DNA of 64,000 nt from Candidatus Obscuribacterales bacterium (GTDB lineage Bacteria > Cyanobacteriota > Vampirovibrionia > Obscuribacterales > Obscuribacteraceae). The stretch lies in contig JAIEQI010000001.1 in the NCBI GenBank assembly GCA_019747875.1, positions 62,001 to 126,000 of the forward strand, read 5' to 3'. A model generated the notes under the pieces. It ran no database searches. It was not told the origin of the DNA and was given only the letters and a program-made list of their open reading frames with translations. A program made the translations under genes and the position numbers. Shown here piece by piece: positions 1 through 64,000 of the stretch (the stretch's first letter is position 1; each line of letters opens with the position of its first letter).

Positions 1-90
1 GGATTAAGAAAAGACGTTCTCTAGCCACCGTCCAACACCCCTTGCTCTCCAACAAACTGCTTCACTTACGCTGTGATGCAGGACAGGTAC

Positions 91-1212
91 TCAGTTCTTT
101 ACAGACCATTTCATCACCGGCATCTTCATCCAAGCATTTACGCCGGCTCCGCCCCAGGGTTTTTCCTGCTCTGCTAGAGGACCACTCTTGCCGAAAAGTC
201 TTTTGACTTCACCTTCGCCAAAAATCATAGCCTTTGCATCGCCTGGACCCAACGTTGAGGCAGCAAAAGCTCCTACCCAAAAGTGATAAGCCGAACCGGT
301 GCTAGCATCTCTATCATCACAATTGGCTTTGAAAACTGAGTACGGATTTTCTTTGTCAAACATCCACTGGCCAGAGACGTTTTGAATCCCATGCTGATCA
401 TACTTAGCATTCATGATTTGTGAAAGCCCAGGTTCACGTCCGCGCGGTAACTTATCAGTTATGCAATCTTCAATAATATGCCTAACAGGATCATCTTCCG
501 GCAGATTCTGATAAAGGTGCGTACCAGGGCGAGCAAGTGCTTTCATTACATTGTGAGCAGTCAACAGAGCTTCCTGAACAGTTACATCACGATTTTCGTC
601 TGCATTGACTTGCAGTGACCATGACATTATCTGCTCTTGCGTAATCTTTTGGGATGGATCTGTCATATCATGCGACGCAGAGTAAGCCTTAATTCTGTTA
701 TAAAGCGCAAATTCCGCCCCTGACCGCAAAGGGAAAAGGACCTTTGAATCTTCCGATAACGACATTAACGATCGGCCCTCGTCGCTGTACAAAAAATCAC
801 CAACTCGGAATTCTTTGCCCATTGTTGTTTGGACCCACAACTTATTGTCATAAACCTTTCCGCCGGTCATTTGCTCATATTTCCTGATCGCGTTTGCGAC
901 TGAGTTCGCGGTGTCTTCGGGATCAGCAAGGGTATTCTTTCTTGAATCCCACTTTTCTGCGGTTTTTGATTTTTCCTGCCCTTTTTCGCCAGGATTAGCC
1001 AATTCCTTTTCTGCGGGATCCGATTTTTCCTTAGCACCAGAATTGGATTTCTCGCTCTTCAGACCTGGCATCTTGTGCATAAACATGTTTCGGCCATCTT
1101 CTTTAGAGGCGTTTATTCTATCAAGTCTCAGAGGCGGCTCCTTCTCGTGTGGACGTGATTCAAGCTTGCTCTCCTTAGTATCTTCATCGCCCTTGATTGG
1201 CTTATCAACCAT
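91..1212 (-). CDS. hypothetical protein with charged, low-complexity N-terminus
   Basis: 373-aa ORF; Lys/Glu-rich N-terminal ~90 aa followed by globular-looking region; no recognised family. Confidence 0.75.
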   Translation of the reverse strand: MVDKPIKGDEDTKESKLESRPHEKEPPLRLDRINASKEDGRNMFMHKMPGLKSEKSNSGAKEKSDPAEKELANPGEKGQEKSKTAEKWDSRKNTLADPEDTANSVANAIRKYEQMTGGKVYDNKLWVQTTMGKEFRVGDFLYSDEGRSLMSLSEDSKVLFPLRSGAEFALYNRIKAYSASHDMTDPSQKITQEQIMSWSLQVNADENRDVTVQEALLTAHNVMKALARPGTHLYQNLPEDDPVRHIIEDCITDKLPRGREPGLSQIMNAKYDQHGIQNVSGQWMFDKENPYSVFKANCDDRDASTGSAYHFWVGAFAASTLGPGDAKAMIFGEGEVKRLFGKSGPLAEQEKPWGGAGVNAWMKMPVMKWSVKN

Positions 1213-1431
1213 AGCTCGACATCCTCGCCGTTATCCGCACGGATAGCATTATGACATCTTAGCGACGTCTTTGCGATACAGTTTCTTATGCCATCCTTTA
1301 ACTCCAACTCATAGGATTTTTCTGTTTATCAACAGCTTGAACGAAAGAATGGGTGCGTTGTCTATCGCAAACTTTCAAGCCTTAAAATAGAATACTAGAC
1401 ACGAGATACTGAGCCCAGGTAGAGAAGGAAC

Positions 1432-1950
1432 TTGATGTCCACTGAATTTAGTACGCGATTGGCAGCTCCTGAGCAAGACTCCTCGGCTTTATTCCTATTG
1501 ATGGATGAAATTTATGCGTCAACAGAGATGATGTGCGAAGACCTTTCAGAAAAGTACTCGCACCACGAAATGCTGAGGTTAGAGCTTGAAGAAATTGCAA
1601 GCCTGCCGGGAGCCTTATTCTTGGTGGCAGAAAAAGGTTCGCAATTAATAGGATATATTTGCGTGAAGCCGCTGCGTCAATCGAAGTTGGCGCATACAGC
1701 ATATGTGAATATGGGAATAGCTTCAATCGCACGAGGCAAGAGTTTAGGTCGAACCTTGCTAGCAAGCGCCCTCAAGAAAGTCGAGGAAGATGCAGTTATC
1801 GAAATACTGTACCTCAATGTACGAGCTGACAACGAGGCAGCAGTGCGGCTCTATGAATCTTCTGGATTTGAAACGATCGCCGTTCTTGATCGTGATACGA
1901 AATACAATGGACAATATTTTACAGGTCTTTTGATGCGCAAGTTTGTATAA
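1432..1950 (+). CDS. GNAT family N-acetyltransferase
   Basis: 172 aa; GNAT features 'YVNMGIASIARGKSLGRTLLASAL' and 'LYLNVRADNEAAVRLYESSGFE'. Confidence 0.88.
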   Translation: MMSTEFSTRLAAPEQDSSALFLLMDEIYASTEMMCEDLSEKYSHHEMLRLELEEIASLPGALFLVAEKGSQLIGYICVKPLRQSKLAHTAYVNMGIASIARGKSLGRTLLASALKKVEEDAVIEILYLNVRADNEAAVRLYESSGFETIAVLDRDTKYNGQYFTGLLMRKFV

Positions 1951-1973
1951 GACAAAGTTGCTAAATGGGCTCT

Positions 1974-2762
1974 CTAGATAGCTATTTCTTGTCTAACCTG
2001 TTCCAGTTCGGACAAGGCTTCAATTAAAGCAGAACTTGCTTCTTTACGAATTTCCTCCGATAGACTGGAACTCAGAACATTCAAAAAGCTCTGAAGGAAA
2101 TGAACACGCCGCGCTGCGGAATCAGACTTTCTAACCAGAAAGAGCAAATCAGAAGGTATGAGGTGGCGAATCACAAGAAGCGGAACCGGGCTCTGCAAGG
2201 GACGGAACTTATCATTGCGAATTCCCTCACCTTGATGATTCTCGTGAAATTCGCCTAGCATAAGCCCGCGCCCTACAAAGAATGGCTTGAGCCTGTGCTG
2301 CGTTTCTTCGATCAATTTCACAGCAAGTTCGTCTGTCAAATTTGGGAAGACCAGAACAATAGCTTTATTCAGGCGGGATTTTCCAACATTTGGCAGAGTA
2401 TTTGCAAAGACATCTGCAAAAGTCTTGATGAGCTCATCAATTTGATCATCTCCTAACTTAGTATCAAGCTTCAACTCATGAAAGAAAAGTGAATCAGATT
2501 TCAACGCACGGGGCAGAAACGGGCATACAGCACCTTGCCGACCGAGAGAAGCATTTGGCTTTGCTACGAAATTGGCTATCCAACTAAGAACTTGACCAAG
2601 TCCATCCTCCTTAGAGGTTCTTGCGTTCACTAGCATTTCAGCTTGTTTCCACGTGCGCAAAATCGCCTGGAAAGGGCAAGTCTTTACCCTGCTTCTGATT
2701 TGTTTTTTCAACTCCGGCAGAAGAAGCAGCGGTGATTCAAATGTATTGGCTAACGTAAACAC
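1974..2762 (-). CDS. DUF6875-like hypothetical protein
   Basis: 262 aa; 'LGRQGAVCPFLP' and 'GLMLGEFHENHQGEGIRNDKFRPLQSPVPLLVIRHLIPSDLLFL' resemble the DUF6875 signature as remembered. Confidence 0.65.
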   Translation of the reverse strand: MFTLANTFESPLLLLPELKKQIRSRVKTCPFQAILRTWKQAEMLVNARTSKEDGLGQVLSWIANFVAKPNASLGRQGAVCPFLPRALKSDSLFFHELKLDTKLGDDQIDELIKTFADVFANTLPNVGKSRLNKAIVLVFPNLTDELAVKLIEETQHRLKPFFVGRGLMLGEFHENHQGEGIRNDKFRPLQSPVPLLVIRHLIPSDLLFLVRKSDSAARRVHFLQSFLNVLSSSLSEEIRKEASSALIEALSELEQVRQEIAI

Positions 2763-3112
2763 TGATAAAAGACCTTTGAAATACTAAATGCGAGCGACCA
2801 TCTTAAAATGAAGAATCAGAAGAAGGTGACACTTACTTTAAACAAGGAGTGCCCATCCGTCCAATGCATTATTATGATTCCCGACATCCAGAAAACGCAT
2901 AACCCTCTACCAGCGGGCACTGAAGAGCTACGGAGGGACCAAATCCAGGATCACAGAGGGCTCGCTTCTGGTTGTTTCAGGAGGCGCTCCATTTCCGTCC
3001 GGGAAGAAAGCGTTACAACGAGCCGAATGCTTTTGGTGCTCGGTCGATCCCGTGACCGCCGGCTTCGGTGCTCAGAGCTAACGTTGAACTGTGGAATCTC
3101 TCGTTTGTGCTC

Positions 3113-3754
3113 TTAACGCGGCCACGCCACTGAAGTCTCATACACATTGCAAACGGAGTAAGCGTCATCCATCAAAACTGGAACCAACGTTCTTTTGTAG
3201 TTGGCTCCCTCGAACTCATCTATACGGGCATATTCGCTGATCAGTTGTTCTGAAATGAGAACCTCCACTGGAATTGGTTCTCCACTCTCATCCCACGTAT
3301 AAGCGGGATAACCTGCTACTTCACGGACACTACCTCGGATCACTCCTGAGGTCCATTCACCTTGAATGTTGGATACGATCTTGTAGTTGCTCTGCCCTGG
3401 TCGCAGCGTACCATATGCAGCAAGTCGCTGAGAGGGCCGCTCTAGAATTACTTCGATAAACCCCTCCAAAAGTCGCACCGATTCGATCATTTGAAGTTCA
3501 TTATTGGAAGCAATGGCAACGCGAGAACTGCTAATCAAAGAAGAGCACCGCTCAAAAAGGTCATCACAATTTCCCTCTTTGACCCTTTCTGAATAGTCTA
3601 AATACATTGCACTTAGCGAATTTAGCAACTCAACGCATTTTTCATCAGTCTTCGTTTCTTCCACTAATCGCGCTTTGTTGGCATGCCGTAGAGCTTGAGT
3701 CATATTGTCTGACCACTCATTCAGCCAACTATTCTCATGTCCGCAATTTCGCAT
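3113..3754 (-). CDS. gamma-glutamylcyclotransferase (AIG2-like) family protein
   Basis: C-terminal half has 'LAAYGTLRPGQSNY...GYPAY...EVLISEQLISEYARIDEFEGANYKRTLVPV', typical GGCT fold signature; N-terminal extension of unknown function. Confidence 0.8.
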   Translation of the reverse strand: MRNCGHENSWLNEWSDNMTQALRHANKARLVEETKTDEKCVELLNSLSAMYLDYSERVKEGNCDDLFERCSSLISSSRVAIASNNELQMIESVRLLEGFIEVILERPSQRLAAYGTLRPGQSNYKIVSNIQGEWTSGVIRGSVREVAGYPAYTWDESGEPIPVEVLISEQLISEYARIDEFEGANYKRTLVPVLMDDAYSVCNVYETSVAWPR

Positions 3755-3760
3755 TAGAAG

Positions 3761-5278
3761 TTACGAAGGAACTCTGAACTTCTGCAGGTTGCCATTAACA
3801 ATATCTTTGACCAAAGCGTTTAGATCAAGATGATCTTCAATATGACTTGGAACTGGAGACGCAGAGCGCGCGGCGACGGCATCGGGATCTTTTACCGCCC
3901 AGGCATGCTTATTGTTAGTTGTCTTAATCTGTGCCACCAATGGAGTGCCGTCAGCAAGCGCAATGTGTTGAATACTAGTGCCTGTCGGCGCATAATCGAA
4001 ACTACGACTGATCATTGGTTGTCCCTGATAAGGACTGAGTGCGTAAGCAACCTGATTTTCAGGTTTAGATTGCAATACGGCTTTGTGTCCGAGTGAGGCC
4101 AAATGCTTTGCTTTGCCACCAGCTCCACCTTGCTGGAGAAGCGTGGGGTCGCCATGGTCTCTGACAAATAGCCTGAACTGGCCTGCAACAGCAGCCGGCT
4201 CCATACCTGTCACCGTGCTTGCTACCGAAACTACACCTTGAATGCGCGACGGTCCCAATTTTGCAGCAACTTCATTTGAAATAATCGCTCCGCTAGAGTA
4301 TCCAGCTAGAACGGTCCGATCTGTTTTGAACAAACTGGTCAATGATTTTTCCAGATCCAGAAGATAAGCAGTGTCAATGTTGCCCGCTTTTGGAGCGAAC
4401 CATCCACCTTCTTTGATGAGCCCAGATTCATGCCGCCATGCAGAGAGGTTAACTCCTGGTATCACACGGAATCTCTGTGGATGCGTATAAGCAGCCACAA
4501 AGTCTAGTGACTTGTCTGCCCGCAAATTTATAAGTCCTGCATCTGGCAGTTCGAGATTTTTCAATTTGCCGAAATCGAGCTTTAATCCGTCTTGCGCAAT
4601 CAGCAAACCAGAGCCGGCCCCTTTTGCGGAAACACCTTCACCGGCGAGCTTAGCATTCTTTGGTACAAAGAGATCAACCTGTCTTATGCCACCACCTTCG
4701 GGAGAATACATTTTGTACGGCACCACTTCACCGTCCATATGCCTTTGCCAGTTAGAAAGAATACTTTCCCGATTGAGTTCTGGAAGTTTATTGGTGCCTG
4801 GCGGTGTTTTCAGTCCGAAGTATGACCTTCCAGCTGCTTCTGCAAATCCGGACGCAACTGCCGAAATTGCAAAATCAGCTGTGAACCGACCTAGAGTTTC
4901 CTTCGAGATTTCAACATTTTGCTTCCAGTTACGATCGGAATTCCATGTATCTGACATGGCACCGCTCATATTGCTAACGCGTGCACTGATATCGTTTAGA
5001 GCCGGTACTGCAAGCGCTGGAGCCGCAATCCGTCCAACGGTCCATGACAATGATGGTGATCTCTTCAAGCAAGTAAGCGCTAACGTAACGCCAGCTGACA
5101 TAAGAGCTGTTTGAATTGTGTGAGCGCGATTCTCTTTATCAAACGAAGAAAGCACATAATCAGGTGCTGACGACACGCCCTTCCACAGGAGCTGCGCTTC
5201 GCGCACAAGGGCGTTGGAAGAGGGCTGACTTTGCACATCAGCAGTTAAGAGATCGGCGTCACGATTACGGTCCAACAC
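3761..5278 (-). CDS. putative secreted/envelope alpha/beta-hydrolase (PHB-depolymerase/esterase-like)
   Basis: 505 aa; 'TVLAGYSSGAIISNEVAAKLG' contains G-x-S-x-G nucleophile elbow; downstream 'RDHGDPTLLQQGG'. Confidence 0.65.
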   Translation of the reverse strand: MLDRNRDADLLTADVQSQPSSNALVREAQLLWKGVSSAPDYVLSSFDKENRAHTIQTALMSAGVTLALTCLKRSPSLSWTVGRIAAPALAVPALNDISARVSNMSGAMSDTWNSDRNWKQNVEISKETLGRFTADFAISAVASGFAEAAGRSYFGLKTPPGTNKLPELNRESILSNWQRHMDGEVVPYKMYSPEGGGIRQVDLFVPKNAKLAGEGVSAKGAGSGLLIAQDGLKLDFGKLKNLELPDAGLINLRADKSLDFVAAYTHPQRFRVIPGVNLSAWRHESGLIKEGGWFAPKAGNIDTAYLLDLEKSLTSLFKTDRTVLAGYSSGAIISNEVAAKLGPSRIQGVVSVASTVTGMEPAAVAGQFRLFVRDHGDPTLLQQGGAGGKAKHLASLGHKAVLQSKPENQVAYALSPYQGQPMISRSFDYAPTGTSIQHIALADGTPLVAQIKTTNNKHAWAVKDPDAVAARSASPVPSHIEDHLDLNALVKDIVNGNLQKFRVPS

Positions 5279-5696
5279 TGAGATATGCCTGCCTCACGCT
5301 CAATGACAAACGGGGATGAGCTCTTGCTCTGACCCAGCCACATTGGCAGAATACCTAGCCCCGCGGCCCACGCCTATGCGTAAATCACGCATGAGATCGC
5401 CTATTAGCAGATTCTCAAGAAATTATTAAAACCGTTCATTCCCCTGATGAATAGCCATTCTCGTGAAAACAGAGCTCGGAATTATTTGCGAATTCTCAGC
5501 TTCGAAGCGCCCAAACCGCCTGTCCCATGTCACATTTAGCCGAAAAATCTTTGAGCCTTTTGCAAGCGATTCGCACAACAAAATCAAAATTGGTTAATGT
5601 AAGTGCGAAGATATGATCGCGTTAATCTCAGACAACGATTGAGTTTCCACAAGAACGATCACCTGCATAACTGATCTTTCCACGAGCCTAAACTTC

Positions 5697-6113
5697 ATGC
5701 GATCTCAGTTGAGTGAATCAGAGATCCGGAGAAATCATATGTCAACAGAAGCTTTTCCCAATGTACCATCGCTGAAGAAAACAGCAACAGAGCGGTGGCT
5801 ATTCGTAGTTGCATATGTCTTGGTGGCACTATCATTGTTGCCTGCTCTTGCCTCTGCACTCATAGCCATAATCTCATTGATTGTCGGAAACGAAACTTCT
5901 GTAGTGGATTATTTGCGGGAACTGAGCATTCTGTTCTACCCGCTGTTAGCTGCAGTTTCGCTGTGTACTTCGTGGATCCAGAGAGTGAATCAAGAGCGTA
6001 AGAAATCGTGGATACTTATCAGCAATCCTTTCGTATTTATTGCTTTCATGCTGATGCTGGATTGCCACCCATTCATTTCACTATTCATACTGCCGACTCT
6101 TTTCTCTAAATAA
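5697..6113 (+). CDS. small membrane protein, hypothetical
   Basis: 138 aa with several hydrophobic segments; an alternative start at MSTEAFPNVP (5739) is possible. Confidence 0.6.
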   Translation: MRSQLSESEIRRNHMSTEAFPNVPSLKKTATERWLFVVAYVLVALSLLPALASALIAIISLIVGNETSVVDYLRELSILFYPLLAAVSLCTSWIQRVNQERKKSWILISNPFVFIAFMLMLDCHPFISLFILPTLFSK

Positions 6114-6187
6114 CTTAGTGCTTATGCACACAGTGTAAGCAGCCTTGCACTGACACCGAATCTGTCCGCCAGAGCCTCTCCGTGTGT

Positions 6188-6276
6188 GACCCTTTGCAGG
6201 GTGGCCACAAATAATAGGCCATTCTCTGTTCGTTTTGGCTTACCGTTTGTGGCCACTTTGCAGGGCGGCTGTTCTG
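6188..6276. repeat. imperfect inverted/direct repeat around GTGGCCACAAA ... TTTGTGGCCAC
   Basis: cagGGTGGCCACAAA...TTTGTGGCCACTTTGCAGGGCGGC: 11-bp inverted arms; 'TTGCAGGGYGGC' also occurs as a direct repeat. Confidence 0.6.
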
Positions 6277-6326
6277 GATACCTGCGAACAATTCGAAGAA
6301 ACACTAAACACCAGTGGAAGTTCGAA

Positions 6327-7337
6327 CTAACGAATGTTCGAAGCAGCAAGTTTCGAACGTTCTTCTTCGCCAGCCGGCGATCCCTTTTGCGTCGGCATAC
6401 GAAATGCAGTTTGGCGCATGCGATAAAGAATAGCGAATCCTGTTATACAGGCCAGAGTCGCTGAAAACACGAGCGCTATTGCGATGAAAACCGCCGTGCG
6501 CAATAGGTCATTCAACTCTGCAAGTTCGTTTTTCAAATCATGCAAAGGCTGGCTTACTTCAGTAACCGGTTTCTGAATCTCGTCCATCTTCTGATGAATC
6601 GAATTCAGTTGGGTGCGCATATCCCCAATAGCCCCTTGAACGTCGTCCATTTTCTCGTTTGTAGATACGAGGCGAGCATCCACACTTTCAAGCGGTTTGA
6701 TGACAGTCAGGACTGGCTTCTTGAGTGAGTTTAGAGGACCTTCCAGCTCGCGCATTTGCATGCTCATCCTCTGAATGTCCTGCCGAATTTTGGTTGCCTC
6801 GCGGATATCCTCATGAAGTGCCACCACTTCCCGAAGATCTTTGTGCACCAGACCTAAATCATCCGAGATATGATGAATCTTTGGCACATCGTTCGATATT
6901 TTCGACATGTTGCCGTTCATTGAATTGAGTTCTTCCAACAGAGCACCCATTCTTGATTCAACACCTTGCATTTTTTGCTCAAGACTGTTGAACGCCGGTT
7001 GCAGCCCATCCATAGGACCCTGCAATTTCATTATGTTTTCTTGCAGCGCTGCCGCCTGTTGCTTCAATTTCCAGATCGGGCGAACCATCTTTTTGATCGG
7101 ATGGAAACCTGTGATGGGCTTGTTCCATTCCCGAAGCTGCTTCTCGCTCGGAACAAACGCGCTTGTGCGTGCTGCCCCTGTAAGTTGGGTTGTATCTTTC
7201 TTATAGGTTTTCGATGTCTCACTGACTGGAGTTGCCGCCGGTCCAGATTGAGCACTGGTTTCTGCCGCATAAACAGTCGGGCCGATTGCGATCGCTGTCA
7301 TGGCGAGCAAAATCGCAAGTTTCGGTAGGGGTTTCAT
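6327..7337 (-). CDS. secreted/membrane coiled-coil protein, hypothetical
   Basis: 336 aa; N-terminal signal peptide 'LAILLAMTAIAIGPTVYA', long heptad-like central region, C-terminal TM 'AVFIAIALVFSATLACITGFAILY'. Confidence 0.8.
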   Translation of the reverse strand: MKPLPKLAILLAMTAIAIGPTVYAAETSAQSGPAATPVSETSKTYKKDTTQLTGAARTSAFVPSEKQLREWNKPITGFHPIKKMVRPIWKLKQQAAALQENIMKLQGPMDGLQPAFNSLEQKMQGVESRMGALLEELNSMNGNMSKISNDVPKIHHISDDLGLVHKDLREVVALHEDIREATKIRQDIQRMSMQMRELEGPLNSLKKPVLTVIKPLESVDARLVSTNEKMDDVQGAIGDMRTQLNSIHQKMDEIQKPVTEVSQPLHDLKNELAELNDLLRTAVFIAIALVFSATLACITGFAILYRMRQTAFRMPTQKGSPAGEEERSKLAASNIR

Positions 7338-7569
7338 CGTATATCCTTGAATTGGGAAGGCTCAGCCCATTCTACGAACTAACCTCAAATTTTAGGAGTG
7401 AATACAGCTAATCTTTGAAGAATCCGGCAGTTTTTCCATGGCACAACCCGCGAAAGCCTCTATAGGTCCGTCGCTTCAATTAATCTCATTTATAGTCATT
7501 GACGGAGCTTTTGCTTGGACTTTGTGGAGCAAAGCGCTACATACGGCTCGGGGCTGGTGAGAATAGAAG

Positions 7570-8142
7570 CTATTTCTCAAGCTTCGTTCTTATGCTCTCA
7601 AGTCCTGCCCGATAAAAGCCTGAGACTCCAGTTTTGACGCCCTTGACTGTTGCAGCATCAAGTTTACTTGTCTCCATTTCACCGGACCAGGTGACCGTCG
7701 TGCCTCCCTTAGGATTAGCCTCTACTTTCAAAGTCGCAGTTGGTGAAGCGGGAAGCCCCTCGGTCATTTTGTAAGTGATAGACTTTGCATCGCTATGCAG
7801 AAGTTGCTCGACGAACTTGGGACTACCACCTTTCGCCACAAGCTCGCGCACGGTTTTTCCTTCGGGATTTTGATAAACCTTTCCTGACTCCAAGGCAGGA
7901 TGCCATTTCATTTCATCAAATCGACCGATCAGCTTCCACACATCTTGAGGTGAAGCATTGATTTCAATCTTCTCTGAAAAGCTCTCAACCTTTTCGTCGG
8001 TGGCTTTTAGTGTTTTCTCCAATCTTGCAGTTCTGTCGGCACTCGCTTTCTCTGCCGCACAAATTCCCACAAGGTCTAGATTTCCAGACTCAGGCTGAGT
8101 CTGCTTCGACTCAATAATTTCAAAATTCATGCAAGTCTCCAA
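7570..8142 (-). CDS. SRPBCC (polyketide cyclase/START-like) family protein
   Basis: 'FSEKIEINASPQDVWKLIGRFDEMKWHPALESGKVY' typical SRPBCC N-terminal strand/helix; 'TTVTWSGEM'. Confidence 0.85.
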   Translation of the reverse strand: METCMNFEIIESKQTQPESGNLDLVGICAAEKASADRTARLEKTLKATDEKVESFSEKIEINASPQDVWKLIGRFDEMKWHPALESGKVYQNPEGKTVRELVAKGGSPKFVEQLLHSDAKSITYKMTEGLPASPTATLKVEANPKGGTTVTWSGEMETSKLDAATVKGVKTGVSGFYRAGLESIRTKLEK

Positions 8143-8261
8143 ACGCTTTTACCAAGGCCGGTTTGATCTTAAAGGCGAATAGTGACTTTTTCGTTTGCAA
8201 GAATGGTATTTGTACGCAGAGCTAATGACCACGCGAATTATTGACCGCGATGGTCACTCCG

Positions 8262-8471
8262 TTACTGTTTCTTAGGATAAATGCTGCTGTCGAATGTTAA
8301 TGAGTTGCCATCAATTCTCACTTTCCCGCTTTCGGAAAGTTTTTGGGCGATTGGTCCATTTTCCTTCATAAAGTCCATCGCTTCCTTGAAGGCCTTATTG
8401 CAACTCTCGTTTAGTGGTCCTTCACATTCGCGAAGTTTGTTGATGTTATCTGAAAATTGCTGTTCGCTCAT
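8262..8471 (-). CDS. hypothetical protein, 69 aa
   Basis: Internal ATG (MSEQQFSDNINKL...) is a more plausible start than the annotated ORF start at 8525. Confidence 0.6.
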   Translation of the reverse strand: MSEQQFSDNINKLRECEGPLNESCNKAFKEAMDFMKENGPIAQKLSESGKVRIDGNSLTFDSSIYPKKQ

Positions 8472-8726
8472 AGAAATGATCCTGGTAAATCTGGTTGTTG
8501 TGTCAGCCCGCTGCAACTGAAGCAATGTGCGAAGAATGCACCCAGTAAGAACATGTTACGGGGTGAGGTTTGTCAGAAGATTGTCAAAATCCCTTTGACC
8601 GAGAAATTCAACAAAAAAAGCGTGTCCTCTGTTTTGACGTATTCGGCAATGGAAGCGGCTGCACTGCCGGTCGCGAATAGCCAAAACAGCATTAATGTCT
8701 CTTTTAATTTGTAGCATTAATCAGGA

Positions 8727-9011
8727 TTGAGCCCGTATTATGCGGGGTTGCGTGCAAAAACCTATGTCGGGTGCGGACCGACATTAATCAACTACGAGAG
8801 TGGTCACTGGGAAGTAGTCCGATTTTCACTGGCAGCCGGAATGATGGGATCGTGGCGAGCAAGTGGAAACACGCTTACACTTACGAATTCAACAGACGGC
8901 AAAAGCGAGAATTACAGCATGACTTACAACGCTGGGCAGAATCTCTTGCTCTTAAACGATGGACGCGTTACCTTGCGATTACTGTACAACGGTACAACGC
9001 AATGCAAGTAA
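8727..9011 (+). CDS. hypothetical small protein
   Basis: 94 aa, beta-rich looking 'GSWRASGNTLTLTNSTDGKSENYSMTYNAGQNLLLLNDG'; start uncertain. Confidence 0.5.
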   Translation: MSPYYAGLRAKTYVGCGPTLINYESGHWEVVRFSLAAGMMGSWRASGNTLTLTNSTDGKSENYSMTYNAGQNLLLLNDGRVTLRLLYNGTTQCK

Positions 9012-9102
9012 GGGATAGCTTGAATACAGCTGGCCCAGATTCGCACGTTAAACGCACGACTTCACATCTAGTCTATTTATGGCTCGGTATGGAGAATAAA
9101 AA

Positions 9103-9432
9103 ATGGCGGAACAAATATCTGAAATAAATCAAGCAGCAAGCGACTCAACGAACGTTGCTGAGCCCTCCGCAGAGTCACCGAGCTCAGGTTGGGATCTGCG
9201 CAGCATCTTTACTAGTGCTGTTAGCTCACGGGCGGTCGAGTCCGGCGCGCAAGCCGGTCGTGCCGCGGCGCTATCAAAGGAAGGACAAGAGATGTGGAAC
9301 AATCTGAATGTCTGCAATCCCAAGACATGGACGGATTACATAGTAGGCGGTGTCATTGCAGGCGGGACATTCGCTTATTGCACCGATAAATACCTTAAAC
9401 AAAAAGATTCAAAGCCCAGCGATTCAAAGTAG
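9103..9432 (+). CDS. hypothetical small protein with one hydrophobic segment
   Basis: 109 aa; hydrophobic 'YIVGGVIAGGTFAYCTDKYL'. Confidence 0.65.
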   Translation: MAEQISEINQAASDSTNVAEPSAESPSSGWDLRSIFTSAVSSRAVESGAQAGRAAALSKEGQEMWNNLNVCNPKTWTDYIVGGVIAGGTFAYCTDKYLKQKDSKPSDSK

Positions 9433-9539
9433 TTGCTGAAACAGTTTGCGACAAATCTGAAACAATCTTGCTAAAGCTCTGAAACATCTTGACCTTAAAG
9501 TAACAAACATCAAGGTCACGGATGTAGGAGATCCAAGCA

Positions 9540-9908
9540 ATGTTCAAGCAATTAATTCAACAGTTGTTCGGCGAAGACACAAGCAAGCAAGAACCGATCA
9601 ATTACGATGAACAAAAGGCAAGATTGAGAAATACCTATAAAGGTGAAACGGCTAGTTACAACTATGCCAAAGTCAATCACTCAATCGCTGGCGTCATCAA
9701 GGTTGGACATGGCTGCGAACAAGCTCTTTGGAAGAACGAATCCAATGAGCACGACCGCGTTATAGAAATAGCCAGAGCCACGGGCTTTACTCCGGTGTTT
9801 GTCGATACAAACTCAGACCAAGCTGGTTTCAGCAGCACAACTAATCTAAAATTCTGGATGCGCGGAGGCGCCGCTGAAGGCGATGTTGAAAACTATCGCG
9901 CATCCTAA
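9540..9908 (+). CDS. hypothetical protein
   Basis: 122-aa ORF with an AGGAG-like site upstream (gtaggagatccaagcaATG). Confidence 0.65.
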   Translation: MFKQLIQQLFGEDTSKQEPINYDEQKARLRNTYKGETASYNYAKVNHSIAGVIKVGHGCEQALWKNESNEHDRVIEIARATGFTPVFVDTNSDQAGFSSTTNLKFWMRGGAAEGDVENYRAS

Positions 9909-9985
9909 CACTTAATTTCAGACTGTGGATTTTGTGTTCAGAATTAGGATAATAATGGAGTTGTGAGAAATGAGACAACTCAGAA

Positions 9986-11482
9986 ATGAAAAACGCCAAG
10001 CGAAATCAAGAGCAGTATGACGTAGTGCTCATAGGCGCCGGCATCATGAGCGCCACTCTTGCAGTTCTACTGAAGGAGTTGGAACCAAATCTAAAAGTTA
10101 AGGTATTCGAGACTTTAGATAGCCCCGCGCAGGAAAGTTCATATGCATGGAACAATGCAGGTACTGGACATGCCGCGCTCTGCGAGCTGAATTACACTCC
10201 GGAACAGTCAGATGGAAAGATCAACATCTTTCGCGCGCTGCAGATTAACACTGAATTCGATCTCTCTCGCCAATTTTGGGCTTATTTAGTCAAGAAAGGT
10301 GCGATCAAGAATCCGCAAGGTTTCATCTACCCTGTGCCTCACTTTAGTTTCGTTCGCGGCGAAAAGGATGCAGCCTTCTTGAAGAAGCGCTTTGAGGCTC
10401 TCTCCGCACACCATTGCTATAAAGGCATGGAATTTTCGGAAGACAAAAAACAAATAGAAGAATGGCTTCCTTTAGTGATGGAAGGCCGCGACAAGAAGGA
10501 AATCGTTGCAGCAACCCGTATGGTAACGGGCACCGATGTTGACTACGGCGCTTTAACGAATTTGCTTTTGCAATCGCTAGAAGATACAGAAGGATTTTCG
10601 ATTGAGTTTTTTCAACGAGTGCAAGACTTAGATCGGGATGGAAATCTCTGGAAAGTGATTTTACGAAACGAGAGAACTGGCGAACATAGACATGTCCATT
10701 CGAAATTTGTTTTCATCGGCGCTGGCGGGGGATCGCTGCCTTTACTTCAAAGATCGAGCGTACCGGAAGCAAAAGGATACGCGGGTTTTCCCGTGAGCGG
10801 GATATGGTTACGCTGCGACAAGAAAGAAATTACACAGCGGCATAACGGAAAGGTTTACGGCAAAGCGGCGGTCGGTTCGCCACCAATGTCAGTGCCTCAT
10901 TTAGATTCTCGCCACGTTAACGGAAAGGTCTCCTTGCTCTTCGGACCTTATGCCGGCTTCTCTACAAAGTTCTTGAAGCACGGCTCGTTCCTAGATCTTT
11001 TCCAGTCGATTGACCCAGAAAACATTTTGCCGTTGCTTGCTGTGGGAAGAGATAACATTCCACTTACTGAGTATTTAATCGGGCAAGTTTTCGAGTCTGC
11101 CCACGAACGATTCGAAGTCTTACAAGAATTTTTTCCAAACGCGCAAGAGCGAGATTGGCACCTGGAGATCGCTGGACAACGAGTGCAAATCGTGAAAAAA
11201 GATCACTTAAAGGGTGGTTTGCTCCAATTTGGCACGGAGATTGTAAGTTGCGCAGACGGATCGCTGGCCGCCATTCTCGGCGCCTCGCCTGGTGCCTCTG
11301 TCACGGTTTGGATCATGCTGGATGTGCTCGGCCGTTGCTTCAAATCCGAGATGAACAATGGCTGGGCAGCAAGGCTGAAAGAAATGATCCCATCGTTCGG
11401 TCGCTCACTAATCGACGATGCCGAACTATGCAGCAAAATCCGCGCAGAAACAGCACAAGTCCTTAATCTTCAGAACGTCTAG
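9986..11482 (+). CDS. mqo: malate:quinone oxidoreductase
   Basis: 498 aa; '[23 protein letters not shown]', '[22 protein letters not shown]', '[15 protein letters not shown]' are strong MQO signatures. Confidence 0.96.
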
Positions 11483-11568
11483 TCATCCAAGAAAGTGCAA
11501 GCTTAAACCGTGCATTTTTAGGACATTAGTGTCACCGGATCGAAATACTTAGGCCGTATAATTTCCGG

Positions 11569-13554
11569 ATGGAAAGAGACGCGGAACCACCTGCCTCGTC
11601 GCTGCAAAGCGACGATAGCTTAGAATCATGTCCCCGGAAACGAGACCGAGCGTCAGTCTCGCCAGGACAGATGGTTGGTGGCAGGTACAAAGTTCATTCG
11701 CTTTTAGGAAAAGGTGGAATGAGCATTGTCTACAAAGCGAGTCACGTCACTCTTGGCCGACCGGTCGCGCTCAAAATATTAAATCGACATTTGCAGTCAG
11801 GCGGATCGGCCGCTGAGAGATTTCAGCGCGAAGCATTGGCTATCAGCGCAATGGACCATCCGAATATCGTCAAAATCTTCGGCGTAGGCAACATTGATGA
11901 CACGCCATACATGTCTATGGAACTGCTTGAAGGTGAGAGTTTGGCTGATCTCCTTAAGCGAGAACAGCGACTGACGCCAGAAAGGGCGATACCGATATTT
12001 TGCCAATTGCTTGATGCCTTAGCGCACGCACACGAACGCTCAATTATTCATCGTGATATCAAACCAAGCAATGTCTTTATCTGCGCAGATCAGTCAGTCA
12101 AGCTGTTGGACTTCGGCATAGCTAAAATCTCAAATGATACTGCTGATAGTGCGCAAAAGCTCACCGCCACCGGTGAGATCTTCGGCACAATTTCTTACAT
12201 GAGCCCCGAACAGTGCACCGGCGGAAAAGTCGATCACAGATCCGATCTCTATTCAGTGGCTTGTTTGATGTACGAGGCCGTTGACGGCAAACCTCCCTTT
12301 ACAGCTACGAGCGCCTATGCGTTAGCAACGCAACACACATCGGGACATGCAAATGCTACTGAATTCATCGCAGGTGAGCTAGGGAACGTCATTTTGCACG
12401 GACTTTCAAAAAATCCTGATGATAGGCCTCAATCAGCGGCCGAATTCAAAAAACTTTTGCTCGAACCTCATTTGCTGCAAAAAAAAGGTAGCAAGAAGAA
12501 ACCGGCCTCAATGACCCCCAAGCAAATCGCGTTGGGACTGTCCCTGCTGGCGGTCGGCACAATGACTGCATACGTTGCTTGGCAGCATTCATCTCAAAAA
12601 CATCAGCCACTAGCTCAAAAGGCGTCATCAACTCATTCGATAGCGAAAACTCCTATTTTTGAGACACTCGCTAGACTGGCTCGCCTAGCCAATAACTCCA
12701 ACGCGACAAGCCCCGACAGCATAAAAAATGCGATCGCGGAAATTGACGAACTTGTAGAAATTCGAAAGTGCACCAGATTGCAGAAATACTCAGCCTACTT
12801 CATCAAGCACTCCCTACAAAAGCGGTTGCTTTTGCAAGAGGCTGAGATTATAGCGTCACTTGATGAATGCCTTCCGTTCAGTCTTACCCAAGACGGCAAG
12901 CCTACAAATGAAACTGGACTTGTACAATTAACAAAAGCAAGGATACTCCTTGCAGCAGGACAAATTGAACGAGCTCTAGAAACTACCACTGAATGCGAAG
13001 CCACGTTTGCGCAAGCACACCTGCAGTCATTGGAGCTTCCCGCCTCGCTAAAGGCGGTTAAAAGTGTCTCCGGGATTCGCGAAGCCTATTTACTCAGAGC
13101 AAACATTGAGGAAGTGCAAAAGCACTACGTCGAAGCGCTTAAATACTTAGACCTGTGCATAAAGAACTCTTCTATAAATCCTTATTGGCGACACGACGTT
13201 GTCGAGACAAAAACCAAAGTACTTGCGAAATTGAACCAAAAAAGTGCCATAGAAAGCTTGCTGCGTCGAGAAATGGCTGATGCAGAGAAACTACTCAGGT
13301 TCCCAGGCGCTAGTTGGCATGACGTTAGATACGCAGTAAAAAGTTACGGTAATACTGGCGTACTGGCTGCAAGAAATGGCTTGTTATCACTTGCCCAGGC
13401 GAGCTTCGAGAAAGAGCGAGATCTCTCAACTGAGCTTGGCGATTTGGATGAACTCAAGCGTGACGCCAACAATCGCCTGGCGAAATTAAACAGTCACACC
13501 CAAGCAGGCAACACCGGCCCAATTGACTTGGAACCGAATGATTCCACTGAGTAG
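11569..13554 (+). CDS. Ser/Thr protein kinase, one TM, TPR-like C-terminal domain
   Basis: 'LLGKGGMSIVYKA', 'IIHRDIKPSNVFI', 'LLDFGIAK', 'GTISYMSPEQ', 'DHRSDLYSVACLMYEAV'; TM 'IALGLSLLAVGTMTAYVAW'. Confidence 0.96.
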   Translation: MERDAEPPASSLQSDDSLESCPRKRDRASVSPGQMVGGRYKVHSLLGKGGMSIVYKASHVTLGRPVALKILNRHLQSGGSAAERFQREALAISAMDHPNIVKIFGVGNIDDTPYMSMELLEGESLADLLKREQRLTPERAIPIFCQLLDALAHAHERSIIHRDIKPSNVFICADQSVKLLDFGIAKISNDTADSAQKLTATGEIFGTISYMSPEQCTGGKVDHRSDLYSVACLMYEAVDGKPPFTATSAYALATQHTSGHANATEFIAGELGNVILHGLSKNPDDRPQSAAEFKKLLLEPHLLQKKGSKKKPASMTPKQIALGLSLLAVGTMTAYVAWQHSSQKHQPLAQKASSTHSIAKTPIFETLARLARLANNSNATSPDSIKNAIAEIDELVEIRKCTRLQKYSAYFIKHSLQKRLLLQEAEIIASLDECLPFSLTQDGKPTNETGLVQLTKARILLAAGQIERALETTTECEATFAQAHLQSLELPASLKAVKSVSGIREAYLLRANIEEVQKHYVEALKYLDLCIKNSSINPYWRHDVVETKTKVLAKLNQKSAIESLLRREMADAEKLLRFPGASWHDVRYAVKSYGNTGVLAARNGLLSLAQASFEKERDLSTELGDLDELKRDANNRLAKLNSHTQAGNTGPIDLEPNDSTE

Positions 13555-13668
13555 AAGTCACAGCATCAGCCAGCTTCAGTCCGCTCGTAGACGAACATTT
13601 CTGCAGTGGGGCGGTTCCTAAAATTTACAAGCCCGCTATTCAGTCACTTGCATCTGCACTCCAGCAAG

Positions 13669-14334
13669 CTAGTCGTGCAGGTCTTTTTGTCTATCTACAA
13701 CAGCTGCTATGAGATCGCTGAGGGCAGCCAAACTTGACTCATGTAATGTCTTAGCTGAAATTACAGACCCTGATTGCGAAGGAAGGTCTCTTGTCGCGCA
13801 GGCACTAGCAATCACTGTCGGAGCGAAACCTAGATCCATAGCACTGCGGGCAGTGGCATTGATACACATGTGTGTCATGAAACCGGCCAGTATAAGATTC
13901 TTCCGTTTGGTCTGCTCAAGTAAGTCTTTCAAGTTCGTATTGACGAAAGAGCTGGGCAGATTTTTGGTAATCACAGGCTCATTTCCGTGGGGACGAGCAG
14001 GCTCAGCGATATCCGAGAACTCACTTCTGGGATTGAAAACCGGTGCACCTTCCGGCGCATGATGTACCACGTGAAATATAGGAACGTCGAGCCGGCGAGC
14101 GCGCTCCAACAGCTCCTTCACCTCCGAAAGCGCTTCTCCGACTCCGAATAGGGGCAGACTTCCATCCACATACTCACGTTGCGCATCTACAATTACAATG
14201 CTGCTCTCAGTCAGCCTTGGTATTGCAGGAGTTGCGTTCAGCATCTCAAGAATTGTTTGTGGTCTTTTGTTGCTCATCGGCATTCTCCCCTTTGCAATCG
14301 AATCAATGCCGATGCAAGAATGTTTTAGCAACAT
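13669..14334 (-). CDS. cysteine hydrolase (isochorismatase family)
   Basis: 'SIVIVDAQREYVDG', 'ITKNLPSSFVNTNLKDLL', 'LAGFMTHMCINATARSAMDLGF'. Confidence 0.9.
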   Translation of the reverse strand: MLLKHSCIGIDSIAKGRMPMSNKRPQTILEMLNATPAIPRLTESSIVIVDAQREYVDGSLPLFGVGEALSEVKELLERARRLDVPIFHVVHHAPEGAPVFNPRSEFSDIAEPARPHGNEPVITKNLPSSFVNTNLKDLLEQTKRKNLILAGFMTHMCINATARSAMDLGFAPTVIASACATRDLPSQSGSVISAKTLHESSLAALSDLIAAVVDRQKDLHD

Positions 14335-14563
14335 TGTACAACGGCATAAGTTCCTTGATGCCGAGCATGACTCCAGCGAAACCGAGTGTGCCTACGACGC
14401 CAATGGCAATCCACAAGATCGACAACCACGCTGCTTGCCCACCAGTAACATCTGCTCCTCGCTGATTCCAAATTTGGACGCGTCCCTTCATCAGACCATA
14501 TACACCGTATCCGACAAATGCCAGAGACATCATCAGTCCAAAAACATTAGTGAAGTTATCCAT
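14303..14563 (-). CDS. small membrane protein, hypothetical
   Basis: 86 aa, two hydrophobic segments; 3' end overlaps the start of the downstream isochorismatase ORF. Confidence 0.6.
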   Translation of the reverse strand: MDNFTNVFGLMMSLAFVGYGVYGLMKGRVQIWNQRGADVTGGQAAWLSILWIAIGVVGTLGFAGVMLGIKELMPLYNVAKTFLHRH

Positions 14564-14783
14564 GGAGTTCGATCAATGAGTTAGGGACAAAGTCATGATT
14601 TCATAAAATCCCGTTTCGGGGCAACTGGCTCATCCTTCGGTGGCGCCGCTGAAAGCTAGCCAGGACTATAAAAGTCTGAAAGATTAATATTGGCGGTAGA
14701 TTTCGTAGTTTCCACACTGACAGGGCACGCCCCGCCCCCTACACTGATGCTGGGTTGTGTGTTGAGCAGTCTCGGTTTACGTC

Positions 14784-16082
14784 ATGCCTCCTATAAAAGC
14801 AATTGAAACCATCGCTGGAGCTGCGGCGGAGTCCGCAGCCAAGGCTTTGCCGTCTCGAGCCGCAATTGCCGCGGAAGCTTTTGCCGCTAAGGCCGGAGCT
14901 GGCTCGGCAGGCAAGGGTGCCGCTAATCCAGCCGCAGCAGAGATATTAGGGGGCATGAAAATCACTGACCAATCAGTGAACACAGCAGTTGCCGCCCAAC
15001 AGCGGTCCGAAATTATGAAGGCAAACGAGGTTCTGGTAGACCACGTGACTGGACTCATCCCACAAGTTCAAAGGGGGAAACTTGATTGGATTCTCGGGGG
15101 CTCCACTGCCGTAAACGCGCTTGCTTCAGCCAGAAAGATAGCGATCCTCGACTCCAGCAGGCTTCCGGTTATTGCGCCCGGCAAGGCGATGACGCTTCCC
15201 GAGCAAGCGAAAGCCAGCTACGGCGGCTTTGTCCGAAGAGTTGACGACGTCGATGCCTTTGTTGTTAATGGCGGCAAGAACCGATTTTTGGATTCACCAT
15301 ATCTGGCATCAGCTGAGATTCACCTTCCGGGCACCGCGCATGGTGCCCTGAGAGCCGTCGGCGAGCAGCGCACGAGTCGACTAATGCAAGCCGTGAAAAT
15401 GGAATTTGACAACCCGGAAATTGCCGCGATCCAATATGCGGGCAAAACTGTTTACGTCACCGGTCCGGCCCAGTTGATGACTAACAAAATGAGACAAGTC
15501 TTGCTGTCTTATGCACCAGCAGACGCGCGAAAAATGACCGGCGATTTTTCACACTTGCTTGACGCGGCGACTAGCATTTACCCGGAGAAAACGTTGCTCC
15601 AATATGGACGACAAGCATTACAGCGAAATGATCTGCTCTACAGGAGAGAGATCCTTGTTCCCTGGGACAAAACACCGGAGAACGCAAAATTTGTAGATTA
15701 CTTACGCAAGGTACTCGAAAGCGAAGAGAAAAACGGCGGATTTCTGAAAGGGCTGAAGATCGATTCCGTGGACTCTATTACTGCTATGCGCCTATTCGAA
15801 AAGCACCAAGCCGCCGCAGACAAGACCGCGATTGCAGGTTTTATCAACAGAAATGCTGACTTTGTTCGCAAGTTAGATGTGAAAGGCTCCGCCGAACATG
15901 CACTGTATGTGAAGCAAGGCGGGACCGGGCGAGCAAGTGATACATTCTTCCTCATGCTTGATCACCTTCCTGCCAACGCAAAGGCTGGCGCATTGAAACA
16001 ACAACTGCAGGAACTAAGTAGCCAGCTAGCAAGTACATCGAACCTACCCAAGCTACACAAAGCGGTCCTCGCTAAGAGCTAG
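14784..16082 (+). CDS. hypothetical protein, Ala-rich N-terminus, possible nucleotidyltransferase-like fold
   Basis: 432 aa; 'LDWILGGSTAVNALASARKI...RVDDVDAFVVNGG' looks nucleotidyltransferase-like; family not recognised. Confidence 0.7.
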   Translation: MPPIKAIETIAGAAAESAAKALPSRAAIAAEAFAAKAGAGSAGKGAANPAAAEILGGMKITDQSVNTAVAAQQRSEIMKANEVLVDHVTGLIPQVQRGKLDWILGGSTAVNALASARKIAILDSSRLPVIAPGKAMTLPEQAKASYGGFVRRVDDVDAFVVNGGKNRFLDSPYLASAEIHLPGTAHGALRAVGEQRTSRLMQAVKMEFDNPEIAAIQYAGKTVYVTGPAQLMTNKMRQVLLSYAPADARKMTGDFSHLLDAATSIYPEKTLLQYGRQALQRNDLLYRREILVPWDKTPENAKFVDYLRKVLESEEKNGGFLKGLKIDSVDSITAMRLFEKHQAAADKTAIAGFINRNADFVRKLDVKGSAEHALYVKQGGTGRASDTFFLMLDHLPANAKAGALKQQLQELSSQLASTSNLPKLHKAVLAKS

Positions 16083-16107
16083 TAGAGCGAGCTCTGTCCG
16101 CTCCGGG

Positions 16108-16258
16108 AGCGCCGGCATCTTGCCGGCTTCGATCTCTTGACGGTCATTTCGCACTGTCCTATCCGGAAGTGCCGGCATCTTGCCGGCTTCGATCTCTTGA
16201 CGGTCATTTCGCACTGCCCTATCCGGGAGCGCCGGCATCTTGCCGGCTTCGATCCTTG
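16108..16258. repeat. 60-bp tandem repeat carrying GCCGGCATCTTGCCGGC palindrome (3 copies)
   Basis: GCCGGCATCTTGCCGGCTTCGATC at 16111, 16171 and 16231, exactly 60 bp apart; same core at 41051 and 41118 in opposite orientation. Confidence 0.9.
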
Positions 16259-16367
16259 GCTGGCGTTTCGCCAGCAGTATCCCTCGCCCGTCAAACACCA
16301 GTTTCTTCTATTCCCGGCGACGCATGGCAACGCCCCTGCGGCAACGTAGATAACGTCGTAGATTCGT

Positions 16368-16398
16368 GTATGGGGCGCGGACGTCCCGTCCGCCCATA
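16368..16398. repeat. 31-nt dispersed palindromic repeat (GCGGACGTCCCGTCCGC)
   Basis: gtatggGgcgcggacgtcccgtccgcccata matches the reverse complement of 55422-55452 at 30/31 positions. Confidence 0.85.
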
Positions 16399-16553
16399 GC
16401 CTCACAAAGCCGTTTGTATTCTACGATCCCGGGCATGCGTCGGCAGTGCCGACTCCGATCTTTCTATGAGCGATCCGCTCCTAATCAGATGCCACCAGGG
16501 CACCGGCGTTCCCAGCATTCCCGCTAAGATTGCTCAGAGTTATGGACTGAAAC

Positions 16554-17180
16554 TCATTCCTTCTCCAAACCGTGGTATTTGCAAATGAGTCCTTTAAGGG
16601 CCTTACCCGCAGCCTTCCCATCACCATCTTTGAGACAATCAATGACTGGCAAATGTGCACTACCGAATTCAGAAAGTCGTCCTTCCCCGATCTTGTCTAA
16701 GGTCTTCCGAAATCGAAGTTCAAGTACAACCGATTCCCATAATGTTTGAAGTAGCTCGTTGCCAGAGGCTTCAACAATTAAGCGGTGAAACGCGATGTCG
16801 TGCTCTGAGTAAGCCGCAAAATCCTTTTTCTTTGCTGCAGCCATAAACTTGCGGGCCTCGTTCTCCAGCTCTTTAACGTCGCCTTTGAGCCTTGGTGCAG
16901 CTAACTCTGCTGCCAACTGTTCAAGTGCAGCCCGAACCTGAGAGGACTCTTTAAGCTCTCTATCAGTGACGGAGCGCACATACGTTCCTTTATATGGTTC
17001 AGTAACGAGAACCTTCATTGCCTCAAGATATCTAAAAGCTTCCCGAACAGGCGCCTGGCTCGTATTCAGCTCTTCAGCAATTTGCAGCTCGACCAGGCGA
17101 TCCCCAGGCTTGTAGTAACCATCCAGCACACGCTGTAATAGAAGGTCTCTGATTTGGTCGCGCGCCGCAGCTCTTTTCAT
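16554..17180 (-). CDS. GntR family transcriptional regulator (FadR/FCD subfamily)
   Basis: 'IRDLLLQRVLDGYYKPGDRLVELQIAEELNTSQAPVREAFRYLEAMKVL' wHTH; C-terminal FCD-like 'HDIAFHRLIVEASGNELLQTLWESV'. Confidence 0.95.
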   Translation of the reverse strand: MKRAAARDQIRDLLLQRVLDGYYKPGDRLVELQIAEELNTSQAPVREAFRYLEAMKVLVTEPYKGTYVRSVTDRELKESSQVRAALEQLAAELAAPRLKGDVKELENEARKFMAAAKKKDFAAYSEHDIAFHRLIVEASGNELLQTLWESVVLELRFRKTLDKIGEGRLSEFGSAHLPVIDCLKDGDGKAAGKALKGLICKYHGLEKE

Positions 17181-17254
17181 GACTTTTCGCAGTTCGGGGT
17201 CTTCTGGCGGGTTCTCGGAGTGGACACCTTCCGCCTACTGATCCGATTATAACA

Positions 17255-17332
17255 AATTATCGATAATTCTTTACGATCCATCGATTATCGATAATCGAGA
17301 AGCTATAATTGAATCATCGATTATCGATAATC
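17255..17332. promoter_or_regulatory. three GntR-operator-like palindromes flanking a TATAAT box
   Basis: AATTATCGATAATT (17255-17268), TCGATTATCGATAATCGA (17281-17298, perfect), GATTATCGATAATC (17319-17332); TATAAT at 17304-17309. Confidence 0.85.
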
Positions 17333-17364
17333 TAAATCGAAACTCGTCAGAAGGAGCAAAACAC

Positions 17365-17931
17365 ATGAGTACTTTCATTTATGGTGTCTTCACAAGCACA
17401 GAGAGTTTTAGCAAAGCCCTGTCGGAGCTGAAAGCACAAGGCTTAGATGACGTCGTAATCTTGAAGAATGCCGAAGGATTATCTTATAGCTCTGCGCAAG
17501 TACCGCCAACAAAGAAAACGCCATTCATAGTAGCGGGAACGATTGGCGGAATCTTGGGCGCTATAGTAGGAGCAATTGCTTCTCCGACAGTTCCTTACAC
17601 CGACACATTTCAGTTGATTACTCCAATCATGGCAATGGTATCGGGGTCGGTCATATTTGCATATCTTGCATTTTGGCTAGCAGGTTTCCTGTATTGGGTT
17701 GATCGACCGATTCTAGAGAACGAGGTTTTCGAGGGAAGTATATCCAACGGCTCAGTCCTATTGGGTGTAACAGTTGAAAAAACAGCTCAAAAGCTAAAAG
17801 TGATCGAATGCCTGGAAAGCAATGGCTCTGTCGAAATTATTGCGCGCAATACAGCTCTGGCGCCTTTTGAACCGGCACAAAAGGAATCAGAACTTCTGCA
17901 TGCCATGCCGAAAGGAAAGCTCGTAGCGTAA
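17365..17931 (+). CDS. membrane protein, hypothetical (general-stress-17M-like N-terminus)
   Basis: 188 aa; AGGAG upstream of ATG; 'FVNxx'-like N-terminal 'MSTFIYGVFTSTESFSKALSELKAQG', Gly-zipper TM 'GTIGGILGAIVGAIASP'. Confidence 0.8.
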   Translation: MSTFIYGVFTSTESFSKALSELKAQGLDDVVILKNAEGLSYSSAQVPPTKKTPFIVAGTIGGILGAIVGAIASPTVPYTDTFQLITPIMAMVSGSVIFAYLAFWLAGFLYWVDRPILENEVFEGSISNGSVLLGVTVEKTAQKLKVIECLESNGSVEIIARNTALAPFEPAQKESELLHAMPKGKLVA

Positions 17932-17995
17932 ATCAAATGAGCCAGCACTTCAGCAGATTCAAAGTATTTTGCCCGGTGTAGGTCTTATGACAGGA

Positions 17996-18874
17996 CTAAG
18001 CAAACTTCAGCGGAACGCCATCAATGGCAGCCTTGAATAGAGCCATGTCTTCCTGTGAAAATGTCATATTTAGATCATCGAACCCGTCTTCACCCGACCG
18101 TGTTCCCAGACTGGCAGACACGTATCGATCGGCACCAAACAGGTTAGCATCGGTAAAATACTTTTGAGCCGACAAGAACAAGTCCGACACGCTGCAAATC
18201 TCTTGGGATGGGCGCAAATCCAAAACCGGTGCGAAATCTTCTTCATTATCCGAATCACTGCCAGCCAGAGATTCCATCCCCACAGCAGCCGGCTGCGCCA
18301 ATGTTGAAACAGCATTTGTGACTGGTGCCTGTACAGCAGATGCACTGGATTCTGAAAAGATCATCGGCACCCAATCTTTATCCAACGCCTCAGGGGAATC
18401 GAAATCAAAGGCTGTGATGACGTTATGCCTGACTTTGATAGCTTGATCAATCACACCATCTGCATGTTCTCTACACCAAACCGACCCTGCGAACATTTGC
18501 AGTTTGACTTTCAGAGAATTCTCTCTATTTCCGAAGCCATATGAAAAATACTCTCGGCTCTTTTCAAGGAATGTGCGTTGAAAGGGATCTAAACGGAGCC
18601 GTTTTTCCTTCTCGTCAAAGTTTTCCTTCATGCGATGTAAGCGATGAACCATCGCATCATGGTTCTGAATATGATCAGCTTCGTGGGAAACGAATGGACA
18701 CAACCTAACAATATGAGACACTGCCACCATTGCATAGTTCTTGCACATGGCAATCAAGTTCAGAGGATGCAACGTATACATTATGGCTTTCAGACTGCTG
18801 AGGTCCAACACCTGCGGGCTGAACATGCTTTTCAATTTATCAACAGTACTAATACTCATTTCCTCACGAACCAT
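17996..18874 (-). CDS. hypothetical protein
   Basis: 292-aa ORF, no recognised family; in line downstream of the DUF692 gene. Confidence 0.75.
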   Translation of the reverse strand: MVREEMSISTVDKLKSMFSPQVLDLSSLKAIMYTLHPLNLIAMCKNYAMVAVSHIVRLCPFVSHEADHIQNHDAMVHRLHRMKENFDEKEKRLRLDPFQRTFLEKSREYFSYGFGNRENSLKVKLQMFAGSVWCREHADGVIDQAIKVRHNVITAFDFDSPEALDKDWVPMIFSESSASAVQAPVTNAVSTLAQPAAVGMESLAGSDSDNEEDFAPVLDLRPSQEICSVSDLFLSAQKYFTDANLFGADRYVSASLGTRSGEDGFDDLNMTFSQEDMALFKAAIDGVPLKFA

Positions 18875-19075
18875 AGGTGATACCAGAAAATGGTCTTACT
18901 ATAGTCTACCTAAATGAAGAAAAATGTAAAGGCTATGTATATATCAAATTCAAGGTATCCTTGCCCAATTAGAAAGCTCGATGCACTTGAGATCGAACTT
19001 GTCTCTCAGCCTGTTGACGGATGCCTCTCGTTCTCTTTGCAAACGCATTGTACAAAACAATATAGAGAGCACCAG

Positions 19076-19963
19076 CTAGCATGCGCGCGCAAGGACATTA
19101 TCTAGCGGCTTAGCCAATGAAGCCTGTTTTTTACCGGCGACCTCTCTTATTTTGTCCAACTCGGCCAAAATTGAGGAGAATCTGGGAAACAGCTGATCGC
19201 GCTCCAGCAAAATCGCCTTAACTTCGGTCCGACTCACTACTTCAGAGAGCAGATCAAAAACAGGTTTTGAGATCCTTGCGCCATGCGTGTCAATAAGCAA
19301 GTTATCCACTCTGCGATGTCCAGCCACGTGTACTTGAACAACACGTTCAATCGGTAGAGAATCCAAATAGTCCATCGCATCAAAATTGTGATTGACGGAA
19401 TTGACGTAGAGATTGTTGACGTCAAGTAACAGCCCACAATCAGCTTGCTCAATGATTTCGCCCACAAACTGTGCTTCAGTCATCTCAGATCCCGGCATCA
19501 CCAAATAACTAGAAATATTCTCCAGAAGGAGGGGAATCTCAATATACTCTCGTACTTTCTTGATTCTCCTCACCACATGTTCAACAGCTTCCTTTGAGTG
19601 CGGTAGCGGTAGCAAATCATGAAGGCGATTCCCTTGCACACCGGTGAAGCAAAGATGATCGCTCCACCACGGAGCATCAATGCTTTGAAGAAACTTGTTC
19701 AGCTTCTTCAAGTAATCGACATCTACTTCACCGGTGTTTCCGATCGACAATTCAATTCCGTGCGGAATGATTTGGAAATCTCGTGCCTTCTCCAAATCTT
19801 TCATTTCGACAGGTCCAAAGTTGAGGTAATGATCAGAAATTACTTCTAGAAAGTCTATCGAATCTTTATTTTCGATGGTGTGATCAGCAATCTCTTCGCG
19901 ATATCCAAGTCCGACGCCAACTACCGGCATTTTCTTCTTTAATTCATGGAATTGGTTCGTCAT
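19076..19963 (-). CDS. DUF692 family protein (TIM-barrel, MbnB/TglH-related superfamily)
   Basis: 'VGVGLGYREEIADHTIENKDSIDFLEVISDHYLNFG', 'DHLCFTG', 'PLLLENISSYL', 'CGLLLDVNNLYVNSVNH', 'VVQVHVAGH', 'DTHGARI' are DUF692 landmarks. Confidence 0.93.
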   Translation of the reverse strand: MTNQFHELKKKMPVVGVGLGYREEIADHTIENKDSIDFLEVISDHYLNFGPVEMKDLEKARDFQIIPHGIELSIGNTGEVDVDYLKKLNKFLQSIDAPWWSDHLCFTGVQGNRLHDLLPLPHSKEAVEHVVRRIKKVREYIEIPLLLENISSYLVMPGSEMTEAQFVGEIIEQADCGLLLDVNNLYVNSVNHNFDAMDYLDSLPIERVVQVHVAGHRRVDNLLIDTHGARISKPVFDLLSEVVSRTEVKAILLERDQLFPRFSSILAELDKIREVAGKKQASLAKPLDNVLARAC

Positions 19964-20031
19964 TGCTCATTCCTCTGGGTGACTGATTTCCAGTAAGAAT
20001 AATGAGTTTATGTAAGGGAGTTGTGAGGAAC

Positions 20032-21573
20032 TCACTCAGTCTTAATTCGATCATGTTTTGAGCTCTTTGCGCCGTGTTCTTGCAAAAGTGACACGATGGC
20101 TGAATCTCCAGATGCTATCGCGTCATCCAGCGGAGTATGCCCCCAGCTGTCCGTCGAATTAGTATCGACTCCCAACTCCAGTAAATACTGGACCACCGCC
20201 AACCTTTTACATCTAGAGGCCACATGCAACGCCGTGCGATCTTGATAGTCTGTCGTGTTGGGATCAAGTCCACGTGCGATTAACCCGCGCATTTCAACAA
20301 GATCACCTTCCTTGGCGGCAGCACAAAAGGCGACAATGCCGCCATAGCGAGACTCATACAAATTTCGTCGAGGATCAAGGCGGTCATCCCTTAAGCCCAC
20401 CATGCTATCAAAAGCGTGCAACTTGTAGCGCGCAGCCAATCGCTTGCAAAAGTCGATGCCGCGGACGGAATTGCCCAACTCATCGAGTCGAGGAGACCAG
20501 ATAGCCATTCCCAGCAAATTTGGCACAACTAAAAGAATCGCGCCAGAGACGCCGCTTTTCGCGGGGATTCCGACGCGAAAAGCAAACTCACCGGAGAAGT
20601 CATACATCCCGCACGAAGACATAAGCGACAAGCAGTTCTTCACAAAATCGGACCGGAACACTTTGACGCCTGTAATTGGACAAGTGCCGCCATTAGCAAG
20701 CGACGCAGCGACAACAGACATAGCCTGACTTGTCACTTCAATCGAGCAACATTGGAAATAAAAATCCAGTACATCCAACAACTCCACGTCTGGGGGAAAG
20801 GCTTTCTTCTCCCGCATGAAATAAGCAAGTGCGAAGTTGCGATCACCAGTTTGACGCTCGGAGAGATAGACCGCATTGTCAAAACCGACCTTCATTTGTC
20901 CGGCAAGTTCACGCCACTTCGACATAACATAATCGAATCGATCGGACGATGTCTGACCTCGTTTCACCAAGGAACCGGACATGATCGCACCGGCGTTGAT
21001 CATCGGATTATGAGGTCGCCCTTTAGCATTCAATGTAAGTTCGTTGAAGGTCTTACCGCTGGGTTCTGTTCCAACATAGCTGTGGACTTCAGACTCGCCA
21101 TTCTCTTCCAGGGCAAGTAAGTACGTAATTGGCTTTGAGCATGATTGCACACAGAAGAAATCAGCAGAATCCCCTAGCGAATACTGCTGTCCATCAATGG
21201 TGCAAACCGACATGGCGAACTTTTCCGGGTTGACCCGTGCAAGCTGAGGAATATAATCAGCCAGCTTGCCGTCTGTGATCTCGGCTGTTTCAGAAAACAT
21301 TCGATCAAGTTCAAGACAAAAACTGTCAAACTGCGGCAAAGTCATTTGCCCACTGAGGACCTTCTCAAAGAGGGCCGGTGAGCAATCATGCAAGAGCCGG
21401 AATTGCTGAGCATCAATCTGCTCAGGCAACCCATCAATGGATTTGAACATACGACTTAAGCGCGGGTCGGATCTCAAAATCCCAGCCTTGCTGAAAGTCT
21501 CGAGCAAAACATGTTTTGGTATGCGATCACCAGCAGCGTATGTGTCAAACAATCCTTGTGATTTATCGGTCAT
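20032..21573 (-). CDS. glsA: glutaminase with N-terminal EF-hand-like region and C-terminal ankyrin repeats
   Basis: 'YIPQLARVNPEKFAMSVCTIDGQQYSLGD', 'PHNPMINAGAIM', 'SGDRNFAL'-type motif, 'SCGMYDFSGEFAFRVGIPAKSGVSG'; ankyrin 'DRTALHVASRCKRLAVVQYLLELGVDTN'. Confidence 0.96.
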   Translation of the reverse strand: MTDKSQGLFDTYAAGDRIPKHVLLETFSKAGILRSDPRLSRMFKSIDGLPEQIDAQQFRLLHDCSPALFEKVLSGQMTLPQFDSFCLELDRMFSETAEITDGKLADYIPQLARVNPEKFAMSVCTIDGQQYSLGDSADFFCVQSCSKPITYLLALEENGESEVHSYVGTEPSGKTFNELTLNAKGRPHNPMINAGAIMSGSLVKRGQTSSDRFDYVMSKWRELAGQMKVGFDNAVYLSERQTGDRNFALAYFMREKKAFPPDVELLDVLDFYFQCCSIEVTSQAMSVVAASLANGGTCPITGVKVFRSDFVKNCLSLMSSCGMYDFSGEFAFRVGIPAKSGVSGAILLVVPNLLGMAIWSPRLDELGNSVRGIDFCKRLAARYKLHAFDSMVGLRDDRLDPRRNLYESRYGGIVAFCAAAKEGDLVEMRGLIARGLDPNTTDYQDRTALHVASRCKRLAVVQYLLELGVDTNSTDSWGHTPLDDAIASGDSAIVSLLQEHGAKSSKHDRIKTE

Positions 21574-21664
21574 AGCTCATCTTCTTCATGAGGTTCTTGA
21601 GGTCTTTATTCCCTAAAAGCAGCGAAAGTCGCGCAGACAGACAAATCGCGCTCCATCCCTTGTT

Positions 21665-23719
21665 ATGTTACTATTCTCCCGAGCCTCAGCAGTAAGGGAA
21701 GACGTCGTGAGCCAAAACGCAGATCAACCTAATTCAGAGAATCCCGCAGATAAATCCGAGCAGCATCAAGATCCGAGCAAATCGATCTATAAGGACGAAG
21801 CAATCTCTGAATACACAGGCTCGCATGACGAGAACAGAGAAAAATCTGCTGAGCTTGAAGAGAAAGAAATTGTCGAAAAAGAAAAAGAAGCAGTTCTCAG
21901 TTATGAGGAGCGCGAGCTTCACTGGTACAAGAATATCTACCAAGGAGACCAGGTTCCGCAGTTCACATGGAGAGCTGTTCTAATGGGTGGTGTTTTGGGT
22001 ATGCTCATGTCCATATCCAATTTGTACACGCATATAAAGCTTGGTTGGGGATTCGGTGTTGCCATCACAGCATGCGTTTTGTCCTTTGTGATCTGGCGTT
22101 CCTTTATGCTGATCATTCCAAAGCTTACTCAAATGAGCATACTCGAAAGTAACTGCATGCAATCAACAGCTTCTGCAGCTGGGTATTCAACGGGCTCTAC
22201 CGTTGCAATGGCATTCGGCGCATTCCTCTTGATCGAAGGTCACCATCTCGGTTGGGAAATCTGTGCGATCTGGACGTTCGTCACCGCAATGCTCGGCGTT
22301 ATGCTCGCCGTTCCTATGAAACGTCAAATGATCAACAAAGAACAGCTTCCATTCCCAAGCGGGATAGCGGCAGCTGAAACACTAAAGAGCCTGTATGGCG
22401 GATCTAAGGAAGCTATTTATCAAGCTTACTCATTAGTTGTCGCCCTTGTATTGGGTGCTTTAACCGGAGTTGCTAGTAAAGGGGAATTCGGCTGGCAGAA
22501 AGCGATCGGCTTCAAACTACCTGAACTGATTCCATTCAACTTCACACTACAAGGCGTCAAGATGGAAAGCCTGCGCGGCTTTGGATTCGAGCCTAGCCTT
22601 TTGCTTCTTGCGGCAGGAATGATTGTCGGAATGCGCGTTTCACTGTCAATGTTCCTCAGCGCATTAGTTCTCTATTGTGGATTTGGACCCTGGCTGGTAA
22701 ACAACCACATTATTGAATCGGGCGGAAAAATCGTGTCGTCATGGGCACTATGGACAGGCACTGCGATAATGGTTTCGTCCGGATTGACTGCGTTTGCTTT
22801 GCAGTGGAAAACGATTGTAAGAACATTTCAGAACGTCAACACTTCTAGCGAATTGAGTGGACAAGCGGCGGAGCTGGCCGAATTGAACAAAATGGAGGTA
22901 CCGCTCAAGTGGTGCTTAATGGGGGCAATACCACTTACACTATTATTGGCAGTGGTGATGTGGATCGCATTCCAAATTTCATTGCCCCTCGGAATTTTTG
23001 CCGCAATGATGAGTTTCTTACTCGCGCTTGTAGCTTGCCGCGCAACAGGTGAAACTGACATCACGCCGACCGGCGCGATGGGTAAAGTAGCACAACTAAC
23101 GTTCGCAGTGCTCTGCCCGGGTAACATCACGGCCAACTTGATGACCGCAAGCGTGACAGCAAACACCGCCATTGCATCTGCCGACCTTCTCACTGATTTA
23201 AAAAGCGGCTACATTCTAGGTGCTAATCCGCGTCGGCAGTTTTTCGCACAATTAACCGGTGTATTATTCGGAGTGGTGGCGGTAGTGCCTTCTTGGTATT
23301 TGATGATACCGACAAAGGAAGTTTTAGAATCCTACAACCCACCAGCGACAAACATTTGGCGCGCGGTTGCCGAAGCACTATCTAAGGGCATCGATTCCAT
23401 TCCTCAATCTGCACAGATTGGTATCATGGCGGGCTTAGCAATTGGATTCGTATTGACGTTGATAGATCACTTCTTTCCAAAGTGGAAGAAATTCACGCCA
23501 TCAGCTATGGGTATCGGTCTTGCATGGGTCATGACCTTTCAAAATGCTTTGGCATTTATACTTGGAGCGTCAGTTGCGATGATCTGGAAGAAGATGCACG
23601 CGAAAACTGCAGACATCTACACGATTCCAGTCGCATCGGGAGCGATCGCCGGAGAATCACTCGCTTCAGCTTTCATTGCAATAATCAGCGCAATGGCTGC
23701 TCTGGGTGTTTTCAAATAA
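21665..23719 (+). CDS. OPT family oligopeptide/metal transporter
   Basis: 684 aa, many TMs; 'EQLPFPSGIAAAETLKSLYG', 'GEFGWQKAIGF', 'TGETDITPTGAMGKVAQLTF', 'TDLKSGYILGANPRRQF'. Confidence 0.94.
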   Translation: MLLFSRASAVREDVVSQNADQPNSENPADKSEQHQDPSKSIYKDEAISEYTGSHDENREKSAELEEKEIVEKEKEAVLSYEERELHWYKNIYQGDQVPQFTWRAVLMGGVLGMLMSISNLYTHIKLGWGFGVAITACVLSFVIWRSFMLIIPKLTQMSILESNCMQSTASAAGYSTGSTVAMAFGAFLLIEGHHLGWEICAIWTFVTAMLGVMLAVPMKRQMINKEQLPFPSGIAAAETLKSLYGGSKEAIYQAYSLVVALVLGALTGVASKGEFGWQKAIGFKLPELIPFNFTLQGVKMESLRGFGFEPSLLLLAAGMIVGMRVSLSMFLSALVLYCGFGPWLVNNHIIESGGKIVSSWALWTGTAIMVSSGLTAFALQWKTIVRTFQNVNTSSELSGQAAELAELNKMEVPLKWCLMGAIPLTLLLAVVMWIAFQISLPLGIFAAMMSFLLALVACRATGETDITPTGAMGKVAQLTFAVLCPGNITANLMTASVTANTAIASADLLTDLKSGYILGANPRRQFFAQLTGVLFGVVAVVPSWYLMIPTKEVLESYNPPATNIWRAVAEALSKGIDSIPQSAQIGIMAGLAIGFVLTLIDHFFPKWKKFTPSAMGIGLAWVMTFQNALAFILGASVAMIWKKMHAKTADIYTIPVASGAIAGESLASAFIAIISAMAALGVFK

Positions 23720-23747
23720 GTAGGCGACACAACAGCCCAAATACAAA

Positions 23748-24533
23748 CTATTCGGTGCGCAACATGAATGTGGTATCGCTACCATCCGGACCGCGACGAT
23801 TCGAATAAACATTGGGCCCCGGCGCGTTCAAAATCACTGGCAAACTATTTGGAACAGGCAAAACAATCGGAGTGCCTTCACTAAATCCGTAAGCCCCATT
23901 CGGACCTACATTCGAATATTGAATGCCACCGAGTTGCGGTCCGTAATAAAATGGCAATGGCGAGGCTGAATAAGATCGAGCATTAAAGCCACCATTGAAC
24001 CCGCCTCGACCTGGATTGAAATTGAAGCCGCCGCCAATTTGGGAATTAGTATATTCGGAATACATTTTGGAGCCCGAAAAGAACGGTGGTGTTGATCCAT
24101 CAGCTGGATTACCAGAGTATCTTCTTGGAGGTCCTTGATTCGGAGAGGCACTTGCTTGCGGCGAAGTATTTGGCGGTTCCTGGTTTACAGGTGTGGCCGC
24201 ATGTTTTCCTCCGTTGTAGATGAGAACATCACCATTCTTATCTTTTACAACCATTGGGGTGATGGGCGGATCCAACTGATCAGCCTTCTTCAAAAACTCC
24301 GCCCCATCCTTACCTTGCGCATTGTACAAAACCGACAGATTACGATAAATAGATGCAACTTTTGTCTTGTCCGATTCTTCAGTCAGGGCTTGAATATACA
24401 TACGCTCAGCCTTCGCGTAATCACCGGCGCGAAACGCTTTAATCCCTTCGCTGTTCGAATCAAGTGCAAGTGCTGGAAGCGGCGCCAAAGTAAGCGCACA
24501 TAAACCAAATATCTCTAGAGTGAATTTTCTCAT
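23748..24533 (-). CDS. secreted TPR-like protein with Pro/Gly/Asn-rich C-terminus
   Basis: signal peptide 'LEIFGLCALTLAPLPALA', TPR-like 'AFRAGDYAKAERMYIQALTEES'. Confidence 0.8.
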   Translation of the reverse strand: MRKFTLEIFGLCALTLAPLPALALDSNSEGIKAFRAGDYAKAERMYIQALTEESDKTKVASIYRNLSVLYNAQGKDGAEFLKKADQLDPPITPMVVKDKNGDVLIYNGGKHAATPVNQEPPNTSPQASASPNQGPPRRYSGNPADGSTPPFFSGSKMYSEYTNSQIGGGFNFNPGRGGFNGGFNARSYSASPLPFYYGPQLGGIQYSNVGPNGAYGFSEGTPIVLPVPNSLPVILNAPGPNVYSNRRGPDGSDTTFMLRTE

Positions 24534-24591
24534 TTGTGGAATTACGTCGAACCGACCATATAGTCAATTTACCACAAAGAGAGGGCACCCA

Positions 24592-25170
24592 TTACTTCGT
24601 CTTGTGCTTATCGATGTCAGTGCGACCCATGGGGACAGGTTGTAGTTCCGAAGGATAAGGATAAAACGGGCTCCGAGGTTGCGCATCTCGATTTGGACCC
24701 AATGGATTAATCGCATTTCTATTGTTGTCCAGTTCGCGTCCGTGAGTTGGATCATCCCCGCCTTTCCCAAGTTCGCGTCCCTTGGTGAGGGGCTCTTCGA
24801 AACGGCGCTTCTCAATTTCGCGTTCGTGACTTGGCCCTTCACGGCGTTTTTCAATTTCGCGTTCATGACGAGGCTCTTCTTCATGCCGCCTCAGCCCACC
24901 ATCTCGAAGATGCGACTCTGTTTGAACCTTGCCGTCCTCAATTGTGATCGTCGGAAAACCTAATTCTTTCACAGTTGCAATAGGATGCTTAGCAGTATCG
25001 TGCTCAACTTCCGACTCGCTTGCTTGCTTAGCAATCGCAGAGGAAAATGCTTCACCCAACATTTGCTGAATAGCCTTCTCTTCCTCTGTTAAAACCCTTT
25101 GTTCACCAGGATCAGATTGTTTATCAATCTGTTGCTCCGGTAGCTCGTTTTGCAATTCAGTTCCAGCCAT
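24592..25170 (-). CDS. highly charged protein with degenerate HEREIEKRR repeats
   Basis: 192 aa; 'RHEREIEKRREGPSHEREIEKRRFEEPLTKGRELGKGGDDPTHGRELD'. Confidence 0.7.
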   Translation of the reverse strand: MAGTELQNELPEQQIDKQSDPGEQRVLTEEEKAIQQMLGEAFSSAIAKQASESEVEHDTAKHPIATVKELGFPTITIEDGKVQTESHLRDGGLRRHEEEPRHEREIEKRREGPSHEREIEKRRFEEPLTKGRELGKGGDDPTHGRELDNNRNAINPLGPNRDAQPRSPFYPYPSELQPVPMGRTDIDKHKTK

Positions 25171-25300
25171 CTCCAGCCCTCCCCTGAGTCAGAAAGTAGT
25201 CGCTCTCCCTGCGATTTGCCCTACTTGACTTTCCTCATAGTGACACATAATCACCTGTTTGGTTCAGTTTAAAGCCCAGAATTTATTGTTATGGCTGGCT

Positions 25301-25424
25301 TTTGGCGCTTCGATGGCAAACATTTGGCGCAAATATGGCATAGATTTGGCATTAGGAATTTTCAAGGGTTGTTGCACGCAAATTGCACACTCCTGCACGT
25401 CATTCACACGGGCTTATGCACGCA
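25301..25424. promoter_or_regulatory. phased iteron-like motif arrays (TTTGGC at 22-bp period; TGCAC at ~10/11-bp phase)
   Basis: TTTGGC at 25301, 25323, 25345; TGCAC at 25373, 25384, 25394, 25417; located between divergent genes. Confidence 0.55.
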
Positions 25425-25468
25425 AACCACACACGAGAATTTATATGCTCAGTGATGTCGGGCGAACT

Positions 25469-25705
25469 ATGGCAAGAAACATGATCCTCAATACAACACC
25501 ATTACCACCAACATTTGATCAATTCGTCAAAGGAAATTCAGATGACGCTGTATCATTTGAGCTTGAAGATTTAGACGCCCTTTCGGAACTATGGAGTAAC
25601 GTCGTGGTAATAAGATCCGCGATCAGTTACAAGAAAAAGAGGCAAGCACAACTGGAAAACGACCGGTATTTCCATGATGGCTGGAACCCGAACTATCCTG
25701 AGTAA
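25469..25705 (+). CDS. hypothetical small acidic protein
   Basis: 78 aa from MARNMILNTTPLPP; longer ORF from 25259 would cover the repeat region, so the shorter start is preferred. Confidence 0.6.
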   Translation: MARNMILNTTPLPPTFDQFVKGNSDDAVSFELEDLDALSELWSNVVVIRSAISYKKKRQAQLENDRYFHDGWNPNYPE

Positions 25706-25739
25706 CGTCGCCACTCGGGCAGGATGCTCAAGTTCCATC

Positions 25740-26138
25740 CTAGTAGTAAGATTTTCCTGGCGGTGACTGATTTTTCGTTGCCAGTTTTTGAAACTCCGGC
25801 TCGTAAATTTTGTCGATAACGAAGGTTCCTGATGTTTCCCATTGACCAGGTCTCCAATTTGGACCTGGATTGATCTTTCTTACCTCTTGGCTCTGAATCA
25901 TTGCGTGACCCCAAACCAACCACTTTCCGTCGATGTTTTCAACCAAGAAAACACGCACCGGATCCAAGTGGAAAAGGCGCGCGTCCTCTTTCAAGAATTT
26001 GAAAATCCTTCCTTTTAGTGCGTCAGCAGTGATGGGCGTTTTTGCATGTAGCTCGCGATTGAGAACGTCGGCCGGAAATCCCTGCTCCTTTGTCAAATTC
26101 AGAGTGTCGTTAACCTCAATATTACTGCCCATCCGCAT
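25740..26138 (-). CDS. hypothetical protein
   Basis: 132-aa ORF, compositionally normal. Confidence 0.65.
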   Translation of the reverse strand: MRMGSNIEVNDTLNLTKEQGFPADVLNRELHAKTPITADALKGRIFKFLKEDARLFHLDPVRVFLVENIDGKWLVWGHAMIQSQEVRKINPGPNWRPGQWETSGTFVIDKIYEPEFQKLATKNQSPPGKSYY

Positions 26139-26411
26139 CTCCTGGTTCTAGTACCCGGAGAATTATTTCACGAACACAAGGAGAGATTCATGAAATTGGT
26201 TAAGCAGAAACTATTAAAGCCAGCTTTTGAGCGCGAACGAGCAAATTGCCGACAAAATAAACGCGCATGTTCCAAAACACATCCAACCGCGCCTGTATTC
26301 AATCTTTCCGTACATATCAATTAACTCCAAAGACTATTCCGCCCTATCTTCGACCTAGTCTAATCTCCGAATCGGACATTCTTGGGTCATGAGATAAAAA
26401 TGGCTTGAGGA

Positions 26412-26825
26412 TTATTTGAAGACGAAGCTTCCATTCAAGCAGACGTTCACCGATTGTGTGAAATAGAGATCGAGAAGGACGCCAGCGAAAACGGGAATGG
26501 CGGCTGTAACAACAGCAGAGATTCCGAATTTGCCAGTGTATTTGTTAGGCTCCAATAGACGGGGAAAGGTTCTTCCGCCATAGAGCAGCATAAGACCCAT
26601 AGCGAGCTGCGCACCTGTAGCAAAGACCATGAAGTGATCAATTTCAACTGAAGAATGTTGCATAGACTTGATTAAGACATCAAAGATTTCATATTTGAAT
26701 CCCACAGCAGCAATTAGGATCGCATAGAATCCGGCTCGCCTGCAATTACGATTTAGCGCCCTTGGGGATAGGGTGGTTGCCTGTGCAACACAATCCCTAA
26801 ATTCGCTTTCCATCTTTACTCCCAT
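26412..26825 (-). CDS. hypothetical membrane protein
   Basis: 137 aa with at least three hydrophobic segments. Confidence 0.65.
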   Translation of the reverse strand: MGVKMESEFRDCVAQATTLSPRALNRNCRRAGFYAILIAAVGFKYEIFDVLIKSMQHSSVEIDHFMVFATGAQLAMGLMLLYGGRTFPRLLEPNKYTGKFGISAVVTAAIPVFAGVLLDLYFTQSVNVCLNGSFVFK

Positions 26826-27042
26826 TTTTAATTCTCCCTTCGAGATACAGACATCATCGCTAATTGGAGAAAAATTCCTGGGTCGAGATTGTATTATTAT
26901 TGGGTCCTCCGATTAGAAAGCAAGTAGCTTTGAGATTCTCATTCAGATTGACTCACTTGCCTTTGAAACACTGGGACTTGATCTCGGCGTCAGCGAATGG
27001 GATACTCTGCGCTCCTGGCTAATTCTGACAAACACGAGAGAC

Positions 27043-28311
27043 ATGACTTCGCGCGAGCCAACTACTAATAACGACACTGAAATACTCTCGATGCTCGACA
27101 TCTTATACCGGGAGCAATCACGACGCGTATATGCAACCTTGGTGCGATTACTTGGGGATTTTGATCTTGCGGAAGAGGCAATGCAAGAGGCGTTTGCAGC
27201 AGCGGTAACTCAATGGCGAACTGAGGGTATTCCAACAAATCCAAGATCATGGCTAGTTTCAACAGCAAGATTCAAAGCAATCGATACAATTCGCCGACGG
27301 GCAAAATTCGACAAAACGATTGAAGAGCACGGAGATTTTCTGGCGCCTGGAAGCACAGAACCAGAGCTTTTTGATGAGGACACCTTTAAAGACGATTTGC
27401 TTCGTCTTATCTTCACTTGCTGCCATCCGGCTTTATCATCGCCTGCACAAATAGCTCTAACACTCAGAGAAACATGCGGATTAACAACGGAGGAGATTGC
27501 CTCAGCTTTTCTCACATCGGCTGTAACGATCGCACAAAGAATAGTTCGTGGAAAGGCGAAAATTCGCGATGCGAGAATTCCCTATGAAGTTCCGTCGCAA
27601 GCAGATCTTCCAGAGAGACTGGATTCGGTCCTCTCAGTTATTTATCTTGTTTTCAATGAAGGCTACTCTGCATCATCAGGAGCTCATGCAACACGTGTGG
27701 ATTTATCCTCAAAAGCAATCCACCTTGGAGAGGTTCTTCTTGAATTGCTGCCCGACTCTGAGGTGATGGGTTTGCTCGCTTTGATGTTGTTGCATGAATC
27801 AAGGCGGACAGCGAGAACTGATCAAAATGGCGATCTAATACTCCTTGAAGATCAAGATCGCTCATTGTGGAATCAAAATCAAATCGCAAAAGGAATTGAA
27901 CTTGTGCAGCGCGCCATGGCATCAGCAGACTTTGGCACGTACACAATACAAGCGGCGATCTCAGCCGCTCATGCTAATGCGAAGAGCGCGACGGAAACCG
28001 ATTGGTCGCAAATAGTGGCACTCTACGATCTGCTCATGCAAGCAGAGCCGTCGCCAGTAATCGAACTGAACAGGGCTGTAGCAGTTGCCATGCGAGATGG
28101 ACCGCAAATAGGGCTTAATCTAATAGATGAAATTCTGGCTCGTGGAGAACTAAAGGACTATCACTTAATTCATGCAGCTAAAGGTGAACTGAGTCGCCGT
28201 CTTGGAAAAAAAATTGACGCGCGCGCCTCTTATCAACTAGCGCTGGAACTCGCAAAACAAGAGCCTGAACAGCGTTTACTCCAAAAACGACTGCTAGAAT
28301 TAAATGAGTAA
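27043..28311 (+). CDS. ECF RNA polymerase sigma factor, ECF42-like with C-terminal DUF6596/TPR-like domain
   Basis: 'LLGDFDLAEEAMQEAFAAAVTQW', 'PRSWLVSTARFKAIDTIRRR', sigma4 'LTTEEIASAFLTSAVTIAQRIVRGKAKIR', C-term 'VIYLVFNEGYSASSG'. Confidence 0.95.
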   Translation: MTSREPTTNNDTEILSMLDILYREQSRRVYATLVRLLGDFDLAEEAMQEAFAAAVTQWRTEGIPTNPRSWLVSTARFKAIDTIRRRAKFDKTIEEHGDFLAPGSTEPELFDEDTFKDDLLRLIFTCCHPALSSPAQIALTLRETCGLTTEEIASAFLTSAVTIAQRIVRGKAKIRDARIPYEVPSQADLPERLDSVLSVIYLVFNEGYSASSGAHATRVDLSSKAIHLGEVLLELLPDSEVMGLLALMLLHESRRTARTDQNGDLILLEDQDRSLWNQNQIAKGIELVQRAMASADFGTYTIQAAISAAHANAKSATETDWSQIVALYDLLMQAEPSPVIELNRAVAVAMRDGPQIGLNLIDEILARGELKDYHLIHAAKGELSRRLGKKIDARASYQLALELAKQEPEQRLLQKRLLELNE

Positions 28312-28400
28312 GATCTCATAATCAGAATGTCGATCTGCCTCCCCTTCATTCGACTAATTGTTGAAAGAGTAAAATCGCAAAACTTGCGAGGAGGAAAAAG

Positions 28401-28793
28401 ATGAAATTCATATGCTTGGGTTATGCTGATGAGTCCAAATTCGCCTCGATGTCAAAGGAGGAGATGGATGCGGCTGTAGAAGAGTGTTTCGCTTACGACG
28501 ATGAGTTACGCCGAGGCGGCCACTTTGCCGGCGGCGAAGCATTGCAAAGCGCGACGAATGCAGTCACCATCCGGCAACGCGGTGGCAAGGTCGACATCAC
28601 AGACGGACCCTATGCCGAAACGAAAGAACAAATTGGCGGCATTCTTTATCTTGAAGCTAAAGATCTCAATCAAGCAATTGCTCTGATGTCAAAACATCCT
28701 GGTGTTAAATTTGGACCTTTTGAAATTAGACCCGCCGATGAGGAATTCAACAAATTGATCGAGTCACGCAGTAAAGCGCTGCAAGCTACGTAA
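28401..28793 (+). CDS. YCII/DGPF family protein
   Basis: 'MKFICLGY', '[30 protein letters not shown]'. Confidence 0.93.
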
Positions 28794-28804
28794 GAGGTTT
28801 TGTC

Positions 28805-29194
28805 ATGAAATATATGTTGTTGATCTACAGTGATGAAAAACTTTGGTCGGATGGTGAACGTGCTGAATGCATGGCTGAATCAACGGCGATTTGCCACGAG
28901 CTACAAGCTAAAGGTCAATTTCTCGGAGCCTCTCCGCTTCATTCCGTCACGGCGGCGACAAGCCTTCGCATCCGCGAGGGAAAAAAGCTAATCACCGATG
29001 GACCGTTTGCAGAAACCACTGAGCAACTTGGCGGATATTACATTATCGATGTAAAAAATCTCGACGAAGCAATCGCAATTGCCACCCGCTTACCGCCAGC
29101 AAAAAAGGGCACGGTAGAAATTCGCCCGATCTTCGAATTAGAGAATTTGCCCGAGCCCTCAAATGAAGAAAAAGTAGTCGGACATAAGAACTAG
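28805..29194 (+). CDS. YCII/DGPF family protein
   Basis: 'MKYMLLIYSDEKLW', 'LITDGPFAETTEQLGGYYIIDVKNLDEAI'; 11 bp downstream of preceding gene. Confidence 0.93.
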   Translation: MKYMLLIYSDEKLWSDGERAECMAESTAICHELQAKGQFLGASPLHSVTAATSLRIREGKKLITDGPFAETTEQLGGYYIIDVKNLDEAIAIATRLPPAKKGTVEIRPIFELENLPEPSNEEKVVGHKN

Positions 29195-29290
29195 TTCGCT
29201 TCACCCAGCTAGCAAAGTTCAACAAGACATCTGAACAGAAGCTATCAAACAGTTGAAATTTAAAACACGCAACAAGCAGAGGAAAAAATC

Positions 29291-29716
29291 ATGAGAGTAA
29301 TGGTAATCGTCAAGGCAAGCAGTGGATCAGAAGCTGGCGAAATGCCTACAGAACAGCTCCTTACCGAAATGGGTAATTACAACGAAGAGCTTGTGAAGGC
29401 AGGCATCCTGCTAGCCGGAGAAGGACTCCACCCGAGTTCCAAAGGATTTCGCGTTCGTTTTTCTGGAAAGGACAGATCTGTAATTAATGGTCCTTTTGCA
29501 GAAACGAAAGAACTAATTGCCGGTTATTGGATTTGGAAAGTGAAATCAATGGAAGAAGCAATCGAATGGGTCAAGAAATGCCCGAATCCAATGAACGAGG
29601 ACAGCGACATTGAAATTCGGCAGATTTTTGAAGCTGAAGATTTTGGCGCAGAGTTTACGCCTGAACTGCGAGAACAGGAAGATCGTATTCGTGCCGAAGC
29701 AGCAAAAATCAAATAG
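29291..29716 (+). CDS. YCII/DGPF family protein
   Basis: 'MRVMVIVKA', 'VINGPFAETKELIAGYWIWKVKSMEEAIEW'. Confidence 0.92.
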   Translation: MRVMVIVKASSGSEAGEMPTEQLLTEMGNYNEELVKAGILLAGEGLHPSSKGFRVRFSGKDRSVINGPFAETKELIAGYWIWKVKSMEEAIEWVKKCPNPMNEDSDIEIRQIFEAEDFGAEFTPELREQEDRIRAEAAKIK

Positions 29717-29752
29717 ACATCGCGTACACAAAAATATTGAGGACTAAATATC

Positions 29753-30244
29753 ATGGCTAAAGCAACAAAAACGATTCCTGATGGAGTCTCAACACTCACA
29801 CCCTATTTGATCATTAAAGGCGTTGCCGATGCGATCGAGTTTTACAAAAAAGCATTCGGCGCGGAAGAGATGAATCGCCTGGCCATGCCGGATGGTCGCA
29901 TCATGCACGCGGCGTTAAAATTCGGCAACTCGACACTGTTCCTGTGTGATGAGTTTCCGGAATATGATTGCGGACTCAGTCCCGCATCACTAAAAAATGC
30001 GCACGCAACGATGCACCTTTTTGTTGAGGATGTTGATAAAGCATATCAACGTGCATTAGATGCCGGTGCAACCGGACTGATGCCGCCTGACAACATGTTC
30101 TGGGGCGATCGTTATTGCAGACTGGTCGATCCATTCGGACAACCTTGGAGCCTTGCAACACACGTAGAAGATCTCACACCGGAAGAAATTAAGGAGCGGA
30201 TGGAGACCGGTTGCCCACCGGCCCAGGAAGCAGCAAAGGTATAA
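29753..30244 (+). CDS. VOC/glyoxalase superfamily protein (PhnB-like)
   Basis: 'LTPYLIIKGVADAIEFYKKAFGAEEMNRLAMPDGRIMHAALKFGNSTLFLCDE...FWGDRYCRLVDPFGQPWSLATH'. Confidence 0.93.
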   Translation: MAKATKTIPDGVSTLTPYLIIKGVADAIEFYKKAFGAEEMNRLAMPDGRIMHAALKFGNSTLFLCDEFPEYDCGLSPASLKNAHATMHLFVEDVDKAYQRALDAGATGLMPPDNMFWGDRYCRLVDPFGQPWSLATHVEDLTPEEIKERMETGCPPAQEAAKV

Positions 30245-30265
30245 TCGCGCCAAAAGTGGTCTATA

Positions 30266-30306
30266 ATTCGCCCTGTTGTAGTCTCTCAACAGGGCGAATA
30301 TTTTAA
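30266..30306 (+). terminator. Rho-independent terminator after the ECF42/DGPF/VOC cluster
   Basis: Perfect 13-bp stem ATTCGCCCTGTTG-tagtctct-CAACAGGGCGAAT followed by attttaa. Confidence 0.85.
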
Positions 30307-30314
30307 GGGTCATC

Positions 30315-31025
30315 ATGAAAAAACTATTTGGTATTCTTGCCATTTCTCTGATTTCGTTTGGCAACTGTTCCCAGGCATTTGCTGGAGACATGAATGATCT
30401 TCGCAACAAACGATACGGAGAAGTCCTTCTGGGCAGGGGCGGATTAGTAGTTCCAAATGAATTCGATGTCTATAACACTATAGGACTTAATGACTGCCCT
30501 GAAGAACTTTGGAGCAAACTCGATCCAGAGAAAATAAAAGCGGATACTGGAGCCAAAGCTGTAAAACTCAATGGACCTCGATACTGGACTATAGATGGAT
30601 TGCGAAACAGTGTTCTTCTAGACAAAGAGATCAAAAGCTTCGGCGGAATCCAAATGAGGCACGCCGGAACGCTCAAGTTATCGATTAAAGACAAACTCAG
30701 CATTGGAAAACCCTACGTCGAACATCAGGTTGCCCGCAAAACGATATGGGTGTTTCAAGCAAACAAACCAGTTTATCAACTCATCAGTCCAGACGGCTCC
30801 GTTTATTTTATGCAGTCTTATAGTGTGCAAAAGGAAAAGCAGGATCCAGACGGTTTGACAAAGCTTGCGAACAAACTGAGTTTGCAGAATGGCTGGAAGT
30901 TCAGAACGGTCACTCTCAAAAAGGACTTTGAAGTACAGGCGATAAACGGTGTTGCAGTTGTAGTTCAAGATGATCTCGATAATACGTATCAAAAATCGAC
31001 AGCAAAAGAGTCTGACAATTTATAG
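30315..31025 (+). CDS. secreted hypothetical protein
   Basis: signal peptide 'LFGILAISLISFGNCSQAFA'; 236 aa. Confidence 0.8.
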   Translation: MKKLFGILAISLISFGNCSQAFAGDMNDLRNKRYGEVLLGRGGLVVPNEFDVYNTIGLNDCPEELWSKLDPEKIKADTGAKAVKLNGPRYWTIDGLRNSVLLDKEIKSFGGIQMRHAGTLKLSIKDKLSIGKPYVEHQVARKTIWVFQANKPVYQLISPDGSVYFMQSYSVQKEKQDPDGLTKLANKLSLQNGWKFRTVTLKKDFEVQAINGVAVVVQDDLDNTYQKSTAKESDNL

Positions 31026-31163
31026 GCGTACCTTGCTCTAACGCCATAGTCTCTCTCCGAACCAATAAGACACCAAACTCAATCTCAAGTAAAATCACGA
31101 CTTTTGTGTACAAGAACGGAGAGTCAATGCATAATTCCACAGTTTCAGTAGAAACTGCTGTCG

Positions 31164-31220
31164 AAAGAAATTGCCCTTTCCGAATAACCAGACCCCCATC
31201 AGGTTATCGGGAAAGGGCAA
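31164..31220 (-). terminator. long hairpin, probable terminator for the minus-strand repeat gene
   Basis: TTGCCCTTTCCGAATAACC-agacccccatca-GGTTATCGGGAAAGGGCAA (nearly perfect 19-nt arms); minus strand continues TTTCTTT. Confidence 0.6.
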
Positions 31221-31263
31221 CGAGACCAGATCTTCGCAGGAACGGTCGTATCCTGACGAATGA

Positions 31264-32166
31264 CTATTTGCGGCGAGCCTCTCGGCCACGTCCAGTAACT
31301 CTCCTAATTCCATCGCTATCGAATTCGATTTCGTCGCCGTTACGAAATCTGATCGTTGTGACCCCGTTGTCCATAGAAACGCCTACCTCATCCGCACCCT
31401 GAATGAGAAACGATCCATCCGGATGCAACATAAACCGGCTGCCGTCCTCTCGATCAATGAACTGGTTACCTCGCAACCTGAAGAATGTATCGCCCGTCAC
31501 TAGTGGCTGTCTATCGCCATGGCGGCTGGGATCGAACGAATCGCTCGGAGGCAATCCAAGATCGCGAGTTCCCCATACATCAACGGCGGAAATTCGATTG
31601 CCATTTTCGTCCACCTCATAAAGCTTATTATCATCAGGCTGCTTTTCTGGTCCACCTTTATCACCTGAACCAGCGACACCGCCTTTCTCAGGAATTGCGA
31701 CATTGCCGCTTATGCGATTGCCATTTTCATCAACCTCGTACAGCTTGTTATCATCAGGCTGCTTTTCTGGTCCACCTTTATCACCTGAACCAGCGACACC
31801 GCCTTTCTCGGGAATGGCGACATTGCCGCTTATGCGATTACCTTTTTCATCTACTGGATAAAGCTTGTTATCGTCAGCTTGCTTCTCTGGACCGCCCTTG
31901 TCGCCATCTCCACGCATGGCACCTTTTTGGCTAGCACCAACTCCCTTCTTCATCTCGTCCAAGAAGGTGAAGTCAGGAACTTTAGATATATACTTGCCAA
32001 ACAGAGGAAGACTAGAACTTGAGTCTGTAGGCTTGCTAAATGATTGCTTCAAATCTTCGTTTCTCAGTTCATCTCTGAACCTATCACTTGCCTCCGCCGA
32101 GAAGTTCTTCGGTTCGCCTTCGCCCTTCTTATAATCGGCTTCTTTATCCGATGCTCTCTCTGACAT
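31264..32166 (-). CDS. hypothetical protein with three ~40-aa tandem repeats
   Basis: Repeat unit 'DDNKLYEVDENGNRISGNVAIPEKGGVAGSGDKGGPEKQP'; DNA repeats at exact 120-bp period. Confidence 0.85.
   Translation of the reverse strand: MSERASDKEADYKKGEGEPKNFSAEASDRFRDELRNEDLKQSFSKPTDSSSSLPLFGKYISKVPDFTFLDEMKKGVGASQKGAMRGDGDKGGPEKQADDNKLYPVDEKGNRISGNVAIPEKGGVAGSGDKGGPEKQPDDNKLYEVDENGNRISGNVAIPEKGGVAGSGDKGGPEKQPDDNKLYEVDENGNRISAVDVWGTRDLGLPPSDSFDPSRHGDRQPLVTGDTFFRLRGNQFIDREDGSRFMLHPDGSFLIQGADEVGVSMDNGVTTIRFRNGDEIEFDSDGIRRVTGRGREARRK
31585..31915. repeat. 120-bp coding tandem repeat (about 2.7 units)
   Basis: 'agcttRttatcatcaggctgcttttctggtccacc' recurs at 31621/31741/31861. Confidence 0.9.
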
Positions 32167-32297
32167 TTGACCACCCTCTCAACAGCAATTCAATAGTTCA
32201 TCCGGTTTCTACAACTTATCAAAAAGTTCTCCCAAGACTCTCCCGGGTTTTTATCAATCGCCGAAATCTTCGAAAGTGTGCGGATTTATGCAGTGAG

Positions 32298-32338
32298 CTA
32301 GTGATTGATCGACAGTTATCTGAGCGATCAATCACTAG
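32298..32338. repeat. perfect 14-bp inverted repeat
   Basis: CTAGTGATTGATCG-(13 nt)-CGATCAATCACTAG, intergenic between the two repeat-protein genes. Confidence 0.85.
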
Positions 32339-32494
32339 AGACTTCAAAGCATTCAGCGCTGGAATTGGGTGTCTGATTCAAGACACCGGACAGACACGGA
32401 ATTGGTGATTCTCAAGCAGAGTCGAAGCGAAGTCAGAATCCCAGCATTCCGTCGGCGCTCCCAGCCTCGAACCGAGCTGCTATCAGTTTCTGAA

Positions 32495-35026
32495 TTATTC
32501 CTGGCGTCCGTCCGGACGTTGAATGCTGGTGCTTCCGTCCTTGTTAGTTACTTTAATGGAACCATCTGGTTCAACCGAAATATCGCCGTCTATTTTATCG
32601 ATAGGCTTGCCGGAGCTGTCGTAGCGATTCCAACTCTCGCCTTCCTTTTTCCAGACATAAGTGTCACCACCCGCAGTGGTCGTGGTGATCGTATTCGGCT
32701 TCGAGTCCACTCCATACTCAACCCGATTACGAGTGCCATCAGGATACCCAATGTTCACCACTTGCCCATCTTTATTTGTTGTCGTTTGAGACTGATTCGG
32801 TTCAATGCGCGTTGTTGAACCATCCAGATGACTGATTTGCGAATGTCCGTCCTTCGCAATAAGTACAACATCGCCTTCAGGGGTGACTGAAATATCGCCT
32901 TCGAGCGTCTTCAGTTCTTTGCCATCCTTGTCAGTACGTGTCCAGGTTCCGTCCGCGTTCTTCGTCTGCGCTCCGCCATCAGGCAAATGGATTTTGTTCA
33001 ACTGCCCTTTTTGATCGTACTCAAAAGTAGCCTTGTCGCCATCCGCTTGCGTGATCGCAACCACTTTGCCATCCTTATCAACCTTCATATCGGATTTGTC
33101 GGCATTTGTGATCGTCTTTGATCCGTCTAAGTGGCTAATCTGACCGCTTCCATCTTTCTTTTTCAGAACTAAATCGCCGTTGTTTTCAACTGTTATGTCG
33201 CCATTGACCTTAGCGACTTCTTTTCCGTTCTTGTCTGTGCGAGTCCAAGTTCCGTCATCGTTGCGTGTTTGCGCGCCACCATCGGGCAGACTGAACTTCC
33301 TCAATTTGCCATCTTTATCATATTCAAAGTTAGCGGTATCACCATCAGCTTGAGTTAGCGATCTCACTCTGCCATCTTTGTCATACGTAATTTGAGATTG
33401 ATCTTTATTTATGAATGTGCGCGCTCCATCAAGATGACTAATCTGCGCCTCGCCGTTTTTATCTACGAAGACTACGTCGCCTTCTTTGGTGACTGAAATG
33501 TCGCCGTTTAGTTTCCCAACTTCTTTACCGTCTTTATCGGTTCGAGTCCACGTACCGTCTGCTTGCCTTGTTTGAGCACCACCATCGGGCAAGTGAATCT
33601 TATTCAACTGTCCTTTCTGATCGTACTCAAATTTGGCAGTGTCGCCATCAGCTTGCGTCAAAGAGGTTACTTTACCGTCTTTGTCAAACGTCATTTGCGA
33701 TTGATCTTTATTTATGAATGTGCGCGATGAATCAAGATGACTGACTTGCACGTCGCCATTCTTATCGGCAAAGATAGTGTCGCCCGAATCAGTGACGGAA
33801 ATGTCGCCATCCAATTTCCCAACTACCTTTCCATTTTTATCTGTTCGCGTCCATGTTCCATCTGGCTGCTTCGTATGAGAACCACCGTCGGGTAATTGTA
33901 CTTTGGCAAGATTACCGCTCTTGTCATACTCAAACTTGGCAGTATCACCGTCCGATTGAGTCAGTGATGTTACTTTGCCATTTTTGTCGAATGTCATTTG
34001 CGACTGATCTTTATTGATAAACGTTCGTGATGCATCAAGGTGGCTTACTTGCACCTCTCCATTGTGATCAGCAAAAACAACGTCGCCTGATTGTGTGACA
34101 AAAATGTCGCCGTTTAATTTTCCAACTTCCTTGCCATCTTTGTCCGTTCGGCTCCAAGAGCCATCAGACTGCCTCGTTTGCGAACCACCGTCGGGCAAAT
34201 GCACCTTTGTAAGATTGCCGCCCTTGTCATATTCGAATTTTGCAGTATCCCCATCAGCTTGAGTTAGCGACGTAACCCTTCCCGACTTATCTTTTGTCAA
34301 TTGGGATTGATCAGCGTTGATGATAGTTTTTGATCCGTCTAAGTGACTGACCTGGGAGTTGCCATCTTTTCCGACAAAGACGACGTCTCCGTCTTTCGTA
34401 ACTTGAATGTCACCATTGACTCGGCCGGTTTCCTTACCATTCTTGTCCGTAGTTACCCAGGTTCCATCGGATTTTTTTGTTTGTGCACCACCGTCCGGAA
34501 GCTGGATCTTCTCAAGATCGCCATTCGGATTGTACTCAAATTTGCCAGACCTTCCATCCGCTTGCGTAAGAGCCACAACTCTCCCATTCCTATCTACAGT
34601 CATCTGGGAGTTATCATCGTTTAGATATGTCGTTGATCCATCTGAGTTCGTAACAGTCTTGCTGCCATCGCTCTTATTATCGACAGCTCCATCACCTGTC
34701 GGTTTACTTGCATCGGCCGGGTTCTGTCCTACGTCAGCTTTCTGTTGAGACGCAGCAGAATCAGAAGGAGCCATATCTGCCCCCGGCTTATGATTAACAG
34801 CAGCCTTTACTACCTCGGCAGAATACTTGAACATCGGCTTGCCGAACTCATCGGTAATACCGCTTGTACCACCATTTTTTAGATAGTCAATGTAGTCCTT
34901 CTGCTTTTGAACGAGGTCCTCTTTGCCAGAGTTTGCCTCATTCGAGGTCTTCTCCGAAGTTTTCTCGGAGGAGGAATCGCTATTCTTTTCAATAGTCTGT
35001 TCAGCGGGCTGTTGATTGTCTGCCAT
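32495..35026 (-). CDS. large RHS/YD-like repeat protein (about seven 101-aa repeats)
   Basis: Recurring 'QVSHLDGSRTFINKDQSQMTFDKDGKVTSLTQADGDTAKFEYDKxGxLxKxxLPDGGxQTxxxDGTWTRTDKDGKEVGKLNGDISVTxxGDVVFxDKNGE'; start at MADNQQPAEQ behind GGGGGAA preferred over 35062. Confidence 0.9.
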   Translation of the reverse strand: MADNQQPAEQTIEKNSDSSSEKTSEKTSNEANSGKEDLVQKQKDYIDYLKNGGTSGITDEFGKPMFKYSAEVVKAAVNHKPGADMAPSDSAASQQKADVGQNPADASKPTGDGAVDNKSDGSKTVTNSDGSTTYLNDDNSQMTVDRNGRVVALTQADGRSGKFEYNPNGDLEKIQLPDGGAQTKKSDGTWVTTDKNGKETGRVNGDIQVTKDGDVVFVGKDGNSQVSHLDGSKTIINADQSQLTKDKSGRVTSLTQADGDTAKFEYDKGGNLTKVHLPDGGSQTRQSDGSWSRTDKDGKEVGKLNGDIFVTQSGDVVFADHNGEVQVSHLDASRTFINKDQSQMTFDKNGKVTSLTQSDGDTAKFEYDKSGNLAKVQLPDGGSHTKQPDGTWTRTDKNGKVVGKLDGDISVTDSGDTIFADKNGDVQVSHLDSSRTFINKDQSQMTFDKDGKVTSLTQADGDTAKFEYDQKGQLNKIHLPDGGAQTRQADGTWTRTDKDGKEVGKLNGDISVTKEGDVVFVDKNGEAQISHLDGARTFINKDQSQITYDKDGRVRSLTQADGDTANFEYDKDGKLRKFSLPDGGAQTRNDDGTWTRTDKNGKEVAKVNGDITVENNGDLVLKKKDGSGQISHLDGSKTITNADKSDMKVDKDGKVVAITQADGDKATFEYDQKGQLNKIHLPDGGAQTKNADGTWTRTDKDGKELKTLEGDISVTPEGDVVLIAKDGHSQISHLDGSTTRIEPNQSQTTTNKDGQVVNIGYPDGTRNRVEYGVDSKPNTITTTTAGGDTYVWKKEGESWNRYDSSGKPIDKIDGDISVEPDGSIKVTNKDGSTSIQRPDGRQE
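32820..34660. repeat. 303-bp coding tandem repeat array
   Basis: 'caccatcgggcaagtgaatc'-type segments at about 33580, 33883, 34186: exact 303-bp spacing. Confidence 0.88.
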
Positions 35027-35225
35027 GTTTCCCCCACATGAGCTCAAGGCAATTTCCGACATGAAGTGCTCATCAACTTACGTTGAAAGTATGAAAATTA
35101 GCAGGATCGCCAAAATTTCTCCCGTCTATTTTAATATATAGACTATGCTGCTCAATGGCGGAACCATCCAGAACCCCGTCCCGTCTCATCTTTCGGGATA
35201 GGGGAGAAGAGTTGCTAGTACAAAA

Positions 35226-35363
35226 ATGTCGGCATTAACAATTGATGCATGCAACATTGTCGCGAAAGCATGTGATCAGTTTCCGTCCGATTTGACTATG
35301 CAAGCTTGTGCAAACGAAGTTCGAAAATGCGTAGGCAATTTGCAGAAGATCGCATCGAAATAG
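35226..35363 (+). CDS. candidate 45-aa microprotein with twin CX6C motif (not in supplied ORF track)
   Basis: MSALTIDACNIVAKACDQFPSDLTMQACANEVRKCVGNLQKIASK*; Cys at 9,16,28,35; no strong SD visible. Confidence 0.4.
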   Translation: MSALTIDACNIVAKACDQFPSDLTMQACANEVRKCVGNLQKIASK

Positions 35364-35600
35364 CAACGAGACCTTAATTGCTCAATGGCTCTCAAATCGG
35401 GGATGAGAAGCATCACATGTTTGACTTGGGCTTGGACCGGGCGCCTAATCGGAGATTTTTTAAATCATTTTGATCTCCGCATTCACACTGGCATCTCGGC
35501 TGTGAAGCCCGGGACTGAAGGACTTTGTGGCGCCTAAAAGATCTCAAGATGATATCCTCTTGAAGTCGTGAGAACCACTCCACGGCGCAAGGGAGGAACA

Positions 35601-37457
35601 ATGAAAATGCTCAACGGGCACACGCTTACAAGTTTGTGCTGGTGCTTAATAGGTGTACTCTTTGTTCCGGCGGCTTATGCGCAAATGAGTCCGACAGCGG
35701 ATCCATCCAAAATTTCCGAAGCAAATGGCGGCTATGTCTTCTTGAATTCAAACGTTGCAGCCATGGCTGAGCGTGCATACGGACTGCCGAAAACAACACA
35801 GACATACCCATTGGCGGGTATGACTGTGTTTCCTTACTATCAAGCCTCTGAACCATTGAAAGCCTTTTTGAATACGACAACATTCATGGGCAAACCAATT
35901 ACAGCCTTTCCCTTCCAGCCAAACATTCCCACGATATCGCTGCCTATGACAGATCTAGTACGCCGCAGCATTCCGCTTCCGAATCCGTCCTTTCAGAAGT
36001 CCGGCGCGGTAAAGATGGCTGTTATCGATAAGAAGAATCGCGATGAAGTACCGTGGATGGTGGCACATCAAGGCGGACAAGCTTTCCAGATTCCGGGCGA
36101 TGCTGATGCGTTAGCTTTAGTTGCTCAAGGAAGTATGTTCAGCGCCTGCGCAACTAGAACAATGGTGCTCCGTTGTGGCTTGATGTGGGTGATGACCGGC
36201 GCTCGCCCGGCAGCAGTCTTAACTAAAGACGCGGCAATAGTAGTCAAACCCTATGGGATAGCGGCAGTTGAGACGACTTGGACCAACCAAATGCGCGTCA
36301 TAAACTTCGCGGGGCAACCTGTTGAAATGCAACTCGCTTACGACGGCAAAACAGACAAAGTTACTGTCGAAAAAGGCATTGAATTAGCTGTGTCGGAAAC
36401 CCTTGCCACCAAAAATGCAGTACCTGGAACGACCGACAGTAGTGCAAGCGAATCAATAGAAGCGCTCAACCCAACAAATCCCGAAGTCGTGAATCCAATT
36501 CTGCAAAAGATGGCATCCCCGTCACCGGTACCAACGGCGGTGTCCGGGTTAAGTGTAAGTTCAGGCGCAATCGACGCTAAGGCAAACGATTTGCTTAAAG
36601 AACTAACTACGATTAGCCCTCCTTTCAGCAATCCGAAAATGTCGACAGACTTCACTCGCATGTTTGCCAGCTACGGCATTACAGCTGCGATGCGCGGCGA
36701 AGCTATCAGGAAACGAACCCTGGCGAAACATAACATTGCGACAAAAACAGCTATTAGCAATTTGGGTAAAACAGTCCCACCAGTTTCCGTCCCAGCAGGA
36801 ACTACAAATCTAGCGACTTCACACGGATTGACATTGCCTCCAGCAGTACAGCGTCCAACAAGCGAGGAACTCAAGTCACTTAGACTTGCAAAAGGTCGCG
36901 CTCGCGTTTTTGCCAGTTCGGAAATAAATATTGAACAGAATGGACGTCCATATCTTGCACTCGGAGAAGGTATCTTCATCGCGCAAGAGCCTATGGTGAT
37001 TCGCACAAATACTTTCAGCGTGCATCTGCGCGCTGGCGCAACCGTGCAGATGGTGGCACGAAAGGAAGTAATACTTGTACGAAACCTTGGTGAAGAGCAG
37101 CCAAACAGCGTGAAGATCCGCATGGGCGACCATATTTTTGATTGTGGTGTCGGTGGAGAACTCGTCGCAGGCTCCAGCGCGCCGGCGATATTTGATGAGA
37201 TGCGCGTCGATGGAATAGCCAGACGTAATGTACAAAGTACAGAAGCAATGCATGGCACAGTGGTGATAAATAAAGGCGAAGTCTCACTTACGTCCCTAAT
37301 TCAGCATAGCCCTATCATGCGAAAACTCTACAAGAGTCATGACGAAGGCGACAAGCGACTGATGGCTGATCTTATGAAAACGATCGTCGCCATGAACATC
37401 GTCACGTCAGGACGTGGCAATTACCGAACGATGTCAGGATTATCCGGCGTACACTAG
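35601..37457 (+). CDS. secreted hypothetical protein with FecR-like C-terminal region
   Basis: signal peptide 'CWCLIGVLFVPAAYAQ'; 'SEINIEQNGRPYLALGEGIFIAQEPMVIRTNTFSVHLRAGATVQMVARKEVILV'; start MKMLNGH after GGGAGGA. Confidence 0.8.
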   Translation: MKMLNGHTLTSLCWCLIGVLFVPAAYAQMSPTADPSKISEANGGYVFLNSNVAAMAERAYGLPKTTQTYPLAGMTVFPYYQASEPLKAFLNTTTFMGKPITAFPFQPNIPTISLPMTDLVRRSIPLPNPSFQKSGAVKMAVIDKKNRDEVPWMVAHQGGQAFQIPGDADALALVAQGSMFSACATRTMVLRCGLMWVMTGARPAAVLTKDAAIVVKPYGIAAVETTWTNQMRVINFAGQPVEMQLAYDGKTDKVTVEKGIELAVSETLATKNAVPGTTDSSASESIEALNPTNPEVVNPILQKMASPSPVPTAVSGLSVSSGAIDAKANDLLKELTTISPPFSNPKMSTDFTRMFASYGITAAMRGEAIRKRTLAKHNIATKTAISNLGKTVPPVSVPAGTTNLATSHGLTLPPAVQRPTSEELKSLRLAKGRARVFASSEINIEQNGRPYLALGEGIFIAQEPMVIRTNTFSVHLRAGATVQMVARKEVILVRNLGEEQPNSVKIRMGDHIFDCGVGGELVAGSSAPAIFDEMRVDGIARRNVQSTEAMHGTVVINKGEVSLTSLIQHSPIMRKLYKSHDEGDKRLMADLMKTIVAMNIVTSGRGNYRTMSGLSGVH

Positions 37458-37468
37458 TTCAGCAAGAA

Positions 37469-39631
37469 TCAGCATTGTTTGCTTATTGCACCTTCCAGCT
37501 CCTTGGCGCATTCAATGAGTGTTTGGCTGACGGTTAGTGGCGTCCCATGAGTTTGAGAGAGGTTATTTAACAGCTTTTTGTGGCTACGCCAGAGAGCAGA
37601 TGGATCAGCCGAGTCAACAAAATTCTGTTCCTTTGATTTCGAAGAATTCTTTTGATTAGCCCTGTTATTTGAAGTGCTAAGAGAAGTGCCATCGGCAAAT
37701 GAGCTCTGCAATTCAATCTTCGGATCATCGTAAGCTGCCTTGTACCAGAGCAGCAACGTTGAAGCTCCAGGCATTTGAAAAAATCTAAAAACGAAGCTGT
37801 CAAGGACCGAACAAGCTAAATCTCCGATGTGTTTTGCTTCCAACTCCATGATCTCTTCAAAATCCTCTATCGCTTCATCCTGCTCATCTTCATCGAATGA
37901 TGCGATGGTTCCTATGGTGTAGTTTCGTTCACCAGAACTCCAGACAGTGGTCCGCGAAGCTTCCTGTTGGGCTTCAAATTTTCTAACAGCTGCAATAGTT
38001 TCTTCATCGTGCGAGGAAGTTTTTATCGACTCGCTGTATGCAAACTTAACGTACTCCTCCAGGAGCAGGAACTTTTCAGACAAGTCCGCCTCAGGGAATT
38101 TGATTTGTGCTCCAACCATGCTTGGCAAATTTTTCATGAAGATTGGCTTCCATTGCACCATCCAATATGTGAGAGCCTTTCGAGCAGCCTCAAGATTTGC
38201 GAATCCGAGTTCCGCACATTCATCGTCACCGACCTCCAAGGCAAGCTTCATCGCTTCACCGAGTAGATCACCGCCAACTTTTGGATAAACTTTCTGAAGA
38301 ACTAGTTTTTTTCCTTGTAAGATGCCAGCGAAACAAAATAGTTCTTCAGCATTACTTTCATCAGCTCCACTTGCTTCGTTAAGGCGTTCTACAGCGAAAA
38401 ACTTCCAATGAATTTGGACAGGAATCGAAACATCCGCAAAAGCTTGAGCAAATTTGCGCACCTCAGTAACATATCCCCATCGACTATGGTTCTCTGCAAA
38501 CAAGACGTTGAGCTCATCTTTCCCATCGCTCAACTCTAGCTTGATCGTCTTTGGCAAACTTGCGAGTTTCTCGCACAGCACCTCGCAGTCTCCACCATGA
38601 AACTTAAGCTGCGGATAGGCATTCTCATTGATGGCTCGCGCAACAAAATATGGAGCATATATTGACGACAACTCCATTTCCTCAAGTCCCAAAAAATCGG
38701 CAAGCGAAGCATTCTCAGGAAAGGAAGCAGCAACATCTACATAGTTATACGTTTGCTCAGCAGGTAGCCGTTCCGGCATACCTTTTAGGTCAACGGTACT
38801 AAGACCCAAGGGACAGTTCGTTGGCTTGCGTGATTCCATCGCTGCCCAATTCACAAACTCTCTTTCGGTAGGAACAGACTGCTTCAGGTCCTCTTTCAAA
38901 GGAGTTAGATGTAATAGAAAATCGATGCAATAGGTTTCACGAAAGGCAACTGTTACACCGACCCAGTCATCACCGTGTGTAGGATCTTTCTCTGGCTCAC
39001 CTGCGCACCACCTATACAGCCACTCTGGAAAGTCCTCGGTTCCTAGATTTCGTGTACGCCTAAAATAGGTTCCCAGGGGTTCAAGGTGAGAAGCAGATTC
39101 TGTGTCCATTTCAATGTCATAGAGGTCTTCAATACCTTCGGCCTGATACATTAATGCCAATCCGTTCGGGGAAGTAACATACGAGTAGAGGTCGAGCTGG
39201 TATTCGCCCGGAGGAATGTTCACCATTCGGACATAATTGCAAAGATGTTTCTCGGTCCATTCAGAGATTTCAGTGATGTACTCCCTGCCACCGACAATTA
39301 CAAGCTCTCCGTTGGGAACATCAATCCTGAAACGAGCCTTTCCGACCCACTCATCAACTTCAGCTTCCGTAAGTTCGTCATTGACCACCACTCTTACGAC
39401 AAAGGAATCATCCTGCCTTAGCTCAATCGGAATGAAAGCACCCTCTAAGTAGCGAGCATTCCACTCCGGCTCGCCAGGCTGTACTTCCAACCCCTTTGCG
39501 GCAGTCGAAGTAATCAAAAAGCCAGTTGAATCGTTATACACATAATGATCTGCGCGTGTGGCTTCTTGAGTAGGAGATGCATTTGGATTAATGGCACTAC
39601 GTTTCTGTTCTTGCTTTTTCTTGGTGGGCAT
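37469..39631 (-). CDS. hypothetical protein, 720 aa
   Basis: Long clean ORF; no recognised family. Confidence 0.85.
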   Translation of the reverse strand: MPTKKKQEQKRSAINPNASPTQEATRADHYVYNDSTGFLITSTAAKGLEVQPGEPEWNARYLEGAFIPIELRQDDSFVVRVVVNDELTEAEVDEWVGKARFRIDVPNGELVIVGGREYITEISEWTEKHLCNYVRMVNIPPGEYQLDLYSYVTSPNGLALMYQAEGIEDLYDIEMDTESASHLEPLGTYFRRTRNLGTEDFPEWLYRWCAGEPEKDPTHGDDWVGVTVAFRETYCIDFLLHLTPLKEDLKQSVPTEREFVNWAAMESRKPTNCPLGLSTVDLKGMPERLPAEQTYNYVDVAASFPENASLADFLGLEEMELSSIYAPYFVARAINENAYPQLKFHGGDCEVLCEKLASLPKTIKLELSDGKDELNVLFAENHSRWGYVTEVRKFAQAFADVSIPVQIHWKFFAVERLNEASGADESNAEELFCFAGILQGKKLVLQKVYPKVGGDLLGEAMKLALEVGDDECAELGFANLEAARKALTYWMVQWKPIFMKNLPSMVGAQIKFPEADLSEKFLLLEEYVKFAYSESIKTSSHDEETIAAVRKFEAQQEASRTTVWSSGERNYTIGTIASFDEDEQDEAIEDFEEIMELEAKHIGDLACSVLDSFVFRFFQMPGASTLLLWYKAAYDDPKIELQSSFADGTSLSTSNNRANQKNSSKSKEQNFVDSADPSALWRSHKKLLNNLSQTHGTPLTVSQTLIECAKELEGAISKQC

Positions 39632-39884
39632 AGAAGACTCCGCTCTGGATCACTTCAGAAATCAGCTCTAAAGATCAACTGCCCAAAGAGGATTTCCTGA
39701 TAACACCAACTTATTCAATCTGACCACCCAAAGAGCACGAGACATATTGAAAACCCAAGAATTCGCACAAATTTTGAACTACTTTATCCAGGCTGTGGCA
39801 CAATAAACCCAGAGTGACGCTCACGACCGAAGAAGTCAAGGGAACGTCATTGCAATTTTTCAGACGCAGAGAAGGTTAAAAAAC

Positions 39885-40526
39885 GTGGCAGTAAAAAGTG
39901 ATGTGGTATCGCAACTCGAGTGGCGCTATGCGACAAAGAAATTCGATTCAACAAAAAAGATCGATAAAGAAACTTGGAATCAGATAGAAGAAGGCTTGCG
40001 CTTGACTCCATCCAGTTTCGGGCTGCAGCCGTGGAAATTCGTTGTGGTTACAGACCAGAAGACGAAAGAAGAACTTGTTTCAGTGAGCATGAACCAATCG
40101 CAACCAGCCGATTGTTCGCATCTCGTAGTAATTTGCCGGGTTGAAAAACTGGATAAGGAGTACGTGGAGCACTACATAGATGCAATCGCAAACACCCGCG
40201 GTGTAACTCAAGACTCATTGGCTGGATTTAGAGACATGATGGTTAATTTCCTTGCCAAAAAAGATGCAGAACAATTGCAGGCTTGGGCAAGCGCACAGTG
40301 CTACATTGCGCTTGGAACGCTGATGTCTACCGCATCGGCACTCCACATTGACAATTGTCCGATGGAAGGTTTCGCTAAAAATGAATATGATCGTATTTTG
40401 AAATTAGAAGAACGCGGACTGCGCAGTGTCGTGCTTTGCGCCCTGGGTTTCAGAGCGGAGGATGACAAATACGCGCAGGCAAAGAAGGTTCGTTTCCCGG
40501 CGGACGAAGTGATAATCCATGTATGA
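39885..40526 (+). CDS. nitroreductase family NAD(P)H-dependent oxidoreductase
   Basis: 'WRYATKKFDSTKKI', 'GLRLTPSSFGLQPWKFVVVTD', 'MEGFAKNEYDRIL', 'LGFRAEDDKYAQAKKVRFPADEVI'. Confidence 0.93.
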   Translation: MAVKSDVVSQLEWRYATKKFDSTKKIDKETWNQIEEGLRLTPSSFGLQPWKFVVVTDQKTKEELVSVSMNQSQPADCSHLVVICRVEKLDKEYVEHYIDAIANTRGVTQDSLAGFRDMMVNFLAKKDAEQLQAWASAQCYIALGTLMSTASALHIDNCPMEGFAKNEYDRILKLEERGLRSVVLCALGFRAEDDKYAQAKKVRFPADEVIIHV

Positions 40527-40556
40527 TCGCCAGGAAGTTTAACTCGGGACAGGCAG

Positions 40557-40985
40557 ATGAATAGACTTGAGACGATTGCTCCAAAACTTTCGCAAACGCT
40601 GCGAAATACGGACACTGCGAAGTTGCAGTCGGTGAAGCTTGCTGCATGCAACTATGTTATTCAAAATACTAACGAACCACCCAGTGAATTAGTGTCGCAT
40701 GCGCTCCAACAGCTTAATGAGAGTGGCTCATTAAGCAAAGACATCCGCGACAAACTGGCTGCCATTGCCTACGGTCTTGACGAAAAATATTTTCAATTCT
40801 ACGAAGAAGATCCCGAAGACGAAGATGCATATCTTCCGTTCCTGACCAAAGCTAGAACGCTGAATGCGATTGCATACGCTGGGGAAGACGATCCATATGA
40901 TTCTGCTGTAGAAGCGATCTACGAGATCTGCATGGTGACCAGGGATCGAGATTCCTTCATTGCGTATCTGGAATCGCTCCTCTAA
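40557..40985 (+). CDS. hypothetical protein
   Basis: 142 aa ORF 31 bp downstream of nitroreductase gene. Confidence 0.75.
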   Translation: MNRLETIAPKLSQTLRNTDTAKLQSVKLAACNYVIQNTNEPPSELVSHALQQLNESGSLSKDIRDKLAAIAYGLDEKYFQFYEEDPEDEDAYLPFLTKARTLNAIAYAGEDDPYDSAVEAIYEICMVTRDRDSFIAYLESLL

Positions 40986-41047
40986 GAAGTAGTATCGCTT
41001 AGATTGTGAACAGCATTAGGGGAGTGCGAAATCGTGCTCCAGAGATA

Positions 41048-41147
41048 GAAGCCGGCAAGATGCCGGCGCTTCCGGGATCGAACCAAACTCTGAGACCAAA
41101 TTGCTCCCAGAATAGAAGCCGGCAAGATGCCGGCGCTCCCGGGATCG
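41048..41147. repeat. two copies of GAAGCCGGCAAGATGCCGGCGCTYCCGGGATCGAACCA
   Basis: Core palindrome at 41051-41067 and 41118-41134; same family as 16111-16247. Confidence 0.9.
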
Positions 41148-41212
41148 AACCAATCCGAATTCAGCGCCACGAGACCGGTCTTGTCTTGCCAGCAGCCGAT
41201 CGATAGGTTCAC

Positions 41213-42073
41213 CTAAGCTCTTGCTGGCTGCAGTACATTCAATGCAGGAACAGATTCACCTTCAAGGAATACTTCCAATTGATCGAGTGAGAATTGAACT
41301 CCAGAATAGAAGTCACCGAAGTCGCCGTACTTCGCGCTTGCTTCATCGAAGCGCATTTCATAGATCAGCTTCTTGAACACAGCCGGATCATCAGCGTATA
41401 GATCGACGCCCCACTCGTAATTATCAAAACCAATGGATCCAGAAATTACTTGCGTAACAAGACCGTGGAATGTGCGACCAATCTTTCCGTGCTCAAGCAT
41501 GAGGCGAGCGCGATCTTGGAACGGCAACATGTACCAATTAACATCTTCTCCACGCTTCTTGTCCATCGGATAGAAACATACATATCTGCGCTGCGGAATG
41601 CGAGCCCACAATCTTCCGGCATGATGTGGAACTTTTTCTTGCTCCTTTAGCAGCTCATCGAAGCCTTCGTTCCACTCTGTGGAATGCGGCTTCAATTGGC
41701 GTTCAGCTAACGCAGCATGAATCTTAGCAGTGGCGTCGTAAAGTCCCAGTTCCAAAATCGAGACATAAGATGTCGTCGGTGTTAAATAGTCGAAGAGACC
41801 AAGCTTATCTGTCACGGTTTGCGCGTAAGCTAATCCATCATAACTCTTGCTGTAATGTGTGAGCATAAAATCGGCTTTGTGCCCAAGCAATTGAGCGAAG
41901 CCAATATCCGTATCCGCGTGATCCTTCAGTTTCTTGAACTGCGCCGTTGCTTCGCGAACGAGTTCGGCCCGCTCGTCATGAGCGAGTTTGTCCCAAGCAC
42001 GCCGATTGAGCGTGAACATACGGTGAAGAATCCACCAGCTGTCCAAAGATTCGGGTACATCAGGATGACGCAT
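41213..42073 (-). CDS. hemQ: chlorite dismutase-family heme protein (coproheme decarboxylase/HemQ-like)
   Basis: 'WWILHRMFTLNRRAWDKL', 'RRYVCFYPMDKKRGEDVNWYMLPFQDRARLMLEHGKIGRTFHGLVTQVISGSIGFDNYEWGVDLYADDPAVFKKLIYEMRFDEASAKYGDFGDFYSGV'. Confidence 0.93.
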   Translation of the reverse strand: MRHPDVPESLDSWWILHRMFTLNRRAWDKLAHDERAELVREATAQFKKLKDHADTDIGFAQLLGHKADFMLTHYSKSYDGLAYAQTVTDKLGLFDYLTPTTSYVSILELGLYDATAKIHAALAERQLKPHSTEWNEGFDELLKEQEKVPHHAGRLWARIPQRRYVCFYPMDKKRGEDVNWYMLPFQDRARLMLEHGKIGRTFHGLVTQVISGSIGFDNYEWGVDLYADDPAVFKKLIYEMRFDEASAKYGDFGDFYSGVQFSLDQLEVFLEGESVPALNVLQPARA

Positions 42074-42400
42074 AATTCACTCCTTGAAATCAACGAAGAA
42101 CCGCTTAAGAAGAGAAAACTAGCACAAAATACGGTACAGGATCAATGATCCGCTTCACAATTAGGCATTGAACACGGAATTCCAGGACCGGAGATCTCGC
42201 TCAGCAGCACAGATAAGGGCTTCCTCTAGCAGGCAAGTGGTTCTTATCACGTTGCATGAAGCACGGACCTCTAATCCGTCCAATCCGCCCATAAGAATGC
42301 GAAGGGAACTCTCCGCTATTTGCCACTTAATAGTGCTGTGTGAGCAATTCCGCCCTTAAGGACGAGAGCTGTCTGAACCTTGCGTCCAGCTGCCACACGC

Positions 42401-45400
42401 TTAATTACGCTGGGAAACGGATTCTTTCTCTTTGGCTGTCAGAGTCATCATCTGTGTGTTGACGCCGCAGGCTTGCTGAATGCGCTGGCATGAGAGCGGC
42501 GCTGGCAGCTCAATCCACTCATCGACCCCCGTTTGTTCACGTCGTGCATCCATGATTGCATGCTTGATTGCGAAGTAAACAGAGTTGCCTAACGATAAGG
42601 TCGGCTCGCTGGTCGACTTGGACGCCTTCACCGCCAACAATCCAGCTTGCTCTTGTTTAAAGCAACTTGCAGTGTCGCGAGGAACGAGGCTGACGCGCAA
42701 ATCCAAAGGAATTGACTTCGAACATGGCGGCTTGTATGTCCAGATATTGTCCGTTACCAGATGTCCCTCTTCATTGAAGATGGTCTCTTCAGTGGTGACA
42801 AAACCTAGACCTTGAACGAAGCCGCCTTCAATCTGCCCGATATCGATGGCCGGATTTGGCGATTTACCGGCATCATAGAGCAAGTCAGATCGAATAACGG
42901 TGAACTCACCAGTAAGCACATCAATTTCAACCTCTGACACAGAGAATGAATAAGTGAAGTAAGCAAAGAACTTACCATACTCGTAGTGGTCGACGGGTGT
43001 GTCGTAGTGTGGTGCTTGATATAGCTCGGAGGATGACAGATTCACTCTTTGTGTCCAGGCATGCTGAACAATGGTCTGCCATTTCTCGCGCCACTGCAAG
43101 CGCAGATCGCCCAATTCCGGTTTGCGCCTGCGGACTTCATCACAAACCGCATCAAGTCTCTTCTTGAGCGTCCGACACGCCATCACGACGGCGCCACCAT
43201 TAAGGTCAAATCCAGTTGAGGCAGCTGTGGCTGGAGCATTCACAATAACATCCGTGTTATTTCTGACTATGCGCACCAGTGACAGTGGAACGTTCATCTC
43301 ATACGCAACCAATTGCGCCAGCTTGGTGTTAAGTCCCTGCCCCATCTCCACGCCACCGTGAACGACAGTCACCGCGCCATCATCTTTGTTGATGTGAACG
43401 AGAGCCGTCGAAGTATTGAGCGCAGGCATTTGCTTGAAACCAATTCCATATTTCAATGGAACCATTGAGATGCCGCGTTTTCTCCAGCGGTGATTCTTGT
43501 TGAATAGCTCAACCTCTTTCAATCGCTCTTCAAACTCAGAGCTTTCGTACAACTTATCCCACTGTTCACGAAGATCGCAGTACCAGAGAGGTTGTCCAAA
43601 GTGCGTTGCATCTGCAGTTTCGTACTCAGATGACTCATACATATTAATGCGTCGAATTTGCTCCGGAGTAACTCTCTTTCCTGTTCGTTTGCTCAGGTCA
43701 AATGCAACATGCTCAATCGCATCTTCAACAAGCAAATGCGGTTGGACCTGTCCGAAGGTACGCATGGCCGAGTTGCTTTGCTTGTTGGTTTGGTAGACAC
43801 GTCCGTAAGCACGCATCGTAGGTGTGCGGTAGCAGCCATCCGACATCATGACGCCGCCCTTCATAACAGCTAGAGAGCAGTCGATGGTATTTCCACCATC
43901 AGCGCGCAATTCCAAATTCATGCCAGTGATAACGCCGTCATCGTCATAACAGATGTGGTAGTCGCTATGATGAGGGTGGCGTTTTCCAATCATTCTCATA
44001 TCTGTTTGTCGGTCCAACTTGAGCATGATCGGCCGGCGAACCTTCTTAGCAGCGATTGCTGCCATTGCGCCGATGAATACAGCACGATTTTGTTTGCCAC
44101 CGAATCCGCCACCAAGCTGGTTCACCATAATAGTGACTTGGTTGGATTTGATTCCCAGTGCTCTTGCAATTTGAACCTGATCTCCATTGGGATTCTGCGT
44201 CGAGGAATGGATAAGTATCTCGTCGTAGTTCCCAGGAATCGCCAATGCGCAGGAGGTCTCCATGTAGAAGTGAGCTTGGGCATGAGTTCGCATTGTTCCA
44301 GTCAAAACAGTTTGTCCCGGCATCGGCTTGCTCGGATCTTTCAACCACTCCTCATTACTGCCCTGGCGAGTAACTTCAATTACTTTGCGCTCCGGCTCGC
44401 GGTCCATGTTATAGCCGAATGGCATTGTATTCTTCTTCTCAATCGCTTCTTCAAAAGAAACGATTGCTGGGAGCACCTGATACTTGATGCATTCCTTGCC
44501 GAAATAATCCGCAGCCCTTTTCGCTGTTACAGCTCGATCTGCCAGCACCATGCACAATGGAGCACCGGAATAATCCGCAACTTTGTTGTAGAAAATCTGA
44601 TCGTCGCCGCCTAATCCAATCAGATTGGTTCCACCTTTGGGAATATCCCTGGCTGTAATAACATCGGCGACGCCAGGAAACTCTAGTTTCAATTTGTCTA
44701 TGGCAGCGGCCAGCCCATCTACATACTCAAACTGAGCATGAGCATGCCTGCTCAGAACAAGTGCTGCGTGGTACCCACCAGGAGGAAGCGCGAGGTCATG
44801 AGTGTATTTGACTTCACCAGTTGCCTGACTTATCGCCGTACGTTTTGCAATCGGACTTGTAAGCGGCAGCATAATATCTTCGACTTCGAAACTTTGCATA
44901 CCACTGGAAAGTGGACGATATTGAGGTTCACCTGCTGACTTTACGATTCTGCTCATAGCAGCCTGAGCGTTAGTTTGCATAGCAACGTGCACAAAGAACT
45001 TATAGAAGAATCCTTCTGCAACTTGCGCGCGATATTCGTTTGTAAATCCTTCCTCTTCCATGGGAATGATTATCTCGTCTATTTCCGCACGCAGCACTTC
45101 CAGCGCTTCGTTCAGCGTTTTCTCATCCACGGTTTTTCCTAGCATCCATGCAGAAATTTTTGGCATGTGTCTATTGCAGCTTGCCAGTCCGCCGAAGTAC
45201 GCCCAGAACTCTGAGAATTGATTATTCTGATCGACGATGCAACGGAATCCGCCATTAACAACAGGATGTGCCATCTGAGGGCGGCGAGCGATTCTGTAAG
45301 TGTGGACGTATTCATTTTCCTTAGTGTGCGGAATTAGGAACGAATGCATAATCGCATCGGCAGGCAAGTCTTCCGCGATTGGCATTTCCGAAAGTTCAAA

Positions 45401-46567
45401 AGTCTGCTTTCCACCATCGTATTGCTTTGACGCAATGGTTACGGTCGCACCAAGTGCGCTCAGAACGGTGAAGAGATCGGACGGGAAAGGCGTGCCTTGC
45501 TTGGTATGACTCTTAGTTATAAACACGTTTCCGGCAACGCTACCTGCATTTCGGATCTGAATCCCGGCGATGTGTTTTGCATGCTGCACGAGCTGATGAT
45601 AGCCATGCGTTTGCCATTTTGGTCTTGCTTTGATTTCAGATTCGCAAAACTCCATCAAATCTTGAATGCATACGGCAGCACCACAATTGATTCCTTCAGG
45701 AGAAGAGGAGATTTCCGTCAACTCCTTGATGCGCGAAATATCAATAATGTAGTGACCTTGCTCCTCCGGATAGATGCCTACCGCTGTGTTACCAACAGCG
45801 AGGCGAACAGCGCCTTTTCCAACTACCTCTGATAGAGAGCGTTTCAGGTCCTGAACTTCTTCCAAAGTGTTCGGACGGATCCAATGCAATCCTTTTTCTG
45901 AGAAATGCAGTTTCGCCGGTGCATGGGTCGGATCGTCAAATTTCTTTTCATCGATCTGCACCATATTTTCACGAACGCGCAATTCAAAAAATGGATCTAG
46001 CGCGCAGGGAGAGGTCTGATCTCTATGCGGATTGTAGTCGCAAGCAAAGGTCCTCATACCGTGTAGGATTGGTCGATATCCAGTGCAACGACACAAATTG
46101 CCGCCAAAAAGATCCTCGATTTGCTGTTCAGTTGGCGAGGGATGTTCTTGCAAATAAGCGTGCATGTTCATAACGAATCCAGGAGTGCAAAATCCGCACT
46201 GAGTTCCGTTATAAACAGCGATGCGATGTTGAATTGGGTCTATGCCATCGTGCAGATTGCCGATGCCTTCAACGGTTGTGACTTCCATGTCGGCAACACC
46301 GACAAGGGGACGCAAGCACGAGTTTATGGATTTGTGTTGGACACCATCGGCAGTGCGCTGACTTACCATAACGGTGCAAGCGCCGCATCCGCCTTGCTCA
46401 CATCCGACCTTTGTTCCAGTCAATCCGATTTCATGCAGGTAATGAACAAGTAATTGACTCGGCTCGGGGTCGCGAATCGTCACTTGTTTTCCATTGAGCC
46501 AGAATTTCAGCTCGTTGCTATAGTCATCCAAACGTTTTCTCAAAGTTTCTTTTAGATCTTCTGACAT
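42401..46567 (-). CDS. single-chain xanthine dehydrogenase/aldehyde oxidase family molybdoflavoprotein
   Basis: 1388 aa: two 2Fe-2S motifs ('GCEQGGCGACTVM', 'CGFCTPGFVMNM...GNLCRCTGYRPI'), FAD domain, Moco domain ('QLGGGFGGKQNR', 'GGVEMGQGLNTK', 'SEPTL'). Confidence 0.96.
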   Translation of the reverse strand: MSEDLKETLRKRLDDYSNELKFWLNGKQVTIRDPEPSQLLVHYLHEIGLTGTKVGCEQGGCGACTVMVSQRTADGVQHKSINSCLRPLVGVADMEVTTVEGIGNLHDGIDPIQHRIAVYNGTQCGFCTPGFVMNMHAYLQEHPSPTEQQIEDLFGGNLCRCTGYRPILHGMRTFACDYNPHRDQTSPCALDPFFELRVRENMVQIDEKKFDDPTHAPAKLHFSEKGLHWIRPNTLEEVQDLKRSLSEVVGKGAVRLAVGNTAVGIYPEEQGHYIIDISRIKELTEISSSPEGINCGAAVCIQDLMEFCESEIKARPKWQTHGYHQLVQHAKHIAGIQIRNAGSVAGNVFITKSHTKQGTPFPSDLFTVLSALGATVTIASKQYDGGKQTFELSEMPIAEDLPADAIMHSFLIPHTKENEYVHTYRIARRPQMAHPVVNGGFRCIVDQNNQFSEFWAYFGGLASCNRHMPKISAWMLGKTVDEKTLNEALEVLRAEIDEIIIPMEEEGFTNEYRAQVAEGFFYKFFVHVAMQTNAQAAMSRIVKSAGEPQYRPLSSGMQSFEVEDIMLPLTSPIAKRTAISQATGEVKYTHDLALPPGGYHAALVLSRHAHAQFEYVDGLAAAIDKLKLEFPGVADVITARDIPKGGTNLIGLGGDDQIFYNKVADYSGAPLCMVLADRAVTAKRAADYFGKECIKYQVLPAIVSFEEAIEKKNTMPFGYNMDREPERKVIEVTRQGSNEEWLKDPSKPMPGQTVLTGTMRTHAQAHFYMETSCALAIPGNYDEILIHSSTQNPNGDQVQIARALGIKSNQVTIMVNQLGGGFGGKQNRAVFIGAMAAIAAKKVRRPIMLKLDRQTDMRMIGKRHPHHSDYHICYDDDGVITGMNLELRADGGNTIDCSLAVMKGGVMMSDGCYRTPTMRAYGRVYQTNKQSNSAMRTFGQVQPHLLVEDAIEHVAFDLSKRTGKRVTPEQIRRINMYESSEYETADATHFGQPLWYCDLREQWDKLYESSEFEERLKEVELFNKNHRWRKRGISMVPLKYGIGFKQMPALNTSTALVHINKDDGAVTVVHGGVEMGQGLNTKLAQLVAYEMNVPLSLVRIVRNNTDVIVNAPATAASTGFDLNGGAVVMACRTLKKRLDAVCDEVRRRKPELGDLRLQWREKWQTIVQHAWTQRVNLSSSELYQAPHYDTPVDHYEYGKFFAYFTYSFSVSEVEIDVLTGEFTVIRSDLLYDAGKSPNPAIDIGQIEGGFVQGLGFVTTEETIFNEEGHLVTDNIWTYKPPCSKSIPLDLRVSLVPRDTASCFKQEQAGLLAVKASKSTSEPTLSLGNSVYFAIKHAIMDARREQTGVDEWIELPAPLSCQRIQQACGVNTQMMTLTAKEKESVSQRN

Positions 46568-46725
46568 GAGTTCTCCGTTACCTGCAATTCATAGATAGCA
46601 GCGAAAGACCAGCCTTCCGGTCGACTTATGAATCATGAGATTCTATCGTGATATGACACTGAAAGATCGCGGGCTCCGAGCATTTCCCACTCAATTAATG
46701 GATTGGGAAGCGCTCGCAAGACTTT

Positions 46726-47688
46726 CTAGGGTTTGAAACCGCCAAACTGGATAAAAATCCCTATTGACGCCAGAAACAACGCAGTCAAAATCAACGCCCC
46801 TTTCAGGCTTGCCAAATGGTCTTCTTTCTTGGGAAAGAGCCACCACTTAAAGCTCACAACGAAATAGGGCATGGTTAAAAACGAAGTAGCAGCGACGCTG
46901 CCAACCAAACTGACAAAGGTTTTTATGACAGGGTGCAAGCCGTGCAAGAACGGAGACAAAAAAATCTGCTGCAACATAACCACTGGAAACAAGCCCAGCA
47001 ACACAAGCAGAGCAGTCTTCCAGAGCTTCGGAGCATTTCCCTTTTCATCTAGAGGAACCCATCCCGGAAAAACGCTGGGGACCCGCCGCAACTCCGATTT
47101 GTGCACAAGGGCATCGGCCTCGGCGATTAACAGGCGGCGATCTTCAGATGAAAACCACCCTTCCAAGCTTGCCGGTGAATCAAACCTGACCATCGATGTC
47201 CATTGATGTGGCTGACTTGGAGGTGGAGTCTGCAATTGCAACGAACGATAGCCTGAACGCTTCGCTTGCGCGGCAATAATCTTGGCTTCCCAGTCAAAGA
47301 ATAAATCAGTTGCATCGGGCTTGACGTAAGTGACAATCGATGTAGAAACCTCAGTTAGCGTACCGCTGTTGAGCTCATCTGAGATCGGAATCGATTCACC
47401 AGCCAAAACAGTCGGCAATTGCTCCAAGAACTTCCGCCGCTCCGAAGAGTTGAGCCATTCTTGCGCCTGCTCGACGGTTTCGAAACGTTGAATAAGCGTC
47501 CAGGTCGATCCATTTGCGCCAGGCGCAAGCAACTCGCCACCCCAGAACCCGGCAGCTTTCGCACTCATCATAGTTAATTCGGAAATGAATTTGGTGAAGA
47601 CGGAAAGGTTTTCCGACTTTGGGCTCCCGAAGCGCGTTTCGAGAGCACAAACATGTGTAGCTGTTGTCTCAGTTGGTTGAGCCGACAT
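46726..47688 (-). CDS. antibiotic-biosynthesis-monooxygenase-like protein with C-terminal TM segments
   Basis: from MSAQPTETTATHV; two ABM-like halves ('WTLIQRFETVEQAQEWLNSSERRKFLEQL', 'WTSMVRFDSPASLEGWFSSEDRRLLIAEA'), C-terminal hydrophobic helices. Confidence 0.8.
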   Translation of the reverse strand: MSAQPTETTATHVCALETRFGSPKSENLSVFTKFISELTMMSAKAAGFWGGELLAPGANGSTWTLIQRFETVEQAQEWLNSSERRKFLEQLPTVLAGESIPISDELNSGTLTEVSTSIVTYVKPDATDLFFDWEAKIIAAQAKRSGYRSLQLQTPPPSQPHQWTSMVRFDSPASLEGWFSSEDRRLLIAEADALVHKSELRRVPSVFPGWVPLDEKGNAPKLWKTALLVLLGLFPVVMLQQIFLSPFLHGLHPVIKTFVSLVGSVAATSFLTMPYFVVSFKWWLFPKKEDHLASLKGALILTALFLASIGIFIQFGGFKP

Positions 47689-47775
47689 TAGAGATCCAGA
47701 TTCAATCGAAACAACTATTGTACTTGTATATAATGATGAGTTGAATGAACGCTCACATGTCAAGGAAGCGAAACG

Positions 47776-48048
47776 ATGACGGAAGAACCAAAACCTTGGA
47801 GAAAGTCGCCGTTTGAGCGGAACAAGAAATACATCATCCGCCGCGATTTTCGTGCGATACGGGATGCGTTTGGTTGTAATGAAGTGCTCACTTATGACGC
47901 TGATCACTACAGCCCTCAAGACAACTGCACCGCTTATGTTTTTTATGACGCATACAACAAACGCCGGATTTGGGACGTAAACGACGATACGGATTTGGCT
48001 ATTTGGCAAAACTATTTCAGTATGCTTGAGATTGGAGACAGCAACTAG
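47776..48048 (+). CDS. hypothetical protein
   Basis: 90 aa from ATG at 47776; divergent to ABM-like gene. Confidence 0.7.
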   Translation: MTEEPKPWRKSPFERNKKYIIRRDFRAIRDAFGCNEVLTYDADHYSPQDNCTAYVFYDAYNKRRIWDVNDDTDLAIWQNYFSMLEIGDSN

Positions 48049-48183
48049 CCGGGCGCACGGACCCGGAAGTCAAGCGAGCAAATGAACTGAATTTCGCATC
48101 CGCTAGTGCTAGAATGCCCGTTCCGGAGAGTATCTTGCCGAGCCCACTGTTTGGGTTCGACAACGGCAACATAGGAGAAGCAA

Positions 48184-49668
48184 ATGTCGGAGCAGGAAAA
48201 ACGGCTCACATCAGAATCAGGCGCACCGGTTGTTGACAATCAGAATTCGCAAACTGCAGGCGCAAACGGACCAATCGTTATGCAAGATCATCATTTGATC
48301 GAAAAGCTTGCCCGCTTCGATAGAGAGCGCATTCCCGAACGTGTCGTTCACGCCAGAGGTTCCGGCGCATACGGATTTTTCGAAGTCACTAAAGACGTAT
48401 CAAAATGGACAAAGGCGAAATTCCTCGGTCAAATCGGCAAGAAAACCGAAGTATTCGTGCGATTTTCCACCGTCGCTCTAGAAAGCGGATCCCCCGACAC
48501 CGTTCGCGACCCGCGCGGATTTGCCGTGAAATTCTACACAGAAGATGGCAATTACGACCTCGTCGGAAACAACACACCGATCTTCTTCATTCGCGATCCG
48601 CTTAAATTCCCCGATTTTATTCATTCACAAAAACGCGATCCATATAGCCACGTACAGGATCCAAACAACGCCTGGGACTTTTTCTCACACTCTCCAGAGT
48701 TGATGCATCAGTTCACGATCCTGCATGGTGATCGCGGTATACCGTACAGCTACCGTCATATGGATGGTTTCGGCTCGCATACTTTCCAGTGGCTAAATGC
48801 CGATGGCGAAGCCTTCTGGGTGAAGTACCACATCAAGACAGATCAGGGAATCAAAAACCTGACTGCAGAGGAAGCGAAGAAGATCGCTGGAGAAAATCCG
48901 AATTTCCACCATTTGGATCTGCTCAATTCAATCGATGCCGGCGACTATCCGTCATGGACGGTATCCGTACAAATCATGCCGGTCGCCGAAGCCGACAACT
49001 ACAGATTCAATCCGTTCGACCTAACCAAAACATGGTCGCAGAAAGATTACCCGCGCCATGAAATCGGCAAGTTGGTTCTCAATCGCAATCCCGACAATTA
49101 CTTTGCGGAAGTAGAACAAGCGGCGTTCAATCCTGGCAACTTCGTTCCAGGAATTGGACCGTCGCCGGACAAAATGCTTCAAGGACGATTGTTCGCATAC
49201 GGTGATGCGCAGAGATATCGACTCGGCGTCAATCACACGCAGCTACCTGTCAATCGTCCGCACGCATGCGAAGCAGCCAATTATGGACGTGATGGCGCCA
49301 TGCGTTTTGATAACTGCGGTCGCCAGAAAAACTACGAGCCCAATAGCCATGGCGGTCCAGTTGAGTCGAAAGAAGTGCATTACAAGCCAATTCCAGTAAG
49401 CGGCGAAGTTGCTGCGCAAAAACAGACCTTGCACAAAGAAGACAACGACTTTGTACAGGCCGGCGATCTGTATCGACTGATGCCGGAAGATGCGAAAGAG
49501 CGCCTGATCGAAAACCTGGCAGGTTCTCTATCGCAAGTTGTATCCGACGAAATTGTCGAACGCAGCCTGGGATACTTTAAGCAAGCTGATGCCGATTACG
49601 GTGATCGCCTCGCCAGAAAAGTAGCATTGCTGCGTGCCAACAGGGCCATAGCTGCAGTCACGAAGTAA
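48184..49668 (+). CDS. katA: catalase (monofunctional heme catalase)
   Basis: '[25 protein letters not shown]', '[28 protein letters not shown]', '[17 protein letters not shown]'. Confidence 0.98.
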
Positions 49669-49762
49669 CTGGTTTTGTTCGAGGGTTCCGCAGGGAGACG
49701 CCATACCGTCTCCTAAGAATCTGAGAACCTCGATCAACTATTTACGGCTTAGCAAAAGAAAT

Positions 49763-49796
49763 TAGGCGCGATCGAAGAACTCGGTCGCGCCTAGTC
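49763..49796 (+). terminator. catalase terminator-like hairpin
   Basis: TAGGCGCGATCGA-agaac-TCGGTCGCGCCTA, weak T tract (gtcttgctt). Confidence 0.55.
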
Positions 49797-49939
49797 TTGC
49801 TTCGCATGAGAATTGTAATTAAATGCTACTTGCGCATCCGCTATTCGGCGGAATTTTACTGATCGCACCCCACTTTCGGAATCAAAACCAAAACGGCGAA
49901 GTCATTTGTCTTGTGAATGGATCAATTTGGAGTTCGTCA

Positions 49940-50431
49940 ATGAAAAAACTTAAGTCTGGTACCGGATTGCTTCTTGCTGCTGCAGTTGCACTAGCTGTTG
50001 CAGCCGTGCCTAGCGCGGCACACGCCAAAAAGGATCCTCATGGTTACGCCGCAAACCAAGCAGCGGTTAGCATGTTCTTGCAACAACAAGCGCAAGCTTC
50101 AGGTCAAGCCTACAATCCCTATCTGAATGGTGCTGCCTTAGGATATGGTGCATACAATCCTAACCTGTATAACTCTAGCTTATACGGGCCGTATTCAAAC
50201 CCGAATGCTTACAACGCATACAATCCGTACAATCAATACAATCAGTTCAACCCATACCTGGGCAATAACCTATTGGGAGTTAACGGTAACCTGAATGCGT
50301 ACAACGCCTATGGCTACAACCCATACCTCAACAACAGCACCTTTGTTGATCCCTACTATGGATACAACCAACAACAGTTCGGGAACCCACGCATTTCGAA
50401 TCTAAGCAATCTACTCAGAAACCTATTCTAG
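49940..50431 (+). CDS. secreted Asn/Tyr/Pro-rich low-complexity protein
   Basis: start MKKLKSGTG; signal peptide 'LLLAAAVALAVAAVPSAAHA'; NPY/NAY repeats. Confidence 0.8.
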   Translation: MKKLKSGTGLLLAAAVALAVAAVPSAAHAKKDPHGYAANQAAVSMFLQQQAQASGQAYNPYLNGAALGYGAYNPNLYNSSLYGPYSNPNAYNAYNPYNQYNQFNPYLGNNLLGVNGNLNAYNAYGYNPYLNNSTFVDPYYGYNQQQFGNPRISNLSNLLRNLF

Positions 50432-50511
50432 GTTTTAGATAAATCCGAGACGTTCAATCAATCACCCACCAAACAGTCTCGAGTTGAGGTTCAGCCGCAA
50501 GGGCTCCCCAC

Positions 50512-50568
50512 AGTCCCAGTCAGACCAAATGAAGATAGTCTGTTTCTTCATCGGATCTGGCTGGGACT
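50512..50568. other. long nested hairpin in 3' region
   Basis: AGTCCCAGTCAGACC ... ATGAAGA-tagtctgtt-TCTTCAT ... GATCTGGCTGGGACT. Confidence 0.65.
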
Positions 50569-50702
50569 TCTCAATTTACTAAGTCTCAATCAAGTACGAT
50601 TCGGACGGGCTTGTCTTCCTACCGAAGCTCTGGTTTATAAGACTGGCAATCTGCGAGCGGCGAGCCCACCTTCAAGCGATAACCAAAATGCACCCTACTA
50701 AT

Positions 50703-50740
50703 AAAGGGAGCAAGATCAAACCTGCTCCCTCTCTTTTATT
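50703..50740. terminator. hairpin terminator between convergent genes
   Basis: GGGAGCA-agatcaaacc-TGCTCCC followed by tctcttttatt. Confidence 0.75.
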
Positions 50741-50776
50741 CCACGGTCGCTAACATACTTGGAATGTTATTCGACC

Positions 50777-51139
50777 TTAGAATAACCAGTTCAGAATTCT
50801 TCCTGATGTTCTCATCTGTGTTCCATATGGATATGGAAATGCTGTAGGCGCTACCGTATATGGTGACGCATAAGGATTCGAAATAGCTGATTGCTTAGCT
50901 AACTCTCTCATTTGAGCATTATAGGTATCATTGTATTTCTTTTGTATCGAGATCTGGTTAAAGGCTCGAGGAATACCCATAGACTCACCTAGAGCAGCTT
51001 CTCCTTCAGCGGCTTCTTGAGCATTGAGTCTCGCTAACGCTTCACCTTGAGCTGTCTGCGCCTCTGCTGATGGAAGGAAGACAAAGCCAGCGAGCATAGC
51101 ACTGGCAGCAATTGTAATACCTAAAACTTTCTTATTCAT
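50777..51139 (-). CDS. secreted hypothetical protein
   Basis: start MNKKVLGITI; signal peptide 'ITIAASAMLAGFVFLPSAEAQ'; AGGAG-like site (ccggagaaaaaagtATG). Confidence 0.75.
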   Translation of the reverse strand: MNKKVLGITIAASAMLAGFVFLPSAEAQTAQGEALARLNAQEAAEGEAALGESMGIPRAFNQISIQKKYNDTYNAQMRELAKQSAISNPYASPYTVAPTAFPYPYGTQMRTSGRILNWLF

Positions 51140-51547
51140 ACTTTTTTCTCCGGTCCGCTCCGCAACTGGATTTATAGACGCAAACAACAACCATTTTGCT
51201 CCCGCGTTGAATTAAAGCCTTCCAGAAATGGCGCGCCATAAGCTTTTTGAGAAACGATGACATCAACAAAAACAGCACGCGCTTGCAGAAAACTTACTGA
51301 AGATGCTCGCTATAACAACTCACCAAACAAAAAAAATGCAGGAAGAGCTGAAAGAGAGCTGGAGGGTAGGGCATCGACTGCAAACAGTTCAGAAATTGTC
51401 TGCCAGAGTCCTAACTTGTTTGTAGTCGTCGTAAGATATGCACAGGATCACCGCAATAGCTTTCAACATCCGGCGCTATAAGTGTACCTGAGAGAGTGCA
51501 AAGAAAATAAAACGAGACACCATTAGACACAAAAGAGAACGACTAAG

Positions 51548-52216
51548 ATGAAAGCACACGTTTCTAAGTTAGCAACGACACTTATCACACTTACATTAGC
51601 AATCACACCGGCAATGGCAAAAGAAGAAGTTATTATAGTTCAGCCTGTTGGCGAATACGCGAAGATCAATATGAAACCGTGCATGGAAACATTGCGCGCG
51701 CTCGATACGGGAAGCACATCGCTGCAAGATAGAACTATTGATGAGATCAAAGCGAATCCATCAAAATACAATCCGGTTGTTTTTTATCATATGTCCAAAG
51801 TGCTCTTCGACAAGAATCAAAAAGACGACGCAGCCTTCTGGTTTTATGCAGGCCAGCTCAGGGCACGCTACGACGCCAATCGATGTGCTGATATCTCGGC
51901 ACGCTCCGCCGTAGCCGTCCTCAACCAACAATTCGGCAGCCCAATCAATCGCTACACGATGCAAGATCTTCCAAAGCTGGAAGAAACTGTCAATAAAGTG
52001 CTAGCGTTCGACGAGAAAACCGCCCACGATTACGACAACAGATGGATAAACTTGCACGGAATGAATTCCATGATCGATTCGATGGAAGGTGAGCAGAACA
52101 AGAAGCAAGAGCTCAGCCTGCCTCAATCACAATGGGCGAGCATAGCGAAACAAACACGAGACGACTATTTGAAAGGCTTCAAGGAAGCAATGGTAGAACT
52201 TAAAGCACGAAAATAG
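51548..52216 (+). CDS. secreted hypothetical protein
   Basis: signal peptide 'ATTLITLTLAITPAMA'; 222 aa. Confidence 0.8.
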   Translation: MKAHVSKLATTLITLTLAITPAMAKEEVIIVQPVGEYAKINMKPCMETLRALDTGSTSLQDRTIDEIKANPSKYNPVVFYHMSKVLFDKNQKDDAAFWFYAGQLRARYDANRCADISARSAVAVLNQQFGSPINRYTMQDLPKLEETVNKVLAFDEKTAHDYDNRWINLHGMNSMIDSMEGEQNKKQELSLPQSQWASIAKQTRDDYLKGFKEAMVELKARK

Positions 52217-52312
52217 CTGATAGAACAGCTCAGAACCAGGTATCCTGATTGTTGCGACAACACACAAGTCCTTGACACTTCAGGAAACTGACATGTTAAA
52301 GTAGAACAAGCT

Positions 52313-53101
52313 TTGCAGAAATCAAATACCGAGCAGCGATATGTTATTTACAACCTGCCACTACACCTTGAATTAATGAACGCAACAAGCGAACCTAAAG
52401 ACATTCACGATCTGATTAGTAACGGCACGAAATATCTTCGCTCAGCTAATTTACCGATATTCAAAATCGAAAATTTAGAAATTTGCGGTTACGAACTTTT
52501 GATCAGAGGAACAGGCAAGTTCAGATCACCGGCAGAACTGTTTCCAGCGGCAGCAGCCGTCGGACGGCTGGAAGAGCTGGACCTCGCGGCACTTGCAATA
52601 TCACTTGAGGGAATGCGTGAACTTCCTCACAACATGCAGATTCACGTAAATCTATTTGCAGAAACAATTCTCGCAACTGACATCAACAAACTTATAATGG
52701 TCCTCAAGCAAAATGACAAAAACGGCGCCAATCATTCAATGTGCGTTGAGTTGATCGAAACGCCGATTATGCCTCGCCCCGAAGATCTGTTGTTAAAGAT
52801 CAGAGCACTGCAAAATGCAGGTATTGAAATTGCAATTGACGATGTAGGTTGCGGTGCGAGTTCAGTTGAAGTTCTTGTGCTCCTGGAGCCAGCGATTTTT
52901 AAGATCGATCGCAACTATGTTACTCGCGCATATGATACGCCAGAGAGCCGGCGCCGGTATTTGCGCTTAGTAAAAATAGCAAAATCGCTAGACTGCAAAA
53001 TAGTGGCTGAAGGTATCGATACAGATGAAGATCGCCGCCACGCATTCGAGCTTGGAATTGAAATGGGACAAGGACTCCTTACGGGTCCACTTCCGCAATA
53101 G
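52313..53101 (+). CDS. stand-alone EAL-domain protein
   Basis: 'ICGYELLIRG' (ELL in place of EAL), 'HVNLFAETI', 'CVELIET', 'EIAIDDVGCGASS', 'FKIDRNYV', 'KIVAEGID', 'GQGLLTGPLPQ'; TTG start. Confidence 0.88.
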   Translation: MQKSNTEQRYVIYNLPLHLELMNATSEPKDIHDLISNGTKYLRSANLPIFKIENLEICGYELLIRGTGKFRSPAELFPAAAAVGRLEELDLAALAISLEGMRELPHNMQIHVNLFAETILATDINKLIMVLKQNDKNGANHSMCVELIETPIMPRPEDLLLKIRALQNAGIEIAIDDVGCGASSVEVLVLLEPAIFKIDRNYVTRAYDTPESRRRYLRLVKIAKSLDCKIVAEGIDTDEDRRHAFELGIEMGQGLLTGPLPQ

Positions 53102-53144
53102 CACCGATACCATGTCGTGTAATAATTATGACACTCACGTGGCG

Positions 53145-54377
53145 CTAGAACGCTCTATCTATGGCTTGCAAAAACTCATGAACGAGATTGAACAGCCCTT
53201 CATCGTTACCTGTTCGGCTAAGCAAAGACAATCCAATGGGCGCGCCGTCAGCAGTCCCGATCGGCATCGATATCTGAGGGAGTCGCCCGATTCCCGCGAT
53301 TGAAGTCATGCTCAAAGCGCGCTGGTAATAGTCGCTCTTTTGCCTGTTTGCAGGCAGGGAGCCTTTTAATGGTGCAACACAGGGAGCGGTCGGTATACAA
53401 ATAAAGTCGTTCACGGAGAGGAAATTGTATAAGCGTCTAAAATATAGATCGCGACGCTTACCATGTGCGGCCAGTTGTGTACGCGACTCGCTCTTTGCTA
53501 ATTCAAAGTTTGCTGATGTTAACGGACCGAGCTCAGGCTTTTCACTTTCCACCCAGGAGCCGAGGCAGCTCCATATCTCAGCGCGCTGAACGCTATTGTA
53601 AGTTTGTAGCCAATTTCCCATCCCCGTAATTTCTTCGGATTCCTGATCTATTTCCCTGATGGAAATCTCTTTGATTGCAGCGATTTTTCGCAAAACCTCT
53701 GTGTGTTCCTGTAAACCATCAACAACCGTTTTATCTGCTAAATCCCAGGCTTCCCGCACAAAATAAATGGTCTTCGCGGAGTTGCTCGCCACTGCTAGCT
53801 CGTTAAAGAACACCCGACCCAATTCTCTCAGCACAGAAAACTTGCTGGCGAAGAAACTGACAGTATCGAACGTCGGAGAGAGCGGATTCACCCCTGCAAC
53901 TGAAACGAGCCCATGTGTCGACCGCCAGCCCCAAATGCCGCAGTTACTGGCTGGTACTCTCACCGATCCCCCTGTATCCGTGCCTATAGCGAAGTCGCAC
54001 AATCCTTGAGCAACAGCAGATGCTGAGCCGCTAGACGAGCCACCCGAGACTCGCTCAGGTGCGCGGGGATTTAGTGGCGAGCCATAAAAGTAATTCTCGC
54101 CATGAAGGCTGAACGCCAACTGATCAGTAACGGCCTTGCCAATGCATGTAGCGCCTTCAGCAAGCACTTGATCAACACAGACAGCGTTCGCAACCGCGGG
54201 CGGATGAGAAGCCAACCAATCCGGATTACCACAAGAGGTTGGATATCCGGCGATGTCGATGAGGTCCTTGACCGCAAATGTTAAGCCGGAGAGACGCCCC
54301 TCTCCATACGGCGCAATTGTCAGCGTCTGCGTCAAAGCTTCTGTGCTAGTGGATGGCAGCGTGGATTCGTTATTCAC
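53145..54377 (-). CDS. amidase (amidase signature family)
   Basis: 'GLTFAVKDLIDIAGYPTSCGNP', 'RVSGGSSSGSASAVAQGLCDFAIGTDTGGSVRVPASNCGIWGWRST'. Confidence 0.94.
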   Translation of the reverse strand: MNNESTLPSTSTEALTQTLTIAPYGEGRLSGLTFAVKDLIDIAGYPTSCGNPDWLASHPPAVANAVCVDQVLAEGATCIGKAVTDQLAFSLHGENYFYGSPLNPRAPERVSGGSSSGSASAVAQGLCDFAIGTDTGGSVRVPASNCGIWGWRSTHGLVSVAGVNPLSPTFDTVSFFASKFSVLRELGRVFFNELAVASNSAKTIYFVREAWDLADKTVVDGLQEHTEVLRKIAAIKEISIREIDQESEEITGMGNWLQTYNSVQRAEIWSCLGSWVESEKPELGPLTSANFELAKSESRTQLAAHGKRRDLYFRRLYNFLSVNDFICIPTAPCVAPLKGSLPANRQKSDYYQRALSMTSIAGIGRLPQISMPIGTADGAPIGLSLLSRTGNDEGLFNLVHEFLQAIDRAF

Positions 54378-54530
54378 AAGTCAAGATACCTGGAAGGAAA
54401 TAAAAAACAAGTTTATCGCGAATTGAGATCCTTCACACAATCCCCACCCGAACCCACAATTCACGCCTAGTCTTCGGACCTGCGCGATCATTATTCATCA
54501 AAGGTTCGTAGCAAGTGCATGGATTCTTGC

Positions 54531-54968
54531 TTAGTTATTCTTTGTATATGACCAGCTCTTGTTTGACGGTCTCGTAACTGAGAAAAAAAGCATGCCGCCA
54601 CCAACGCTTAGGAAGACTAGTCCGAGAATTCCAAAAATGCCAGTCACTAGAAAGAGTTCTAACGGATCATCAAGGCGAAAGTCTTCCGGGGAATCTGCAC
54701 GGTACAAAACGGTTACAGCGTCCGAAACTTTGTGGGCTGGTGGATTTGAACCTACCTTGGAAGCCGCAGTGATTGTCTTGTGGTCAGCAGTTTCGAACTG
54801 AACTACAGGAGCATAGGCACCTTTGCTGGTCGGACGCAGCTCAATGACCTTGCCGGTAGCGCGGGAGCCGGTTGATCGAAGGTTCTCAGTGCTCCAATAG
54901 CTATATCCGCACGCAGTGAGCGCAAGCAATCCTACCACCGAAAAAATTGTGCCGAGCCGCTTGACCAT
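54531..54968 (-). CDS. DUF3592-like membrane protein
   Basis: 'RATGKVIELRPTSKGAYAPVVQFETADHKTITAASKVGSNPPAHKVSDAVTVLYRADSPEDFRLDDPLELFL' plus two TMs. Confidence 0.8.
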   Translation of the reverse strand: MVKRLGTIFSVVGLLALTACGYSYWSTENLRSTGSRATGKVIELRPTSKGAYAPVVQFETADHKTITAASKVGSNPPAHKVSDAVTVLYRADSPEDFRLDDPLELFLVTGIFGILGLVFLSVGGGMLFFSVTRPSNKSWSYTKNN

Positions 54969-55093
54969 TCTTCCACCATTGGAAAGATTCTATTCTACCT
55001 AAAATCTTGCCCAAGTCACTCACGGTTTCATCACATTGCGCTGGTACCATCCGACTTGTAAAAACAAAAGAAACAAACACAAAGGAGAACATC

Positions 55094-55288
55094 ATGATTA
55101 GAAGAGAACAAGTGCGAAAAGGTTTACCGAAACTTCGCAAGCTAAGGAACACACAAGGGTTAAATGGCAACGGTGGAAATCTGATACCACCATCGGCTCT
55201 GGGACAACCCCCTTCTGCACAGGGGATCCCACCATCCGCTCTAGGACACCCGCCGTCGGCCCTCGGAATACCACCATCGGCACTTTAA
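55094..55288 (+). CDS. 64-aa basic peptide with five PPSALGx heptads
   Basis: MIRREQVRKGLPKLRKLRNTQGLNGNGGNLI-PPSALGQ-PPSAQGI-PPSALGH-PPSALGI-PPSAL*; strong SD AAAGGAG at 55081-55087, 6-nt spacer. Confidence 0.7.
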   Translation: MIRREQVRKGLPKLRKLRNTQGLNGNGGNLIPPSALGQPPSAQGIPPSALGHPPSALGIPPSAL

Positions 55289-55325
55289 ACTAGATGATGA
55301 TGAAGACGCAGTGAGTCCCGAGAGC

Positions 55326-55452
55326 GGTATAGCGATCGGGGCTCAGCAGTTTAAACCAAGCGCGCTTCGCATGGTATAGCGATCGGGACTTATCGTATAG
55401 AACCAAGCGCGCTTCGCGCGGTATGGGCGGACGGGACGTCCGCGCTCCATAC
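55326..55452. repeat. 47-bp tandem units (GGTATAGCGATCGGG...ACCAAGCGCGCTTCGC) followed by the 31-nt GGCGGACGGGACGTCCGC palindrome
   Basis: GGTATRG starts at 55326, 55373 and 55420 (47-bp period); 55422-55452 matches 16368-16398 inverted. Confidence 0.85.
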
Positions 55453-55626
55453 TAAGAATTCTCTGAAGAGTTCGACGAAATGCGCCACCCTGCTATCGAA
55501 TTCTTCTCTTCCGGGTGACGCATGGCGTCACCCATACACAAGAAGCCGAGAACTCTACTTGACCGAAGCGAAGTAAACGCTGCGAAACTACCCGAAACGA
55601 AGCGGCTAAACGCTAGTCAGATTCAT

Positions 55627-57354
55627 CTACTTCACGGAATTGGCGGTGGTGAAGATTGGTTCGATGTCGCTTGGAATGTCTTTCATTCCTGCTAGGACTT
55701 TTTTGAGATTGGGGCGGATGATGCCGTATTGTTTCAGCAGTTTCTGTGCGCCGGCGTAATCGCCTTCGGCCTCGATGGTTAGCAGTTTTCGATCTAGATC
55801 GGCTACGGCGGATTTGATCTTCGCCATGTTCACAGAATAAGTTCCATCCTTGTTCTGAACGAAGGCTCCGCGGTCTTCAAGGTAATTGAACTGAACCGCC
55901 ATGCCTTTTCCATGCGCTTCACCAATCCCGAATCTTAAAGTTCGAAAAGCCGAGGCAAGGAACGTGACGTAGAGCTGTCGCCGAGCCTTTTCGTCAGTCG
56001 CTAAAATCTTCGGATCGATCTTCATTTCCTTGGCGTGATCCATCATGTATTGCAAAGCAAATAGACCAGTGATATCTGCCTTTGCTTCTTCAATTGCACT
56101 GTTCAACTCCTTTAGCTCGTCGCGTGGAGTTGTCTCGCGTCCTTTGACTTTGATTTTATGAGGACCCAATCCATGCATAAGCTCATGCGCAAGAATGTGA
56201 GTAAAGAAAAGATTGAAATTTACATCCGCCATTGACGCCTTCGGCAATGTTCGCTTCGCAATCGGAATAAGAACGGACTTGAATTTCGCTTCCTGTATGT
56301 TCTTCAACATGACTCGCTTCGATCCCTTCTCTTGGACCACTTTGTCATCATTCGGAAGATTGTAAGCCGCAGTTTGCACACCGTGGTTACCGTCACCTGC
56401 ACTCAAGATTTCATCCACTACGCGAATAGCAGTATCCGCTCCCAACTTTGGGTTTCTATACTTCGGGTCCATTGGAAGGTTATTCTCGATCTCTTGCAAA
56501 TGCTCTGCAAAAACTGACAACTTCTCGCTTTCGCGATCATCGCGCAAATTCACATAAGCTTCGAATCCCGCCTTGTATCCGAAGATCTCATCATTATAGG
56601 TTTCGTAAGGACCAATTGTCACATCCAGCGGGGCATCCAGATCCATCCAATCCTTATCACTTTCGTAATAGTTGTTGGACAAAAATGCATCTGCTCGCGA
56701 GTTGAGAAACTTTCTGAGGCTTGCGTTATCCGTCAGCGCGGCAGCTTCTTTCAGCAGCTTCGCAGCTTTGCTCAACTCCTTCTTATACTCAACACTAAAG
56801 GGTACAGAAACTAACGTGCGCTTACCTGATGAATCAGTCTTTCTTCTAATAACTGTGAAAAAGCTTTTTGCTTCTTCCTGCTCTTTCTCCGAAAGTGTCT
56901 TTAGCCAGCGTTCAAACTCGGCTTTAGTCATGTCCTTTGGATAGAAATTTGCACCAGGTAACTTGCGCGGAGGAACGTCAGGTAAAAAAGCTTTGTAGTC
57001 GTCAAGATCAGACCACGGACCTTTATTGATCCTGAAATAATGAAGTCGTGCCTTACCCAACGGTGTAAGGTCTTTTTCCAATTTTTCTGACAAAGCAACA
57101 TTCTTGTCCCAGATTTGATTCATGAAAATCGTATTCATCAAACGTGCACTTTCAAGCAACTTTGGCAGCGCCTTTCGATCACCTTCCGATAGCTTAGAAA
57201 GATCCACATTCAAAGGCGTTGGCTCAAATCGTTTAGTCATTTGAATCAAAGATTGCAGATTAGGCACACTTGTAGGCTTTGCTGTTTGCTGTGCATAAGC
57301 TGGCATTATCAAAACAGCAAGGACAGTTAGCGGCAACATGCGACGAGTGATCAT
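55627..57354 (-). CDS. secreted M49 (dipeptidyl-peptidase III-like) metallopeptidase
   Basis: 'HILAHELMHGLGPHKIKVKGRETTPRDELKELNSAIEEAKADITGLFALQYM' = HExxH plus downstream EEAKAD; signal peptide from M at 57354 'MLPLTVLAVLIMPAYAQQ'. Confidence 0.82.
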   Translation of the reverse strand: MITRRMLPLTVLAVLIMPAYAQQTAKPTSVPNLQSLIQMTKRFEPTPLNVDLSKLSEGDRKALPKLLESARLMNTIFMNQIWDKNVALSEKLEKDLTPLGKARLHYFRINKGPWSDLDDYKAFLPDVPPRKLPGANFYPKDMTKAEFERWLKTLSEKEQEEAKSFFTVIRRKTDSSGKRTLVSVPFSVEYKKELSKAAKLLKEAAALTDNASLRKFLNSRADAFLSNNYYESDKDWMDLDAPLDVTIGPYETYNDEIFGYKAGFEAYVNLRDDRESEKLSVFAEHLQEIENNLPMDPKYRNPKLGADTAIRVVDEILSAGDGNHGVQTAAYNLPNDDKVVQEKGSKRVMLKNIQEAKFKSVLIPIAKRTLPKASMADVNFNLFFTHILAHELMHGLGPHKIKVKGRETTPRDELKELNSAIEEAKADITGLFALQYMMDHAKEMKIDPKILATDEKARRQLYVTFLASAFRTLRFGIGEAHGKGMAVQFNYLEDRGAFVQNKDGTYSVNMAKIKSAVADLDRKLLTIEAEGDYAGAQKLLKQYGIIRPNLKKVLAGMKDIPSDIEPIFTTANSVK

Positions 57355-57595
57355 GATACACCTTGAAAACGCGGTAACGGCAAGGGTCATGATATCAGCA
57401 ATCGCTTGTTGATTTAAGTATTTCAATACCCGCAGACTAACTCGATATGGGATCAGCTGACTACGGAACTTGGCTACACATGTAGACTACAACGATTTTT
57501 GTTGAATATTTTTTCGGGAACAAAATATGATTCAAATCATCATAGCCTCAAGACCGAATTCCCTTCCGGTCCTCTAAAACTTTAGGAGCCATGAC

Positions 57596-58003
57596 ATGAT
57601 TCACATAAATCAGGTTGTGCAACCGTTCTTGTGTCTGAAAGTTATTGAACCTGTTCTCTACGATCCAAGTTTTCTTGAATGTTCAGATCGCGCTCGCCTC
57701 CTCTCACTGCGTTTGAATGGTTCGAAACGCGCAAAGAAGAGCACTGATGCAGGCGATTTCTGGCAGAAAGTTCACTCGAATGATTCGCCGATACAACGTC
57801 AGAAATCAATTCAACAAGGTATGCATCATTGGTTCTCAAATTCCAATGATGATTCAAACGCACGAACCAGATACTCGCAATCATCCATCTCCAATATTCA
57901 AGATCTAAGATCATTTTGGAGTGAAGGCGACAAAACAAGACTCGATGGCGAGGATGATAAAAAGTATTTGTCGATCACCACTTCGCTTAAGCACATAAGC
58001 TAG
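57596..58003 (+). CDS. hypothetical protein (uncertain)
   Basis: 135 aa, AGGAG upstream; composition not clearly protein-like. Confidence 0.4.
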   Translation: MIHINQVVQPFLCLKVIEPVLYDPSFLECSDRARLLSLRLNGSKRAKKSTDAGDFWQKVHSNDSPIQRQKSIQQGMHHWFSNSNDDSNARTRYSQSSISNIQDLRSFWSEGDKTRLDGEDDKKYLSITTSLKHIS

Positions 58004-58200
58004 AGAGTGTGCCATCACACACTTTATCGAACAAAAGAAGAATCCCGGTTATGCTGTCGCAATCTAAACAAACGAATCCCCGTTAAAAGAATCCCCGGAA
58101 ACTCTCTCGACATCTATGTAAGGTGGAAGCATTCGCTTCAGTCTATGTCTCATAGTGAGCAGCTGAGCAGAATGCTAGCGCATAAACACAGGTTGATTTT

Positions 58201-58638
58201 ATGCAGAGAAGAAACACAGGATCTAGTATTGCAGAAGCTGCTGCCGCGATGGGCATCATGCTTCCTCTGATATTCATAGTTATCTTTACCGTAATCGAAA
58301 TAAGTCAGGCGTATTTGATACGTGAATGCTTGGCGCAAGCAGCCAGATCAGCAGCTCGCCAAATGGCAATCGCTTATGGGCAAGACAACCAGATCAAAGA
58401 TAGTCGCACGCTGCAAAACAAGCTGGTTTTCGACAGTATTCGAATTAACAACATCATCAACTCATCACAACAATTTGAGAATCCAAAGTGGAACGTGACT
58501 GGATCGCCCCCCACGGTAACAGTCACCGTTCTCTACACAAGCGGAAAAAATGGACTCCCCGTTTTTCCAAGCACCGACCCACTTAACTTAGCCTCCAAAC
58601 TCACACTATCTGCCAAATCGGTTTACCGAGTGGAGTAA
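58201..58638 (+). CDS. TadE-like pilus assembly/pseudopilin protein
   Basis: 'TGSSIAEAAAAMGIMLPLIFIVIFTVIEISQAYLIRECLAQAARSAARQMAI'. Confidence 0.8.
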   Translation: MQRRNTGSSIAEAAAAMGIMLPLIFIVIFTVIEISQAYLIRECLAQAARSAARQMAIAYGQDNQIKDSRTLQNKLVFDSIRINNIINSSQQFENPKWNVTGSPPTVTVTVLYTSGKNGLPVFPSTDPLNLASKLTLSAKSVYRVE

Positions 58639-58681
58639 TCCAGACTCGCAACTGAACTTGGTCGCTCCCGGAGAAATTGCC

Positions 58682-60772
58682 ATGAACAGAACAAAAGTCA
58701 GATCCCAAACAGGACTTCTAGCATCAATGCTTTTATTGGTTCTGCTTTTCATAGTTGGAGTGGTTTGCGTAGTTGCTTTGGACGTAGGTCACAGTACCAT
58801 GGTTCAAACCGAACTACAGAACGCCGTCGACGCAGGCGCCCTTGCTGGAGCGCGCGACTATGTCGAAGGACGAACAGGCGCGGTGTACACCGACGCGCTT
58901 GCCACCACAAAACTGAACACGGCCGATGGCATCAATATCGCAAGCAACAACCCAGGGGTCTACGTAAACGTAGCGAACAGACAATCCGACACGCTCTTCG
59001 GAGGCGGTATCTGCGACGTTAACGCCACCATGAATATTAACAGCATCATGTCCAAAGTTTTGGGACGCGATATGCCATTAACCGCAAAGGCGACAGCTCG
59101 TGGTTATGCTTCAGTCGTTGAGATTCCGACATCCTCGTTATTCCCGGTCGCAGTCAGTGTAGATACGCAAACTGGACACCACAAGCCACTTTACGCGTGC
59201 ACTCCTGGCGATACGGTTACCTTCTTTATTAACTCCCGCCGACACAGTAATGCTGCATTCACAGGCTTCGATCAGCAAGCAGACAGTGATTTGATAAACA
59301 CCGCTATCGACCAACGCTTGAGCGGCGCATATAAAATCTCAGATGTAGCATGCACAAAAATTGGCGATCGCATTAGCCTTACTCAGGGCACCTACGATAT
59401 CCGCGACCTCTCCCGCGGCTCCTACAACGCAAAACTTCTGGCAAAAGGCGCGGTGATTTTGCCGCTGATCTCCGGTGACGGTCCTTACACACAAGTTCGC
59501 CCCGTTGACGGATTCGTCGGGGTGCACATCAACAGAATCACAAGAGCTGAGAACGGCGAGGTAAGCATCAATGCCACCATAGCCAAGCCAGCCGTAAAGG
59601 GCAAACCAGGCTTGATCGGCACCCCAACGGGCATTGCGTATATAGACGAAGGGATTCAGCGACTCTCGCCTGGATTGGTAATGCTGACTCCGCACGCCCA
59701 CTCAAACGAACCGCTCCCAGCGACCGATGTAATAGCCGCTAACTTTCTTGCAGCACCGAATGCATCCGGTCCATCAACAACCGAACCTGGAGATCCTATC
59801 CAACCCACATCCGGCAATGGCGCGATAGCATCAAATTTCAATTCGAGTTCGGTTAACGGCACCATGTGGTTCAACGCGCTCGGAAGAATTACAGCCAATC
59901 CTCTCCAAAATCGCGACACAAGAATTCGCTTCACGAATCAACGCATCCGCTTCACAGCAGGAAGCCGAACGGTAAACATCGAGCTACCAGATTCGAGCAT
60001 CATTCTATCAACATCAGCTGTTACAACATCGTCAAGCTTCAATCGAGATACGAATACATGGACGACAATATTGCCTGCAAACTTCGGTGAAAGCTTCTTC
60101 CTGAGCGGACTTCCCGTCCAGATGAATATCCCGGGCAACTTGAGCAATGTTGTATGGAGCGGCATGTTCACTACCGATAACCCGGGAATCACACTATCCT
60201 GGCAATGGGGCGCAGCTCCATACTCATCAATGAGCGCCAACACAAATCTCAATTCACTGGGCGTTGTTTCATCCGGACAAAATGCAGGCGTTCCAATAAC
60301 TTTCTTAAATTTTCTGCGTAACAACGGTGGAGGCACCAGCGCCGGTGGGCAAAACTTCACAGGCTCGTTCTCAACCGCCAGCAACGAAATTCCGATGTTC
60401 CAATCAATATCGCCTGCACAATCCGGCAATTCACGACCAGGGTCAAACTATGGACAATCAAGCACTGGCCAAACCCAAAATCAGAGAACGTCTGGTCAAG
60501 GAATATCATCAGCACAATCCGGCAATTCCTCACCATATTCTACCTACGGTCAATCAAGTGCCAACTCCTCACAATCAACCGCAAACTCCGCACAGTCCAG
60601 CGCAAACTCGTCTCAGTCGAGTTCAAACTTCGGACAAGCGGGAAGCAGCTCCCAATTCCAACCAACCACATCCGGAAGCAACTCAGGGTCCACCAGATCA
60701 CAGAGCATGAATAGCGATCCGTCGGTATCAAGTACAAACACAACCTTTGGACCACAGAACACCAGCATTTGA
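58682..60772 (+). CDS. TadG-like protein with Ser/Gln/Asn-rich C-terminus
   Basis: 'GLLASMLLLVLLFIVGVVCVVALDVGHSTMVQTELQNAVDAGALAGARDYV'; start MNRTKVRS after GGAG preferred. Confidence 0.82.
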   Translation: MNRTKVRSQTGLLASMLLLVLLFIVGVVCVVALDVGHSTMVQTELQNAVDAGALAGARDYVEGRTGAVYTDALATTKLNTADGINIASNNPGVYVNVANRQSDTLFGGGICDVNATMNINSIMSKVLGRDMPLTAKATARGYASVVEIPTSSLFPVAVSVDTQTGHHKPLYACTPGDTVTFFINSRRHSNAAFTGFDQQADSDLINTAIDQRLSGAYKISDVACTKIGDRISLTQGTYDIRDLSRGSYNAKLLAKGAVILPLISGDGPYTQVRPVDGFVGVHINRITRAENGEVSINATIAKPAVKGKPGLIGTPTGIAYIDEGIQRLSPGLVMLTPHAHSNEPLPATDVIAANFLAAPNASGPSTTEPGDPIQPTSGNGAIASNFNSSSVNGTMWFNALGRITANPLQNRDTRIRFTNQRIRFTAGSRTVNIELPDSSIILSTSAVTTSSSFNRDTNTWTTILPANFGESFFLSGLPVQMNIPGNLSNVVWSGMFTTDNPGITLSWQWGAAPYSSMSANTNLNSLGVVSSGQNAGVPITFLNFLRNNGGGTSAGGQNFTGSFSTASNEIPMFQSISPAQSGNSRPGSNYGQSSTGQTQNQRTSGQGISSAQSGNSSPYSTYGQSSANSSQSTANSAQSSANSSQSSSNFGQAGSSSQFQPTTSGSNSGSTRSQSMNSDPSVSSTNTTFGPQNTSI

Positions 60773-60802
60773 TGAATCCCGAATCATTCAAATGACTCTT
60801 GC

Positions 60803-60840
60803 AAAAGGGCACTTCCCAGAAGAGTGCCCCTTTTGTTTTA
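60803..60840. terminator. bidirectional hairpin terminator between tadG-like gene and tRNA cluster
   Basis: AAAAGGGCACTTcccagaAGAGTGCCCCTTTTGTTTT; minus strand also ends in TTTT. Confidence 0.85.
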
Positions 60841-60841
60841 T

Positions 60842-60924
60842 TGGCGGAAATGACAGGATTCGAACCTGCTACCGCATCGCGGTGACTCGTTAGCACCGAG
60901 CTTGCTTCCACTCGCCTCATTTCC
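60842..60924 (-). tRNA. tRNA-Ser(GCU)
   Basis: GGAAATG/CATTTCC acceptor, loop GTGCTAA, long variable arm CCGC-GAT-GCGG, T-loop GGTTCGAATCC, encoded CCA. Confidence 0.88.
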
Positions 60925-60958
60925 ATTCTGCGAACATGCATAGCAAAAACACTAACGA

Positions 60959-61141
60959 TCATGTACAAGCACGAAATACGTAAAAATGATCGCGCAAACT
61001 AGGATTCGAACCTAGAGTCATCACTTTGGAGGCGATAGGTTTGCCAGTTAACCGATTTGCGCATGTCAAATGACCAGTCACGATCACAAACCATCGCCAC
61101 CATCGCATGTTATGTCGCATCACTATTCTCATCTTCATCAT
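60959..61141 (-). CDS. candidate short ORF/leader peptide with MRWWRWF, running into tRNA-Trp
   Basis: GGAGGTGACC SD 7 nt before ATG; MMKMRIVMRHNMRWWRWFVIVTGHLT... Confidence 0.35.
   Translation of the reverse strand: MMKMRIVMRHNMRWWRWFVIVTGHLTCANRLTGKPIASKVMTLGSNPSLRDHFYVFRACT
60991..61062 (-). tRNA. tRNA-Trp(CCA)
   Basis: GCGCAAA/TTTGCGC acceptor, ATCGC-CTCCAAA-GTGAT anticodon arm, CTAGG-TTCGAAT-CCTAG T arm. Confidence 0.93.
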
Positions 61142-61239
61142 TGTTGGTCACCTCCGTTCTTTCGAACCTTTATCTTTGTGTTTTTTGCGCAGCAAATTGC
61201 GAGCCACCAATGGACGCATCCGGGCAGCTTGGAAAAAAT

Positions 61240-61324
61240 TGGCGGACGATGCATGGACTCGAACCTGCAACCCTTTCGGGCATCTGTTTTCAAGACAGAC
61301 CGCTTTCCAATTCGCTTATCGTCC
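61240..61324 (-). tRNA. tRNA-Ser(UGA)
   Basis: GGACGAT/ATCGTCC acceptor, TCTGT-CTTGAAA-ACAGA, long variable arm, encoded CCA. Confidence 0.9.
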
Positions 61325-61328
61325 TAAA

Positions 61329-61401
61329 TTGCATAGGCAGGAATCGAACCTGCAACCGTTCCGTTATCAACAGAATGCTCTACCAGTTGAGCTACCATGC
61401 A
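61329..61401 (-). tRNA. tRNA-Ile(GAU)
   Basis: TGCATGG/CTATGCA acceptor, TTCTG-TTGATAA-CGGAA, GCAGG-TTCGATT-CCTGC. Confidence 0.87.
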
Positions 61402-61406
61402 TTCTC

Positions 61407-61479
61407 TCTTCCGTGGACGACTTGAACGTCCAACCTCGTTCTTGTAAGGAACTTGCGCTACCAATTGCGCCAACGGAAG
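61407..61479 (-). tRNA. tRNA-Val(UAC)
   Basis: CTTCCGT/ACGGAAG acceptor (C1-G72), GCGC/GCGC D stem, loop CTTACAA, GGACG-TTCAAGT-CGTCC. Confidence 0.85.
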
Positions 61480-61628
61480 CCCTTCTAGCTAAGTGTTACC
61501 CATAGGTTTCATCTGCAATTTTTGAACTTATGAGGTCCACTTGATAGAGATAACCCATTAATAACCGCACCGAGAACCACTGATCTTGCTCCGGATGATG
61601 GTGAAGCAACATCAACGTCGGACAATTT

Positions 61629-61700
61629 CGCCTTACTTGGATTCGAACCAAGGACTTTCTCGTTAGAAGCGAGGTGCTCTTTCCGCTGAACTATAAGGCG
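61629..61700 (-). tRNA. tRNA-Arg(UCU)
   Basis: CGCCTTA/TAAGGCG acceptor, loop CTTCTAA, CTTGG-TTCGAAT-CCAAG. Confidence 0.86.
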
Positions 61701-61705
61701 ACAAC

Positions 61706-61778
61706 TGACCCCAGTTGGATTCGAACCAACGACTAAGCGCTTAAGAGGCGCGTACTCTACCAGCTGAGTTATGAGGCC
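61706..61778 (-). tRNA. tRNA-Lys(CUU)
   Basis: GGCCTCA/TGGGGTC acceptor, GCGC-CTCTTAA-GCGC, GTTGG-TTCGAAT-CCAAC. Confidence 0.86.
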
Positions 61779-61780
61779 AC

Positions 61781-61853
61781 AGCCTTCGGTCAGAGTCGAA
61801 CTGACAAATGAGAACTTACAAGGTTCTTCCTGTACCAATTGAGGCACGAAGGC
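61781..61853 (-). tRNA. tRNA-Thr(UGU)
   Basis: GCCTTCG/CGAAGGC acceptor, AGAAC-CTTGTAA-GTTCT, GTCAG-TTCGACT-CTGAC. Confidence 0.88.
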
Positions 61854-61860
61854 AATAACT

Positions 61861-61935
61861 TGGAGACGGTGAGAATCGAACTCACCCCACGGAGCTTGCA
61901 AGGCCCCGTCGCCGTCCTTGGTAACATGCATCCCC
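61861..61935 (-). tRNA. tRNA-Ala(UGC), atypical D arm
   Basis: GGGGATG/CGTCTCC acceptor, GGGGC-CTTGCAA-GCTCC, GTGAG-TTCGATT-CTCAC; D-arm TGTTACCAAGGACGGC is poor. Confidence 0.72.
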
Positions 61936-62256
61936 GGATCAAGCTTACGCTCGGGTTCTTGTTGCCTTATTGACTCTTCTGCTTTGTTTATTAGGGACAT
62001 CATTACCGTATTCCTCGTTTGTCGTAATTACCAGCGCGCACACGCGTGTCTTCGCCGACCAGCTAATTTGTCTGCTGGCGACGGATGACTTACTTGCGAG
62101 CTGTAACGAGAAAAACACGACTAATGTCCTAAATATGAAACCTACTCTTTTCAAGTTATAACAGTATGCAAGATTGGTCAAGTGGGAATCTTACTGAAGT
62201 AAATGAATTTTACGCCATCGCTGGGCACCAGATTCGGTGGCGCAGGGCTAGCTTGT

Positions 62257-62328
62257 CGGGCGTACACACCACACGCGTACGCCCGGCACCACGGGGAGCG
62301 GCTGAGGGAGCGCTCAGCGCATTTTTTC
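62257..62328 (+). terminator. paired hairpins ending in a Rho-independent terminator, possibly of an unannotated RNA
   Basis: CGGGCGTAC-(11)-GTACGCCCG then GCTGAG-ggagcg-CTCAGC-gc-ATTTTTT; no clear CDS upstream on this strand. Confidence 0.6.
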
Positions 62329-62560
62329 GAAGCGGCAACATCTTGATCGAACAATCAATGTTCTCTTCAGACTCTCTTCCCCAAAGAGCCCGTACAATGC
62401 ATCCGGCGAAAACGACAAAACAGCTACCTGCTATCCAGTCATTTAACCCTGGCTTAATTCAGACGGGGATCTAAATCGCAAGCAAGACTTGTAAGATATT
62501 CAAACCAGAAATCTATATAGACTCCTCGCCAACAGACAAGATTCGATAAGGAAATCCACA

Positions 62561-63160
62561 ATGATAAAAAACAACGCCGTCAAGAATTCCTTGCTCTTGC
62601 TTCTGCTTCTAGGCGGCGCAGGTTCAGCTCAAGCCGAGGAAAGTAAGAAGAACAGCAGCGAGGCAAAGCAAAACACATCGAGTTCTGCTGGCAAAGGCGA
62701 AAGCAAAAACGTGGAAATGGAAAAATTGGGATTTCTGACTGGCTCATGGAACTACACTGCGACCCATGTGAAAAAGGACAAAAACGGAAAAGAAGAAGTG
62801 GAGACCGGAAAGTTCATCTCTCGATTCGGTCCTGGAAACAATTCGTTGATCATTGAATTGCACGGGAGCAGTTCTCAAGGTGAGGACGTGATTATGGATC
62901 TAATCGGCTGGGATCCTAAAACGAAGTCATATGAGACCATAACAACCGGCAGCTCGTTCCCTACGTTCATGCACGGAAAAGCCTACTGGAACAAGGATCT
63001 CTTCACTATGGAAATCAATTCCAAGAGGAACAATATCCCAAGCCAAGCTCGCATCATTTATAAGCGAATCCGGGATAATGAGATGCAAGTTGAGGAATGG
63101 TTCCAAAGGGGAGCGGAGCCTCACAAACACTCGATGACAATGAAACTTTCAAAGGCATAG
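62561..63160 (+). CDS. secreted DUF1579-like hypothetical protein
   Basis: signal peptide 'LLLLLLLGGAGSAQAE'; 'KLGFLTGSWNYTATHV...IELHGSSSQGEDVIMDLIGWDPKTKSYETITT'. Confidence 0.75.
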   Translation: MIKNNAVKNSLLLLLLLGGAGSAQAEESKKNSSEAKQNTSSSAGKGESKNVEMEKLGFLTGSWNYTATHVKKDKNGKEEVETGKFISRFGPGNNSLIIELHGSSSQGEDVIMDLIGWDPKTKSYETITTGSSFPTFMHGKAYWNKDLFTMEINSKRNNIPSQARIIYKRIRDNEMQVEEWFQRGAEPHKHSMTMKLSKA

Positions 63161-63187
63161 GAAGCGATTAGCGCGAAGGAGATCCCG

Positions 63188-63958
63188 ATGATCGGCAAAC
63201 AAGTAATAGTTTGGGCAGTGCTCTCTTTGAGTGTGCTCAGCACAATAATCAGTACTCCAATGCTTGCCGCATCAACCTGGACAACTTTTAAATCTGCTGA
63301 TATCACATTCGACTACCCCACAACTAACGGTTCGCCGACCATCAAGAAGATCAAAGCTGCGCCGCTGGCAAATCCCGATGAGAAGCCGGATGGAGTAGCG
63401 CCTGAGCACTGGGAACTTTCCTTCGCGAAGTCGTCCGGCAAAATCTGGATCATTCCCACTGAAGAGAAAGGAAATAAAAAGTTTCACGATGCCTATCCGC
63501 CCATTGATAATGCCGTGAAATCGCTAGGTCCAATTCTCCAAAAGAAAGCTGCGTCTCCAAAGGACATCCCGTTTCTCCCGTGGGGCGATTGGTCATCACC
63601 ATTTTTTGCGCATGTGAAATACCTCAATGCAAAAAATGCAAACCTGGTTCGCTTCATCGCGGAATACCAAATCGAACCCGACGTGCTTTCTAACGACCGC
63701 TTGATTTATGCGGCGCAAGGACTAACGACGGACGGAAAATACTACATCTCCATCAGCATGCCGGTGAAAGCGAGCTTCCTCCCAGAGAAGAGCGACTTAC
63801 CGAAGTGGAGCAAAGACAAAATCGAGAAGTTCAATGCGGACTACGAGAAATATACAGCATCGCAAAAAGCAAAGTTAGAGAAACTTGCTGATACAGGGTA
63901 TTCTCCGTCTCTGGTTGAACTCGACAAACTTGTTCAGTCGATCACAGTAAAGAAGTAG
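63188..63958 (+). CDS. secreted hypothetical protein
   Basis: signal peptide 'VIVWAVLSLSVLSTIISTPMLAAS'; SD-like AAGGAGAT before ATG. Confidence 0.8.
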   Translation: MIGKQVIVWAVLSLSVLSTIISTPMLAASTWTTFKSADITFDYPTTNGSPTIKKIKAAPLANPDEKPDGVAPEHWELSFAKSSGKIWIIPTEEKGNKKFHDAYPPIDNAVKSLGPILQKKAASPKDIPFLPWGDWSSPFFAHVKYLNAKNANLVRFIAEYQIEPDVLSNDRLIYAAQGLTTDGKYYISISMPVKASFLPEKSDLPKWSKDKIEKFNADYEKYTASQKAKLEKLADTGYSPSLVELDKLVQSITVKK

Positions 63959-64000
63959 GATAAGAGAAGCACGATGAACTCGAAGAAAAGCGATAGCAAC

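What the first reader, a model, noticed from the sequence alone, without database searches (positions are those of the whole stretch)
55094..55288. Heptad-repeat peptide gene: basic leader plus PPSALGx x5
Strong SD (AAAGGAG) and a 64-aa product with an Arg/Lys-rich N-terminus, then IPPSALGQ PPSAQGI PPSALGH PPSALGI PPSAL, ending exactly on a repeat. The 21-bp DNA units differ mostly at synonymous positions (tcg/tct/tcc, gct/gca/gcc), suggesting selection on the peptide rather than recent DNA slippage. It could be a RiPP-like or processed repetitive peptide, an adhesin fragment or an intrinsically disordered linker. No modifying enzyme is adjacent apart from an M49-like peptidase downstream on the opposite strand.
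Basis: partly seen in the sequence, partly recalled or inferred. Interest (0 to 1): 0.6.

Follow-up and report, generated by a model that had tools for sequence, protein, structure and literature searches.

The report
Secreted repeat-peptide precursor, RiPP-like regulon
The small repeat gene is one of about 45 scattered, jointly controlled genes in this uncultured relative of cyanobacteria that make short peptides with a shared "export tag" and very different ends, probably cut and secreted by one transporter and in many cases chemically modified, which is an unusually large and little-studied peptide arsenal.

Summary
The ORF is real (55094-55288, 64 aa). Its first 28 residues (MIRREQVRKGLPKLRKLRNTQGLNGNGG) are not a generic basic leader. 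They match a conserved export leader (RKxLPKxKxLKNTQ...GG) found in about 45 small genes scattered through this genome and at least 16 in a same-genus genome. Each leader is followed by a different core. In this copy the core is five PPSALGx heptads, under strong synonymous bias (pS 0.71, pN 0.045). 35 of 42 cores in this genome contain Cys (7.8% Cys against 1.0% background), and orthologous cores are conserved. The leader tracks a C39-peptidase ABC exporter (PCAT) with a PPIase partner; in a third species a leader gene lies directly upstream of that operon. The family shares a promoter box, CTCACA-N5-CTCACA plus a -10. The window copy has it (55019-55037), as do an MNIO/DUF692 RiPP enzyme in this same window (19076-19963, -) and, more weakly, the genome's only LanB. 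I conclude that this is a double-glycine peptide precursor, cut after GG and exported, belonging to a prochlorosin-like dispersed system in Obscuribacterales. Whether this Cys-free core is modified is unknown. It is a new variant of a known kind.

The parts
55019..55037 (+). Promoter box CTCACGGTTTCATCACATT, a direct repeat with 11-bp period shared by the precursor family; 75 bp upstream of the ATG
   Evidence: Leave-one-out PWM score 17.9, second best site of the 64-kb window on both strands; box first seen as enriched k-mers upstream of 39 family genes
55045..55050 (+). Putative -10 (TACCAT), 7 bp after the box, the same spacing as in most family members
   Evidence: a weak match to TATTCT (3 of 6) at the conserved offset
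55081..55087 (+). Shine-Dalgarno AAAGGAG
   Evidence: Sequence; 36 of 39 family genes have an SD-like sequence
55094..55288 (+). Precursor peptide gene, 64 aa
55094..55177 (+). Double-glycine leader MIRREQVRKGLPKLRKLRNTQGLNGNGG (28 aa)
   Evidence: Single-sequence search finds paralogues; leave-one-out HMM E 1.8e-7, and an HMM built only from two other genomes of the genus E 3.2e-6, top hit of the window each time
55178..55285 (+). Core NLI + five PPSALGx heptads (36 aa), the predicted mature peptide after GG cleavage
   Evidence: the cleavage itself is inferred
19076..19963 (-). MNIO (DUF692, PF05114) RiPP maturase under the same promoter box; regulon member in this window and candidate tailoring enzyme
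   Evidence: PF05114 E 1.3e-94; HvfB/BufB-type subfamily models are the closest but below their cut-offs; aligns over its length with 3bww
20009..20027 (-). Promoter box CTCACAACTCCCTTACATA in front of the MNIO, best site of the window, with TATTCT 7 bp downstream
   Evidence: box also upstream of the G003 orthologue (16.9)

Best explanation
The gene encodes the precursor of a small secreted peptide. A PhoB/OmpR-like box with its -10 drives about 45 dispersed precursor genes together. Each precursor carries the same leader, which is most likely recognised by the cNMP-binding/C39/ABC exporter (PCAT) and its PPIase partner, cut after Gly-Gly and exported. In many paralogues the Cys/Ser/Thr-rich cores are probably modified first, by the single LanB/LanC pair and/or the co-regulated MNIO. 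The window copy is a Cys-free, multi-repeat member. Its released 36-aa peptide NLI(PPSALGx)5 most likely works outside the cell, as an extended surface or matrix peptide or as a set of repeated heptapeptide cores, with at most its five serines dehydrated by LanB. Shown: leader family, conservation, promoter box, co-occurrence with the PCAT. Inferred: cleavage, export, modification, function.
For: Leader paralogues, confirmed by leave-one-out and cross-genome HMMs. Shared box with -10; a strict genome-wide pattern gives 14 hits in G000 against 2 for the reversed control, 11 of the 14 at precursor genes. Full-length PCAT orthologues in G000, G003 (88%) and G002 (62%), the three genomes with leaders, and not in G001, which has none. 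In G002 a leader gene lies directly upstream of the PPIase-PCAT genes on the same strand, with a second leader gene beside them. The C39 domain is intact and its presumed Cys/His/Asp residues are invariant across the three orthologues. Cores are 7.8% Cys against 1.0% background, with purifying selection between orthologues. One LanB and one LanC in G000, LanB with a weaker box. MNIO under the same box in G000 and G003. Heptads under synonymous bias.
Against: No transcript, peptidomic or enzymatic data. The PPSALG core has no orthologue in the other genomes examined. The PCAT operon itself lacks a clear box in G000 and G003. LanB and LanC are on different contig ends and are not next to any precursor. 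G003 has Cys-rich cores but no LanB or LanC detected; it is 70% complete, and a gene flanking LanC is missing from it too. G025 has a PCAT-like protein (47%, query residues 264-1016) but no leader hits. With no Cys, this particular core cannot form lanthionine.
Confidence: 0.78

Rival explanations
1. Unmodified matrix or signal peptides. The family works like EbfG1-4 of Synechococcus elongatus: GG-leader small proteins cut by a C39 exporter and used unmodified, for example as amyloid or biofilm matrix. LanBC and MNIO serve other substrates.
For: EbfG1/2 mature peptides begin right after GG and are Pro/Ser/Tyr-rich (TTYNPPSYPYPSYPK, SGYSIPTYPK; PMC4997328), and EbfG1-3 form amyloid (PMC9981879). 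Cys-free, repeat-rich cores such as PPSALGx, GSY repeats and ILGAIGG repeats look alike in style. G002 has leaders and the PCAT but no LanBC, and its cores lack Cys.
Against: Most G000 cores are Cys-rich with conserved Cys patterns, and the regulon includes an MNIO and probably LanB, which points to modification for most members.
Confidence: 0.4
2. Multi-core RiPP: each PPSALGx heptad is a separate core, modified at Ser (Dha) or elsewhere and released by further proteolysis, giving five near-identical small products.
For: Five units under purifying selection with third-position divergence; another family member carries three repeated GPPLCN-type units (L008 minus strand).
Against: No dedicated internal protease or cleavage motif found; the last unit is incomplete (PPSAL) and one unit has Q for L.
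Confidence: 0.2
3. Low-complexity drift: a tandem duplication inside a precursor paralogue, the core having no specific function.
For: No PPSALG orthologue found in relatives (and loci); tandem repeats arise easily.
Against: pS 0.71 against pN 0.045 across units; intact SD, leader and promoter box.
Confidence: 0.07

Closest known systems
Prochlorosins / synechococsins (ProcA/SyncA with ProcM/SyncM)
   Same: Dozens of precursor genes scattered over the genome with a conserved leader ending in GG and hypervariable Cys/Ser/Thr cores, few modifying enzymes (29 and 79 precursors, PMC10783134)
   Different: A different leader (RKxLPKxKxLKNTQ, not annotated by any Pfam/NCBIfam model); the candidate enzymes are class I LanB + LanC and an MNIO rather than class II LanM; a shared promoter box was found here
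EbfG1-4 / PteB biofilm peptides of Synechococcus elongatus
   Same: GG-motif small proteins exported and cut by a C39 transporter; Pro/Ser-rich mature ends (PMC4997328)
   Different: Four genes in one operon there, about 45 dispersed genes here; there no lanthipeptide or MNIO enzymes are part of the described system
Bacteroidetes class I lanthipeptides (leader LxLxKx5L, often ending in GG, with a C39 protease nearby)
   Same: LanB/LanC plus C39/GG processing and a short hydrophobic/basic leader motif (PMC7268733)
   Different: Those are compact gene clusters; the leader spacing differs (here LxxLK); the link between LanBC and the leader is only circumstantial here
MNIO (DUF692) RiPPs: bufferins, methanobactin, TglH, ChrH
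   Same: A PF05114 enzyme shares the promoter box
   Different: No partner protein or adjacent precursor; HvfB/BufB subfamily models are matched below their cut-offs

Membership tests
Double-glycine leader peptides exported by C39 (PCAT) transporters | Conserved leader ending in GG/GA before a variable core | tested here: met
Double-glycine leader peptides exported by C39 (PCAT) transporters | Cognate C39-ABC exporter with an intact peptidase in the same genome, genetically linked to leader genes | tested here: met
   Present in G000/G003/G002; C39, ABC and cNMP domains; adjacent in G002, not adjacent in G000
Double-glycine leader peptides exported by C39 (PCAT) transporters | Cleavage after GG and secretion | not testable with these tools
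   Needs protease assay or peptidomics
Class I lanthipeptide precursor (LanA) | LanB and LanC encoded in the genome | tested here: met
   LanC Zn-site motifs GLAHG, CYG and CHG align with a solved LanC-like protein
Class I lanthipeptide precursor (LanA) | Core with Ser/Thr and Cys able to form (methyl)lanthionine | tested here: not met
   Window core has five Ser and no Cys; 35 of 42 family cores do have Cys plus Ser/Thr. The window peptide itself is therefore not filed as a lanthipeptide
Class I lanthipeptide precursor (LanA) | Precursor adjacent to or shown to be bound by LanB/LanC | tested here: inconclusive
   Not adjacent; shared promoter box only (LanB site 12.9)
Prochlorosin (ProcA) | Nif11-type leader and ProcM-type LanM | tested here: not met
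   Leader matches no Pfam/NCBIfam model; the genome's only LanC-like domain over the cut-off is a stand-alone 453-aa protein, not a LanM
EbfG biofilm peptides | GG leader, Pro/Ser/Tyr-rich mature part, C39 exporter | tested here: inconclusive
   Features shared; homology to EbfG not tested and no biofilm evidence
MNIO-modified RiPP (bufferin type) | DUF2282/Cys-pattern precursor with adjacent MNIO and partner | tested here: not met
   MNIO at 19076-19963 has no adjacent precursor or recognised partner

The most novel reading that the evidence does not exclude
A dispersed, combinatorial RiPP system outside the class II prochlorosins: one LanB/LanC pair and one MNIO act on about 45 scattered precursors with a new leader, switched on together by one response-regulator box, in non-photosynthetic relatives of cyanobacteria. 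It includes multi-repeat cores such as (PPSALGx)5 that become dehydrated or oxidised repeat peptides rather than lantibiotics.
Probability: 0.35. Interest if true: 0.8.

Novelty: new variant of a known kind. Interest (0 to 1): 0.62.

Why it matters
Prochlorosins are the well-known case of one enzyme set serving dozens of genome-scattered precursors, and they are class II. A 2020 survey found only LanM lanthipeptide enzymes in Cyanobacteria (PMC7268733). A parallel system with class I enzymes, an MNIO, a new leader and a visible shared promoter box in Obscuribacterales would show that this logic evolved more than once. The box gives a handle on when and why such peptide arsenals are made, which is open for prochlorosins. 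It also offers a possibly substrate-tolerant enzyme set and about 60 natural cores to test.

Tried and rejected
(1) Adhesin fragment or linker: rejected, because the ORF is complete with its own SD, box and conserved leader. (2) Adjacent biosynthetic cluster: none seen; the neighbours (amidase-like protein, lipoprotein-like 145 aa, M49-like peptidase; only the last was tested with Pfam) show no RiPP function. (3) LanM: the only LanC-like domain over the cut-off is stand-alone. (4) LanB and LanC as one operon broken by an assembly gap: plausible, as both end within 62 bp of contig edges, but the edges share no overlap, so it stays inferred. (5) LanBC as sole modifier for the whole family: weakened by G003 and G002 lacking LanB/LanC. 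Absence in G003 is uninformative, since a gene flanking LanC is missing there too; G002's few leader peptides lack Cys. (6) Named relatives through LanB in genome contigs: none. The PCAT alignment found two Candidatus Obscuribacterales MAGs (JAKFVQ010000023.1, 87%; JAIEPM010000406.1, 62%). (7) Viral contigs and plasmids: no relative. (8) Terminator: only hairpins on the minus strand in the downstream repeats.

Full report
Observation. The ORF, SD and repeats are as described. The core has 21 of 29 period-7 identities; shuffles never exceeded 13.

What it is. A search of the window's own genome (8.46 Mb, 228 contigs) with the 64-aa product returned 16 places. Besides the gene itself, those whose ORFs were read showed the N-terminal part followed by a different tail. 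An alignment gives the leader RKxLPKxKxLKNTQ...GG with K, L, P and G almost invariant. With that profile the genome holds 43 copies at E <= 0.001 and about 45 in all, singly or in small tandem arrays on many contigs. Circularity was checked: an HMM without the window copy finds it as the top hit of the window (E 1.8e-7), and an HMM built only from the other genomes of the genus does too (E 3.2e-6).

Cores. In 42 cores of this genome Cys is 7.8% (background 1.0%), 35 contain Cys and all of those contain Ser/Thr; 25 have Cys within the last three residues. Eight pairs between G000 and G003 were compared, about seven of which look orthologous in the core as well. Summed over the pairs the cores have pS about 0.64 and pN about 0.24; one core, GIGPASYYCSNQTVCDH, is identical in protein with pS 0.62. 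The cores are therefore real selected peptides. The window core is one of the few without Cys. Other unusual members also carry repeats: GSY x4, three GPPLCN-like units, ILGAIGG-like units, and GGNGG-rich tails.

Machinery. A 1018-aa protein with cNMP-binding, C39 peptidase, ABC membrane and ABC ATPase domains, preceded by a PPIC-type PPIase, lies on C214. Full-length orthologues exist in G003 (88%) and G002 (62%), the other genomes with leaders, while G001, same genus, has neither. In G002 a leader gene lies directly upstream of the PPIase and PCAT genes, with an HlyD-like protein and a second leader gene beside them. This makes the leader an export leader. G000 also has one LanB (1089 aa, N and C domains) and one stand-alone LanC (453 aa), each at a contig end. 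Their link to the family is circumstantial: Cys/Ser/Thr-rich cores, no other LanB or LanC in the genome, and a weak promoter box at LanB.

Regulon. The k-mers CTCACA, CCTCAC and CTCACAA stand out upstream of 39 family genes (CCTCACAA in 10, shuffle maximum 5). A 19-bp matrix, CTCACAAATTCCTCACAAA, is a direct repeat with 11-bp period followed at 7 bp by TATTCT-like -10 elements, an arrangement like Pho boxes (comparison from general knowledge). 43 of 62 family upstream regions score at least 10, against 1-2% of shuffled or random segments; the matrix was trained on these sites, so this fraction is optimistic, but the k-mer result and the window leave-one-out are not affected. Members without a box are often the later genes of tandem arrays. 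A strict pattern has 14 matches in the genome (reversed control 2), 11 of them at precursors. The window copy scores 17.9 leave-one-out. The best site in the window, at 20009 (-), is in front of a DUF692/MNIO protein (PF05114, E 1.3e-94), a family of RiPP-modifying enzymes; the orthologue in G003 keeps the box, the one in G002 does not. MNIO homologues as such are widespread in the class (46 of 60 genomes), so it is the box, not the presence of an MNIO, that links it to the peptides; a 57% homologue in G030, where no leaders were found, also has a box-like site (21.4). LanB has a weaker box 80 bp upstream of its ATG (12.9). Sites in G001 precede sensor-like genes (the assignment is by eye), so the box is older than the peptide family.

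How it probably works. The box responds to an unknown signal; precursors and MNIO (and probably LanB) are made; some cores are modified; the PCAT binds the leader, cuts after GG and exports the core. For the window gene the product is NLI(PPSALGx)5. With no Cys it cannot carry lanthionine; five serines could at most become dehydroalanine. An extended Pro-rich repeat fits a surface or matrix role like EbfG (PMC4997328, PMC9981879) at least as well as an antimicrobial one. Steps shown: leader family, selection, promoter box, co-occurrence. Steps inferred: cleavage, export, modification, role.

Known systems. In logic it is closest to prochlorosins, in processing to EbfG/PteB and to Bacteroidetes class I lanthipeptides with GG leaders. 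It fails the defining tests of the prochlorosins, and the window peptide itself fails the Cys test of a lanthipeptide. Leader and core match no Pfam or NCBIfam model, and a literature search for Obscuribacter with lanthipeptide found nothing, so this appears undescribed within the libraries searched.

Taxonomy. The PCAT alignment hits two MAGs named Candidatus Obscuribacterales bacterium.

Noticed in passing
window 19076-19963 (-), box at 20009-20027: MNIO/DUF692 RiPP maturase with the strongest copy of the precursor promoter box in the window; monocistronic, no adjacent precursor. Now considered part of the system.
   Followed up: partly
L180 (G000:C227:58111) and L172 (G003:C7:36670): A conserved 69-70-aa protein (MKKHKEQIQNVVWGRQQNQFNSHRVEIISK...) without the leader sits behind the same box in both genomes: possibly a second peptide type or an accessory of the regulon.
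   Followed up: no
L160, L163 (G001:C8:49924, C13:485940): In a genome of the genus without any leader peptides the box precedes PAS-like and sensor-like genes, suggesting the box belongs to an older signalling regulon.
   Followed up: no
L128 and L129 (G015:C2, G025:C1): In two other family members a LanB (in G025 LanB+LanC) is encoded next to a giant protein; in G025 that protein has RHS repeats and a transglutaminase-like domain (PF05593, PF01841). Odd pairing of a lanthipeptide dehydratase with an RHS-type protein.
   Followed up: partly
window 55325-55424: Tandem 47-bp repeats with GCGATCGGG and AAGCGCGCTT palindromes just downstream of the gene; their spread in the genome was not counted.
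   Followed up: partly
G000:C84, L153/L162: Leader genes followed by GGNGG-rich glycine repeat tails instead of Cys cores; a similar one lies beside the PCAT operon in G002 (L125 8824-9174).
   Followed up: no
G000:C80: A leader gene (257-334) and an additional MNIO homologue (4502-5281, 36% to the window MNIO) lie about 4 kb apart.
   Followed up: no
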